From Apostichopus japonicus (lineage: Eukaryota > Echinodermata > Holothuroidea > Aspidochirotida > Stichopodidae): a DNA stretch of 64,000 nt. Both the position numbers and the translations under genes were made by a program. A model generated the notes under the pieces. That model saw only the letters and a list, made by a program, of their open reading frames with translations. It was not told the DNA's origin and ran no database searches. Location: assembly GCF_037975245.1 (NCBI RefSeq), contig NC_092577.1, positions 1 to 64,000 on the forward strand. The letters run 5' to 3'. Shown here in pieces: positions 1-64,000 of the stretch (position 1 is the first letter of the stretch; each line of letters starts with the position of its first letter).

Positions 1-1912
1 CACACAATTAGATACACTTTTGGACTTTTTTTCTGAATTAAAATTATATTCTCCATTATTGCCAGTGCAGCTGGAATTGCCACTCTAGGAAAATACTCTG
101 GGACTTTGTCATTTGGTACAAAGATGGTGGAATATGCTCAATGCATAACTGTTTATTCTCCTATAATGATCGTGCCCCCACCTACGCACAATTAGATACA
201 CTTTTGGACTTTTTTTCCAAAAAAAATTATATTCTCCAATAATGGTAGTGCAGCTGGCATTGTCACTCTAGGAAAATACTTTGGAATTTTGTCATTTTGT
301 ACAAAGATGGTGGAATATGCTCAATGCATTACTGTTTATTCTCCTATAATGCTCGTGCCCCTACCTACGCACAATTAGATACACTTTTGGACTTTTTTTC
401 TGAATTAAAATTATATTCTCCATTATTGCCAGTGCAGCTGGTATTGCCACTCTAGGAAAATACTCTGGACTTTGTCATTTTGTACAAAGATGGTGGAATA
501 TGCTCAATGCATAACTGTTTATTCTCCTATAATGCTCGTGCCCCCACCTACACACAATCAGATACACTTTTGGACTTTATTTCTGAAGAAAAAAAAAATT
601 ATAATATCCATTATTGCCAATGCACAATGATGATGGAATGCAAATAAGCTTAATGCATTACTGTATATTCTCCTATAATGATCGTGCCCCCACCTACGCA
701 CAATTAGATACACTTTTGGACTTTTTTTCCAAAAAAATTACATTCTCCAATAATGGTAGTGCAGCTGGCATTGTCACTCTAGGAAAATACTTTGGAATTT
801 TGTCATTTTGTACAAAGATGGTGGAATATGCTCAATGCATAACTGTTTATTCTCCTATAATGATCGTGCCCCACCTACGCACAATTAGATACACTTTTGG
901 ACTTTTTTTCTGAATTAAAATTATATTCTCCATTATTGCCAGTGCAGCTGGTATTGCCACTCTAGGAAAATACTCTGGGACTTTGTCATTTTGTACAAAG
1001 ATGGTGGAATATGCTCAATGCATAACTGTTTATTCTCCTATAATGCTCGAGCCCCCACCCACACACAATCACATACACTTTTGGACTTTGTTTCTGAAAA
1101 AAACTATATTCTCCAATAATGCCAATGCAGTTGGCATTGCCACTCTAGGAAAATACTCTGGACTTTATCATTTGTACAAAGATGGTGGAATATGCTCAAT
1201 GCATAACTGTATATTCTCCTATAATGCTCGTGCCCCCACCTACGCACAATTAGATACACTTTTGGACTTTTATTCTGAAAACAAAAAATCATATTCTCCA
1301 ATCATGCCATGCAGCTGGCATTGTCACTCTAGGAAAATACTTTGGAATTTTGTCATTTTGTACAAAGATGGTGGAATATGCTCAATGCATAACTGTTTAT
1401 TCTCCTATAATGATCGTGCCCCCACCCACACACAATCAGATACAATTTTGGACTTTTTTTCCAAAAAAATTATATTCTCCAATAATGGTAGTGCAGCTGA
1501 CATTGTCACTCTAGGAAAATACTTTGGAATTTTGTCATTTTGTACAAAGATGGTGGAATATGCTCAATGCATAACTGTTTATTCTCCTATCATAAAGTTA
1601 GTGCCCCCACCTACACACAATCAGATACACTTTTGGACTTTATTTCTGAGAAAAAAAAAATTATAATCTCCAATAATGCCAATGCACAATGATGATGGAA
1701 TGCATATGGAATGTATTACTGGATATTCTCCTATAATGATCGTGCCCCCACCCACACACAATCAGATACACTTTTGGACTTTGTTTCTGAAAAAATTATA
1801 TTCTCCAATAATGCCAATGCAGCTAGCATTGCCACTCCAGGAAAATACTTTAGACTTTGTCATTTGTACAAAAATAATGGAAAGCGTATATGCTCTTGTT
1901 TATGTTAAATAG
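1..1912. repeat. ~180-bp tandem satellite-like array
   Basis: About eleven copies of one unit run from the window edge. The landmark 'cacaattagatacac' (or 'cacaatcagatacac') recurs near 3, 186, 369, 553, 700, 880, 1065, 1240, 1425, 1605 and 1755, mostly 175-185 bases apart. Two units, near 553 and 1605, are about 30-35 bases shorter and share the same internal change (cacaatgatgatggaatgca). This suggests a higher-order period of about 1.05 kb. Short frames through the array are translations of the repeat and are not called as genes. The array probably continues to the left of the window. Confidence 0.9.
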
Positions 1913-3160
1913 TTTAGTTTAGAGACCCAAAGATGAAGAAGCCTGACATTAGCTTATTTGAGGCCATATATACGTGGTAGATCGTGGACGAACACCGGCT
2001 TATTTCAAGCCTTCTCTTTACGATAAGTGTTCAAAGGATAACGAGGCAGGTGTGTGATTTTGCTCCCATTCCTGCTACCGGGACCGCCATTTAATGTCCC
2101 CGTCCTACGGACTACAGTGTATACCCCAGCATCTGACCACTGTCTCAAATACTGAGGTAGGCAAAGGCACCCCATTTGACATCAATGCAGTGCAGCCATG
2201 ACAAACAAAGTTGTTTCAAAACCAAATGCACAACTGTGTATTGTTCTATATAATGCTCATGACCCCCCCCCCCACTCCCCACAACCTGCTATCAGATACA
2301 ATGCTGGCCATTTTTTCCCTGCAAAAACAAAAGTGCAGCAGAAAGTGTACTCAGTGAATACCTAACTGTGTATTCTCTAATGATTTATCAATCTATCAGA
2401 CACACTTCTGGACTTTTTTTCTGAACAAAAAATTGTAGCAGAAAGTGTACTCAGAATATGCACTCAGTATTCTCTAATAATGCCAGTGCAGCTGGCATTG
2501 CCACTTTATGAAAATATGCTGGACTTTTGTCATTTTGTAAAAAGATGGTGGAATGTGTATATGCCTAATGCATTAAACTGTATATTCTCCTATAATGCTT
2601 GTGTTTTCTATAAGTGAAGCTGGCATAGCCAGTCTAGGTACATACTTCAGATTAGACACACTTTTGGACTTTTTTTCTGCAGCAAAAAATGGAACAGAAA
2701 GTGTACTCAGTAAAAAACCTTACTGTGTATTCTATAATAATGCCAGAGAAGCTGGCATTGCCAATCTAGGAAATTACTCTGGACTTTGTCATTTTGTACA
2801 AATATGGTGGAATGTGTATATGCTTAATGCATAACTGTATATTCTCTGTACTCAGTATTCTCTAATAATGCCAGTGCAGCTGGCATTGCCACTTTATGAA
2901 AATACGCTGGACTTTTGTCATTTTGTAATAATGCTTGTCCCCAATTTTGTATAATACTTGTCCCCAATGTCCCCGCCCCCCCCCCCCCTCCACAAACTCT
3001 CAGACACAATTCTGGACTATTTTCTCAACAGAAAAAATGTAGCAGAAAGATAGCAGATATTGTACTCAAAAAGTGTACTCAGTATTCTCTAATAAACCAT
3101 TGCCACTCTAGGAAAATACTTATACTTTGGCATCTACACAAAGCCAAAAAATTAAAAAAT
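1913..3160. repeat. decayed flank of the ~180-bp array
   Basis: From about 2210 to 3160 words of the same unit return in scrambled, diverged form: 'ccagtgcagctggcattgccact', 'ggactttgtcattttgtac' and 'gcataactgtatattctc'. They alternate with an insert related to 'gtagcagaaagtgtactcag'. A poly-C run lies at about 2975-2990. The stretch 1913-2209 has no array words and nothing I recognise. No coding potential is seen. Confidence 0.7.
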
Positions 3161-3167
3161 GTCGCGT

Positions 3168-5567
3168 CTAAATGCTTGGCAGTTTTAATGATGACGAAAT
3201 GTTTCTAATGCAATCCTTAATGTTTTTCCAGGTCCTTCCTGAAAAATTGGCTGGATAATTTTCCATGCATACTAAAATCTTATCCTTTCCAGGAATGGTC
3301 CCTCTCTTGATGTATTTCTTGAAGTGTTTAGTTAAAATATCCTTGTCTTCTTCTGGCCACTTTCTTGGAATGCCTTTTAAAGAGAGAAATGCCAAAATAC
3401 AGGAAAACTAAGTCACTTCATTTATCAATATAATTGTTATTTTCAAAATTAGACAGTGACTCAAAGTCGAAAATTTTTGTGGCATTGCAAAAAACATAAA
3501 TGGATAACTTCTATCAGTCATGCAACATACCAAAATAAATTCCTTGACTCTTTGAGATATTAATATTTTTATACTGTATACTCATCAATTTCAGAAGGTG
3601 GAATTCATAGTTTATGACACATTCCTGTCAGAAACAACACATGAAGTGGCTAGGATGCATATGATAGACTATTCTCTTATCAAAGGACAAGATAACAATT
3701 TAAACTTAACAAGGACATGTCTTAGTAAGTATGCAGTATCTATATAATACTTGAAGACAAGAAATATATCAATATTTAGGTAATAGAAGTTTGCAACTTT
3801 CTGCATCCTTTTGTATGATTTTCACAACCTCATTGACCTCACAATGCCATAACGTCATACAAAAGAAGAAATCTAACTTCAAATGGTGAAATTAAAAGAA
3901 AAAAGTTAGAACTTTCAACATTGTCTCAAAGAAATTTTCTGAAAAAGAATTGCTGAATATCTTAGTTTGCTTTTTTGTGATTGATACATGTAGAAAACTT
4001 GATGGACATGTCACAAGGGTGGAAAATGGCGACAAAATGCAAAAAGCTGCTTAAAGTTTGCTACAAAGGAGCTAACCACTCTTCAAAAAGCAGGACATAT
4101 ATAGAAAAATAAATGTACTTAAAATAAGTTTGTATTCAATCGACTATCACCAACCATAGCAAATTTTATGCCTCAAGTTTAAGTATTTTGTTATGAAACT
4201 AGGCTTTGCTAGTGCTTCTCAATTTGTGTTTCCAAGATGAGCATTTGGAAAGTTAGTTAGTTATTCTCATTTTTTCTCCATCACCAGGTGAGAAAGAAAT
4301 CCATAAACATACAAAGTACGCAGACAGTCCATCTGTCTACTCAGTAGCCTTCATCACTCAATATACATCAAAGCCACAACTAACATTTCTTACCGGAAGT
4401 GTTTTTTGGTTTCCTTTCTGTTTTTGAGGTACTTGGCTGAGCATCCTTAGCTCTATAACACATCTGTTCAGAATGTTCAGGAATTTCTGTAAAACAGAAA
4501 TAAAATTATGCATTACATTTACAGCAGCACACATAAAACTAATACACATCAAAACTTTGATTCATTCAATGAAGTAGGTCTTTAGATCAAAGCCACAACA
4601 AGTGACATTTCTCACCTGAAGTCATTTTATCCATCTTTTCATTCTGCTCAATTGTTTCACCTTCCTCCTCCAAGACCTGAGTAAGTTCTGTAGAGGAAAA
4701 AGTTTTTTCTATGAAATTAGCTCAGCAACCTACATAACACTCAGAAAGTAACATGATTTCTCATAAAATGTAAGGATTGTTTTATACAAGATTTGGAAGA
4801 CCCTAACTAATGTTATAAGAGTTGTTAAGTATGTCATACTTAGTAGACTAATTGGTTCACTGCCCTCATTCTTTAAAATTTACCCAGCTTTCATATTAGC
4901 AAACTTTGAATCCAGTAGTACATCAACAGTAATTGATCCAAACATAAATGTTAGGCAAACTTAAGATGCACTTATGAACATGCTTTTTTTTTTATATAGA
5001 AATTTTCCACACAAACAACAAATTCAACCCGCAGCTACCATCTATATTGCAGTTTAGTGACTTGAATCTAGAGAATGAAGGATATGTCTTTAAAAACTAA
5101 TGACCCAAGGTACAGACTAGTATCAGAAATACATTCTTAAATAGGTGGTGTCATCTTCAAAGATCTGTAGTACAAAATGCCCCAGCATTGTCAGCAGACT
5201 TTGCATGATGTCACTTTTATTTCATTTTTTGTTTTGGTGCGTTTCATCTGCGAGTCAAAATCTACACATATACGATAGTTGTGCAGTAGTTCTGCTCTCC
5301 TACGTGCGGTGATTTATTTATACAGCCCAGCCATCTCATTGCAGTTTTAACTTCTGTAAACATACCTATTTCGTCCAACGAGATCTCGTCTAAGGTCCTC
5401 CCAACAAAATTTGAAGACTTGCCCGAGTCGACTGCCATGAGTAGTTTTGCTACTTTTGCCTTTTCTAGGGTGCTGCTTGGAAGCCTATAATGTTGATGGT
5501 GAACAGCCATAGAATGGCCCAAGTGCTCAGCAAGCCATTGAGCTTGGTGCTCCCCCAGGGCAAACAC
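3168..5567 (-). CDS. C-terminal exons of a Crypton-like tyrosine recombinase with Myb-like tail (partial)
   Basis: Four exons join in frame on the minus strand: 5567-5366, 4687-4616, 4486-4394 and 3373-3168 (stop). All junctions are GT-AG and in phase 1. The first exon reads WLAEHLGHSMAVHHQHYRLP. The GH pair followed nine residues later by Tyr matches the C-terminal catalytic boxes of tyrosine recombinases. The following text on KVAKLLMAVDSGK and LDEI is typical of animal Crypton-derived proteins. The middle exons are acidic and low-complexity. The last exon is a Myb/SANT-like module (RKWPEED...GRTWKNIK) usual at the C terminus of that family. The frame upstream of 5567 meets a stop within about 15 bases. 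A candidate acceptor near 5665 opens a short exon in another frame, so the 5' side is frameshifted, spliced differently or lost. The N-terminal catalytic region was not found. It is probably a transposon fragment or a decaying domesticated copy. Confidence 0.72.
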
Positions 5568-5896
5568 TTGTACCTCACTTCAAAGCCTTCCTTATCGCAC
5601 TTTAGTTCAACATGATGGAAGCAGTCCTGTTGTGGGGTGATCCTTTTATGAAACTACACAAAAAGAGATAACATCACAAAACATATAACATCAAGAAAAC
5701 ACATGCAGTGACTTTGAAAGCAGTTAAAAGCAGAAGCAAAATGATGTTTTAGACATCCTAACCTGAAATAAACCTATACATACATCACCCGATACTGGCT
5801 CCATGTAGTTCCAAGTAGCTAGCTCATCTTTTAAGTGAGAAGTACTGAAATAATGTAAGAAATGCCACTTCAACTAAAATTACAGAAATGTCCAAT

Positions 5897-6497
5897 GGGC
5901 ATTTCCATGAAAAAGTGGACATGGGCTCAAAATATAAAATCTGCAATCACATTTTGTCATTGGTTAAATGTTGTTGCAAACATATCCAAGTTTGTGGAAT
6001 CAATATGATACCTTCCTAAATATTGATTGAATTTTAGAAATTTGCATATGAAGTGAAAGGATGCTGTAATGCAAATTTTGTGCACAAATTATTAACAAAT
6101 TTGTTTTTGTTCTCCTAAGAAATTAAATGGTAATACTCAACTGATTTGTACATTTATTGCTTACATAGTGCACTAACTTCAGATATCACTACCAACCTTT
6201 TGAATATATAATCAAAAATAATATATTTTTTGCTTTATTCAAACCTCTATGTACTGTAGCTGATGTAACATGAGTTATTGAAATTATTATTTTTTCCCCA
6301 TACATCAAATATGACACTATTAAAAATCTCATAATTGGATTTTGGTTTCTACTCATCATCTCAAATGTGAAACAAGTAAAGAAATGTTGTGCACCCCACT
6401 ATGTTAAGTAGGGTAGGTGATGCAAATGGTAACGTGAGTTACCATGTTACGTGAGTTATCATACAGTATTATCATGCTTATAATGTCAGTGTAGTAG
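5897..6497. repeat. dispersed direct repeat block, copy 1
   Basis: This stretch (from 'gggcatttccatgaaaaag' to 'catgcttataatgt') is repeated in the same orientation at 39634-40218 with only scattered substitutions and small indels. It carries three copies of the motif 'gtaacRtgagtta' (6263, 6429, 6449). No coding frame is present. The two copies are 34 kb apart, so they are either a segmental duplication or two copies of an unrecognised interspersed element. Confidence 0.85.
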
Positions 6498-9220
6498 ACA
6501 ATTATGGAATAACAATTAGTTAAAAACCACTTGCGATTATCACTATTTTTTAGTTATCCCGTCTATAATCCATTAATAACATCTGGTAAATGTCAGTCTT
6601 TCCATTTATGAAATAAATGAATGAAAAAATAATAATTGTAAAAATTCTTTCAATTTCTTCCACATGGTAGCCTAACACCTCACTAAGTCAATCGGGTAAT
6701 CTAGCCTAACCATCTGTTTATTGCTGAAATTGTGACACAGTTATAAGATATCTATGGAATACTTATATTATTGCTATTATCTTTGACCACATGGTAGCCT
6801 AACACCACACTAAGTCAATGGGAAAATCTTGCATAACCATCGGTATGCAAAAAAAAATGTCACACTTTGCATAGGATTCGGGTAATAAGTTAGGAACCGG
6901 GTAGTATCACGACGGGTGGGTACCCGGATACCCCTTGCAAACACTAGTTAATGTGCGTGTAAATGTCTTACAATTTAACCCTTTCGTATGCTAAAAGGAA
7001 TTTTGATTTTGGTACATTAAGCTAGGCCAGATATAAGAAACGGGGGCTGCTAATGCTGTTAGACAGTGTTAGACATAGTAACCCATAACCATATAGATAT
7101 TATAAAACTTACTGGTTTATATATTTACTTCGTTCCCCACTTACCTGTCTCCCCACAACCTATGCACCGCATTCTACCGTGTCTAGAATGCCCTGGTAAT
7201 CTTTTAACACTGTACACCCTCACTGGCCCAAATGGCCTTCCTTCATTTTTCTACCCACAAAGTGTCTCAATGTGTTTTTCGGAGTTAGAAAAATTTTCGC
7301 GAAATTCGCCCGGATTACCTCGGATCAACATGAAATATTCCTCAATACTATCACAGGGCCTATTTAACCTCGCCACTTGCAATTTAACAAACTTTATCAT
7401 TGATGTCAATTGTTTTGGCCATTTCCTCCACTGTTCATTGGCTCTACTGTTGAATGATATGGAGCACTGCAGTGATTCCTACATAATATGAAACTGCAAA
7501 TAAGTTAATAACAGTTACACTGTGTTACAAAGTGAACACAAGAAGTAATTTTATTAAAGCTTGAAACTGTTACATAAAAATTAGTAAGATTGAATTGTGT
7601 CAGCAACTTATTTTTTATTAACTGTTATGCGTGGACAAATTGTAACGTGAGTTACCGTGTCTTGCATCATTTTTATGCAACTGGACAATGATATAGGAAT
7701 TTTTTGGCAACCTATATGTTTACTATAGTAGGTAAGGTATAACTACCAAATTTCACTTGTCTTAGAGTTCACTTAGTATGAGGACACTTTTTAAGTAAAA
7801 TTTGTTTACCAGTTTTGGCGCTTTTAGATATGTACGTGAGTTACCGACTCAATTTTCCCTATACAATCTACATGAAGCAAATTTTTGATTTTTTTTTTTT
7901 ACTTAGGTATGCCGTCAGCATTGTGGTAACTACTATAGAAGAAGTAATGTTGTGTTAGTAAAATATATGGTACAAAGAGAAGACGAAAAACATCAGAAAT
8001 TAATGTGAGTTACCGTGGAAATGCAAAACTTGACAAAAAATGTTAGTTTATGACTAACTCAAAAAACAAGTAAGATAAAACAACAAGAGCAGCAATATCT
8101 CAAAGACAACGGTACTTAGCCGTGTGTTAAAGGTTAATAACCACTGTGGTTTCTCAAGTTCTGTAATAGTAATATGCATGATACCAAGTTTAATATAACC
8201 ATCATGTAATGTACCTGTTAAAATCTAACTTAAATTTGCAGTTCTACAATTTGCATATTCACACATTTGACCCTGTGAGGCTGTGACCCCGTTAATAAAT
8301 ATGATATACAAGGAACCAAAACATTTAAGGTCTGATACAATGCTACCAGTGAAATAAACTTCTCTTCTTTAGACTGTACTGAGAGTTTCACATTTTAATC
8401 AGATAACTTGACTATCTATAAAGCAGACTGTATGTGCTAATACCATGGAAGCGCTACAGTAATACAATGTACCTGGCAGTTAACAAACCTTTGAAGTCAA
8501 AACTAAAAGAAACCCCCCCCCCAACATGACCCCCCAAAAAAGTAAATGGTTTATTCATAAAGTGCCCATTTGTTGTGAATAAAATGAGACTACTGGTCTA
8601 ACCAGGGAGTTGTCCATAACAACTCCCTGGACAGAGCATGAATTTTCTCTATGCAGACTCTTTCCAAATGCATAAGCTTTATCACTGTGCAAATGGGTTA
8701 CAGTACATGCTTGTAGTGATACCATATGCATTCCTCCTCTCTAGTGACTGTTCCCAGTAGCAAGACATATGATCCCATCCAGCTCTCACATAGGCCTATG
8801 GTCTTCTTGTAATGACTATACACAGTGAATTCATGAGAGTTCAATCTGGCTGTAAGGCATGTTTATAAATGAAATCTGATACATTCCTTTCGAAGTTGCA
8901 AAGAAAACAAGTGCACTATTTCAATGGTTTCTTCCTTATAAGATGGGAGTATACTGTTGTCTACATAATAACTACCAAATGGGAAAATTTCCTGTTCATC
9001 CTAGAATTGCCTTTCCCATGGATAGTTTGAATGCACCAAGTAACTTCACTGACACAAACTACTTGTAAGGCCTGTAATGATAAATATTTTCTGTAAGTTA
9101 AGTCCTATTATGCATTTTATTGTAAAATAACCTCACAAGGAAACCAAATTGTCTTTTATTTCTTTGCAATGTCACACCTTCACATTGATGAAATTTTGAA
9201 ATAACAATTAAACCCAAATA
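6498..9220. other. non-coding stretch with dispersed GTAACGTGAGTTAC motifs
   Basis: No convincing gene is present. A 14-base inverted repeat, GTAACGTGAGTTAC, or its core GTGAGTTACCG recurs at about 7641-7659, 7831-7845 and 8002-8017, continuing the series at 6263 and 6429-6461. The plus-strand frame 7066-7491 is open for 141 codons but looks random. A poly-C run lies at about 8513-8523. The piece 6510-6555 (agttaaaaaccacttgc, then ttagttatcccgt) recurs at 47950-47998. Confidence 0.6.
7145..7250 (-). pseudogene. possible orphan coding exon
   Basis: On the minus strand an acceptor-like AG near 7250 is followed by an open stretch ending at a strong donor (ACAG|GTAAGT, exon end 7145). Its translation contains RPFGPVRVYSVKRLPG and ends RMRCIGCGETG, with a CxxC pair. 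The composition looks protein-like, but I recognise no family and found no joining exon on either side. It may be a relic of a transposon gene or chance. Confidence 0.25.
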
Positions 9221-9379
9221 GGCCAAAAGCCTGTCCCATATGATTTCACCCCATTTAGCCCAGAAGGTTTGACCCCTTAAAGTTACTTAGACCATCTAGG
9301 CCATTCACAAAAAAATTGTCAGCTCAACCCCAGTGGTCGGGTTCAGACCCCAGACCCCCTGAAAAAGACCCCCCGGGCG

Positions 9380-10560
9380 GGTTAATTTCACCCCATCTAG
9401 CCCATGGACCAAACTTTGTCAGAAGGAAGTAGTATGGTTGTACATTACAAAAAAGGCAAAACTGACAAAATTCCTGGTCGGGAAGGGGTTGTCAGACCCC
9501 CCACTAAGTCACCCCCAGTCGGGTTGATTTCACCCCATCTAGCCCATGGACCAAACTTTGGCAAAAGGAAGTAGCATGGTAGTATGTTACAAAAATGGAA
9601 AAACTGACAAACTTGTTGGTCGGGAAGGTGATGTCAGACCCCCACAAAGTTTACCCTGACCCACCCCCCAAAAGGCAGGTTGATTGCACCCCATCTAGCC
9701 CATGGACCAAACTTTGTCAGAAGGAAGTAGTATGGCTGTACATTACAAAAAAGGCAAAACTGACAAAATTCCTGGTTGGGAAAGGGTTGTCAGACCCCCC
9801 ACTATGTCACCCCTAGTCGGGTTAATTTCACCCTATCTAGCCCATGTACCAAACTTTGTCAGAAGGAAGTAGTATGGCTGTACATTACAAAAAAGGCAAA
9901 ACTGACAAAATTCCTGGTCGGGAAGGGGTTGTCAGACCCCCACAAAGTTTACCCTGACCCACCCCCAAAAGGCGGGTTGATTGCACCCCATCTAGCCCAT
10001 GGACCAAACTTTGTCAGAAGGAAGTAGTATGGCTGTACATTACAAAAAAGGCAAAACTGACAAAATTCCTGGTTGGGAAAGGGTTGTCAGACCCCCCACT
10101 AAGTCACCCCCAGTCGGGTTAATTTCACCCTATCTAGCCCATGGACCAAACTTTGTCAGAAGGAAGTAGTATGGCTGTACATTACAAAAAAGGCAAAACT
10201 GACAAAATTCCTGGTCGGGAAGGGGTTGTCAGACCCCCCACTAGGTCACCCCCAGTCGGGTTGATTTCACCCCATCTAGCCCATGGACCAAACTTTGGCA
10301 AAACCAAACTTTGTCAAAAGTTAGTAGTATGGATGTACATTACAAAAAGTAAAACTGACAAAATTCCCAGTCGGGGAGGTGTTGTCAGACCCCAACAAAT
10401 GTCACCCTCACCCACTCCAAAAGGCGGGTTGATTTCACCCCATCTTAGCCCACAGACTTAACTTTGTCGAAAGGAATTAGTATGTCTGTACATTAAAATA
10501 AAGGAAAATCTGACAAAATTGCTGGTCGGGAAGGGGTTTTCGGACCCCCCAAAAGGTGCC
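9380..10560 (+). repeat. left arm array of 142/156-bp units
   Basis: The landmark 'cccatggaccaaactttg' recurs at 9401, 9543, 9699, 9841, 9996, 10138 and 10280. The spacing alternates between 142 and 155-156. The longer unit carries an extra 'ccctgacccacccccaaaagg' segment. Later units are more diverged. The short frames starting 9595, 9776 and 10141 are translations of the array. The same units occur inverted at 12735-13750. Confidence 0.92.
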
Positions 10561-12734
10561 CCCACCCAGCCAATTCAATTCACGCAATCTAATCATAGAC
10601 CAGAATTTTGTTTAAAGAAAGTATTCAAGACATTGTATTATAAAACATGGAAAAACTTACCGAATGGTCTGAAAGCAAAGATGTACCCATTCTGGTCACA
10701 TGGGCCACTTTTGTATTTGTGTAACATAATATATACCGTAAAAGCAAGAAATGGATACATGTAGAACCAGGAACAAATGTTAAATATGAAAAGTTTTTAC
10801 ACTTGTAAAGCAGATTCCTTTGCATGAAAAATGTAGAAAATAACAACATGCTTTCAACAGGACCAGCCCCAGTTCATGTTGGTAGAATAAGTTTGCTTGT
10901 TCAACATGGTTGTTTGGACTGGAAATTACCATACTTGTGTCTTCAATATGACAAACAGTCATGGAAAACTATAATAATTATTATTTAACAAGATAATTTA
11001 ATTTAGGAAATACCATCCACAAAAGAGGAAATAGTTACAGCTAGAACCCCACCAAACATTGCATTTGAACAAACATGGCGAATGTGGCCTCACTCAGTTT
11101 TAAGGCCATTCTGTTATTGGGCACAATGCGATTAAAGGTTTTAAAATGCAAATGGTTATTCTTAAAAGTCTATGTCTTTTTGATTAGTTCCTATGATACA
11201 GTACGTCTCTGTCATTGTTCACCATCAGGTCACTTGCATAATTCTATTGTGTCCATCTTATCAATCCACCTCTTCTGCAAATATTTTAAGTAAAGTGTGA
11301 TTTGTAAACAAATTGCTAAGGTAAAGTTTACCAGTTACAGGATTTTCGACAGATAAACCGCAGTTATGAAGCCTCGATCAAGATTGATTTGCCAAATTTG
11401 GGTTCAAAATGTGAAAATTATTAGATATAAAAATAAAGGGAAATCCAGATATCTGATTTTTCAGACAAGCAGTGTCTGCACGATTTGAATAATGCACTTA
11501 TTTTCCAGCATTCTTGTCTGGAACACAACTTTTTTGGGGTGGTCTGAAAGGGGAAGGGTACACCCGCCACAACACCCCCTAAATCAGACACTAAATACAG
11601 ATCAAATAGTTGAAATATGCTCTTGGTTTTTTTTTTTTTTTTTGGGGGGGGGGGGAGGGGGAATACTGCCTTTTCACCTATGATGTAAATCAAATTAAAC
11701 TTCCAGATTTTGTAAATATTCCTTGATTTCAACCAAATAATCTTTATACTGGCATATGTTACCAATTGTAGGTTTAAAAAGAAACAATATCAGTACTTAA
11801 TTATTGGTTGCAATAGTACAATGTGAGCTACTATAGAAATCTAACCCATAGGATACATATATATTTAAGGAAATGCCAAAAATGAAATGAAAACAATTGC
11901 ACAAGGAAAGTATGCATTCGTAACACAAAAACAGCTGAAGCATTGGAGGGGGGCAGCTTCAATAATATAATTGAGTGGTCAAGCCTCCCCCCAAATAAAC
12001 TTCTTTGATTAACCAATTATAGATCTGTCATATCTATAACTATTTGAAAAGGCTTCAGAAATTAGAAGAATGTTCCTATTAACGATATCTAATATGCCAA
12101 AGGGTCCCCAATATTTTTTTGTTCCACCTCTGCTGTAACACCATATATTATGGGACCGAGCAGATAACTGGGTTGCAGGCCATTAACTATAGCAGGTCTT
12201 ATTTTTTACATGAATAAAACATGGGAATAGAGCAATTTGGTGAAAGTGGAGGACCAACTATGGTCACATAACAGGATGTGGGCAAGGTTGTACAGTAATA
12301 CAGACATAAGACAAAGAGGGTCAATGTATTGTCTTATGAATTAAAACATTTCCAGCAAAAGGCAGGAGAAACTCCTCCCACAAGATTCTCATCTATATCA
12401 GTATGTTTATTAGGCCAGGGATGCCTACCCATAATTTTTACTTAGGTGCTATAGTAAAAAAAAATCAAAATGTTTTAAACTGACCAAAAACAGGAGCATC
12501 ATTGTGTTTCAGTCACTTCCTTGCCTAGCAACTTTGGACTGCTTGTCACCAAAAAAGATGAAGCAATTAAGAAAGGCAAGCCATAATGGACATTGAAGGC
12601 TCTTTTGAATTACATAGAATATCTCCTCTCATAAATATAATCATTAAATATTTATTTTTGTAATAATTATGTTTATATTTTTATCATCTCAGTTCATGGG
12701 TAAAAGACAATGGGTAGGGGCTCTTTGTAGGGGT

Positions 12735-13750
12735 CTGACAACCCCTTCCGAACAGCAATTTTGTCAGATATTCCTTTTTTTTAACGTACAGACATACTAC
12801 CTTCTTTTGACAAAATTTGGTCTATGGGCTAGAAGGGGTGAAATCAACTCGCCTTTTGGGGTTGGGTGAGGGTGACCTTTGTGGGGGTCTGACAACACCT
12901 TCCCGACTAGGAATTTTGCCAGTTTTACACTTTTTGTAATGTACATCAATACTACTTCCTTTTGACAAAGTTTGGTCCATGGGCTAGATGGGATGAAATC
13001 AACCCTACTGGGGGTGACTTAGTGGGGGGTCTGACAACCCCTTCCTGACCAGGAATTTTGTCAGTTTTACACTTTTTGTAATGTTCATCCATACTACTAC
13101 CTTTTGACAAAGTTTGGTATCGCAAAAGTTTGGTCCATGGGCTAGATGGGGTGAAATCAACCCGACTGGGGTGACCTAGTGGGGGGTCTGACAACCCTTT
13201 CCCGACCAGGAATTTTGTCAGTTTTGCCTTTTTTGTAATGTACAGCCATACTACTTCCTTCTGACAAAGTTTGGTCCATGGGCTAGATGGGGTGAAATCA
13301 ACCCGACTGGGGGTGACTTAGTGGGGGGTCTGACAACCCATTCCCAACCAGGAAATTTGTCAGTTTTGCCTTTTTTGTAATGTACATCCATACTACTACC
13401 TTTTGACAAAGTTTGGTATTGCAAAAGTTTGGTCCATGGGCTAGATGGGGTGAAATCAACCCGACTGGGGTGACCTAGTGGGGGGTCTGACAACCCTTTC
13501 CCGACCAGGAATTTTGTCAGTTTTGCCTTTTTTGTAATGTACAGCCATACTACTTCCTTCTGACAAAGTTTGGTCCATGGGCTAGATGGGGTGAAATCAA
13601 CCCGACTGGGGGTGACTTAGTGGGGGGTCTGACAACCCCTTCCCAACCAGGAAATTTGTCAGTTTTGTTTTTTTTGTAATGTACAGCCATACTACTTCCT
13701 TCTGACAAAGTTTGGTCCATGGGCTAGATGGGGTGAAATTACCCCGTCCG
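12735..13750 (-). repeat. right arm array of the foldback transposon (inverted units)
   Basis: Inverted copies of the left-arm unit: 'caaagtttggtccatgggct' recurs at about 12966, 13123, 13266, 13422, 13565 and 13707. Some units contain a doubled 'aagtttggt' segment (13108-13135 and 13408-13434). The two arms could form a stem more than 1 kb long. The minus-strand frames at 12952 and 13251 are repeat translations. Confidence 0.92.
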
Positions 13751-13904
13751 GGGGGTTATTTTTCAGGGGGTCTGGGGTCCGAACCTGACCACTGGGGTTG
13801 AGCTGACAATTTTTTTGTGAATGACCTAGATGGTCTAAGTAACTTTAAGGGGTCAAACCTTCTGGGCTAAATGGGGTGAAATCATATGGGACAGGCTCCC
13901 AGAC

Positions 13905-15339
13905 TAAAACAATCCAAGCATGTTTCTCTGTGTATACAAGCTGAGTGTCTACCTCATTGAAAGATGGATTCCAGCTATGTGGGCATGTACTGTACTGTGC
14001 TTCTCTGTGCTGTGAAGGGGGGGGGAGGGGGAAGGGAGGGGGAAACAGAATTTTTGATTGTCACAAGGCAAAACCTTTCACTAAAAGGGTGGTATATCCA
14101 TGGGCATCCGCAGAAAGCTTGCATGGCAGGGGCAAACACATTTCCAAGGTTAAATAAAAAATGTTTTGACTTATGCTGGCGACATAATGTCATTATCACA
14201 TTGAGTGTCAAAGGCGCAAAGCCCTTGATTTTATAAATTAGATTGCTTCTGTGGCAATTTCCAATGCCAAAATCTTTGTGTTCCAGGATATTTTTAAGTA
14301 AACAATATGCCTTTGATTAAAGTTAAATATCAGATCACAACATTTGTGGTACCTTTTGTTTGATTTTGTGGGGGAAGGGGGAGGGGGAGGGGGAATTCCC
14401 AAGATGCATTTCCCAAAATGCATTTACCAATATTCAAATGATTAGCAATAAGTGGGAAAAATCAGCCCTTGATGCCAAAAATAGCACCATGTTGCATCTA
14501 TGCTTCTTAAACATGAAAGAGATTATTCTAAAGGAATACAGACCTTGAAAGTGTCTTCTACAAACTATATTGTTAGAACTAGGTGAGCATAAAATGTGTA
14601 ATTGTCATAATCCCAAAATGTCTGCCTTGTTCCAGGCGGAATACCAATTAAGCCTAATTTTAATTATATCTTTTCAAATAAATGAAAAGGCATGTATACA
14701 AATAAGGGTCAAGAGACCCGGCAGAAGCTCTCATAAAAGGTTAAGTCTATATAGATGATGCTAGGGGCTCAGCGGGCCGTGGACCCTACTGATGCATTTT
14801 TCATATATAGTCAAGCGGGGTAAAAAAAACAATTTACCTAAAGTTTGCTCTAAAAATTGATGAGTAAGAGGTACTGTTTCGGTTCTAATGTTCAAGTGTG
14901 TGGAGTAGGATTCTCTTAAAGAGAATCTAACAAAAATTCTCCGCTTCCTGTATAGTCATGGTTTATTTGGTTTTAATTCCATCAATGCAACTTACACTTA
15001 TCTAGCGTCATACTTTCATTGTGTCACATTTTGTACTTCTCATTCGACTGCCAAGTATTGCTGACGAAGGTCCCAGGGGGACCGAAAATTCCGATATATT
15101 TTCTAAAACTTACTCCTTATTTGTCAATTATGAGTCATATCTTATTTCTCTGGTTTTCTCTAATAATATTTTCTTTTGGAGTAAACGTGGATTTTCGTTA
15201 TATATTATATATATATATAACTTTCGGGCAAAACAATTTTTGCCCCCCCCCCCCCCCAAACTGAAATGGTCCTGTACGCCTATGCAATAAAGGCAACATT
15301 TAAAGCAACATTACTACTACATTGATCACCCTACAGTAA
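13905..15339. other. non-coding stretch with purine-rich tracts
   Basis: No gene is seen. G-rich tracts lie at 14018-14042 and 14370-14392, an AT dinucleotide run at 15198-15220 and a poly-C run at 15242-15257. The end 'gtacgcctatg' at about 15274-15284 resembles the tip of a hAT element, but no matching left end was found nearby. The frames here are short and of biased composition. Confidence 0.6.
15061..15087 (+). ncRNA. hammerhead-ribozyme-like core (Penelope-type remnant?)
   Basis: CTGACGA (15061-15067) fits the CUGANGA box. It is followed by a 6-bp stem, GGTCCC/GGGACC, with loop AGG (15069-15083), and then GAAA (15084-15087). This is the order of the conserved core and helix II of hammerhead ribozymes, which are known in Penelope-like retroelements. 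Helix III would be at best three A-T pairs and helix I is poor, so the copy is probably inactive. No reverse transcriptase is seen nearby. Confidence 0.35.
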
Positions 15340-15905
15340 GTAGAGTGCTATAATTGGGGACTATACAGACTACCTTTAAGTAGCCTGGTAAATCACAACC
15401 ATTTACTAGTTCAGTTCCATTGTTACAGGTTCACCTGGCTCCTATGGATAGGTACATTGATTGCCTGTCCTAAACTATTCAGGCATAACAAAGAACCCAC
15501 TGTTAGCCCTACTGAATTTAGTGTGGCTCACAGACAACTAATCTGCTAAGCTTCTTAAGTTCTGGCTAACTTTCTGTCAACAATAAAACTAAAGTGAGAG
15601 CCTATATTTAAAGAGATAAACTAACTAGTACTGCATGTTAGCAAGTGTTTAGTGTATAATTTGTTAAATAGTGTACAGTGCTAGATTTTACTGTAGATAA
15701 ATTCAAAGCAAACAATCGTGTATTATGGTGCCTAAAATATTTGGAAGAATTAAGACGTGTAATAATTTGAAAATATTTGTCGAAATGTTTTACTTTTCCC
15801 AACTTATATCACTGAAAACAGATCCATATACCTATTACAAAGAAATGATAGGCTTACTATAGTGTTCATTTGGGATGCACAGAATCTTCTCAGAACCCAA
15901 TCTTC
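15340..15905. repeat. diverged tandem duplication, unit 1
   Basis: Landmarks in order are 'agagtgctataattgggg', 'ctatacagact', 'tttaaagagataaact', 'actgcatgttagcaa', 'agataaattcaaagca' and 'ataggcttactatagtg'. The same landmarks return in the same order at 16124-16985. The units are clearly related but diverged. No coding frame is seen. Confidence 0.75.
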
Positions 15906-16123
15906 TAAATTCTTAATGTTATGCTGTATTGGCCCCAAATATGCCAGATATTCAAATATGGTCACATTTGATCAAAATTCTTAAACTGTTTTATTACCAC
16001 CTTGGAGGAAATGTACCTCACTGGGACATTCAGTCTTCTTATGTGTTCATTTCAAATATCTGAGAACAATTTGGTAAGTAAAGACCTCCAGGAATGTACT
16101 CTTTGGAAACTTCTAGCAATTAT

Positions 16124-16985
16124 AGAGTGCTTTACTTTGGGGCCTATACAGACTTTTCAGTTCCTTGCTATTACTTTCTGTTAACTACAGTACATATATG
16201 ACTTAAGTGGAATCAGAGGCCTATTTTTAAAGAGATTAACTGGTACTGCATGGTAGCAATTGTATATAGTGATTAATTTTTAAAAGAGTGTAGTGAACCT
16301 GTGCAGAGCTAGAAAAACATAGATAAATTCATAGCATGTTCATTTTATCCTCATTAACGGTGACATCCCTATGTTCCAACGTCTCTATGTTCCGATGTCT
16401 CTATGTTCCAACAATTTGTTTGGACTCTTAATTTTTTTTGACCAAAATTTTTTCTGACCCAATTTTTTGGGGGAGACTCAATCTTTTTGGTCCCCCATTT
16501 TTAGGACCAAATTTTTGGGTGGACTTAATTTTTTGGGCCCCAAATTTTTGGGGACCCAATTTTTTTGGGGGGACTCAATTTTATTGGACCAACATTTTTT
16601 CTGACCTACCTTTTTTTGGAGGACACAATTTTTTGGACGCACCACAATTTTTTTCATGAAAAAGAAGGGCCCAAAGTTTGTTATGAGTTTGTTTTGGTCC
16701 GAAAAAAGTTGGTCCGAAAACATGTTGGTCAAAAATTTGGGTCCAAAAAAAGTTAAGTCCTAAAAAATTTGGGTAAAAAAAATTGAGTCCAAAAAAATTG
16801 TCGGAACATAGAGACGTCGGAACATAGAGATGTCAGAACATAGAGATGTCAGAACATAGAGATGTCAGAACATAGAGATGTAACCTCATTAACAGTACTA
16901 ATATAAATGGATGCAGATCCTTATATATACCTTTGGTGAAGAACTGATAGGCTTACTATAGTGCTGATGTGGGATGTGCAGATAT
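16124..16985. repeat. diverged tandem duplication, unit 2 (interrupted by a foldback element)
   Basis: This repeats the landmark order of 15340-15905: 'agagtgctttactttgggg', 'ctatacagactt', 'ttaaagagattaact', 'actgcatggtagcaa', 'agataaattcatagca' and 'ataggcttactatagtg'. A 525-bp foldback element with its 10-bp target duplication sits inside this unit and is absent from unit 1, so unit 1 serves as an empty-site reference. Confidence 0.75.
16359..16883. mobile_element. foldback element with 17-bp repeat tips (525 bp)
   Basis: It is flanked by a perfect 10-bp direct repeat, CCTCATTAAC (16349-16358 and 16884-16893). The left arm begins GGTGACATCCCTATGTTCC and the right arm, reversed, begins TTACATCTCTATGTTC. 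Both arms consist of ~17-bp tandem copies of 'ctctatgttccgacgt' and relatives. The interior is also inverted: T-rich copies of 'ggacccaattttttgg' face A-rich copies of 'aaaaaattgggtcc', so nearly the whole element folds back. There is no coding capacity. A 9-10-bp target duplication suits Mutator-like transposition, but that is inference. Confidence 0.88.
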
Positions 16986-17039
16986 AACATTATTGTTACA
17001 ATTAATTAATTATATCTGAGTACTTGCATTTCATTTAGT

Positions 17040-18434
17040 GGACTGCTGAGTCCAAGGCCCCCTGAGTCCCAGTCCAGCAAAAGTGGACCCGAGTCAGGAC
17101 TCAGGTCCAGACTACAGCTTTGATATTTAGAGCATGGAGAATGGGGGTACCAGGGAATAATTTAGTGCTCAAATTTTGCGTAGCAGTTCTGAGGTTTTTC
17201 ATTTCTTTAGCTTAAAATCGTTGAAAACACTAGGGTTATGCATGCAAAAAACTGCTACACAATTTTTCCATTGGTGTAGGAATTTGACCAGATTGTGTAG
17301 CAAAATGAGAAGGGATACTGGATAAATTATTTGCTGGGTATAGTGCAGACGAAGAAAATACTAAAGTTGGGCTTTCCTGCAAGAGGTCCCGTGCTAATGA
17401 CAGCTGGTGGGGTTTGGAAACAACCAGTTACCATGCACCACAAACTCAGATATTAACAAAAGGGACCATCATCAGGGCCCCCCAGTCCCCTACATGGCCC
17501 CCAGTCAGCTCATTTGGCCCCACCCCTAATAAAGGTCCCTATTTCGGCATTTAAAAGAAAATTTAAAAGATAACACTAACCTAAGAATTAATTTACACAT
17601 GACATCTTATGGCATTTATAAGCTATGTCTACCATCAGAATGCCATAGCAAACTTTAATATTTCGTTGTTGCCATAACAATGACTAAACCTCATCGACCT
17701 CCAGATCGGTATGATACTATGACACTCCAGTGCCACCTTCAGTTTCGCAACAAAAAAATTACTAGGCCGCCTAGCATGCTTTTACTACTACTATAAAAAT
17801 GCGAGTATTGTAAGTTGATGTTTTTTTTAACAATTGAGTCGGCATTTTCAAATAAACAAGTACTACTGGCCTAGGAAATAACATATACATATTGCACCAA
17901 AATACAAGGAGGTTTCTAAAATCCAAAAAATTCTCAATAGACACCCCTCCCCACACACAACCATAGTGTACTAGTAAATAACATTTTCAAAATGGGGTGC
18001 TAAAGGGGAATCCCTCCCCTTATACTCCTCCCCACGTTTCCTACACCTAACCAGTACTGTCTTATAACCTATTTTATTGCACCATATCTCATCTAGGAGC
18101 TTTCTAAAATCCAAAAATTCTCAAAGAGGGAGGGGGACACCCCTTAATCCCCTTGCACCCCTCCCCCAACTTTTCTCCACACAACAAATACTGGGAAATT
18201 ACCTATAAATATTGCACCATATTTCATCTAGGTTTCTAAAATCAAAAAATTTCTCAGAGGACACCCCTCCCCACACACAACCATAGTACTAAGGAATATC
18301 CTATGAATATTGCACCACATTTCATCTAGGAGCTTTCTAAAATCCCAAAAATTCTCATAAAACATGTCATCTCAAAAAAAGTTTTGATGCAATTTGCAAT
18401 GCCTGGGAAGTACCATGTAACACCATTACAGGCA
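17040..18434. repeat. non-coding; degenerate ~120-bp repeats in 17860-18370
   Basis: Phrases such as 'tttctaaaatccaaaaa', 'ttctcaaagag', 'acacccctccc' and 'tattgcaccatatttcatctagg' recur three to four times between 17860 and 18370. Related text occurs at 52440-52690 and near 40890-40920. The stretch 17040-17115 is rich in gagtcc/ggactc words. No gene is seen. Confidence 0.6.
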
Positions 18435-18444
18435 ACCTGGGGGG

Positions 18445-19504
18445 GGGGGAAGGGGGTCTGCCCTATATCCATAAGGTCCGCTATTCATAAGGTTCATTGT
18501 TCATAAGGTTCGTTATTCATAACAAGCATTATTTTTATAAAAAGGTTCGCTATTCATAATGGAAATAAAGTTCGTTATTCAAAATAAAAAGGGATCATAA
18601 TTCATAAGGTCCAGTATTCATAATGGAAACAAAGGTTCGATATTCATAATGGGCAAAAAGGTTCGTTATTCATAATGGGACAAAGGGTTCGTAATCCATA
18701 ATAGACAAAAGGTTTCGTTATTCATAATGGAAAGAAAGGTCTGATATTCATAATGGAGCGAAGGGTCCGTTATTCAAAATGGGACAAAAGGTTCGTTATT
18801 CATAAAAGGAGAAAGGGTCCGATATTCATAATTGAACAAAGGGTTCGAAATCCATGATGTGAAAAAAGATTCGTTATTCATCATAGGAGAGAAGTGCATC
18901 ATACAAGTGCAAAAGACGTCCTCTATTTTCGCAGACGCCTATAGTGTTCAACCACTGGCCTCAACATACTTTTTATTCATAGAGGGGGGACACAGGGGGC
19001 ACAACTGTCCTATGGGGGGCACCACCAGATGCTGGGCGGATGCATAACTTTGCAGAGAATATGAGCCACACACTATCAAGACCATGCTTCACCCTATACC
19101 CCCTGCAGCAAAACCTACATTTTCGACATATTAACGGCATAAACTTGTACGTTTCCTAAAGGGGGTCCTTTTCCTCATTGTGAATGATACTGAACCTTTT
19201 CGGCTATGCCTATTATGAATAACGGACCCTTTGTTCCATTATGAATCTATATATATCTATTTATGGATTACGAACCCTTTGCTCTATTATGAATATCGAA
19301 CCCTTCGTCCTATTATGAATAATGAGCCTTTTTTAATCATTATGTATATCGAACCCTTTTACCAATTGTGAACAACGAACCTTTTTTTTTCATTATGAAT
19401 AACAAACCTTATGAACAATGAACCTTTTGGCTCATTATGAATAGCGAACCTTATGAACAATGAACCTCATGGATATAGAACCTAATGAATATCGGGCTGT
19501 CACC
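18445..19504. mobile_element. foldback element with 'ggttcgttattcataatgg' repeat arms (~1.06 kb)
   Basis: The left arm (about 18462-18890) is a tandem array of ~32-bp degenerate units on the theme 'ggttcgttattcataatgg' plus a short A/G spacer. The right arm (about 19180-19495) is the same theme inverted ('ccattatgaataacgaacc'). The right tip, reversed, reads GGTGACAGCCCGATATTC. A 10-bp direct repeat, ACCTGGGGGG, flanks the element (18435-18444 and 19505-19514), although the left copy sits in a longer G run. The centre holds no transposase. The tip matches that of the element at 16359. Confidence 0.85.
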
Positions 19505-19514
19505 ACCTGGGGGG

Positions 19515-21580
19515 CATTTTGGCATAGATTTTCTTGGTACACTATATTCGCCAACTGATTGTGGCCCTTCGCTTAGATGGTCCCTTTTGTGAAATGGCCA
19601 CCCCCCCCACTTAGAATTTCTCAAAAAAGGCCCTGACCATCATTGTGGTACTAACTAAGTGGAACACCTTCATCGGTTGGCCTTTAGCATATAACAAAGA
19701 AATATTTTGCCAAAAATGCCTTCCAGACTGCCAGAAACAGCACTTCCCATGCATTGTCAGTTGCAGCTAAACCCTCTGTATTTTGACATCATCTCATGTT
19801 TTAAATATTTAGACATCCATAAAATAAAAGTTTAATAAGCTTTTATATTTACTTTTGGTTACAATTGTTACATCAATAACCAGACATATAAGGCACACTA
19901 GGGCAGGATGGGGGTACATAGCATACTGCCTAGGGAAAAAGCCATATGGGAAGTTAAGGTATAAATCATTTGTACAGAGTATTATTATTATTTACACTAG
20001 TGAGTATGTTTAAAAGCCCTAAGGTTTTTATTACTTTCGCTTTGAACACTTTATGGGATCCAGGGACCCCCTGCAGGCCCTGGAAGCTATATGGATTAGC
20101 TGCCCCTTAAGGCTTAAAATGGTCTAATTTCATCCAATCAGCTGAAGTTTCACTGATGGACCATGTTAATTACATGGTCATTAATGGTCTTTCAATACAA
20201 CACATTTGTTTCAAGTTTACCCTTCTTACCATGCTCACATACACATTATTTGCAAAGGTTACATCAGTTACACTTTTCTGAAGAATTAAACTGGCCAAAT
20301 TGACCAAAACAATCCAAATACACTTTATTTAACCTTAATAAAGCTTCCTGTTAGAAAAACCTAGTTGTTACAAGATTTGACCATAGGTGGAAATGTTGGG
20401 GCTCCAAGGAAGAATGAATAAAAATAATAAATAAATTAAAAACATAGAGGGGCGTGTGAGGGTTCTCACCCCCACACCTAGATTCAGCAATGGTACACGG
20501 GTAAATATCATCACTTTTATAGGTACTGGGTGTGTACTGAATAATTAAAGGCATATTTTGCATTTAGTTTGTTTTATTTTTTATTTCTACTGGCTTTCAC
20601 TGTTATACACTACCCTACAGGCAGTGATCGAAATAACAAAATAAATAAATTTAGGAGGTCCCATGAGCCTGATGCCCCTAAAACATACAAGGGGCCCTAG
20701 AGATGGACAGTGACTAGCCCAATCCAAAAGGTGACAATAATAAACTTAAACCCTTTTAAATCACGCCCAATCCGTAAAATTTTACCCCAAAATTTGTGCA
20801 ACTCAACCAGCTGGATGTATTGTTACAAATAAGTGTAAATGCTGAAGGCAGTTTCAACTATCCCGAAAGATTGAGCAGAAAACTTCTGAAAGTATATCAT
20901 AAAAAAATAAATAAATTTGAATGTTGTACAAAATGCAACTGTTTCATGGAAACAAGGCTCTAGTTCATCCATTCATAAATACTAGAACACCAGAGCTGTT
21001 GTTTTTTAGTGGAAAGGAGAACAGACTTTTTGTCATTCATGAACACAAGAAACAGGTGTTTGCGTAGGATACAATGGGTCTTTATTGAGTGTTGTATTGT
21101 GAATGAAATTACAGTCTCCATATTTGAATTGACATTGGAAAATTAAGTATTTTATTTCAAAGAAACAAAGGGGGTGGGGGGGGGGGCGGGGACAGAGAAT
21201 CATAGTTTAGATTCAAATCAATTTTTGAATAAAATGTGTGGTCTCCTCTCCTCCTCTCCTTCTTTCTTTTTTGCCCCTCTCCAAGTTCTTTCTCTGACCC
21301 TTAAGAGGGGTTATGTTGTTATTCAAAGTCAAAAGGGAACAGTCTCAAAACATGAATTCACGTTACCCTAAAGTGATGTTACGATACCAGAAAATTACAG
21401 ATGTGTAATATTTATAAGAGTCCTTCACTCTCCTCAAATGCCAGTCAAATTTGATCAGTTCAGCAATTGTATCGTGTAAGGAATTGCTCACACATGGTAA
21501 TTTGAAATATGATCTAAACATATTCCTAAACCCATTGGTGTAACCAGCAGCAGGCTTCCAATGACTCCTACTTGAAGGTG
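19515..21580. other. non-coding stretch
   Basis: No gene or clear element was found. Text around 19655-19750 ('ttggcctttagcatata', 'gccaaaaatgcc', 'cagcacttcc') is a diverged relative of the interior of hAT-type elements at 37687 and 40457. A G/T-rich tract lies at 21170-21190 and a CT-rich tract at 21243-21290. Confidence 0.5.
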
Positions 21581-21589
21581 CATGAGCTG

Positions 21590-23253
21590 ATTACAGTCCA
21601 TGAGACCGAAGGTCCGCGAGACCGAAAATAAAAAGGTCCGCGAGACCGAAATTAAAAAAAAGGCCCACGAGACCGAAGTTCCGCGAGACCGAAGTTAATT
21701 AGGGGTCAACTTTTAACCTCCAGCCCGTAACATTTGACACAATTTCCTCATAATAAATTTTAAAATAATTTAACTTCCGAACTTTTTGTACATTTTGTAG
21801 CACAAACACACAAAAATGCTTCTGGTTTTCGGTAATGTGACAGGTATTTTTTTCAAGAAATACCCGTAGCATCAACCTATGGTGACGCTTCCATTTTTCG
21901 GGCAAGGTTTTGGAAATTTTGGGCAAAGAACGTCATGCCCCCCTTCCTAAAGTGAAATTCTTCCATAGGCTTATGAGTCCCCCTCCTACCCACCCACCCC
22001 CACCATGTCTCAAGACCCTGTATACACCACTACTCTCCCCGGGACGCCGATCAACATTTTTCGCATGTTGAGAATATTAATCAGACACGGGTTTGCTCGT
22101 CCCCCCTAAAATGTTGATGATATCGCCGCCAATGTTAACAACTATCAACAATAGGCTGTTGGCAATGAACGTCGAGTTGGTAACTTGGTACAACCGAGCT
22201 GGACTCTAACAACTCCCTGGAACAACTGCCATAGACAATCATACACAAATCAAGCATAGTGTTGTATTACGTATTGGCCAATGACGTTTGTAGCTTTTAA
22301 ATATTCATATTATGGGTGAGGTTTATTTGGATCCCAACGAAAAAATATCTTCGAGAAAAACAAAACAGTTGAAAGTTTTAAATTTTTCGACTTTAATGCC
22401 ACCATTTGAAGTAAGATTTGAATAGATAAGCTAGTTATGTATGTCGTTATCATTGTGGATTCATTGAGGTTGAGAGAAAAAAAAGACGCAAAATGCTGCT
22501 TTAAAGTCCAGACATTGGACAATAAACAAGAGTCATCCTACTGGAGAAATTATAAAGAGAACTATGTTTGTCTTTCTGATATAATATGTAAAAGAACATG
22601 TAAAAGAATTCAAACAGGAAAAAAATCTGCTGATAATATGATATCATATGATAATGATGAAACTGGAAAAACATTGCACCAGATCGCATCTAAGGACCTT
22701 CAATTGTTCACAAAAATCTCAACAGAGACCCTCCCCCCCATATCAATCTCAAAATGTGCCCCGCTTTAAATTTCTGGCTACGACGATGTCGTGGGGCCTA
22801 GTAGGGCCGTGTGGTCAAGTGGTTAAGGCAGTGGACTTGTGATCTAAGGATTACAGGTTCGAGCCCTGGCCAGATCATTGCTTTGTGTCCTTGGTCAAGG
22901 CGCTTTATCTCCATTGCCTCTCTTCACCCAGGTGTATAAATGGGGACCTGCGAGGTAACTTGTAAATATAGTTGCGTGCGCCGGTTTGTGGTGCACTGTG
23001 GTGCCCCAGGAGAGATTGATTGAATTGTGCACACTTTGGTGTGTGGGTGTGACAAGTTACCAATGACCAGGGGTTAATAATTATCAGCGCACTGAGACTT
23101 AAGTGTGTATTTGCGCTTTATAAGAACTTTTTTTAATTTCGGTCTCGCGGACCTTTTTTTAATTTCGGTCTCGCGGACCTTTCTTTAATTTCGGTCTCGC
23201 GGACCTTTTTTTAATTTCGGTCTATCGAACCTTCGGTCTCGGGGAATTCCCCC
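21590..23253. mobile_element. foldback element with 'ggtccgcgagaccgaaatt' repeat arms (1.66 kb)
   Basis: It is flanked by a perfect 9-bp direct repeat, CATGAGCTG (21581-21589 and 23254-23262). The left arm (21598-21700) holds four to five copies of 'ggtccgcgagaccgaaatt' with A-rich spacers. The right arm (23130-23245) holds the inverted copies 'aatttcggtctcgcggacc'. The central ~1.4 kb contains no transposase and includes a tRNA-type SINE at 22804-23130. The design (tandem-repeat arms, 9-bp duplication) matches the elements at 16359 and 18445, although the arm word is different. Confidence 0.87.
22804..23130 (+). mobile_element. tRNA-derived SINE
   Basis: A tRNA-like head carries a Pol III A box, TGGTCAAGTGG (22812-22822), and a B box, GGTTCGAGCCC (22856-22866), at tRNA-like spacing. 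The head resembles Ser/Leu-type tRNAs (gtggtcaagtggttaaggc). It is followed by a body with 'cacccaggtgtataaatggg' and a 3' tail 'gcgctttataag', which resembles LINE 3' ends. It lacks a proper acceptor stem pairing, so it is not a functional tRNA. It lies inside the foldback element at 21590-23253. Confidence 0.85.
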
Positions 23254-23262
23254 CATGAGCTG

Positions 23263-24241
23263 CAGGCACAAGTTTTAAAATTATCAAGATTAGAAAACAA
23301 TGGCCAACTCCCATATCCATACCTTAATTGCTCTGTTACTAAGACTAAAAAAAAATGTTAAAACTTGAGGCAGTTTTCAATGAAGGAGGAGGCAATAATA
23401 TATGATGTGGATGGAAACTGCATAGAAAGATATTTTTTTTCACAAGTACCGTATCCAGTTTTGGTAACACTTGTTATCGCTCTTCCATAGGCTACATGAC
23501 TGTATGTATGGCATCTAAAATGGTATCCTTTATTTATGTTCATTTAAGCCCCCAGTTCAAGCCTCTACACATCCATGTTGACCATATTTATACCTTTGAC
23601 AAATTATTTTTTACCTTATAAAAAGGCATTTAAAGAAGAGGGACTGAGTTTCTGTCCTGTTTTATTGAGACTTTGGATCCTAATTGTACCCCACTTTTTC
23701 ACATAGGTTCACTTGAAAAGCCTGCAACATCGGAACACAGATTTAAAATGCATTTTAATCTTATTTATGTTAAAGCCAGTTTACGGTTGAAGTTAATGCA
23801 TAATCGGAGTTAACTGATGTCTTTCATGGAACCATTTAGGATCAAGGATTCACTTCAAAACACAACAACTTGAGACCTAACATGTGTTAGGTATACTGAG
23901 CTCTACCATGTCAGATCTAAGGAAGTGGTAGAGCATCTATGAATGGGTGACCAATCTCAGCAATGCAATTCATAGGTGTCAAGGGGGAGTGGGGGTGGTC
24001 ACCCACAAAACAATATAATCGTGTTGAAACCATCATTTTACCCCCCCCATGAAAAAGTATCAATAGACCCCCCAAAAAAAAGTTGCAGTTGAAATCAACT
24101 CAAATATGTCACCCTATCTCTTATCAGGAGTTGAGAAAATGCCATAATTATTCCAAAATAGTTAGGAAAATTTGACCCAAATATAGTGAATTTATTGTCA
24201 GAATTAATAAAGTCCACCAGAAATTGGGAATTTGTTGACAA
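23263..24241. other. non-coding stretch left of the CACTA-type element
   Basis: No gene, repeat array or RNA is recognised. A C-rich run lies at 24040-24048 and an A-run at 24073-24080. Confidence 0.5.
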
Positions 24242-24540
24242 CCCCTCTACAAATTTAAGTGTGCTAGTTGCGCGCAGCTTATGCGCCGAGAGCGAACATA
24301 CAACAACGTTCGTAACTGGCGCACAAAAGTACGCAACCTGCGCGCAACCTGCGCACAACCCACGCGCTCCAAGGGAAGCGTGCGCTTTGTCTTAGCGTGC
24401 GCACACTAAGACGGAGCGCGCGCGTGCCATCTTAGCAGGCGCACGCTTCGTATTAGCGTGCACGTGCTTCGTCTTTGCACGTGCACGCTTGATGTTAGCG
24501 CGCCAGTTCTTGGTTAAGCGTGCAAAGAGGACTTAAATAC
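24242..24540. repeat. left terminal inverted repeat and CpG-rich subterminal repeats
   Basis: After the tip CCCCTCTACAAAT comes about 270 bases dense in 'gcgtgcgc', 'ttagcgtgc', 'cctgcgcgcaacc' and 'gcacgcttcgt' words in both orientations. These are repeated at irregular spacing and are strikingly CpG-rich. A direct repeat, 'gaagcaaacaatttggactt', follows at about 24556 and 24589. Subterminal repeats of this kind are where CACTA-type binding proteins act. Confidence 0.8.
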
Positions 24541-25422
24541 TTTTGCTGACTTCTGAAGCAAACAATTTGGACTTAGAAAAAAATGTGAAGCAAACAATTT
24601 GGACTTTGAAAAAATTGCTTATATGTCTTTGTGCGCGAGTAGCTCTTGGACTTGAACCATGTGGTAGACTTGTGTAAGGTGGTGCGGTGCGCATACAAAC
24701 TTCTGGGTCAGTTTCATGGGAACCCGAAGGCCCTTAGGGGTTCTTGAAACAATTCTGTAGGGTATATTGAACAGTATTTAAAAGCATGAGAAATGTTACA
24801 GTACAATTAGGAACGCAGGCTTTCAGTGAAATGTTACTTCAAATGATCTTCAATGAAATCAAGATGCTTGTGCACCTTGGGGAATAGGAGGAAAACAGGG
24901 CAATATTTTTCAGAGCCTGACAAACAATTTCTAATGTAAGTTAACAACACCTTTAGAAATAAGATACCTCATTACAAAGAACATGTAGTGAAATGAAATT
25001 TATTTACACTCATCATACAGTACATGTAAGTAATGTATCACAGGCTAACAAATAGAAAGAATATCAAAATTGAGGGAGAAACCCATCTTTTGTTTAGAAG
25101 CCAAAATAAGTATGACACATGTAATGTCAATTGTGAATTCATGGTTAAAACCAGTAAGGGTTTTTCTTGCACTACACCATTAACTTGAGGCTTATGCTCC
25201 ATTGTTGATAAAGAACTACAATTTGGAATTTACTGTAATTACGTATATCAAGTACTACCACACCTCTTTCTCCACTCAATCCCCCAGCCTCAAAATGTAT
25301 ACCAATTCCTTTTGCCCTAATATGAGCAGAAAGCTGAATATATACACAGCATTTATTCATGTCTCACAATGATTTCCTTAAGAAAACTAAACATTAAAAT
25401 TGGTAACCTGAAGGCACTCATT

Positions 25423-25428
25423 TTTATT
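25423..25428 (-). terminator. polyadenylation signal of the transposase gene
   Basis: TTTATT on the plus strand reads AATAAA on the minus strand, about 52 bases past the transposase stop codon. It is placed plausibly as the poly(A) signal, with no direct evidence of use. Confidence 0.5.
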
Positions 25429-25479
25429 TGCAGTACACCCTGAGTATTAGTCTACCAGCAAAAGATATTATTCCACCCT

Positions 25480-28400
25480 TTAGTCACTCTCTAGTAAATT
25501 TGGAGCTTGTGCAATGAAAGACTCTTCTGGATTTTCAAACTGCATGAAAATACATAGCTCAGCAATATACTTTACAGGTATGATATGAAAAAAAACATCA
25601 CCTTGATTTTTAACCATCAAAAGATGGTCTAATTTTAATGTTGTTCTGCAATTTGCAGCAATGCTTTCAGCCACAGAGTTCATGTGCTTTATCACAGCGA
25701 GATAATCTGAAGAGCACATGCATTTCGCAGAGCAACTGCAGCATTTCGTACATTTTAAAAAGTACTTTATCTGCCCAAAAAATGTAACTCCCTCTTTAAG
25801 GTATCTTACAGTGTATGAATTTCTTTTGGTCACAAGTTTGTAATCACTGCTGTAAAGTAACATGTCATTCAGCTGAAGACGAAGAAATTTGTAAAAAAGC
25901 TGTGGTTTATAACCAATACATTCAACTATCAATGGCAACAGATCTGACTCAGGGTTACATTGCAAAAGACGACCAACCACTGAAATGAAGCCATCTATCA
26001 CCTCTGTCCTTGAGGCAGGTTTTTTCTTAAGAGATAGTTTTTTAACATACTTCAATGTATCTGCCCCAACAGACACATTTTGCAATAACTCTGGAACCTT
26101 CAGCAAAGAACACAAATTATTTGCTATTTGCAAATGTGGCTTTTTTGTGCCCTGCACCATGTGCAATAATTTCCCATTGATATCTTCATATGCAAAGCAT
26201 GAATACACCCACAGTGGACCAAGATTTCTCACTACACCTGGAAGATGGAGAAGCCCATGAACCACAGAAAGGCAGTACCTGTCTCCATATAATGTCCCAA
26301 ACAAGTAACAAAACTGGATAAGTAAACTTTCACAGTATTTAATATCATTGACAGAAATACTGTCACTATTCAAAATGACAACTGCCTCTACTAGTAATGC
26401 ATAATGCTCAAAAAATATGTCATTCATTAAACCCTTTAGAGCTGGTAAAGAGTAATAAAACAGCCATGCCCTATATTCTGATGCCTTCCAATAACCCAAA
26501 TGATCTTTAATACTCCTTGGAATTCGGGAAATGAAATGTGGAGGCTTTATCTTGGTAAGTCGCATATCAATATTGTCAAGCAGTTTGGTTAAAGAAAATA
26601 GTTCTTTGGAATGAGATGTGTCGAACCATAAGTGTAACAATTTCTTAGATACTCCAAGCAGAACTGTGTGCATATAATCAATAGCCATTCCATCAGCAAG
26701 ATTCATACCAAATGAACTTAGAAAAGTAGGCCCTTTGATGCCATTAATGGGCTTTTTCATTTGCATGGTATGCACTTTCATAGCATCACTCAACATTTTT
26801 TCATGAGACCGTTTAGGACCAAGGGGATTAGTCATGCAAAAAGGATATGTCCACACCGAGCCTTTTCCTGTTGATGTTGAACAGCCTTTTTGTAAGCAAT
26901 GAGAACACCCAAAAGCTCCATTAAACTGCACCATATTTAACATTACAGCTCTTGCAGGAAGGTCACATGTACCGCAGAGAACCACAGCTTTAACTATGAT
27001 AATTTCCTTTTTGTCCTGAGCATAAACTTCTACACCATCTTGAAGTTCTTTAATGGAAGCAAGGAATGGCTTCAGAAAAGTGCCCACAGCCGGTTTTGAA
27101 CCAAGCCACAATCCAGCGTAAATCAAATTCTCTTTTAGGAACCGTCGTTTATGCGGCAACTCATTGATTGAAAAAAAAAGAGGCCAAAGGCTGACCTTTG
27201 ATGATTTGAAGATGGGACATCCATCTGTATACCACATAAGAGATATGTTTCTTGGTTCATGTAAAAGTTTTCCGGGAGCAAAAAGACGTTTGTACTGCTC
27301 TCCATCATAAATATCCTCAATATTGTCACTGTTTTTCTTCTTTCTGTTGAATCTATGCTGCAAGTCATTATAAAATCCCTGCCTTTTCATTAAGGTGCAA
27401 ATTTGATTAACAATCGGTATTTCTATAAAGTAGGATATTCCACTGTTCTCCGAGACATCACTGCTGCATACTGGGCACCTAACATTATCAGAGGAGCTAA
27501 GTAAATAATTACAAAAATTGCAGAACTTGTGGAATTTCAAAGGATTTTTTAGAGTTCCATAAAATTTGTTAAACATATGAAGTGTTGTCTTGCAGATATT
27601 TGGCTTTTGGCAGTGCATTGAAATTAGCACAAGCAAATCAACCAGTGCAACACCAGTAATGCTATGGCTGCTTGAAAACATCAGAATCATCAACATACTT
27701 TCTGCCAAAGTTAGTGGAGCACCTTCATAAAGTGGTTTACTTCCTTCATCTTCTGCTTCATCATGGATAGATGGGGATTCCTTGCAGTCAAACCAGTCAT
27801 CTTCAAGGTCGAACTCCTCTACACTGAGTGGGTCACACCAGTCATCACTTTCATAAATGCCTCCTACCTCTTTAATATTTGCCAGGTGGAGGTTATCATC
27901 ATCCAGATCCCTGTGATGAGTACAGGAAAAAAAAGTTATGGTTCAAATATAACCTGTTTATGTGTGAACAACTATGTTAGAGTACAGCCGAGAACCTTGC
28001 ATTGTTTTAGTGAATGGCAAGGAAACATGAGCTTCTTGCATGTTTCTATGATGAAACATTTTTCCATGATTTAAGTGTACTTCTAAAAGTAAAGATGACT
28101 AGAAAAGTACATATAGAGGAAATCCCCAAACCCTTGACCAATTTGACACAGCATCGCACCAACTTTAACTCTATTTTCTATTCTATTTCATTTGATCAAG
28201 GATTAAACTGCAACACTTACTAGCATCATACATGTCAAATTAATAATACTTGATAGATTTCACCCAACCTGCCTGGGCATATTAAAACCCACACAAGCTC
28301 TGATCAGTACCATATATCTTCATTCTTGTTAAAGAAACCACATAAGCCCAGGTTGGTTAATAAAAAAATCCAGGCTGTTTGGGCAAATTGTATTTTGGGA

Positions 28401-29122
28401 ATAAGACAGCTGGCCAGTTGGTCCTTACCTATTTCCCTTACGACTACTGTATGTGAGTCTACCTAAAAAGTATCACTAATTTGGGAAGCCTAGTTATACT
28501 ATAAGCCTAGGTCTTATTACCTTTTTATTCCATCCGTTGAGGAGCCATCAGACAGAGGTAGGCCCATGAAGTGGTCAGATTCGGAGAAATTCAGATTATT
28601 ACTAGATCCTTGTTCCACAGTATGAATGCATTCAAGTTCAGATGACAAATTCTGAGTACCCATTTTATCCTCATTGAGTTCAGGTTTTAAATGGGTTGTA
28701 AGGGAAGGTTGGCTAGGTTCAAATTGTTTGTTTGTTGCTTGGCCTATGTATTGCGTAATTTGGAGGCTAGTACTAGTAGCAGTAGTAGTACTACCATGGG
28801 CATCATGTTCAACTTCAACCTCTCTTGTTGAAACGAAGTCAACTTGCCCTGGCTGAATTTCACTTACTGTGAATTCATCATCTTCTAATTCAGCTGTCCT
28901 AACACCTAAACTCGCATTAATCTCCACTTGCTTGTCCATACGCCACCGTGTGGTTCTCGAGACAGTTTGTTTTGATGAACTATTAATATCACTAGGCTTA
29001 GGCCTTGTTCGACAGCGTGACTGAACGTTAGGCTGACGTTGTGTACGCCGCCGCTTATAAGCTCTGTTGTCCTGTGTAGGCAAGTAAGGACTTGTTGGAT
29101 CAACTTCCAGTAAGTGAGACAT
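25480..29122 (-). CDS. CACTA/EnSpm (Tnp2-like) transposase, two exons
   Basis: Exon 1 is 29122-28521 (ATG start, donor AAAAAG|GTAATA). Exon 2 is 27910-25480 (acceptor CATCACAG). The join keeps frame and gives about 1010 residues. Exon 1 encodes a basic, Ser/Gln/Thr-rich N terminus. Exon 2 begins with an acidic stretch (DLDDDN), then a conserved block PLYEGAPLTLAESMLMIL, and a CxxC...CxxC zinc-binding pair (about residues 331-349). The catalytic-type landmarks follow: YTDGCPIF (D about 430) with SLWPLFF, CDLPARA (D about 517) with a GCSHC pair, DYMHTVLLGV (D about 612), and GPLWVYSCFAYEDINGKL (E about 776). These match the DDE/D transposases of CMC elements. The protein should cut and join the element ends in the nucleus. 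A Met at 27708 is internal, because the frame is open upstream to the acceptor. No frameshift or internal stop is seen. Confidence 0.9.
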
Positions 29123-30185
29123 TATGAATATGAGGTGGTTTCGAAGTCACCATAACACAACTGCGACAGTGAGTTCATCTGTGCAAAACCTACGAATGAT
29201 CACCATTTTCCCCCTGATGAAACAACAGGCGGGCTCGGTAGTGCTGACGTTTAAAAATACTTTCACCGGATGGTCGCCGCGCTGTAATAGTTTACTAAGT
29301 ATGTTAGATTAACGTTGGCAACTTGGCACTGTATACTAAATTACTACTTGAGAACACTGCTCGTTAGTGTAGATCAGTGCTTGAAAATAGCAATTAACAT
29401 ATCCCGATAATGGTCAGTTGTACGGAACAATGTACGATACAACTAAAATGCTTCCACATCGTGAAAATGAATTTTCTTAAATACGCATCGTTAGATCCTG
29501 TTACCAATACAAGTTTTCAAAGATAAGCTCATGCGACTACTTTTGAACCGAATTACTGCTCTATAAACATTTTGACCACCTTAACCGTGTTATTACCTGT
29601 TTTGACAGCTTACGTGATTCTTTCTCCTCCGTGGAAGCACTTTGCCAAACTATAGATGTTGCGTAAGTCGATATATATGCAAATATTATGGACTGGTAGA
29701 TACTAGCCAATCAGCGTAGAACAAACGATCACCGCGCTTTAATTTTGAACCTAAGTTAGAAGTACCGACGTTACAGTACGCTGTCAACAAGTTCTTGCCG
29801 AAAAGTCCATATCTTTCCCTTGACATCTACTGTAACTTATTTCAATCAGCCATTGCGAAAGTGTTTAAATTTCTTTTTTTTTTATGCCTTGTATTGATTC
29901 CGCTCAACTTTAATTAGCTGATAGTTTATCTCTCAGTTTCGTTTGCATGAACGTAAGGTTTCTAGCTCTTCCATAGCCTAACCTACTAGCCTAACGTCCT
30001 GTAGTTCTACAGCCTCGACTTTGCAAACCAGTTGTTCGTTTTCTTTGTATCGGAAGCAGGATATTCCGTTGGATTATCGTCAAAATACATTCTTTGTCAA
30101 CCTGTTGGAGATTGCAGCTTTGCGAATTATCCAGGGAATTTTAACAATATCAAGACATTTATATTTGCAAGTTAGGGCCTTGATA
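29123..30185. promoter_or_regulatory. shared divergent promoter region of the two transposon genes
   Basis: About 1.06 kb separates the start codons of the transposase (-) and the BEN gene (+), which point away from each other. No canonical TATA box or other core element can be assigned with confidence. Both promoters must lie here or in unseen 5' exons. A shared region would coordinate expression of the two proteins, which is inference from the arrangement. Confidence 0.5.
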
Positions 30186-33100
30186 ATGGATGCGACTGCC
30201 TTGATGCTTTTGTCTCAGACAGCGGCAGAAAATGCAAAAAGTCCTAAAGTCGTTTCAACGAAACTCCAAACTGTTCGGCAAAGATGCCTTATTTACTGGG
30301 TTGACGATCGTTTAGTCAGCATCGAACCTTTATCTTCAGTGGTTGAAAAAAATCAAGTGAAAGAAGGAGCTGTTTGTAAAATCAAGTGGAAAGGAAAGGG
30401 ACCATATCTCGGAAAGCTTATCAAAATCAGTGGTGAGTACTATTGCGATAGGCTAACAAGTAACATTAACTTAAGAGTAACACTAAATTTACAGCTTAGG
30501 CTAAGCAATTGTAGCTTAGGCTACCTTACTAATACTACTAGGCCTAGGCTAGTACTACAGTAGTAACTATTTAAACTTAAAGCCTAGGCCTAGGCCTATG
30601 CTGTATTGGCTCTAAATATGCCAGATATTCAAAAGTGGTTAGCCTAGGCCTAGCCTACCTGTGATCAAAATTCTTTATTGGCCGTGGCTATTCTTACGAC
30701 TAGTCGTAACAATTATTTATAAACTATTCTTACAACAAAGGCGAATTAGGCTACACATAACACAACATTTGATAGCCTATAGCCCTCAACGCAGATGATT
30801 AGAAGGCTGCAAAATTGCAGTGCAATGGAATCAGTAAATAGGCTACTTTATATTTATGTTGGTTTCCTCTGACGTTACAAGTACAAGGAAGCCTAGGCCA
30901 CATGCTTATTGGCGTCAAGAAATAAATTTAAAGCGTTCTAAAGAATGTTTACTTAGTTATGGAGTCATCATTTCAAAAGCATGGTCCTTCTTTACCAGGT
31001 CCAAACAAGACAAATGTTGGTACTGTATGCATTAATATACAAAGCAAAGTAATTTTTCAGAAAGTTGCTCATTGTCTTGAAAAATCCTGTACAATTTGAA
31101 ATCAAATTGAAATCCTGTACAAATTGATTAGCCTAGTTTTCCCTAGGAACTTTGTGGTGTGTAAAAATTAAAACCTTTCTGTGAATAGTGTTAATACGAC
31201 AAATATGTCGACTGTACACTTTAAATATGTCACGCATCATTAATGTTCATTAATTTATTTCTTGCTACTTTTCGAGTCTACAGTAGTTTAACTGTACTTC
31301 GTCCCTTTAATGCATGTCATTTATCTGACAACCAAAGTCACCAAACCTTACCTGCAGGCTACAGTCTATACAGTAATTGCCTACTGTATGACATCAGTCT
31401 TCTCTGTACTTTTTCAATACAATAAATCATCATGCCCTGCTCTTTTAAAACCCCAATGATTCCCCCCCCCCCTTATGTCTGGGGCTGCATATAACCATAC
31501 ATGTACCATGTTTCTGTAATCCTATTGTTTAAAAAAAATTATTAGGTAGAGTTCTCATACTATAGAGGTAAGCAACTGTGATCATCATTGTTTTCTGTAC
31601 AATCATTCACAGCTGACTCTAAAGTATTACGTGAAGAGCAGTTTAAACTTGAAGAGGCCCTCTTTAAAGTAACGGATCCCCAAGAAGGCCAATCATCTCC
31701 ACGTCAGGATGAGTGTATAGCTTCTACGAAAGGGAGAAAGAGGACAAAGCCCAGGAAACTACTTGAGGCAACAGATGTGGAGGAAGAGGAAACGGCTGAC
31801 AAAGCTTTACTGCCACCGCCCACGAAAAAAGCAAAGGAGACCAAGGCAAAGATGTCAAAACTTTCCGCCAAAGTTGATGCCCAGAGGGCTGTCTTTGAAC
31901 AATATTTGAAGGAAAGCCCCACTTATACATCAACTTCCACAGGAGAACCTGAGCCTGCAATAGATATTCCTATTCCAGAACCAATTATTAGCAACACTGA
32001 CAATGCAATGTCTGCCCAGTTTACTTCATTCACAGCCCTACTGAATGATTCAGGAGATGAAGGAAACTGTCTTGAAGGAGTCTCACGGGCTGTAGAAGTT
32101 CTTCACGATGATTCTAATCTTTTTAATGACTCTACAAACCTGGATGAAATTCATTTCTTGAGACAGGAAGTAGACAGACTTCTGTGGGTAATTGAAACAA
32201 ATGACCAGGAAATTCAAGATTTGCGACAAAGGCTCAGTGAAGGTTGTGACTGCTACAACTCACCAGCACCAGAGAAGACAGTAATGAATGAAATCAGTAA
32301 GTTTATTTTAGCTGTTTTTGGACCAGAATATTATTTTTTTCTGGCTATATTTTTACACCATATTATTATTTCCAGGACAAGGACCACAAAAACCCAGACT
32401 TTTGCCGGTTTCCCTCTTTTCCTTATTGTGAGAAAACCTTGTTTAATCTATTGGACTTCGCCTAGAAAAATGTAAATTTTAACCAACATTTCAGGTTTCA
32501 ATTGGTACATACTGTAGGTAATGATTGCTAATTGTCTCATTTACCCTCATGAATGGATATGATAGAAAAATGAGTTCTTTTATAATCTCCTGTTCATTAG
32601 ATGTGACTCCAAGGAAGATTAAATTCCTCAGTGACCTGACAAAGACTTTGTCCTGTATGGTCACAGAGACTGCACCACCATTGATGACTACGCCACCATC
32701 GTTAACTACGCCACCATCGTTGACTACGCCATCATTTTCAACCATACCTGAAACGAGTACACTGGGGGCAACAACAAGTAGCTCCGTCACAGAAGTAGGT
32801 GACACATCAATGTCACCATCACCATCTGTTGATCATGATGAGGTGTGTTCTTTTGTAGCTTTGTTTCTATTTTGAGCTGTGCGGTAACAAATTTATCCTG
32901 CTTACAGTCCTAGCATATCAAAATAAAAGTGATCTATGAAAATACTTGAAATTCAACTGTAAGTGTATGAATCACCTTGGAAAGGCAAACCCTACCTTGT
33001 AAGTACAGGTACATATGAATAAGCAACAAAAGCTTGTGTCTTAATCAAAAAAAGAAAAATGTTTGTAAAAAATTCAGGTAGAGATTGCACAACTCGTCCC

Positions 33101-34261
33101 AGCCTGTAATAATATCACAAAGTTTGCACACTGCAGGTTCTGGAAAGTCAGGGAAACTAAAATAGGAATTTCAAGGTCTGGAAAGTAAGGGAATATGTAT
33201 AATTTTTCCAAAGGTCATGGAAAAGTCAGGGAATCTAAAGAAACCATGTATTTTTTCCCTGATATTCTCAATCTAAAATTTGTTTATAATGTAAAAAAAA
33301 ACAGAAGTGGGAAAACAAAAACACATTTGAAGAATATTTCATTTGAGGTCCTTGAAAGTCATGGAAAAGTCATAGAAATTTTTGCTGTTGGAATGGGTAC
33401 AAACTTTGTTTCAACTTCACATTTTTTTCAAGTCTTCCTGACAGCAACCCATTTGCCCCCCCCCCACTTTTCCATTCCCCTTACTAATGAAAACAAATTG
33501 ACAGTGATAAATATTTAGTCATTTTCTACATTTCATTGTCTCTTTGCAGAAAGTTGAATTAGTGAAAGGCACTGGTGTTTATGTCACTGTGCCAGAACGA
33601 ACCAGTATTGCACTAAAAGGGAGAAAAGGTTTAGGTGTAATGTTGAGGAAAATTCTAGAAGTCCTCTTTTCCTTTGATGAGCTTCGTCGTGGCTGTGCTG
33701 TTGGAGGAAGACCAAAGGCTTGCAACAAGCAGTCTGCTGACGTGAGTGTTCCGCTTGATCCCAAACGCTTGAGTGCAGCCAAAGGTGAGTTACTGTTAAA
33801 AGGTTTACTTTTTCTATTTATCAAGAAAAAAAGCTTGCAAAAGAGAGCATATATTTTAAGGTAGGTGTGTGCACCAAAAAAAGGAGTTGAGTGTTTCAAA
33901 TTGTTTGCTGTTTGCATTCTACTTTGCATTTTGGTGATTGACAATTTATTAAAGGGATATTTTGGTGGCATGCAATGTGCACTTACAGAAAAGACAAAAA
34001 TTTATAAACCAGAAATTTTGTACCTACAGAAATTTTTTTTCAGTGCACAACTGACACTTTTTCATGTGTTAAATATTATTTACATCAATTAGATAGGTTT
34101 TTACCCATTTCTTTGCAGCATATGTCCTGTGCTTTTGTCAAAAGAAGGGTCTGCCAGCACCGACAGAGACTGACATCAATGCCATAGTAAACAGCAAGTG
34201 CGTCACTGTTCGTCGTAGCTTCAAGCAGAAGTTTTCCAGTTTGACAGACAAGCGGCAGTAA
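30186..34261 (+). CDS. BEN-domain protein encoded within the CACTA-type element, five exons
   Basis: The exons are 30186-30432, 31613-32296, 32601-32842, 33550-33784 and 34119-34261. All introns are GT-AG, and the phases fit to give 516 residues. The ATG at 30186 is the first in frame and has A at -3 and G at +4. Residues ~30-82 (CLIYWVDDRL...KIKWKGKGPYLGKLIKI) resemble the chromo/Tudor-like N-terminal module found in invertebrate BEN proteins. Exon 2 is charged, with nuclear-signal-like KGRKRTKPRK and PTKKAKETKAK and a coiled-coil segment (HFLRQEVDRLLWVIETND). Exon 3 is Thr/Pro-rich with repeated TTPPSL. Exons 4-5 (residues 392-516) form a BEN domain: LRKILEVLFSFDEL, then VPLDPKRLSAA, then INAIVNSKCVTVRRSFK. 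BEN domains bind DNA and chromatin partners. The likely role is binding the element's subterminal repeats or controlling its expression, which is inference. Confidence 0.8.
30597..30672. repeat. short interspersed segment in BEN intron 1
   Basis: 'ctgtattggctctaaatatg', 'ccagatattcaaa' and 'gatcaaaattctt' match, in the same order and orientation, text at 15925-15982 next to the tandem duplication. This is a small shared repeat of unknown origin inside the intron. Confidence 0.6.
33075..33400. repeat. GTCATGGAAAAGTCA-type repeat in BEN intron 3
   Basis: Phrases such as 'ggtctggaaagt', 'aaaagtcagggaa', 'ggtcatggaaaagtcaggg' and 'cttgaaagtcatggaaaag' recur four to five times. This is simple internally repeated text like a dispersed repeat seen in many animal genomes. 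It is intronic (32843-33549) and non-coding. Confidence 0.6.
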
Positions 34262-34810
34262 CAATTCAAAACTTCCCTGGGGTTGGGTATATATTGTATG
34301 CTAACTTTATAGGTCACTTAAAACTTCCTTGTATGATAGGTACTCAACAGCCTTTGCAACTCTATGTAATATACTCCATATTTAGCCTTGCCATTTTTAA
34401 AATGACTTTAAACCTTAAAGTATTTCAATTATATTCTTAAGCTGCAACTGCACATTACCTAAAAATCTCTCAGTATTCCATTTTCCCCCTTGCCATTTTT
34501 TATACCTTGAAAACTTTTGGTAGTTTAGGTTACACCAAGCAATCTGAATTGAGTCATTTTAGTTAAAAATCAATGATTTCTTTCACCTGCCATTTTTCTG
34601 CTGCACAATTAGATATTTTTTTTATATTGCATCAATCTTTTTTTATACTAACTATGATATCTTGCCAGTTTTTTTTTTATATTCATTTTAATTAAACTGT
34701 TAACCAAAACTACATTAGTTCATTACTCTTATAAAGTTGCATGACACTGTTGACTTTATGAACAAAGTCTATGTTCACAGTTTTAAGCCTTGTTAGTTTC
34801 TCCAACCTTT

Positions 34811-34816
34811 AATAAA
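34811..34816 (+). terminator. candidate polyadenylation signal of the BEN gene
   Basis: AATAAA lies 550 bases after the BEN stop codon, in an AT-rich 3' region still inside the transposon. Its use is not shown. Confidence 0.4.
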
Positions 34817-35109
34817 AATATTAAATCACTTAATTGTATTAATATTCTATCCGTCAACTGCCAATGCTTACACCCTAAACAATTCTACTCATCAGCAGTA
34901 TTCTCACCAAGATCTTTTCTTTTCATTAAAATACCTTTTAATATTAATCTGTGCACATGAGACATGTTGTCTCATTTTACTTCACAATACATTTTATTTT
35001 AGACATTTAAATTGAAAAATTTGTTTTCTCTTTTCTGCTTTGGAGCTATATGTGCTTATATAGCTGCATGCACCCTTTATCTTCTTGTGTGGTTCTATAT
35101 TCAACAACA

Positions 35110-35531
35110 AACCGCAGCGCGCTCAAGTCGCTCGCAGCGCGCTCAAGTAGCGGGCACAGCTTGCTCAAGTAGCGTGCATTGTTTCTATGCTTCTGGCGCG
35201 CTACAGTGCGCAGCTTGCGTGCGACACCCTACTTTTGCTAGCGTACATTGTTTCAAATCGCACGCGATCCGTTTGCCTTTCGCGCGCTTAAAGCTGGACC
35301 GCGCGGCACGCTGTAGCGCGCAGCTTGCGTGCGACTTTTGCTAGCGTATATAGTTTCAAATCGCCCTCGATCCGTTTGCGTTTCGCGCGCGGCACGCTGT
35401 AGCGCGCAGCTTGCGTGCGACGCGCTACTTTTGCTAGCGTACAATGTTTCAAATTGCACGCGAACCGTTTGCATTTTGCGCACTCTTCTAAAATCGCACG
35501 CGTGCAGACATGGGAAATATTTGTAGAGGGG
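35110..35531. repeat. right terminal inverted repeat and CpG-rich subterminal repeats
   Basis: About three tandem units of roughly 85-110 bases share 'cgctgtagcgcgcagcttgc', 'ttttgctagcgta', 'gtttcaaatcgcacgcga' and 'ccgtttgc', ending at the tip complementary to CCCCTCTACAAAT. They are preceded by shorter 'gcgcgctcaagtagcg' copies from 35116. The CpG density is far above the flanks. Core words (agcgtgc, cgcacgc) are shared with the left subterminal region. Confidence 0.85.
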
Positions 35532-36778
35532 AATAAACATACATTAAACTGTATGCCAAACATTTTCCAGTAGGTTCTCCAGCCAGACCAAATATTTCCA
35601 GCCGACCAAATATTTGGAGATTGGGGGCATTTGGGGGTCGAGTCTGATGAGCATTCCCATCACTTAACATGTCTGGCAGCAGCCATTCATGATGCCTGGG
35701 ACTATGACAAACCAAAGTTTCCATTGTTTGAGAATGGGGCATATTGCAAAACCACCCTAAAGATCTTCACCTCCTTGGTCATTTCAGTAAAATGAAAAGA
35801 AAGTTAGATTTTATACTTGTTTCACCCTATATTTTTCTCTAATTCTTGTACTTAATTATAAGGTGTATTTTTATTGGGACTTTGTTAGACTTTCGTCGTC
35901 ATAAGACCCTCACCGGACATTAATAACTGTTGAGTCGATCGTGTTGATCTAGTATTTAAGTGTTTATATCAATCAAAAACTGGATTGGTTTGTTAATAAC
36001 AAATTAATCTCTAAATGAGGAAATTGAATTCTTTCCATGTAGATACCAAATTTTTAATGAACTTGTTTTGTAAGGGGGTGGCATTATTGCCTAATTTGCA
36101 GGGGAGGCAATCCTACAATTACTGGAAAGGAGTGTATTAATTAATGTATTTATAGGAGGGCAGGATGAGTTATTGGTGAGGTGCAGGAGGAGGTGAACTA
36201 TGTTTACCAATGCCTTGTATGTAGCAAGCTGCAAGAGTCCCCCCTGCATGTCCAGCTTATGAGACAAGCAATCCCGCCCAGTAGTAGGCTCATACAGCCT
36301 CCTTCTGTTACTAAAACCCCCACTATCCTTTATCTTTCATTCCTCAGCCTATTAAAACTCATAATATTAAAATTAAACGTTAGGTTTTCTTTCTTACCTT
36401 TTCTGTATTGCCTGCTAGGCAGGGTCAAGGGAAATGTAACATTTGGGTTGAAATGTACAGAACTTGGTCAAATGTGGTATGGCTAAGATAGTTAAGATAG
36501 TTAATGAATTATATTTTACCACTGTGCTTGCATAACAAAAATATAATAATAATATACTAATTTAATAAAAAGTTATAGACATATATAATACATGCCAATT
36601 TCACTTGTGTTGTGCCCCACATTATTGAATTATAGGGATATTTTTAAAACCAGATTTTTCCTAGTACACAATCTATATACAATATCTGTCATGGTCATTA
36701 TTATGCGTACCACAGGAATAATTCCCCTTCAATGTTTATAACTTGACAATTAGCAGTAATTGCTAAATACCTGATTTG
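35532..36778. other. non-coding stretch right of the CACTA-type element
   Basis: No gene, RNA or structured repeat is recognised. The text 'gaccaaatatttccagcc' and 'gaccaaatatttggagatt' at 35587-35622 forms a small local duplication. The frame at 36181-36486 is random-looking. Confidence 0.5.
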
Positions 36779-37686
36779 ACCCTCCGTTACATGTCCCTCC
36801 GTTACCCAAAAAATACATTTTTTTATATTATTTCCTAGTCATTAAATGATGGGAAAATTTCATAATTTGTATAAAACACTTTCTTAGAATTAACCAGTCA
36901 AGAAATGTTAAACCATGGATTTAGCTAATTTTAATGCTAGAGTAAAGAACAAGTGAACTAGTGTCCCTCCGTACCAGTAACAGAGGGACAGTTGTTTACC
37001 AGATGCTCTTGTGCACAGATTCCTGGGAGTTAACTTGCTACTTAATTGTTGTGTTCTTTGAATAGATTCCTTGACTTCCTGTTTATGTGAAGAGAACGAT
37101 AGCTTGCATAAAATGATTCCTCAGAATGTGAAGTCAGTAGGCATCTTGGCAAGAAACAGAAACAAATTTGTGCACATGGTACAGTGCAGTACCTGTGAAC
37201 TGTCTACTGTAAATACACGTGATTAATTGACTTGTTTTGAACTGTACAAGCCCCCCCCCCCCCTCAGTTTCTCATAATGCAGTTAGAGAGTGTTAAATGA
37301 TGAAAAGTGCTCTGCTTAAACTTGTCCTTTAAACCAATTTCTTATTATTTTTTACTTTTTTCTTAAATCTTTTAGTAACCACATATGCTAATGGTTTGGT
37401 GAATAAAGCTATTGGTTTAATACTCTTATCCTTGTTTCGCTAAGTAATATAACTGTTAGTCTAATAGCAATGAAAATATTGAATCTATAGCAGCAAAACA
37501 GGCAAAAGACTACACTAAACAGCACCGAATATTTTGTGACCCTTCGTTACCATCAGAATTGTCCCTCCATTACTGTAGAAGATCAAATGTAGATTTGACA
37601 GTTGATGCCTGTTCATCTAATTTTCCCTTGGTATATGTGAAGCAATGCACCAGCCAACACAAGATATCAGTTACATGGTCAGTGCA

Positions 37687-38075
37687 CAGTGGCGAAGCTA
37701 GGGGTATTGGTCAGGGGGCGAGAATGGTCTGTAGGGGTGCTTTCAACACTATCTAAGCGAGCGCTACCACAGGTTGGCGCGGATGGTACAGAAATGTTTT
37801 GAGTAAAGATACTCCCTAGATCGCCGGAACTGACCCTTCCCAGGGGGCCTTGCTAATTTGCAGATAAACGAAGAATAAATAGGTGTCATCGCCACCAACA
37901 AAATGTCATTTTTTTCTTGTGATTGGTATTTGAGAGCGCAATAAAGTCAATAATCACGAATAAGTAAAAAGTGGTAAAAAGCCGAAAAGGGCGCCAGCAG
38001 TCCATTTGAGTCCGTCAGGTGGAATGGGGGGGGGGGGGATCTGCCCCCTCTGACTGTATGGATGCTCCGCCACTG
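37687..38075. mobile_element. hAT-type MITE (389 bp)
   Basis: The tips are inverted: CAGTGGCGAAGC on the left and, reversed on the right, CAGTGGCGGAGC. The 8-bp flanks are TCAGTGCA (37679-37686) and TCAGTGTA (38076-38083), a target duplication with one mismatch, as expected for hAT elements. The interior 'agcgctaccacaggttggcgcg' and 'gatcgccggaactgaccctt' is shared with the hAT element at 40457. It has no coding capacity. Confidence 0.85.
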
Positions 38076-38244
38076 TCAGTGTAACTTAAGAACAGTGAAT
38101 TTGACATCTTCAAAAGAAAGTGTGAAACACATATTCATTTCGTGTCCCTCCGTTACCGTGATGTTTTTCATGCCATATTTTTCCTACAGTAACAGCCACA
38201 AGAATTAAATATATGGGTATGAAGCAAGTTACTAGCTGTTTAGA

Positions 38245-38721
38245 CATAGGCGTAGTAGCCTAATTCGATTTGGGGGGCTGTAAAGACTTGCCCGAAAATA
38301 AAATAAAATAAAAAATAAAATAAATGTTCGCGCTCCGCACGTTCAACATGTTATTGTGCATATCATATGGGCATTCATCGGTTATAACATCACATGCCAA
38401 TAACATACATTCATTTTTCATCTTATTACCTTTCCATATTTGTTAAAATTATTGGGGAATTTGTTACAACAACAATGATCATAAGAATATAAGTTTAACC
38501 ATTGAAAAACACATTGCAAAATATGCTTCTTTCAGTAGGTGCCCGAAAAATCCTCAGCATATTGCCGAATTTTCACCCCAAAAAATGAAATTACACTGCA
38601 AATTATTCTTTTTTCAGTAGGTGCCTGAAAATTCTCAGCGTTTTGCCCGAATTTTCACCAAAAATTTTGGTTGGGGGGCTACAGCCCCCTTCCCCCCCCC
38701 CCCCCGCCTCCTACGCCTATG
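38245..38721. mobile_element. hAT-type MITE (477 bp)
   Basis: The tips CATAGGCGTAGTAG and, reversed, CATAGGCGTAGGAG form terminal inverted repeats. The flanks TGTTTAGA (38237-38244) and TGTCTAGA (38722-38729) are an 8-bp target duplication with one mismatch. The interior contains a doubled segment (cagtaggtgcc, gaaaa, tcagc, ttgcc, gaattttcacc) at about 38534 and 38618, and a poly-C run. It has no coding frame. Confidence 0.85.
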
Positions 38722-38824
38722 TGTCTAGATAACCACACAAGAAATTGCAAAATAATCACCCAAGCTAATGCAGAGAGAAACAAAATGTGTCAGTAATACA
38801 GTCAAATGTCCCTCCGTTACCGCT

Positions 38825-39633
38825 TGACCAGTCAATAAGTAGGCTATTGTCCAACAAATGATCTCTATAGTGTTATTTTGTTTACAGTAGTACTTGGTAG
38901 TTGGTTCACAGGGATGTTGCCAGAGCATTATACATAGGGGTGGGGGAAGGGGGATATCGGGCAATCTTTACCAACTGAAAAATAAAAAAACAGGGATTGC
39001 CTTTATCGGGCCCATAAGTGGGGTTAAACTGTTTTTTTAAGCTGACGAGTGAAAGTTTAGGCACAAGTAATCCTTCAAAGTAGTCCTCCAAACCTTAAGG
39101 TGGAGTCCCAGATTTGGACCTACAGTGCAAGGGCCACCTCGTCCCTTCCGGTTCCTACCCCTATTATAAGGAAAAATTCCAGTTATCTGCTGCAAGCTCC
39201 GGTATATTACAGTAGGATTCAGTGTTTAATGCTATCAGGGCAATTCCTGGCATTCATTAGATCACTACTCTGTCAGCAAATACTTATTTGTCCAGTTTCT
39301 CATGCATATTTACTAATTCTGTGGCATTTTCATATGTAAATTTCCACACAATGTCCATCAGCCTAGTTGGTAATTCATTAGAATTTCAATCAGCCAATGA
39401 GCAGGAAGTAAGTATTGCATAACACTATTGAGCACTTGAATAATTATAAAACACAGAAGGGTAAAATCTGTGATCGTTGCAATCTCCACAGCGCAGTGAA
39501 AACCACACTCAGGGAAAACAAACGCAGTATAGGTGTATACAGTACACTTTACTTGAAGGCAACGTTGATAGAACCAGATGCCAGAGCTTAATAGATGAAA
39601 TTTGCCCTCTTCAAGAAGAGAATTAAAGCAGGA
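38825..39633. other. non-coding stretch
   Basis: No gene is recognised. 'cacagggatgttgccag' at 38907 could be a hAT-like tip, but its partner was not found. The short frames here have no protein-like features. Confidence 0.45.
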
Positions 39634-40218
39634 GGGCATTTCCATGAAAAAGTGTACATGGGCTCAAAATATAAATTCTGCAATCACATCTTGTCATTGG
39701 TTAAATGTTGTTGTAAACATATCCAAGTTTGTGGAATCAATATGATACCTTCCTAAATATTGATTTTTTTGTTGTAGAATTTTGCATATGAAGTGAAAGG
39801 ATGCTGTAATGCAAATTTTGTGCACAAATTATTAAAAGATTTGTTTTTGTTCTCCTAAGAAATTAATGGTAATACTCAACTGATTTGTACATTTATTGCT
39901 TACATAGTGCACTAACTTCAGATATCACTACCAACCTTTTGAATATATAATCAAAAATAATCAATATTTGCTTTATTCAAACCTCTATCAGCTGATGTAA
40001 CGTGAGTAACAAAAATTAATATTTTTCCCCATACATCAAATATGACACTACTAAAAATCTCATAATTGGATTTGGGTTTCTACTCATCACCCCGAAATGT
40101 GAAACAAGTAAAGAAATGATGTGCACCCCACTATGTTAAGTAGGGTAGGTGATGCAAATGGTAACGTGAGTTACCATGTTACGTGAGTTATCATACAGTA
40201 TAATCATGCTTATAATGT
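39634..40218. repeat. dispersed direct repeat block, copy 2
   Basis: This is a same-orientation copy of 5897-6497, including the GTAACGTGAGTTAC motif at 40160-40193. It differs by small indels, for example a T-rich insertion near 39765 and loss of 'gtactgta'. After its end unrelated sequence follows, then a transposon nest. Text matching the bases after copy 1 (6510-6555) reappears only at 47950-47998, past that nest. Confidence 0.85.
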
Positions 40219-41399
40219 AGACAATTATGCTACCAAGGTATAACTTAAGTCAAACTTGAAGCACCAAATGTGGTGAATGAACATGGTCATTTCAAGTTTT
40301 CTACGGTGTTGTTGAGATATGGACAATAATTCATTCACAATGAATTATGGCTTAAAACTAAATATGTTATTGAAGTTCAGTTAGTTTTTATCAGAGTCAA
40401 TATTTGAGAACTCAAAATTGAATTGGTGGTTTTCACTGTTTAATAATCATTGTTAACAGGGGCGGCGATCTGTTTCAAATATTGGGGGGGACATTTGCTT
40501 GGATGCAGGCAAATTACTATCAAAGCGGAGCGCCACCATTGGTTGGCCCGCAGTGTACAAGAAAATTTCTGGTTTTGATAGCCCCCCAAATCACCGGAAA
40601 TGGCACTTCTCGGGCTTGGAAATGACCAACCAGATGTACACTTTTGCCTGAGAACCAAGTTTTCCTAATAGGTTTTTTTTTCATTCATAACCTTTTTTTC
40701 AAGATTGTCACCAGTCACACATCATGTTCGACCTCATTGCATCTCCTGTGGATCATTGCCTTTGTAGGTAATTCTATGTAACGCCTCACAACACCCGTCC
40801 GCCCCACTTTTCAAGGTTTTAAGCCCATTATTTGTTCAGAATTTGAATAATAAATTCACTTCAAAACATACCCATAATGTTGCACAAAATTTCATCTATG
40901 GACAACCAATTTAGAAAACCCCCCCTCAACCCCTAATAGACCGGTCAATTGCACGAGTAGAGGGAAGTATGATGAAGAATGTTGGTCAAGGAATTTTTGA
41001 AAATTCAGACACAGTTAAATTATTGGTGTACAAATATTAAAACCTCTTATAACTGTTACTATAAAACTTCGATATCTTAGAAAATATCAAAAAAAAATAC
41101 GCTCCATGGGGAGGGCGGTCTCCACCCTTCATCCCCCCCCCCCTCCCTTGCCTACGCACCTGCAGTTAGAAATCTTGTAGGAAACAGGCCAAATGGAAAC
41201 CCAGTGAACCCATATCGATGTGGATCATATATATGATTGTACGTACTTACACTTAGTCTGGGAGCCTGTCCCATATGATTTCACCCCATTTAGCCCAGAA
41301 GGTTTGACCCCTTAAAGTTACTTAGACCATCTAGGTCATTCACAAAAAAATTGTCAGCTTAACCCCAGTGGTCGGGTTCGGACCCCAGACCCCCTGAAA

Positions 41400-42580
41400 A
41401 ATACCCCCCGGACGGGTTAATTTCACCCCATCTAGCCCATGGACCAAACTTTGTCAGAAGGAAGTAGTATGGCTGTACATTACAAAAAAGGCAAAACTGA
41501 CAAAATTCCTGGTTGGGAAGGGGTTGTCAGACCCCCCACTAAGTCACCCCCAGTCGGGTTAATTTCACCCTATCTAGCCCATGGACCAAACTTTGTCATA
41601 AGGAAGTAGTATGGCTGTACATTACAAAAAAGGCAAAACTGACAAAATTCCTGGTCGGGAAGGGGTTGTCAGACCCCCCACTAAGTCACCCCAGTCGGGT
41701 TGATTTCACCCCATCTAGCCCATGGACCAAACTTTGTCAGAAGGAAGTAGTATGGCTGTACATTACAAAAAAGGCAAAACTGACAAAATTCCCAGTCGGG
41801 AAGGGGTTGTCAGACCCCCAACTAGGTCACCCCCAGTCGGGTTGATTTCACCCCATCTAGCCCATGGACCAAACTTTGGCAATACCAAACTTTGTCAAAA
41901 GGTAGTTGTATGGATGTACATTACAAAAAGTGCAAAACTGACAAAATTCCTGGTCGGGAAGGGGTTGTCAGACCCCCCACTAAGTCACCCCCAGTCAGGT
42001 TGATTTCACCTCATCTAGCCCATGGACCAAACTTTGTCAGAAGGAAGTAGTATGGCTGCATTACAAAAAAGGCAAAACTGACAAAATTCCTGGTCGGGAA
42101 GGGGTTGTCAGACCCCCAACTACGTCACCCCCAGTTGGGTTGATTTCACCCCATCTAGCCCATGGACCAAACTTTTGCAATACCAAACTTTGTCAAAAGG
42201 TAGTTGTATGGATGTACATAACAAAAAGTGTAAAACTGACAAAATTCCCAGTCGGGAAGGGGTTGTCAGACCCCCCACTAAGTCACCCCCAGTAGGGTTG
42301 ATTTCATCCCATCTAGCCCATGGACCAAACTTTGTCAAAAGGAAGTAGTATGGATGTACATTACAAAAAGTGTAAAACTGGCAAAATTCCCAGTCGGGAA
42401 GGTGTTGTCAGACCCCCCACAAAGGGCACCCTCACCCAACCCCAAAAGGCGGGTTGATTTCACCCCTTCTAGCCCATAGACCAAATTTTGTCAAAAGAAG
42501 GTAGTATGTCTGTACGTTAAAAAAAGGAATATCTGACAAAATTGCTGTTCGGAAGGGGTTGTCAGACCCCTACAAAGAGC
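41400..42580 (+). repeat. left arm array of copy 2 (142/156-bp units)
   Basis: 'cccatggaccaaactttg' recurs at about 41439, 41579, 41720, 41861, 42018, 42161 and 42317 in the unit described for copy 1. Here units with the doubled 'ccaaacttt' segment (41871-41896 and 42165-42195) alternate with simple units. The frames at 41722 and 42120 are repeat translations. Confidence 0.9.
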
Positions 42581-43639
42581 CCCTACCCAGTGTCTTTTAC
42601 CCATGAACTGAGATGATAAAAATATAAACATAATTATTACAAAAATAAATATTTAATGATTATATTTATGAGAGGAGATATTCTATGTAATTTCAAAGAG
42701 CCTTCAATGTCCATTATGGCTTGCCTTTCTTAATTGCTTCATCTTTTTTGGTGACAAGCAGTCCAAAGTTGCTAGGCAAGGAAGTGACTGAAACACAATG
42801 ATGCTCCTGTTTTTGGTCAGTTTAAAACATTTTGATTTTTGTTTACTATAGCACCTAAGTAAAAATTATGGGTAGGCATCCCTGGCCTAATAAACATACT
42901 GATATAGATGAGAATCTTGTGGGAGGAGTTTCTCCTGCCTTTTGCTGGAAATGTTTTAATTCATAAGACAATACATTGACCCTCTTTGTCTTATGTCTGT
43001 ATTACTGTACAACCTTGCCCACATCCTGTTATGTGACCATAGTTGGTCCTCCACTTTCACCAAATTGCTCTATTCCCATGTTTTATTCATGTAAAAAATA
43101 AGACCTGCTATAGTTAATGGCCTGCAACCCAGTTATCTGCTCGGTCCCATAATATATGGTGTTACAGCAGAGGTGGAACAAAAAAAAATGGGGACCCTTT
43201 GGCATATTAGAAATCGTTAATAGGAACATTCTTCTAATTTCTGAAGCCTTTTCAAATAGTTATAGATATGACAGATCTATAATTGGTTAATCAAAGAAGT
43301 TTATTTGGGGGGAGGCTTGACCACTCAATTATATTATTGAAGCTGCCCCCCTCCAATGCTTCAGCTGTTTTTGTGTTACGAATGCATACTTTCCTTGTGC
43401 AATTGTTTTCATTTCATTTTTGGCATTTCCTTAAATATATATATATCCTATGGGTTAGATTTCTATAGTAGCTCACATTGTACTATTGCAACCAATAATT
43501 AAGTACTCATATTGTTTCTTTTTAAACCTACAATTGGTAACATATGCCAGTATAAAGATTATTTGGTTGAAATCAAGGAATATTTACAAAATCTGGAAGT
43601 TTAATTTGATTTACATCATAGGTGAAAAGGCAGTATTCC

Positions 43640-43673
43640 CCCCCCCCCCCAAAAAAAAAAAAAAAAAAAAAAC
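43640..43673. repeat. C10/A22 homopolymer junction
   Basis: A run of C followed by a run of A lies in the centre of the copy 2 foldback transposon. It is the reverse complement of the T17/G12 junction at 11630-11660 in copy 1. Only the tract lengths differ, as expected for slippage. Confidence 0.85.
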
Positions 43674-44963
43674 CAAGAGCATATTTCAACTATTTGATCT
43701 GTATTTAGTGTCTGATTTAGGGGGTGTTGTGGCGGGTGTACCCTTCCCCTTTCAGACCACCCCAAAAAAGTTGTGTTCCAGACAAGAATGCTGGAAAATA
43801 AGTGCATTATTCAAATCGTGCAGACACTACTTGTCTGAAAAATCAGATATCTGGATTTCCCTTTATTTTTATATCTAATAATTTTCACATTTTGAACCCA
43901 AATTTGGCAAATCAATCTTGATCGGGGCTTCATAACTGCGGTTTATCTGTCGAAAATCCTGTAACTGGTGAGCTTTACCTTAGCAATTTGTTTACAAATC
44001 ACACTTTACTTAAAATATTTGCAGAAGAGGTGGATTGATAAGATGGACACAACAGAATTATGTAAGTGACCTGATGGTGAACAATGACAGAGACGTACTG
44101 TATCATAGGAACTAATCAAAAAGACAATATAGACTTTTAAGAATAACCATTTGTATTTTAAAACCTTTAAATCGCATTGTGCCCAATAACAGAAGGGCCT
44201 TAAAACTGAGTGAGGCCACTTTGCCATGTTTGTTCAAATGCAATGTTTGGTGGGGTTCTAGCTGTAACTATTTCCTCTTTTGTGGATGGTATTTCCTAAA
44301 TTAAATTATCTTGTTAAATAATAATTATTATAGTTTTCCATGACTGTTTGTCATATTGAAGACACAAGTATGGTAATTGCCAGTCCAAACAACCATGTTG
44401 AACAAGCAAACTTATTCTACCAACATGAACTGGGACTGGTCCTGTTGAAAGCATGTTGTTATTTTCTACATTTTTCATGCAAAGGAATCTGCTTTACAAG
44501 TGTAAAACTTTTCATATTTAACATTTGTTCCTGGTTCTACATGTATCCATTTCTTGCTTTTACGGTATATATTATGTTACACAAATACAAAAGTGGCCCA
44601 TGTGACCAGAATGGGTACATCTTTGCTTTCAGACCATTCGGTAAGTTTTTCCATGTTTTATAATACAATGTCTTGAATACTTTCTTTAAACAAAATTCTG
44701 GTCTATGATTAGATTGCGTGAATTGAATTGGCTGGGTGGGGGCACCTTTTGGGGGGGTCTGAAAACCCCTTCCCGACCAGCAATTTTGTCAGATTTTCCT
44801 TTATTTTAATGTACAGACATACTAATTCCTTTCGACAAAGTTAAGTCTGTGGGCTAAGATGGGGTGAAATCAACCCGCCTTTTGGGGTGGGTGAGGGTGA
44901 CATTTGTTGGGGTCTGACAACACCTCCTCGACTGGGAATTTTGTCAGTTTTACTTTTTGTAAT

Positions 44964-46357
44964 CAGGGTTGGCATTTTCCCAGGAAACCTGTTTTTCCCA
45001 CTAAGCGGTAAAAACCAGGTAAAAACCGGGAAAAACTGGTAAATACCGGTAAAAACCGCCTCCTTCTCGAAAACTAGTATTAATTGTCCGTAAAATGCAG
45101 GGTCATCAGTAGGCACAATATTGTTTCATGACAGGCATATTTTATTGAATATGGGAGTATCTTAGCTTCATTTTGAGCTATTTTATCACATTCTTATTCT
45201 ACTTTTTGTGGAAAAAAGAGTAGTTTTCGTATTGCACATGTATAGTTATTCTGTCACGATCTCTTTAGCAGTATGCATTGCCTATTGCCCAAACCATTAT
45301 AGGTCTACACTGGGACATTCACCCCTCCTAAATTCTTCAGGCCTATTATGTGGCATGAACAGCGGAGGATAGAACGAAGTGGCGAACCATGGCATCCAAA
45401 GCCTCAAATGGACAAGGAACCATATAATAATATAATATTATGTGCTCAGACAGTTCATTCCATTAATACAGTAGGCAACAGTTTATTGAGGTGAACTTCA
45501 ATCCAGGGGGCTCAATAGAAACTGCTTTGAAACTTTGTAAGGCACATGGGCCCAATTAAAGTATTAAACGCACAATGGCCCTATGGAGCCATTCGCACAA
45601 CCAAACTGTTTACCTTATGCAAACATGGTCCAATTATGATACAACTTCATGCATGAGTGATTAAACACTTTGAGGTGGACAGGTGAGGTGATACTGGGCA
45701 CTTCCTGTGTATAGGCTAACTGAAGAGGTAGGAGTATCAACAACACAAGTAACTGTTCCAATTGTTACCTATTCTCAAATTAGTTGATGTCACAACAGTC
45801 ACTTAGTACAGTGCCTATAAGCAATATAAGCATAGTACAGTGCCTAGTGCGAAGTGTGAACAGAGTACAATTTATCGCAGACATGAAGTGATCGTTCTTG
45901 GATGTGAATCATCATTTGGATCTGAGCGGACTAATGTGGCATGTATAATATGACGAACCATAGCCCTAGGAGGCACCAACAGTTTGATACGAGTCCATTC
46001 TCTAGATAATGGAATTATGCATCTCGATAGGAAAACAAAGTTGGTTGATTTGAGCATCCAATATATTATTTATTTGAATTATTTATAATAGTCTAATCGG
46101 TAAACTCACAAGTTATAGATCATAGCTGTTCTTTGGATGTAACCCAACCCCCTACCATAAGATGCCATTTTCTTGTAGATTCTATGCTCCTCCACAAGTT
46201 CCACATGAGTTTTTAGGAATTCTATATAATTTGAGGTTTTTCCCGGTTTTTCCCAGTTTTTCCCACTTATAGGTGGGAAAAACCTCCCGGTAAAGACCGG
46301 TAAAAAACTTGTTTTTACCGGGCGGTAAAAACCGCCCGGTAAAAACCGGCCAACCTA
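44964..46357. mobile_element. hAT-type non-autonomous element (1.39 kb) nested in the right arm
   Basis: It is inserted between perfect 8-bp duplications, TTTGTAAT (44956-44963 and 46358-46365), restoring the array unit when removed. The tips are CAGGGTTGGC and, reversed, TAGGTTGGCC. Both ends carry subterminal runs of 'ggtaaaaaccgg' words (44998-45060 and 46230-46350) in opposite orientation. The frame at 45872-46057 is not protein-like. The centre is otherwise unique AT-rich DNA. Confidence 0.9.
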
Positions 46358-46365
46358 TTTGTAAT

Positions 46366-46900
46366 GTACATCCATACTACTACCTTTTGACAAAGTTTGG
46401 TTTTGCCAAAGTTTGGTCCATGGGCTAGATGGGGTGAAATCAACCCGACTGGGGTGACTTAGTGGGGGGTCTGACAACCCCTTCCCGACCAGGAATTTTG
46501 TCAGTTTTGCCTTTTTTGTAATGTACAGCCATACTACTTCCTTCTGACAAAGTTTGGTCCATGGGCTAGATGGGGTGAAATCAACCCGCCTTTTGGGGGG
46601 TGGGTCAGGGTAAACTTTGTGGGGGTCTGACATCACCTTCCCGACCAACAAGTTTGTCAGTTTTTCCATATTTGTAACATACTACCATGCTACTTCCTTT
46701 TGCCAAAGTTTGGTCCATGGGCTAGATGGGGTGAAATCAACCCGACTGGGGGTGACTTAGTGGGGGGTCTGACAACCCCTTCCCGACCAGGAATTTTGTC
46801 AGTTTTGCCTTTTTTGTAATGTACAACCATACTACTTCCTTCTGACAAAGTTTGGTCCATGGGCTAGATGGGGTGAATTTAACCCGCCCAGGGGGTCTTT
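46366..46900 (-). repeat. right arm array of copy 2
   Basis: Inverted 142/156-bp units continue after the nested element: 'caaagtttggtccatgggct' at about 46408, 46549, 46706 and 46847. They are followed by the conserved terminal segment that ends at 47042. The frame 46355-46669 is a repeat translation. Confidence 0.9.
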
Positions 46901-47507
46901 TTCAGGGGGTCTGGGGTCCGAACCCGACCACTGGGGTTGAGCTGACAATTTTTTTGTGAATGACCTAGATGGTCTAAGTAACTTTAAGGGGTCAAACCTT
47001 CTGGGCTAAATGGGGTGAAATCATATGGGACAGGCTCTTGGCTTAACTCATACACAAGATGCAAACCAAATTTCATTACGGATGCAGTCCGTCTAGTACT
47101 TCATTTCGAGAGAAAAAAATAAAAACTACTTTCGGTCATATATAGTAACAAATTGTGACACGGTTAGACAGGCGCCTTGCGACGAATTTGCCAAGGGAGG
47201 GGCAAAGCTTGTTCCCAAACTTTCTAATTGTAGCGCCACCATAAGTTAGCGCGAAGCGCAAAAGAAAATTTTGGCCAAAAATGCCCCCCAGATCGCTGGA
47301 AATGGCACTTCCAAGGCCTTGTAAGTTGCATCTAAGCATTTTCTATTTTGAAATTACTTTGATATCATAAAAAAATACAAAACATATACTTAAAAAAAAC
47401 TATGCCATCAAATATTGGGGGGATATTAGATACTATATCCCCACCTAAAATATTGGGGGGACATGTCCCCCCCGTCCCCCCCCATGATCGCCGCCCATGA
47501 TTGTTAA

Positions 47508-48016
47508 TATTAGTGTTTACAAGGGTCCAAAAATCAGGAACCGAGTACCCGAGAGCTATTACCCATCGGGTATCTGGGTATCCGGGTACCCGGGGAAAAA
47601 ATTACCCTTGTGTATCGCGATTTACAAGAAACTACATATTGGGTGCTATACTAAATGAATTATATTCTCCTCTGACAATGTTTTCATGTCCAAATAGGTG
47701 TAAGATAAGGTATGAAACCTTCCTCAACAATTTCTATTTGCTTTTGTTTCTGTCATTAACTTGTTAATAAATTAACATCAGTACTAACATCGCAATGCAG
47801 CAGCTACTTATGTTTGCTCTCCCATATAAATATCCAATTTAGCTCTTAAACAGTTTTAAATACTACTATCTATTATGCAAGCCCAGGGTTTGCACAGTTA
47901 GCCACACAATTGCGTGATTCCCACAATATGATCACATTTGGAATAAACGTTTAGTTAAAAACCACTTGCAATTATTATTTTTTAGTTATCCCGTTTATAC
48001 CCGTGCAAACACTATA
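47508..48016. other. non-coding stretch with a GGGTACCCGG palindrome
   Basis: 'gggtatctgggtatccgggtacccggg' text at 47577-47604 resembles 6890-6940 (cgggtgggtacccggatacc), so a dispersed element may be shared. The segment 47950-47998 matches 6510-6555. No gene is seen. Confidence 0.5.
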
Positions 48017-48265
48017 AGGAGATATTGCCACACTGGCCAGAGTCATTAGTACATAAGATGTTTGGAGATATTGCTTTGTATTCCCTCCTAATTTCAATTT
48101 GATTGAATTGCACTATCGAGGAAAATGCATTCAGATAATGGTACTGGGGGGAAGTGGTGTTCTGGGTAGGCCTATAATTAATCCTACCCAGATGTGGCAG
48201 GGACTCTCTCTAGGAGGGCATACTGAGGGACACTTTACCATTACAGAAGGTATTGTGCCTGAGCG
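48017..48265. repeat. direct repeat flanking a minisatellite, copy 1
   Basis: It runs from 'ggagatattgccacactggc' to 'attacagaaggtattgtgcc' and matches 50504-50741 in the same orientation with few changes. The first ~60 bases belong to the 'gatattgtcacactggcc' family of the array between them. The remainder (tattccctcctaatttca to taccattacagaag) is unique to the two copies. Confidence 0.85.
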
Positions 48266-49379
48266 AAAAGAGACTCCAAAGTCTTTAAAGGAGCATTTTG
48301 TGTTGGTTTTCAATATTTGGTACTCCTTTTTTATCCCATAACAATGTTGCTTATTAGCTTGACTTGTCCTGTTTCACGTCCAATAATATTACAACAAACA
48401 TTGTCAATTTTACATTTTTTGAACTTTGACTTTGACCCAAATCACATCAAGTTTTCATATCAAATTCTTGCAATCTGTGCGATCCAATCCATTGCATGTA
48501 TTGTTAGCACTTACTGTAAGGCTCAAAACCTAAGTACTTCGAACTATCATGATCGATCAACCAAAACTCATTAAAATATGTCCTCAAACTTTGCATGTTG
48601 CACTAAATAGATTAACATGTAACAAGACTCTAGTTTCTGGGTTCTTTCATTACAGCTCAAAGTCATATGGTGTTGCTTATTTGTGTTAATTAATTTTTAA
48701 TAACAAATAACTAGTGCAAGGTACCCCAGGGATTCCATAGGGCTTGTAACTCAAAATGTAAATGAACTGTACAATAGAGAGGGCTATATCCAGTTGTTAT
48801 GTAATCATTTTAAAGATCAATAGCACAATTACATTATGCAAGGTTTACCATTAGTATGGTGCAATTTATATCTTCTAGTTCAATATAAGGGGAGGGAGGG
48901 AGGAATACCTTAAAAAATATATGTTTAATCTATGTTGCATATTTATAGCTGATTTGGAGGTATACTGTACAGAAAGTCCAAATGTATCTCTCAACTACCT
49001 ATCCTCCTTTAAAGCTAAATTTAGGTCACAATGAGGCCACATGTTCTGTGAAAAAAAACATAATACATGCAGGGGAGGGGGGTATGCTCTGTGACAAAAA
49101 AACATAATACATGCAGGGGAGGGGGGAGGAGGATAATACATGGACAACTTTTATAAATGTTTAACATGTTGCTCTTGCAATTCAGGAGAGTACAAAAATA
49201 AAGGGTCACTGAAGGACAGTATACAGGAAAAATGAGGTAATGAGACCATAATTCCTTTATGTTAATTCTGTGACAACAGACAAAAACAGAATACTGCAGT
49301 GTTCTCTTTTTATGGTACTTTAGAATGTAGTCATGGTTGAGGATCCAGACTTGGGGAAAGACCCATTTTTTCACTTGTT
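48266..49379. other. non-coding stretch
   Basis: No gene is recognised. A local duplication, 'gtgaaaaaaaacataatacatgcaggggagg', occurs at about 49047 and 49091. G-rich runs lie at 48890-48902. Confidence 0.5.
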
Positions 49380-49477
49380 CTTTTGTAAATTAATTTACTT
49401 TCTTTGTAAAGCGCTTTGAGCAGTAACTTTTGTTTACTGATTTGGCGCTATATAAGTCTCATTTATTATTATTATTA
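49380..49477 (+). mobile_element. LINE-type 3' tail remnant
   Basis: 'taaagcgctttgagcagtaac' followed by 'ggcgctatataag' and an ATT microsatellite (attattattatta) is the typical 3' end of L2-like LINEs in animal genomes. No coding part is attached, so it is a 5'-truncated copy or a SINE tail. Confidence 0.6.
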
Positions 49478-49534
49478 CTAAAGGGGAGCTCATTAGAGCC
49501 TTAACATGAGAGCAGTGAAGGTTAATCAACAGTT

Positions 49535-50300
49535 GGGGTGATCAATACAAAACATGTTTGGAGATACTCTCACACTAGTGTCTCAATACATAAAATGTAA
49601 AGTGATATTGTCACACCGGCATGTGTCTCAATGAATTACTATTCATGATCACAATTTGGCCATGTTCTCAATACATGACTTGCATGAGGATATTGTACAA
49701 ATTTAATGATCACACTGGCTTTTGTCTCTCTTTACTGTCAGTCTACATAACATGTGTGAAGATACCGGGACAATGAACTGTGTTCAAAACATGAATAAAA
49801 ATATTGTCACACTGGCCCGTGTCAATACATTTAACTTCAGTATTGTCATTCTGGCCTTTGTCTTTAAGAATAACATGTGAGGAGATATCATCATAATGGT
49901 CATTGTCTCAATACATGGATGGAGATATTGTCACATTTGCCAATTCTCAACACTGGCATGTGTCTCAACACACTAAAATTATAATGACATTCTATTATCT
50001 CAATACACTCACATGTTTCAGAGATAAATTGTCACAATGGTTTAATTGTCTCTATACACTAACATGCATATTGATACTGTCACACTGACCAGGTGTTTGA
50101 ATACAACATGTATGGAGGTATTTTAACACTGACCTGTAACTCAATGCGCGTCTCTACAATACTGTCACAATGGCCATTGTATCTAACATGTATCCATCCT
50201 TGGGTATGTTGTCACACTGAGTTTTGTCTCTAAACATAACCTGTACGGAGGTGCTGTCACACCGGCCAGTGTCTCAACACATACATAGCAGGTACAGCAA
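49535..50300. repeat. degenerate minisatellite 'gatattgtcacactggcc'
   Basis: The phrases 'gagatattgtcacactggcc', 'tgtctcaatacat' and 'aacatgt' recur about a dozen times with spacing of roughly 50-60 bases and much divergence. A short A/T-rich section with 'aaataaatcaaatcaaatca' at 50462-50481 follows and looks like a retroelement tail. No coding frame is present. Confidence 0.75.
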
Positions 50301-50503
50301 TAGGACCATTATCACAAGTGTTGTTTTTTTGTTATTTCTCATTTCCTAATTTTTGTTAAGGTTGCTAGCTTTGTTAAACATTTATTATTTGTCTTTCTAG
50401 TACCCTGTGTATATATGCTTAATTATACTTAACTATGTATTTGTACTTGCATGCATACACAAAATAAATCAAATCAAATCAGTGCCTTTAGGTAGAATGT
50501 AAG

Positions 50504-50741
50504 AAGATATTGCCACACTGGCCAGAGTCCTTAGTACATAAGATGTTTGGCGATATTGCTTTGTATTCCCTCCTAATTTCAGTTTGATTGAATTGCACTA
50601 TCGAGGACAATGCATTTGGATAATGGTACTGGGGGGAAGTGGTGTTCTTGGTAGGCCTCTAATTTGTCCAACCCAGATGTGGCAGGGACTCTCTCTAGGA
50701 GGGCAGATTGAGGGACACTTTACCATTACAGAAGTATTGTG
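50504..50741. repeat. direct repeat flanking a minisatellite, copy 2
   Basis: This is a copy of 48017-48265 in the same orientation, with the same internal order and about 5-8% visible differences. The pair brackets about 2.2 kb, including the related minisatellite. This suggests local duplication. Confidence 0.85.
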
Positions 50742-52380
50742 CCTGGAAAATTCTTGGTAATTTGACAATCAACCTCAAAACGCTGCTTTAACATATATCA
50801 GTGATGGACTTTGCTCCTTCACATGATATTTATGCAGTGTAAGAAAATGAAAAGTTGATGACCAGTGCAATGTACAAGTCCTAACAGAAATTGGAAAAGC
50901 AAATGTACTTAAATGCCTATTATTCTTAATTTTCTTGTAATGATAAAATATCTGGTAAAACTTCATTTGATTTCAAGAATTAACATGACATTTATTGGGA
51001 GGATTAACAGTAAAAGGACTGCTAAGCATTGACAAGTTATAATTAACCTTCATCTCAATTAAGTCTTAATCCATAGTAAACAAAGCAATAACGGCGGACC
51101 ATTCAAGTTACTTCCTGTTTGATTCAGTCTTAGACAGCAGATTTACACCATATAGTTTAAAGTGGTCCATTGTAGCGTGAACTAATATCCCGCCACACCC
51201 ACTCACCTCCTAGCTGGATCCGCCCCTGATATAGTGACAATGTTTATGCATTAAATGGAAACTTAACAATTTCAGGCATTATACTGTATGCAACTGTCAT
51301 TAGACATATATCAGAGACATGTAAATCAAGTCAAGGATCCTATACAACTGATAATTTGGTGAGGAACTGAATTTAGTAAACGTACACATTAGCAAAGTGG
51401 CAGAAGATATACTTCAGTATGCTATAGGCCTCTACCAAATTTATTTCTTGCTTTCCCTATTGTTCAAGTGTTTATATTTTCAAGCACTCAAAAAAAATAT
51501 GTTACAAACATTCAAATGCTAAAATCCACAAGTTATCCTAACAACTTACATTTAATGATTAGAATATCGTCATAGGTTTGCTATGGCTTGTTTTTTGCAT
51601 AAAAGGCAAAAAATAACCAGTTAGCAGCTTTTAATGAAACCCTTGCATACAGTACTTGCAAATATAAAATATAGCTCAAAGCATTCCCTAAATTATCGGG
51701 GTACTTATTATGGCTAACCTCAAAGTAGAACTAAGTTAAGCTGGGAGGCACTTTATTGCAAAACACAGAATGGAATATTTTAACCATACTGAAGTACATT
51801 TAAAGCTATTTGAAAGAACAAAATGTAAAACGTGGAAAGTTTCTTATATACTTATTCAGTTAATTTTCATTTATTTGCTTTTCATTGTTTTAATTGCTAT
51901 TTTTATTTATTATTATCATTTTATTTATTTATTTAATTATTTGTTATTTATTTATTACTATTTTTTTTTTGGGAGGGGGGGCAGGTTGTCTGAACCCCAA
52001 GAATCCCCTGTTTGTACAGGTATGTTATGTACTGTCTCATGTAGTATTTTGAAACAACTGAATAATAACAATGCTTAAACACTACTCCAATCCTTGAAGA
52101 AACTTTATCAATTAAGAAGGAATTGGATCAATGAATCAATTTTGTTGTTGATACTACCTTTACCAAATCCTGCACCCATAGTTCTGAAGGTTATTTTTCC
52201 ATTTTGAAGAAGATTACTGATAGCTTTACAAATGATTTGTAAATTATTAACTACAGGAAAAAAGTTAAAAACTCATACAGTTGTAATTCTTCCCTCTTAT
52301 AAGGATAACACTATTCATACTGCTTTGCAGTTCACATAGACCCTGTATACTTTCCAACTGATTTAATCCAAAATACTGCA
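50742..52380. other. non-coding stretch
   Basis: No gene is recognised. 'agctggatccgcccctgata' at 51212-51231 is the reversed tip of a hAT-like element (CAGGGGCGGATCCAGC), but no left partner was found. A T/A-rich 'ttatttatttattt'-type tract lies at 51865-51970. Confidence 0.5.
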
Positions 52381-52700
52381 TCCCCCCCCCCCCAAGGTCC
52401 ACATCTCTGCAAATACTAAATTCAAATGATTCAATTAGCACTGGGAAATGACCAATAAACATTGCAACATCTTACATCAAGGGCCTTATAAAATCCAAAA
52501 CATTCCAAAAGGGGAGGTGGACACCCTACCCCCCCCCTTGGACCACTCCCCCAAGTTTCCCTACCTGCAGATGTTAACTTCAAATATGCAATGACATGTA
52601 CTGAGAGAGAGAACCAGTAAATATTGCATCTAATTGCTACAAAAATTCCAAACATTTCTTAAAGGGGAAAGGGGGAACCCTTTGTCCACTACCCCCCCCC
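52381..52700. repeat. degenerate ~130-bp repeats related to 17860-18370
   Basis: 'ccaataaacattgcaacatc', 'aaaatccaaaacattcc' and 'aggggaggtggacaccc' recur as 'ccagtaaatattgcatcta', 'aaaattccaaacatttc' and 'aaggggaaagggggaaccc'. The theme is the same as at 17860-18370. Poly-C runs are at 52382-52393 and 52529-52538. Confidence 0.6.
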
Positions 52701-56112
<3,412 letters not shown>

Positions 56113-56566
56113 CGAGCCTTAAATAACATGTGAAAGTTAATAACCTATTACGGAAATAAAAGTACCTAATTTTACTGCAAATTGTTTACTTGCAACAACG
56201 AATATTGCTGAATATTTGGGAATGATTTATTTTGTGAAACGACAGTTTCCGTCCAGCATTTCAATGATTGTAGGCATATACAGCCTAAGTATATGTCAGC
56301 AAAATACCGTACAAACAATTAACAGTATGTCACTATTCCTATTATCGTGTAATCGACAAGCATGCAGATACTCTGCGTTTTGTGATTCAATGTACATAGC
56401 GGACTGCAAGTACACACTTCGTTCTTGCTAGTTCATCCACTCCTTCACATCTCAAGGATTATGGAATGTCAACGTGAAAAAGGGGATAGTACTAAACAAA
56501 ACGACAGCAGTTCTTGTTAATGCTATTATGACCTATACATTTGGTTTCCGTTTGTTTATTGGTTAG

Positions 56567-59500
56567 GTTCAAGCTCGTATTAGGCATGAAATGCAAGACA
56601 GGCTAGAAAGGAATCAAAAACTGTCATGGGAGGATCGGACTCGTCTTCCGTACCTTATGGCGTCAACTCTGGAAACATTGAGGAAAGCTTCATTTTCTTC
56701 ACTGAATGCACCTCATCGCACCATTCGTGACACACGGTAAGTTTTTATAGTATGACTTGAGCTCCACGAATGAATATATTGCGCGCATCTCAGCGCTCAT
56801 ACATGACGTACGGTAAAGTTTGTATAGTGTGACTTGGGTTCGGTGAATATACCGCACGGTAATTTCATTCACTGATCCTCGAACTCTCGTTATTGTGCAT
56901 TCAAAAACCAATACCTGGTAACAAAGGAAATGGAATTGCGATGCAAGAGTAGAAACATCCACGTTGGTTATGATATGTCTAAATCTATCCGTACCGAGAG
57001 ACGCTAGGTAATCTCCGAACATATGATTCCACTCATCTGTGTGCGTACCAAGACACGTTAGGTGATCTTCTAAGATATGATTCCACTCATCTGTGTGCGT
57101 ACCAATACACGTAAGGTAATCTTCTAAGATATGATTCCACTCACCTGTGTGCGTACCAAGACACGTTAGGTGATCTTCTAAGCTATGATTCCACTCATCT
57201 GTGTTCATACCAAGACACGTTAGGTAATCTTCTAAGATATGATTCCACTCATCTGTGTGCGTACCAAGACACGTTAGGTAATCTTCTAAGATATGATTCC
57301 ACTCATCTGTGTGCGTACCAATACACGTTAGGTAATCTTCTAAGATATAATTCCACTTATCTGTGTGTGTACCAAGACACGTTAGGTGATCTTCTAATAT
57401 ATGATTCCACTCATCTGTGTGCGTACCAATACACGTTAGGTAATCTTCTAAGATATGATTCCACTCACCTGTGTGCGTACCAATACACGTTAGGTAATCT
57501 TCTAAGATATAATTCCACTTATCTGTGTGTGTACCAAGACACGTTAGGTAATCTTCTAATATATGATTCCACTCATCTGTGTGCGTACCAAGACACGTTA
57601 GGTAATCTTCTAAGATATGATTCCACTCATCTGTGTGCGTACCAAGACACGTTAGGTAATCTTCTAAGATATAATTCCACTTATCTGTGTGTGTACCAAG
57701 ACACGTTAGGTAATCTTCTAATATATGATTCCACTCATCTGTGTGCGTACCAAGACACGTTAGGTAATCTTCTAAGATATGATTCCACTCAGCTGTGTGC
57801 GTACCAAGACACGTTAGGTAATCTTCTAAGATATGATTCCACTCATCTGTGTGTGTACCAAGACACGTTAGGTAATCTTCTAAGATATGATTCCACTCAT
57901 CTGTGTGCGTCCCAATACACGCTAGGTAATCTTCTAAGATATGATTCCACTCATCTGTGTGCGTACCAAGAGACGTTAGGTAATCTTCTAATATATTATT
58001 GAACTCGTCTGTGTGCGTTCCAATACACGTTAGGTAATTTTTAATGATATGATTCCACTCATCTGTGTGCGTACCAATACACGTTAGGTAATATTCTAAG
58101 ATATGATTCCACTCATCTGTGTGCGTACCAAGACACGTTAGGTAATCTTCTAAGATATGATTCCACTCATCTGTGTGCGTACCAATACACGTTAGGTAAT
58201 CTTCTAAGATATGATTCCACTCATCTGTGTGCGTACCAAGACACGTTAGGTAATCTTCTAAGATATGATTCCACTCATCTGTGTGCGTACCAAGACACGT
58301 TAGGTAATCTTCTAAGATATGATTCCACTCATCTGTGTGCGTACCAATACACGTTAGGTAATCTTCTAAGATATATTATTGAACTCATCTGTGTATCGTA
58401 GTGATAATAATCAATGCACCTTGCTCCGTCTGTATGGTAGTGATAATAATCATTGCACCTTATTCCGACTGTATAGTTTGTCATAATAATCAATGCACCT
58501 TGCTCCGTCTGTATGGTAGTGATAATAATCAATGCACCTTGCTCCGTCTGCATGGTAGTGATAATAATCATTGCACCTTATTCCGACTGTAGTTTGTCAT
58601 AATAATCAATGCACCTTGCTCCGTCTGTATGGTAGTGATAATAATCAATGCACCTTGCTCCGTCTGTATGGTAGTGATAATAATCATTGCACCTTATTCC
58701 GACTGTAGTTTGTCATAATAATCAATGCACCTTGCTCCGTCTGTATGGTAGTGATAATAATCAATGCACCTTGCTCCGTCTGTATGGTAGTGATAATAAT
58801 CAATGCACCTTGCTCCGTCTGTATGGTAGTGATAATAATAAATGCACCTTATTCCGACTGTAGTTTGTCATAATAATCAATGCACCTTGCTCCGTCTGTA
58901 TGGTAGTGATAATAATCAATGCACCTTGCTCCGTCTGTATGGTAGTGATAATAATCATTGCACCTTATTCCGACTGTAGTTTGTCATAATAATCAATGCA
59001 CCTTGCTCCGTCTGTATGGTAGTGATAATAATCAATGCACCTTGCTCCGTCTGTATGGTAGTGATAATAATCAATGCACCTTGCTCCGTCTGTATGGTAG
59101 TGATAATAATAAATGCACCTTATTCCGACTGTAGTTTGTCATAATAATCAATGCACCTTGCTCCGTCTGATGTATCGTAGTGGTAATGTTCAAAGCTCTG
59201 CCACATCTAATTCGTGGTAATAATAATCAAAATATATTACTCAGGTAGACTACTTTTTATCACTTTCGTTTACAGTTTGAGTGATTATGATATCGAAAGA
59301 AACACAACAGTCTTCACAAACTTATGGTGGATTCACAACAATCCAGTCACCTGGGAGAGACCTGGCATCTTCTATCCAGGTAAAACCAACATGTGACTTG
59401 CAACGCAATCTAGTAAAGGCTACTTAGTCAGTGTAGACAAATTGTCGTGTAATCCCAAGAGATTTTAAACCCGTTTGAATCGATTAAAATCATTGACCAG

Positions 59501-61646
59501 CTAATAAGATCTCTCAGCTACGTCACATTGCTTGTACGGAGGGTACCTATAAAGGCAAACAGCATAAACTCCTCCTGCGATATAACACACATTCCGGATT
59601 CATTTTGAAATATTTCGAGTTCGAACAACCACATGTCGCGGGTGATCTGTGGCCTTTCATCCTTGATTCACTAATCGCTTTCATTCTTCGAGACGAATCC
59701 GACTCAAATTTACTTTGAATCCTAGAATGATTCTGTTCAGATTCCGAACCATAAACAAAACATTTATTTGGAGTACGCTCATGTACGATCAAAACCGTGA
59801 CATATAATCAAAGCTAAATGTTTTAAGTGTAATGTTACCTGCTATAGAAGTGGCATCCAAGTAGTTATTACTGTACTGAAAGTGGCATCAAAATACTTAT
59901 AACTGTACTGAAAGTGGCATCCAAGTACTTATTACTGTACTGAAAGTGGCATCCAAGTAGTTATTACTGTACTGAAAGTGGCATCCAAGTACTTATTACT
60001 GTACTGAAAGTGGCATCCAAGTACTTATTACTGTACTGAAAGTGGCATCCAAGTACTTATTACTGTACTGAAAGTGGCATCCAAGTATTTCTTACTGTAC
60101 TGAAAGTGGCATCCAAGTACTTATTACTGTACTGAAAGTGGCATCCAAGTACTTATTACTGTACTGAAAGTGGCATCCAAGTACTTATTACTGTACTGAA
60201 AGTGGCATCCAAGTACTTATTACTGTACTGAAAGTGGCATCCAAGTATTTCTTACTGTACTGAAAGTGGCATCCAAGTACTTATTACTGTACTGAAAGTG
60301 GCATCCAAGTACTTATTACTGTACTGAAAGTGGCATCCAAGTATTTCTTACGGTACTGAAAGTGGCATCCAAGTACTTCTTACTGTACTGAAAGTGGCAT
60401 CCAAGTAATTCTTACTGTACTGAAAGTGGCATCCAAGTACGTATTACTGTACTGAACTGAAAGTGGTATCCAAGTATGTACTGATGTACTGAAAGAGGGA
60501 TGCAACTATGCAACTTCATGCTCATGTACTGAATGTTACGATTGCAACTACTTAGCCTTCTCAGATGTTTTGCACTACGTCGGTTAGAAATAAATTGTAA
60601 TTGTGTGTTACAGTTATTGAATGCAACATGACAGCAAAATGTTTCTCATTTCACAGTAGAAGACCTCTCAATTGTATATATGTGTAATGAAACATACCAG
60701 GTTAGTTAAAGATTACGTTATGATTCGATACTTAAGTTTACAGACATATTCTCAACCTTTGCTTAAAAATTTCATTCGGTTGACAGAGCATTTTCTAGAT
60801 ACAGATGGACAAGTCTTCACACCAAAAAGTTTTATGCCATTCTCACTGGGAACTCGATTCTGTCTTGGAGAGAAATTGGCAAAGATGCAGGTAATTTGCT
60901 GCTCTCGTAGGTAATACGTTTAAAATATTCTTAAATCTTCATACTTTTTATATTATTATATGTCTTTTTAAAAACTTTTTTTTTAAAACTATTTTATAAA
61001 GCATTATTAATGTATTTATGAATTCTTAAATTTTCATACTTTTTTATATTATTATGTCTTATCAGAGGGCCTCGTGGAAGATTAGCTACTGCTAAACGAG
61101 CTACCCTCTTAAAATAAAGTTGAAATAAAAAAATAAAAAAATATGTGTGATACTTATATTATCGAAATAAAGTTGGTAGAACCCACTACGCATTCGAATG
61201 TTCAAATCATTGCTCGATTAATGTTAGCGACCTCTACACAACACCACAGATGGTGTACACGAATTAGTTATCAGACACAGGTGTCTCAATTGAGAGAGCA
61301 TGAAGTGCCCATATTTAAGCCTCAGTCTTCTGCTGTTGGTCTGAGATCACTTAAGGTGAGAGATGTGTAACTGATGATAACACCTTGATTTTTAATAGAA
61401 ACATAGATATCTTGCACCTGCCTACATATTTGCAATGACTCGTTAGGCTCCTAGTCCAACTATCTTATGTAGTACAATTTGCTTACTTAACAGATGTTTT
61501 TGTTTCTTGGCCGAATTCTGCAGTCATTTCGATTGGAGCCGGACATGGATGGTATTGCTCCTCCTACAGAACCCTCATCAAATGACACAATTCGCATACT
61601 CGGTCCGTACAAGATTTCTCTCGTAAGGGACGATCTAATAATATAA
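56567..61646 (+). CDS. cytochrome P450, CYP2-like, C-terminal exons (partial)
   Basis: Four exons join in frame: 56567-56736, 59276-59379, 60787-60890 and 61494-61646 (stop TAA). All junctions are GT-AG. They encode about 176 residues, the last third of a microsomal P450 monooxygenase. The K-helix ExxR is ETLR, in LPYLMASTLETLRKAS. The following TVFTNLWWIHNNP and WERPGIFYPEHF match the CYP2 pattern before the PERF motif, here PEHF. The heme loop is FSLGTRFCLGE, with the cysteine ligand and the CxG signature complete. KMQMFLFLGRILQSF is the L-helix and final exon start typical of the CYP2 clan. No disabling change is seen in these exons. The membrane anchor, oxygen-binding I-helix and other 5' exons were not found upstream, so they are far away, outside the window, or lost. 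Introns 1 and 2 carry minisatellites. Confidence 0.93.
56991..58392. repeat. 54-bp minisatellite in P450 intron 1 (~26 copies)
   Basis: The unit contains 'gattccactcatctgtgtgc', 'gtaccaagacacgttagg' and 'taatcttctaagatat'. The phase repeats every 54 bases (57091 to 57145). Variants include aagacac/aatacac and gatatga/gatataa. Because 54 is divisible by three, long frames open on both strands (56699-57208 minus, 57367-58002 plus). These are not genes. Confidence 0.97.
58395..59175. repeat. 39/37-bp minisatellite with higher-order structure in P450 intron 1
   Basis: The basic unit is 39 bases: 'tagtgataataatcaatgc', 'accttgctccgtctgtatgg'. A second type carries 'accttattccgactgtagtt' and 'tgtcataataatcaatgc' (37 bases). 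The types follow a repeating order of two or three of the first then one of the second, giving compound units of about 115 and 154 bases. It starts directly after the 54-bp array. Confidence 0.95.
59845..60475. repeat. 32-bp minisatellite in P450 intron 2 (~20 copies)
   Basis: The unit is 'actgaaagtggcatccaag' plus 'tacttattactgt' (32 bases; agtggcat at 59881 and 59913). Copies are nearly identical, with 'tatttctt' and 'taattctt' variants. There are no unique spacers, so it is a tandem array and not a CRISPR. Confidence 0.97.
61062..61141 (+). mobile_element. retroelement 3' tail-like remnant in P450 intron 3
   Basis: 'agagggcctcgtggaagatt', a small hairpin (tagctactgctaaacgagcta), then 'ccctcttaaaataaagttg' and an AAATAAAA tail match the form of LINE 3' ends common in animal genomes. 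No coding region is attached. The family is uncertain. Confidence 0.45.
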
Positions 61647-61689
61647 TCATAGTAACACCCATATTTTGTTAAATAGCCCTTCTGACACT

Positions 61690-63410
61690 AATAGTTACGT
61701 ATCCTACATATTATGGTAATATACTTCTCTATGTATCTAAAACTAACGGACGCCAAATTTTCATCTGAAAGTAATGGACTTCAATATTCATCTAAAGGTA
61801 TTGGACTTCACTCTGTATCTCAAAGAAATGGACTTCTATTTCTACTTTGTATTTAATGATAATAAACTTCACTCTCCACCTAATGGTAATCCGCTTCAAC
61901 TCTGTATTTAAAGCTAACTGACTTCACTCAACATCCAATGCATATTGACTTCTACTCTGTATTTAAAAGTTGTAGACTTCACTCTCTATCTAATGGTTAT
62001 GGATTCTTACTCTGTATTTAAAGGTAATATACTTCCCTCTCTATCTAATGGTAATCCACTTCTACTCTGTATTTAATTGTTTACTTCTAAAGATGACGGA
62101 CTTCAATATTCTTCTATAGGTAATGGACTTCAATGTGCATATAATGGTAATGGACTTTACTCTGTAATAGTTAACGACTTTACTCTCCATATAACGGGAC
62201 TGACTTCACTTTCAATCCAATGGAAACGGACTTCACTTTCAATCTAATGGTTATGGACTTTACTTTCTATCTAATGGTGACGGATTTCACTTTCAATCTA
62301 GTGGTAATGGATTTCACTTTCAATCTAATGGTAATGGACTTCACTTTCAATCTAATAGTAATGGACTTTACTTTCAATCTAATCGTAATGGACTTCACTT
62401 TCAATATAATGGTAATGGACTTCACTTTCAATCTAATGGTAATGGACTTCACTTTCAATCTAATAGTTATGGACTTTACTTTCAATCTAATCGTAATGGA
62501 CCTCACTTTCAATTCAATGGTAATGGACTTCACTTTCAATCTAATGGTAATGGACTTCACTTTCAATCTAATCGTAATGGACTTCACTTTCAATATAATG
62601 GTAATGGACTTCACTTTCAATCTAATGGTAATGTAACTTCACTTTCAATATAATGGTAATGGACTTCACTTTCAATCTAATGGTAATGTAACTTCACTTT
62701 CAATCTAATGGTAATGGACTTCACTTTCAATCTAATGGTAATGGACTTCACTTTCAATCTAATGGTAATGGACTTCACTTTCAATCTAATGGTAATGGAC
62801 TTCACTTTCAATCTAATGGTAATGGACTTCACTTTCAATCTAATCGTAATGTAACTTCACTTTCAATCTAATGGTAATGGACTTCACTTTCAATCTAATG
62901 GTAATGGACTTCACTTTCAATCTAATGGTAATGGACTTCACTTTCAATCTAATGGTAATGGACTTCACTTTCAATCTAATGGTAATGGACTTCACTTTCA
63001 ATCTAATGGTAACGGGCTTCACTTTCAATCTAATGGTAATGGACTTCACTTTCAATCTAATGGTAATGGACTTTACTTTCAATCTAAAGGTAATGGACTT
63101 CACTTTCAATCTAATGGTAATGGACTTTACTTTCAATCTAATGGTAATGGACCTCACTTTCAATCTAATGGTAATGGACTTCACTTTCAATCTAATGGTA
63201 ACGGACTTCACTTTCAATCTAATGGTAATGGACTTCACTTTCAATCTAATGGTAACGGACTTCACTTTCAATCTAATGGTAATGGACTTCACTTTCAATC
63301 TAATGGTAATGGACTTCACTTTCAATCTAATGGTAATGGACTTCACTTTCAATCTAATGGTAATGTAACTTCACTTTCAATCTAATGGTAATGGACTTCA
63401 CTGTGTATCT
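61690..63410. repeat. 27-bp minisatellite immediately 3' of the P450 gene (~44 regular copies)
   Basis: The unit is 'aatggtaatggacttcac' plus 'tttcaatct' (27 bases). It is regular from about 62205 to 63400, with increasingly diverged relatives ('taatggacttcactct') back to about 61690. Several units read 'aatgtaacttc' with an extra base and shift the frame. Since 27 is divisible by three, mirror-image frames open on both strands (62220-62636, 62871-63368 plus; 62267-62620, 62840-63352 minus). These are repeat artefacts. Confidence 0.96.
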
Positions 63411-64000
63411 AAATTTAACGGAGTTTACTATGTACTTACTTTCAATCTAATGGTAACGAGCTTCACTCTCCATCTACTGGTGGTGAACATTACTCTCCAT
63501 TTTATGGTAATGGACTCCACACTATATCGTATGGTAATGCAGTTAAAATATTCATCATATTGCTATGGACTTCTCTATGTATCTTATAATAATGGGGTTT
63601 ACTATTTATCTAATGGTAATGTAACTCTAGTTAATAACGTCACTTCCCAGCTTATTGTAGTGAACAGATCTCCATATATAATTGTAATGGACTTCATTAT
63701 TCATCTAATATTTACTGGTAGGTGGGCATCACTACCCATCTAATGGCAGTGTCCTTCAATATGTATCTAGTGGTATTAGAATTCACTTACTTTATATCAC
63801 CCTTACAAAGACATTGTCTCAACCTTATGGCAACGAACCGCACTCTGCATTTCATTTAAAGTTATGCAAAGCTTAATTGGATTATAACAAGCTCAAGTTT
63901 ATGATTTTCACACACAATAAAAATTTTAATTCAAGAATGGACATTGCTATACAGATTGTTTTTTGCATCGTTTCCAGTTTTGTTTTGTTATATGTGTATA
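63411..64000. other. non-coding stretch at the right edge
   Basis: Diverged relatives of the 27-bp unit ('aatggtaatg' with 'actccacac' or 'taactctag') persist to about 63760. The rest is AT-rich DNA with nothing recognised. The frame at 63450-63743 is repeat-derived. Confidence 0.6.

Follow-up and report, generated by a model that had tools for sequence, protein, structure and literature searches.

Positions 24242-35531 of the window, by which we mean the whole 64,000-nucleotide stretch of Apostichopus japonicus DNA analysed here, constitute a complete DNA transposon of 11,290 bp that has moved recently. We consider it probable that this is an autonomous-looking cut-and-paste CMC transposon with two divergent genes, one for a Tnp2-type transposase and one for a BEN protein that acts as its end-binding partner subunit. 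The standing association of the two proteins is strongly supported by their head-to-head arrangement, both in copies of the same family and in diverged families. Features are collected in Table 1.

Table 1. Features of the element and of its target site.
Feature	Position	Strand	Basis or remarks
Target-site duplication AA, left copy	24240..24241	.	Flank sequence and unoccupied sites with single AA
Left 13-bp terminal inverted repeat CCCCTCTACAAAT	24242..24254	+	Exact-match search of window
Left subterminal CpG-rich array	24255..24535	.	CpG o/e 1.51; AGCGYGC x8 in first 300 bp of element
Transposase exon 2 and stop codon, Tnp2/Transposase_21 domain, D430, D517, E776	25480..27910	-	Predicted gene model, domain search, alignment
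Transposase exon 1	28521..29122	-	Re-derived predicted gene model
Divergent intergenic region	29123..30185	.	CpG o/e 1.11
BEN gene exon 1: N-terminal module, predicted small all-beta fold (low confidence)	30186..30432	+	
BEN gene exon 2: basic stretch and heptad-repeat stretch (aa 261-292)	31613..32296	+	
BEN gene exon 3: Thr/Ser/Pro-rich linker	32601..32842	+	
BEN gene exon 4: first part of BEN domain	33550..33784	+	
BEN gene exon 5: BEN domain end and stop codon	34119..34261	+	
Right subterminal CpG-rich array	35106..35518	.	CpG o/e 1.69; AGCGYGC x11 in last 430 bp of element
Right 13-bp terminal inverted repeat	35519..35531	-	Exact-match search of window
Target-site duplication AA, right copy	35532..35533	.	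Flank sequence and unoccupied sites

A complete and recently mobile element

The exact 13-bp inverted tips reported in the preliminary description were recovered at both ends, and the tip has no third exact match within the window. Insertion of the element is proven by 11 copies of the unoccupied target site (at least 98% identity), with a single AA, which also shows that the target-site duplication (TSD) is 2 bp long. All five two-ended gene-bearing copies have 2-bp TSDs, each of them different (AA, CA, TA, AT and AG). The window element and the copy on C16 are separated by 4 substitutions across 11.3 kb, and both genes are free of stops in three copies (window, C16 and C17:519 kb).

BEN exons are present in six of the seven transposase-bearing family copies found, spread over five contigs. 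The seventh (C17:24.61-24.62 Mb), about 90-97% identical in DNA pieces, has many stops and ends inside the transposase gene, with no BEN match seen. A 571-bp element on C14 that keeps both ends and neither gene was considered as evidence against the pairing; because its right tip ends in a different base and it lacks a recognisable TSD, it is read as an old non-autonomous derivative. Both exceptions are damaged and for that reason are not counted as refuting. Nor is the window's BEN gene a single-copy host gene.

Genome-wide counts are lower bounds, with at least 27 exact tips and at least 15 matches to a reversed control pattern. Most lone exact tips are attributed to chance, because L002-L006 and L008, among the eight exact-tip loci opened, show no similarity to the element. 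A tip-like sequence, CCCTTCTACACAT (C17:16.79 and C17:24.67 Mb), was considered as the tip of another family and is likewise taken as chance, since a genome-wide scan gave no flanking pair.

Transposase and BEN protein

Both gene models could be re-derived; their splice sites are GT/AG, neither contains an internal stop, and they agree with the earlier account of two divergent spliced genes. The transposase (1010 aa) matches PF02992 (Tnp2/Transposase_21) at 43.2 bits against a cut-off of 28.6 and has the pattern D, D, C(2)C, H(3)H, E. In an alignment of the transposases of this genome, some of which are near-copies of each other, D430, D517, C536, C539 and D612 are kept in 15 of 15, H752 in 14 of 15, H756 in 13 of 14 and E776 in 14 of 14. 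The best 10 Foldseek matches of the transposase model are all RAG or BbRAGL entries, and the catalytic fold, as modelled, is RAG1-like. Among viral contigs, a search for relatives of the transposase returned 53 pattern matches, none of which was confirmed.

The second gene (five predicted exons, 516 aa) encodes what is, judging from sequence comparison, a real BEN protein. Its PF10523 score (16.7 bits for the whole protein, 20.0 bits for the C-terminal piece) lies under the Pfam cut-off of 23.2, yet the BEN identity stands because phmmer retrieves human NACC1 (8yzs, E=8.4e-6, residues 2-114 of a 124-aa piece) as the best solved relative and a profile of five relatives supports the domain at E=2.1e-8. 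The BEN exon of the C17:25.0-Mb element reaches 24.8 bits (same cut-off). A profile built from eight BEN exons, seven of them Tnp2-linked, finds BEND6 (4e-11), NACC1 (3e-6) and Insv (1e-5); among solved structures, BEND6 best matches the BEN of the C17:34.0-Mb element, and BEND5 presumably matches an element-borne BEN as well. At E values up to 1, Pfam returns only weak RR_TM4-6 and BEN matches for the second protein, with no RAG2-like partner gene found in that search. The N-terminal module (N-module) gave no Foldseek match with E <= 0.001 and has a mean pLDDT of 60, so it is claimed only as a small all-beta fold.

BEN-transposase pairing across the genome

Within this genome the pairing is found repeatedly. 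Searching with the window's transposase gave 28 diverged loci, of which 11 place a BEN exon head-to-head within 12 kb (only six of these exons pass the Pfam cut-off alone), two more have the N-module in that position and 15 have neither divergently within 12 kb. Transposases of the paired families are only 33-54% identical to that of the window, and several families share the N-module. The other two transposase searches contributed 46 loci of their own, and at none of them was a divergent BEN or N-module seen within 12 kb; the 27 loci that Pfam Transposase_21 alone retrieved likewise gave no divergent BEN pair within that distance. Unpaired loci are either elements with no need of BEN or cases in which BEN was missed by the search.

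The overall tally counts 20 BEN/Tnp2 pairs no more than 12 kb apart; a null of 1000 shifts gave a mean of 0.56 pairs and at most 4, each contig being taken to extend to the highest coordinate observed on it. Outside the window's family, 10 pairs in the tally are divergent, and C15 adds one more. The input consisted of 81 merged transposase loci, 33 N-module rows (a subset) and 118 BEN loci (11 rows, 65 of 66 rows with one duplicate out and 42 of 150 rows with weaker and duplicate rows out). Six loci were treated as the window's family; the seventh, C17:24.61 Mb, lacks a BEN pair, which leaves the pair totals unchanged.

CpG-rich ends and repeated motif

CpG-rich subterminal repeats had been reported at both ends, a claim sustained by the CpG o/e values (Table 1) and by direct repeats, the right array holding repeats of 94 bp and 22 bp. 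The motif AGCGYGC was counted 19 times across the ends, where two sites are palindromic and count double, and is absent from both the interior and 52.7 kb of flank; end sequences regenerated 2000 times under an order-1 Markov model never reached 19. CpG-rich stretches lie at both ends and between the genes, in a CpG-poor neighbourhood, and the intergenic one is likely a bidirectional promoter. At 13 other transposase loci, examined 0.96-1.5 kb 3′ of the ORF, such stretches are prominent only in C11, C17:34.0, C15 and C17:15.31; with so few standing out, generality of the arrays is unsupported.

Possible mechanism and alternatives

The Tnp2-type transposase, with its RAG1-like catalytic fold, would cut at the CCCC tips, and insertion produces 2-bp duplications, as the unoccupied sites show. 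By analogy, the best reading would be that BEN binds the element ends as plant TnpA does: it may recognise the AGCGYGC/CpG arrays, 130-420 bp inside the tips, as an oligomer, through its C-terminal BEN domain and the heptad-repeat stretch, and might then join the ends and load the transposase. We speculate that BEN binding, if methylation-sensitive, would restrict movement to unmethylated copies. According to PMC11472053, BANP and BEND3 choose CpG motifs that are unmethylated and NACC1 favours CATG over CpG motifs; as NACC1 is the nearest solved human relative, its preference counts against CpG-array binding by the window's BEN.

It is unlikely, though worth weighing, that BEN is instead the element's chromatin regulator (working on its CpG-rich ends and promoter as an anti-silencing, promoter or insulator factor), dispensable for cut-and-paste. 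Known BEN proteins are chromatin factors, the CpG choice of BANP and BEND3 (PMC11472053) would suit such a role, and CpG-rich ends and intergenic stretch are kept amid CpG-poor surroundings; the conserved head-to-head pairing and the motif arrays beside the tips, however, fit an end-assembling subunit, and both roles may coexist, as described for TNPA (PMC2613891). Far less probable is repeated capture of host BEN genes by Tnp2 elements, with the window's BEN a passenger of little role in transposition. The interleaving of transposon and host BENs (below) would agree with capture, as would the resemblance of element lineages to differing human BEN proteins (NACC1, BEND6), but the divergent layout recurs, in several families with the same N-module, beside transposases as distant as those above, and between the window and C17:519 kb the BEN gene has 1 substitution in 1551 aligned sites against 13/3030 for the transposase gene and 41/6663 for noncoding sequence, all small counts. 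That a host BEN gene adjoins a transposase remnant by chance, or that the arrangement is an assembly artefact, we regard as refuted by the six BEN copies on five contigs, the five TSDs, the unoccupied sites and the shift null; no point in support of either was found.

Relation to host BEN genes

Transposon and host BEN domains interleave in trees (one-clade tests, p-AU 0.004 and 0.001), which suggests that elements and hosts exchanged BEN more than once, in either direction. The first tree comprised 19 chosen rows and carries a tool warning of long branches meeting; the second comprised 10, with long branches and others dropped, and its one-clade tests were designed after the first tree was seen. 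Host rows were short pieces of five solved chains. Label shuffles gave values as low in 303/500 and 290/500 cases (19-row tree) and 500/500 cases (10-row tree), that is, no clustering of transposon versus host labels. The earlier suggestion that host BEN genes arose from, or were captured by, such elements gains support from the interleaving, with neither descent nor capture favoured. Tentatively, and with the balance tilted somewhat against it, animal BEN factors (at least the NACC1, BEND6 and perhaps BEND5 lineages) may descend from DNA-binding Tnp2 partner subunits by more than one domestication, just as RAG1/RAG2 derive from a RAG-like transposon, their motif taste being a relic of transposon-end binding. 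If so, one class of insulator and transcription factors would trace back to transposons, and existing BEN-DNA structures could serve as models of how transposon ends are recognised.

Comparison with known systems

To our knowledge, plant TnpA has no defined counterpart in animals, and no description of a BEN-Tnp2 transposon pairing was found in the literature searched. With its recently moved intact copies, unoccupied sites and repeated motif, the window element is a candidate for such a counterpart.

The CACTA/EnSpm label given initially holds for the Tnp2/Transposase_21 domain and the subterminal arrays near both ends, not for the termini or the TSD. CACTA elements are defined by CACTA...TAGTG termini and a 3-bp TSD (PMC4158355); here the tips are CCCCTCTACAAAT exactly on both sides and the TSD is 2 bp in 5/5 two-ended gene-bearing copies and at unoccupied sites. 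By its transposase we therefore place the element in the wider CMC/CMCT (EnSpm-Mirage-Chapaev) group, as EnSpm-like but not canonical CACTA. It shares with that group a D, D, C(2)C, H(3-4)H, E transposase and a TSD within the 2-5 bp range, and its termini are CC..GG in place of 5′-CA..TG-3′, which PMC12730594 gives 'in most cases' and not as strictly defining; the main text of that paper nowhere uses the word BEN.

Plant CACTA elements (En/Spm with TnpA and TnpD, Tam1, Tgmt*) also combine a Tnp2-type catalytic protein, a second protein, which in plants binds DNA, and subterminal arrays, and Tgmt* has 13-bp tips too (PMC2613891). They differ in a 3-bp TSD and CACTA tips, against 2 bp and CCCCT here (PMC4158355 and PMC2613891), and En/Spm uses alternative splicing of overlapping transcripts whereas here the genes are separate and divergent. 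The BEN domain sets the window's partner apart from the plant ones, of which TNPA and TNP1 show little similarity even to each other (PMC2613891). RAG-like (RAGL) transposons likewise pair a transposase of RAG1-like catalytic fold with a second gene, but their RAG1-like and RAG2-like genes are convergent (PMC7204232), against divergent genes and a BEN partner here. With NACC1, BEND6, BEND5, Insv and BANP the window's protein has the BEN domain in common; NACC1 bears an N-terminal BTB domain (PMC7764960), whereas the transposon protein has an N-module of its own and is encoded inside a mobile element.

The element and its insertion sites

The exact 13-bp inverted tips reported in the preliminary description were confirmed by a window scan as the borders of the element at 24242-35531, and exact-tip pairs recur on contigs C16, C17 (the window's own contig) and C12. 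Across the genome (671.6 Mb, 35 contigs), at least four such pairs face inward ~11-12 kb apart and, once fetched and compared, prove to be copies of one and the same element; three further copies are less complete (see table). The right end of the C2 copy was looked for and not found, and no BEN match occurs in the stretch examined of the copy at C17:24.61-24.62 Mb. When the window flanks are joined via a single AA, 12 other genomic places match through the junction; identity is ≥98% in 11 of these, including two that are identical over 235 bases. These places are unoccupied sites within a dispersed repeat and so demonstrate both the insertion and its 2-bp duplication.

Over 11.3 kb, 4 substitutions and 12 gap positions separate the window copy from the C16 copy, and in both copies both genes are free of stops. 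Relative to the C17:519 kb copy (exact-tip copy 3), the window copy shows 41 noncoding substitutions (0.62%), 13 in the transposase gene (0.43%; one codon gapped) and 1 in the BEN gene (0.06%). Decay is evident in the C12 and C18 copies. The element has moved, leaves 2-bp duplications and retains two coding genes together with motif arrays. Elsewhere in the window lie the minisatellites included in the table.

Coordinates of element copies, lone exon 1 modules and minisatellites
Feature	Location	Observation
Exact-tip copy 1	window 24242-35531	2-bp duplication AA
Exact-tip copy 2	C16:1363575-1374862	2-bp duplication CA
Exact-tip copy 3	C17:518986-530239	2-bp duplication TA
Exact-tip copy 4	C12:20988289-21000584	2-bp duplication AT
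Fifth copy	C18:14263381-14274616	left tip with 1 mismatch; duplication AG
Sixth copy	C2	retains left end, last part of transposase, last two BEN exons
Seventh copy	C17:24.61-24.62 Mb	decayed; ~90-97% identity in pieces; ends abruptly within transposase gene in the stretch examined
Lone N-module runs	C12:14.8-17.3 Mb, C19:31.0-32.3 Mb, C20:0.3-1.4 Mb, C14:0.2-0.7 Mb, C4:29.0-29.5 Mb	
Minisatellite	window 56990-58394	unit 54 bp; long open frames, both strands
Minisatellite	window 58392-59169	unit 39 bp
Minisatellite	window 59848-60456	unit 32 bp
Minisatellite	window 62119-63402	unit 27 bp; long open frames, both strands

The two subterminal arrays have CpG observed/expected ratios of 1.51 and 1.69, and the region between the genes 1.11; the ratios are 0.34 and 0.44 for the flanks and 0.06-0.38 elsewhere in the element. 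The motif AGCGYGC occurs 19 times in the ends of the window copy (both strands, two palindromic sites counted twice) and is absent from the element interior and from 52.7 kb of flanks; a count of 19 was reached in none of 2000 order-1 Markov replicates of the ends. The ends of the other three copies checked hold 19 (C16), 17 (C17:519 kb) and 14 (C12), the C12 copy having 1 additional site inside the element. A 571-bp gene-less derivative (C14:11472149-11472719) keeps both element ends and, though its right tip is eroded, fits a role of the ends as cis-acting parts.

The two proteins

The transposase matches Pfam Transposase_21 (E=3.3e-11). Residues D430, D517, C536, C539 and D612 are invariant in 15/15 transposases of the genome, with E776 in 14/14, H752 in 14/15 and H756 in 13/14. 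These residues correspond to D, D, C(2)C, H(3-4)H, E, a pattern described for EnSpm, Transib and RAG1 (PMC12730594). An AlphaFold2 model of exon 2, for which the alignment input was nine sequences from the genome itself, is only partly confident (mean pLDDT 54.5; ≥70 in 264/809 residues, <50 in 428). The best ten Foldseek matches of this model, with E between 4e-8 and 8e-6, are all structures of RAG or BbRAGL, the eleventh match reaching only E=0.24.

The BEN domain lies at the C-terminus of the partner protein and is interrupted by an intron. The middle region contains a basic stretch, and in a further stretch 7/8 heptad positions are L, I or V; the exon 1 product (N-module), predicted as all-beta in a low-confidence model, has counterparts in further families (two of them at 49% and 54%). 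Taken alone, the comparison with Pfam BEN is not decisive; single-sequence phmmer finds human NACC1 across the domain (E=8.4e-6), and profile searches recover BEND6, NACC1, Insv and, weakly, Bsg25A. Lone N-modules also occur in runs, often at ~150-250 kb spacing and several near contig ends, perhaps as a fragment within very large repeats.

BEN-transposase pairing across the genome

Transposase loci were gathered with the window's transposase, Pfam Transposase_21 and the transposase of a further element at C17:25.0 Mb; BEN loci with the window's BEN, Pfam BEN and the C17:25.0-Mb BEN exon. The 81 merged transposase loci and 118 BEN loci form 20 pairs ≤12 kb apart, where 1000 random shifts average 0.56 pairs and reach at most 4. 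The window's family supplies six pairs, every one divergent, and the other 14 comprise 10 divergent, 2 convergent and 2 tandem. With the C17:34.0-Mb BEN exon as an additional query, C15:15.43 Mb was recovered as the eleventh divergent pair outside this family. Six of these 11 divergently paired BEN exons pass the Pfam cut-off on their own; those of C11, C17:20.1 Mb and C17:34.0 Mb score 19.7-22.5 bits, and that of C3 was recovered by the window's BEN (E=3e-21).

The head-to-head arrangement raised in the preliminary description was found, in this genome, at 11 of the 28 diverged loci from the window-transposase search (BEN ≤12 kb), with a divergent N-module at two more (C17:15.31 Mb and C17:15.44 Mb, the latter also with a BEN match on the opposite, convergent side). 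The remaining 15 have neither, nor has any of the 46 loci recovered solely by the Pfam Transposase_21 or C17:25.0-Mb transposase searches a divergent BEN ≤12 kb; therefore, within the reach of these searches, BEN pairing marks a part of these transposases, not all. At C17:22.11 Mb a divergent BEN lies 22 kb away and the transposase matches are split across ~14 kb; at C16:30.99 Mb a weak divergent match lies 16 kb away. Five BEN exons are 95-100% identical to the C17:25.0-Mb query (its own included), four of them ≤8 kb from a same-type transposase and the fifth ~21 kb off.

Other BEN exons were also noted. One, mostly a 119-aa ORF with equal or nearly equal Pfam scores, is repeated on many contigs (e.g., C2:18945875, C8:26328146, C13:7592900, C19:24214294); among the listed loci no Tnp2 transposase lies ≤25 kb from it, and it is perhaps a different BEN-carrying mobile element. 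Exons ~46-54% identical to that of the C17:25.0-Mb element (at least 34, most with one internal stop; e.g., C7:10913676, C23:6854656, C1:16912412; plus ~100 shorter, weaker matches) are a decayed BEN-carrying repeat family. Those at C16:11778806 and C19:15253247, similar in sequence to the window's (58% identity) and with no transposase nearby among the listed loci, may be solo remnants or host genes.

Relation to host BEN genes

The window's family clusters with human NACC1 (92/96 in a first tree, 95/96 in a smaller one) and the C17:34.0-Mb element with BEND6 (95/97 and 84/85; phmmer E=2.7e-6). The C17:25.0-Mb element shares 45% over 71 aa with what we take to be the vertebrate BEND5 sequence; BEND5 was not found among the solved structures searched. 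In the smaller tree, forcing the three host BENs into one clade was rejected (p-AU 0.0037), as was forcing the six transposon BENs (p-AU 0.0012), in tests of a short domain with long branches and groups picked after the first tree was viewed. The simplest reading of these sequences would be repeated exchange of BEN between hosts and transposons. Such exchange could have run by capture of host BEN genes by transposons, or from an old BEN-transposase association with several domestications; we favour the old association over capture because the position and orientation of BEN beside the transposase are constant.

A putative DNA-binding partner

The literature searched, with the founding BEN paper and Repbase outside its scope, contains no prior description of BEN paired with CACTA/EnSpm or other DNA transposons; we classify the element as a CMC transposon that encodes two proteins, with BEN as the partner. 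Plant CACTA elements require TNPA as well as TNPD, TNPA being the protein that binds their subterminal repeats (PMC2613891); by analogy, the BEN protein probably fills the TNPA role as a putative partner binding the subterminal repeats. NACC1, its nearest solved relative, prefers CATG (PMC11472053), which counts against BANP-like CpG binding by the BEN protein. BANP needs oligomers for selecting unmethylated CGCG DNA (PMC11472053), and to this oligomeric CpG-motif binder the element offers a candidate parallel in the heptad stretch of its BEN protein and the CpG arrays of its ends.
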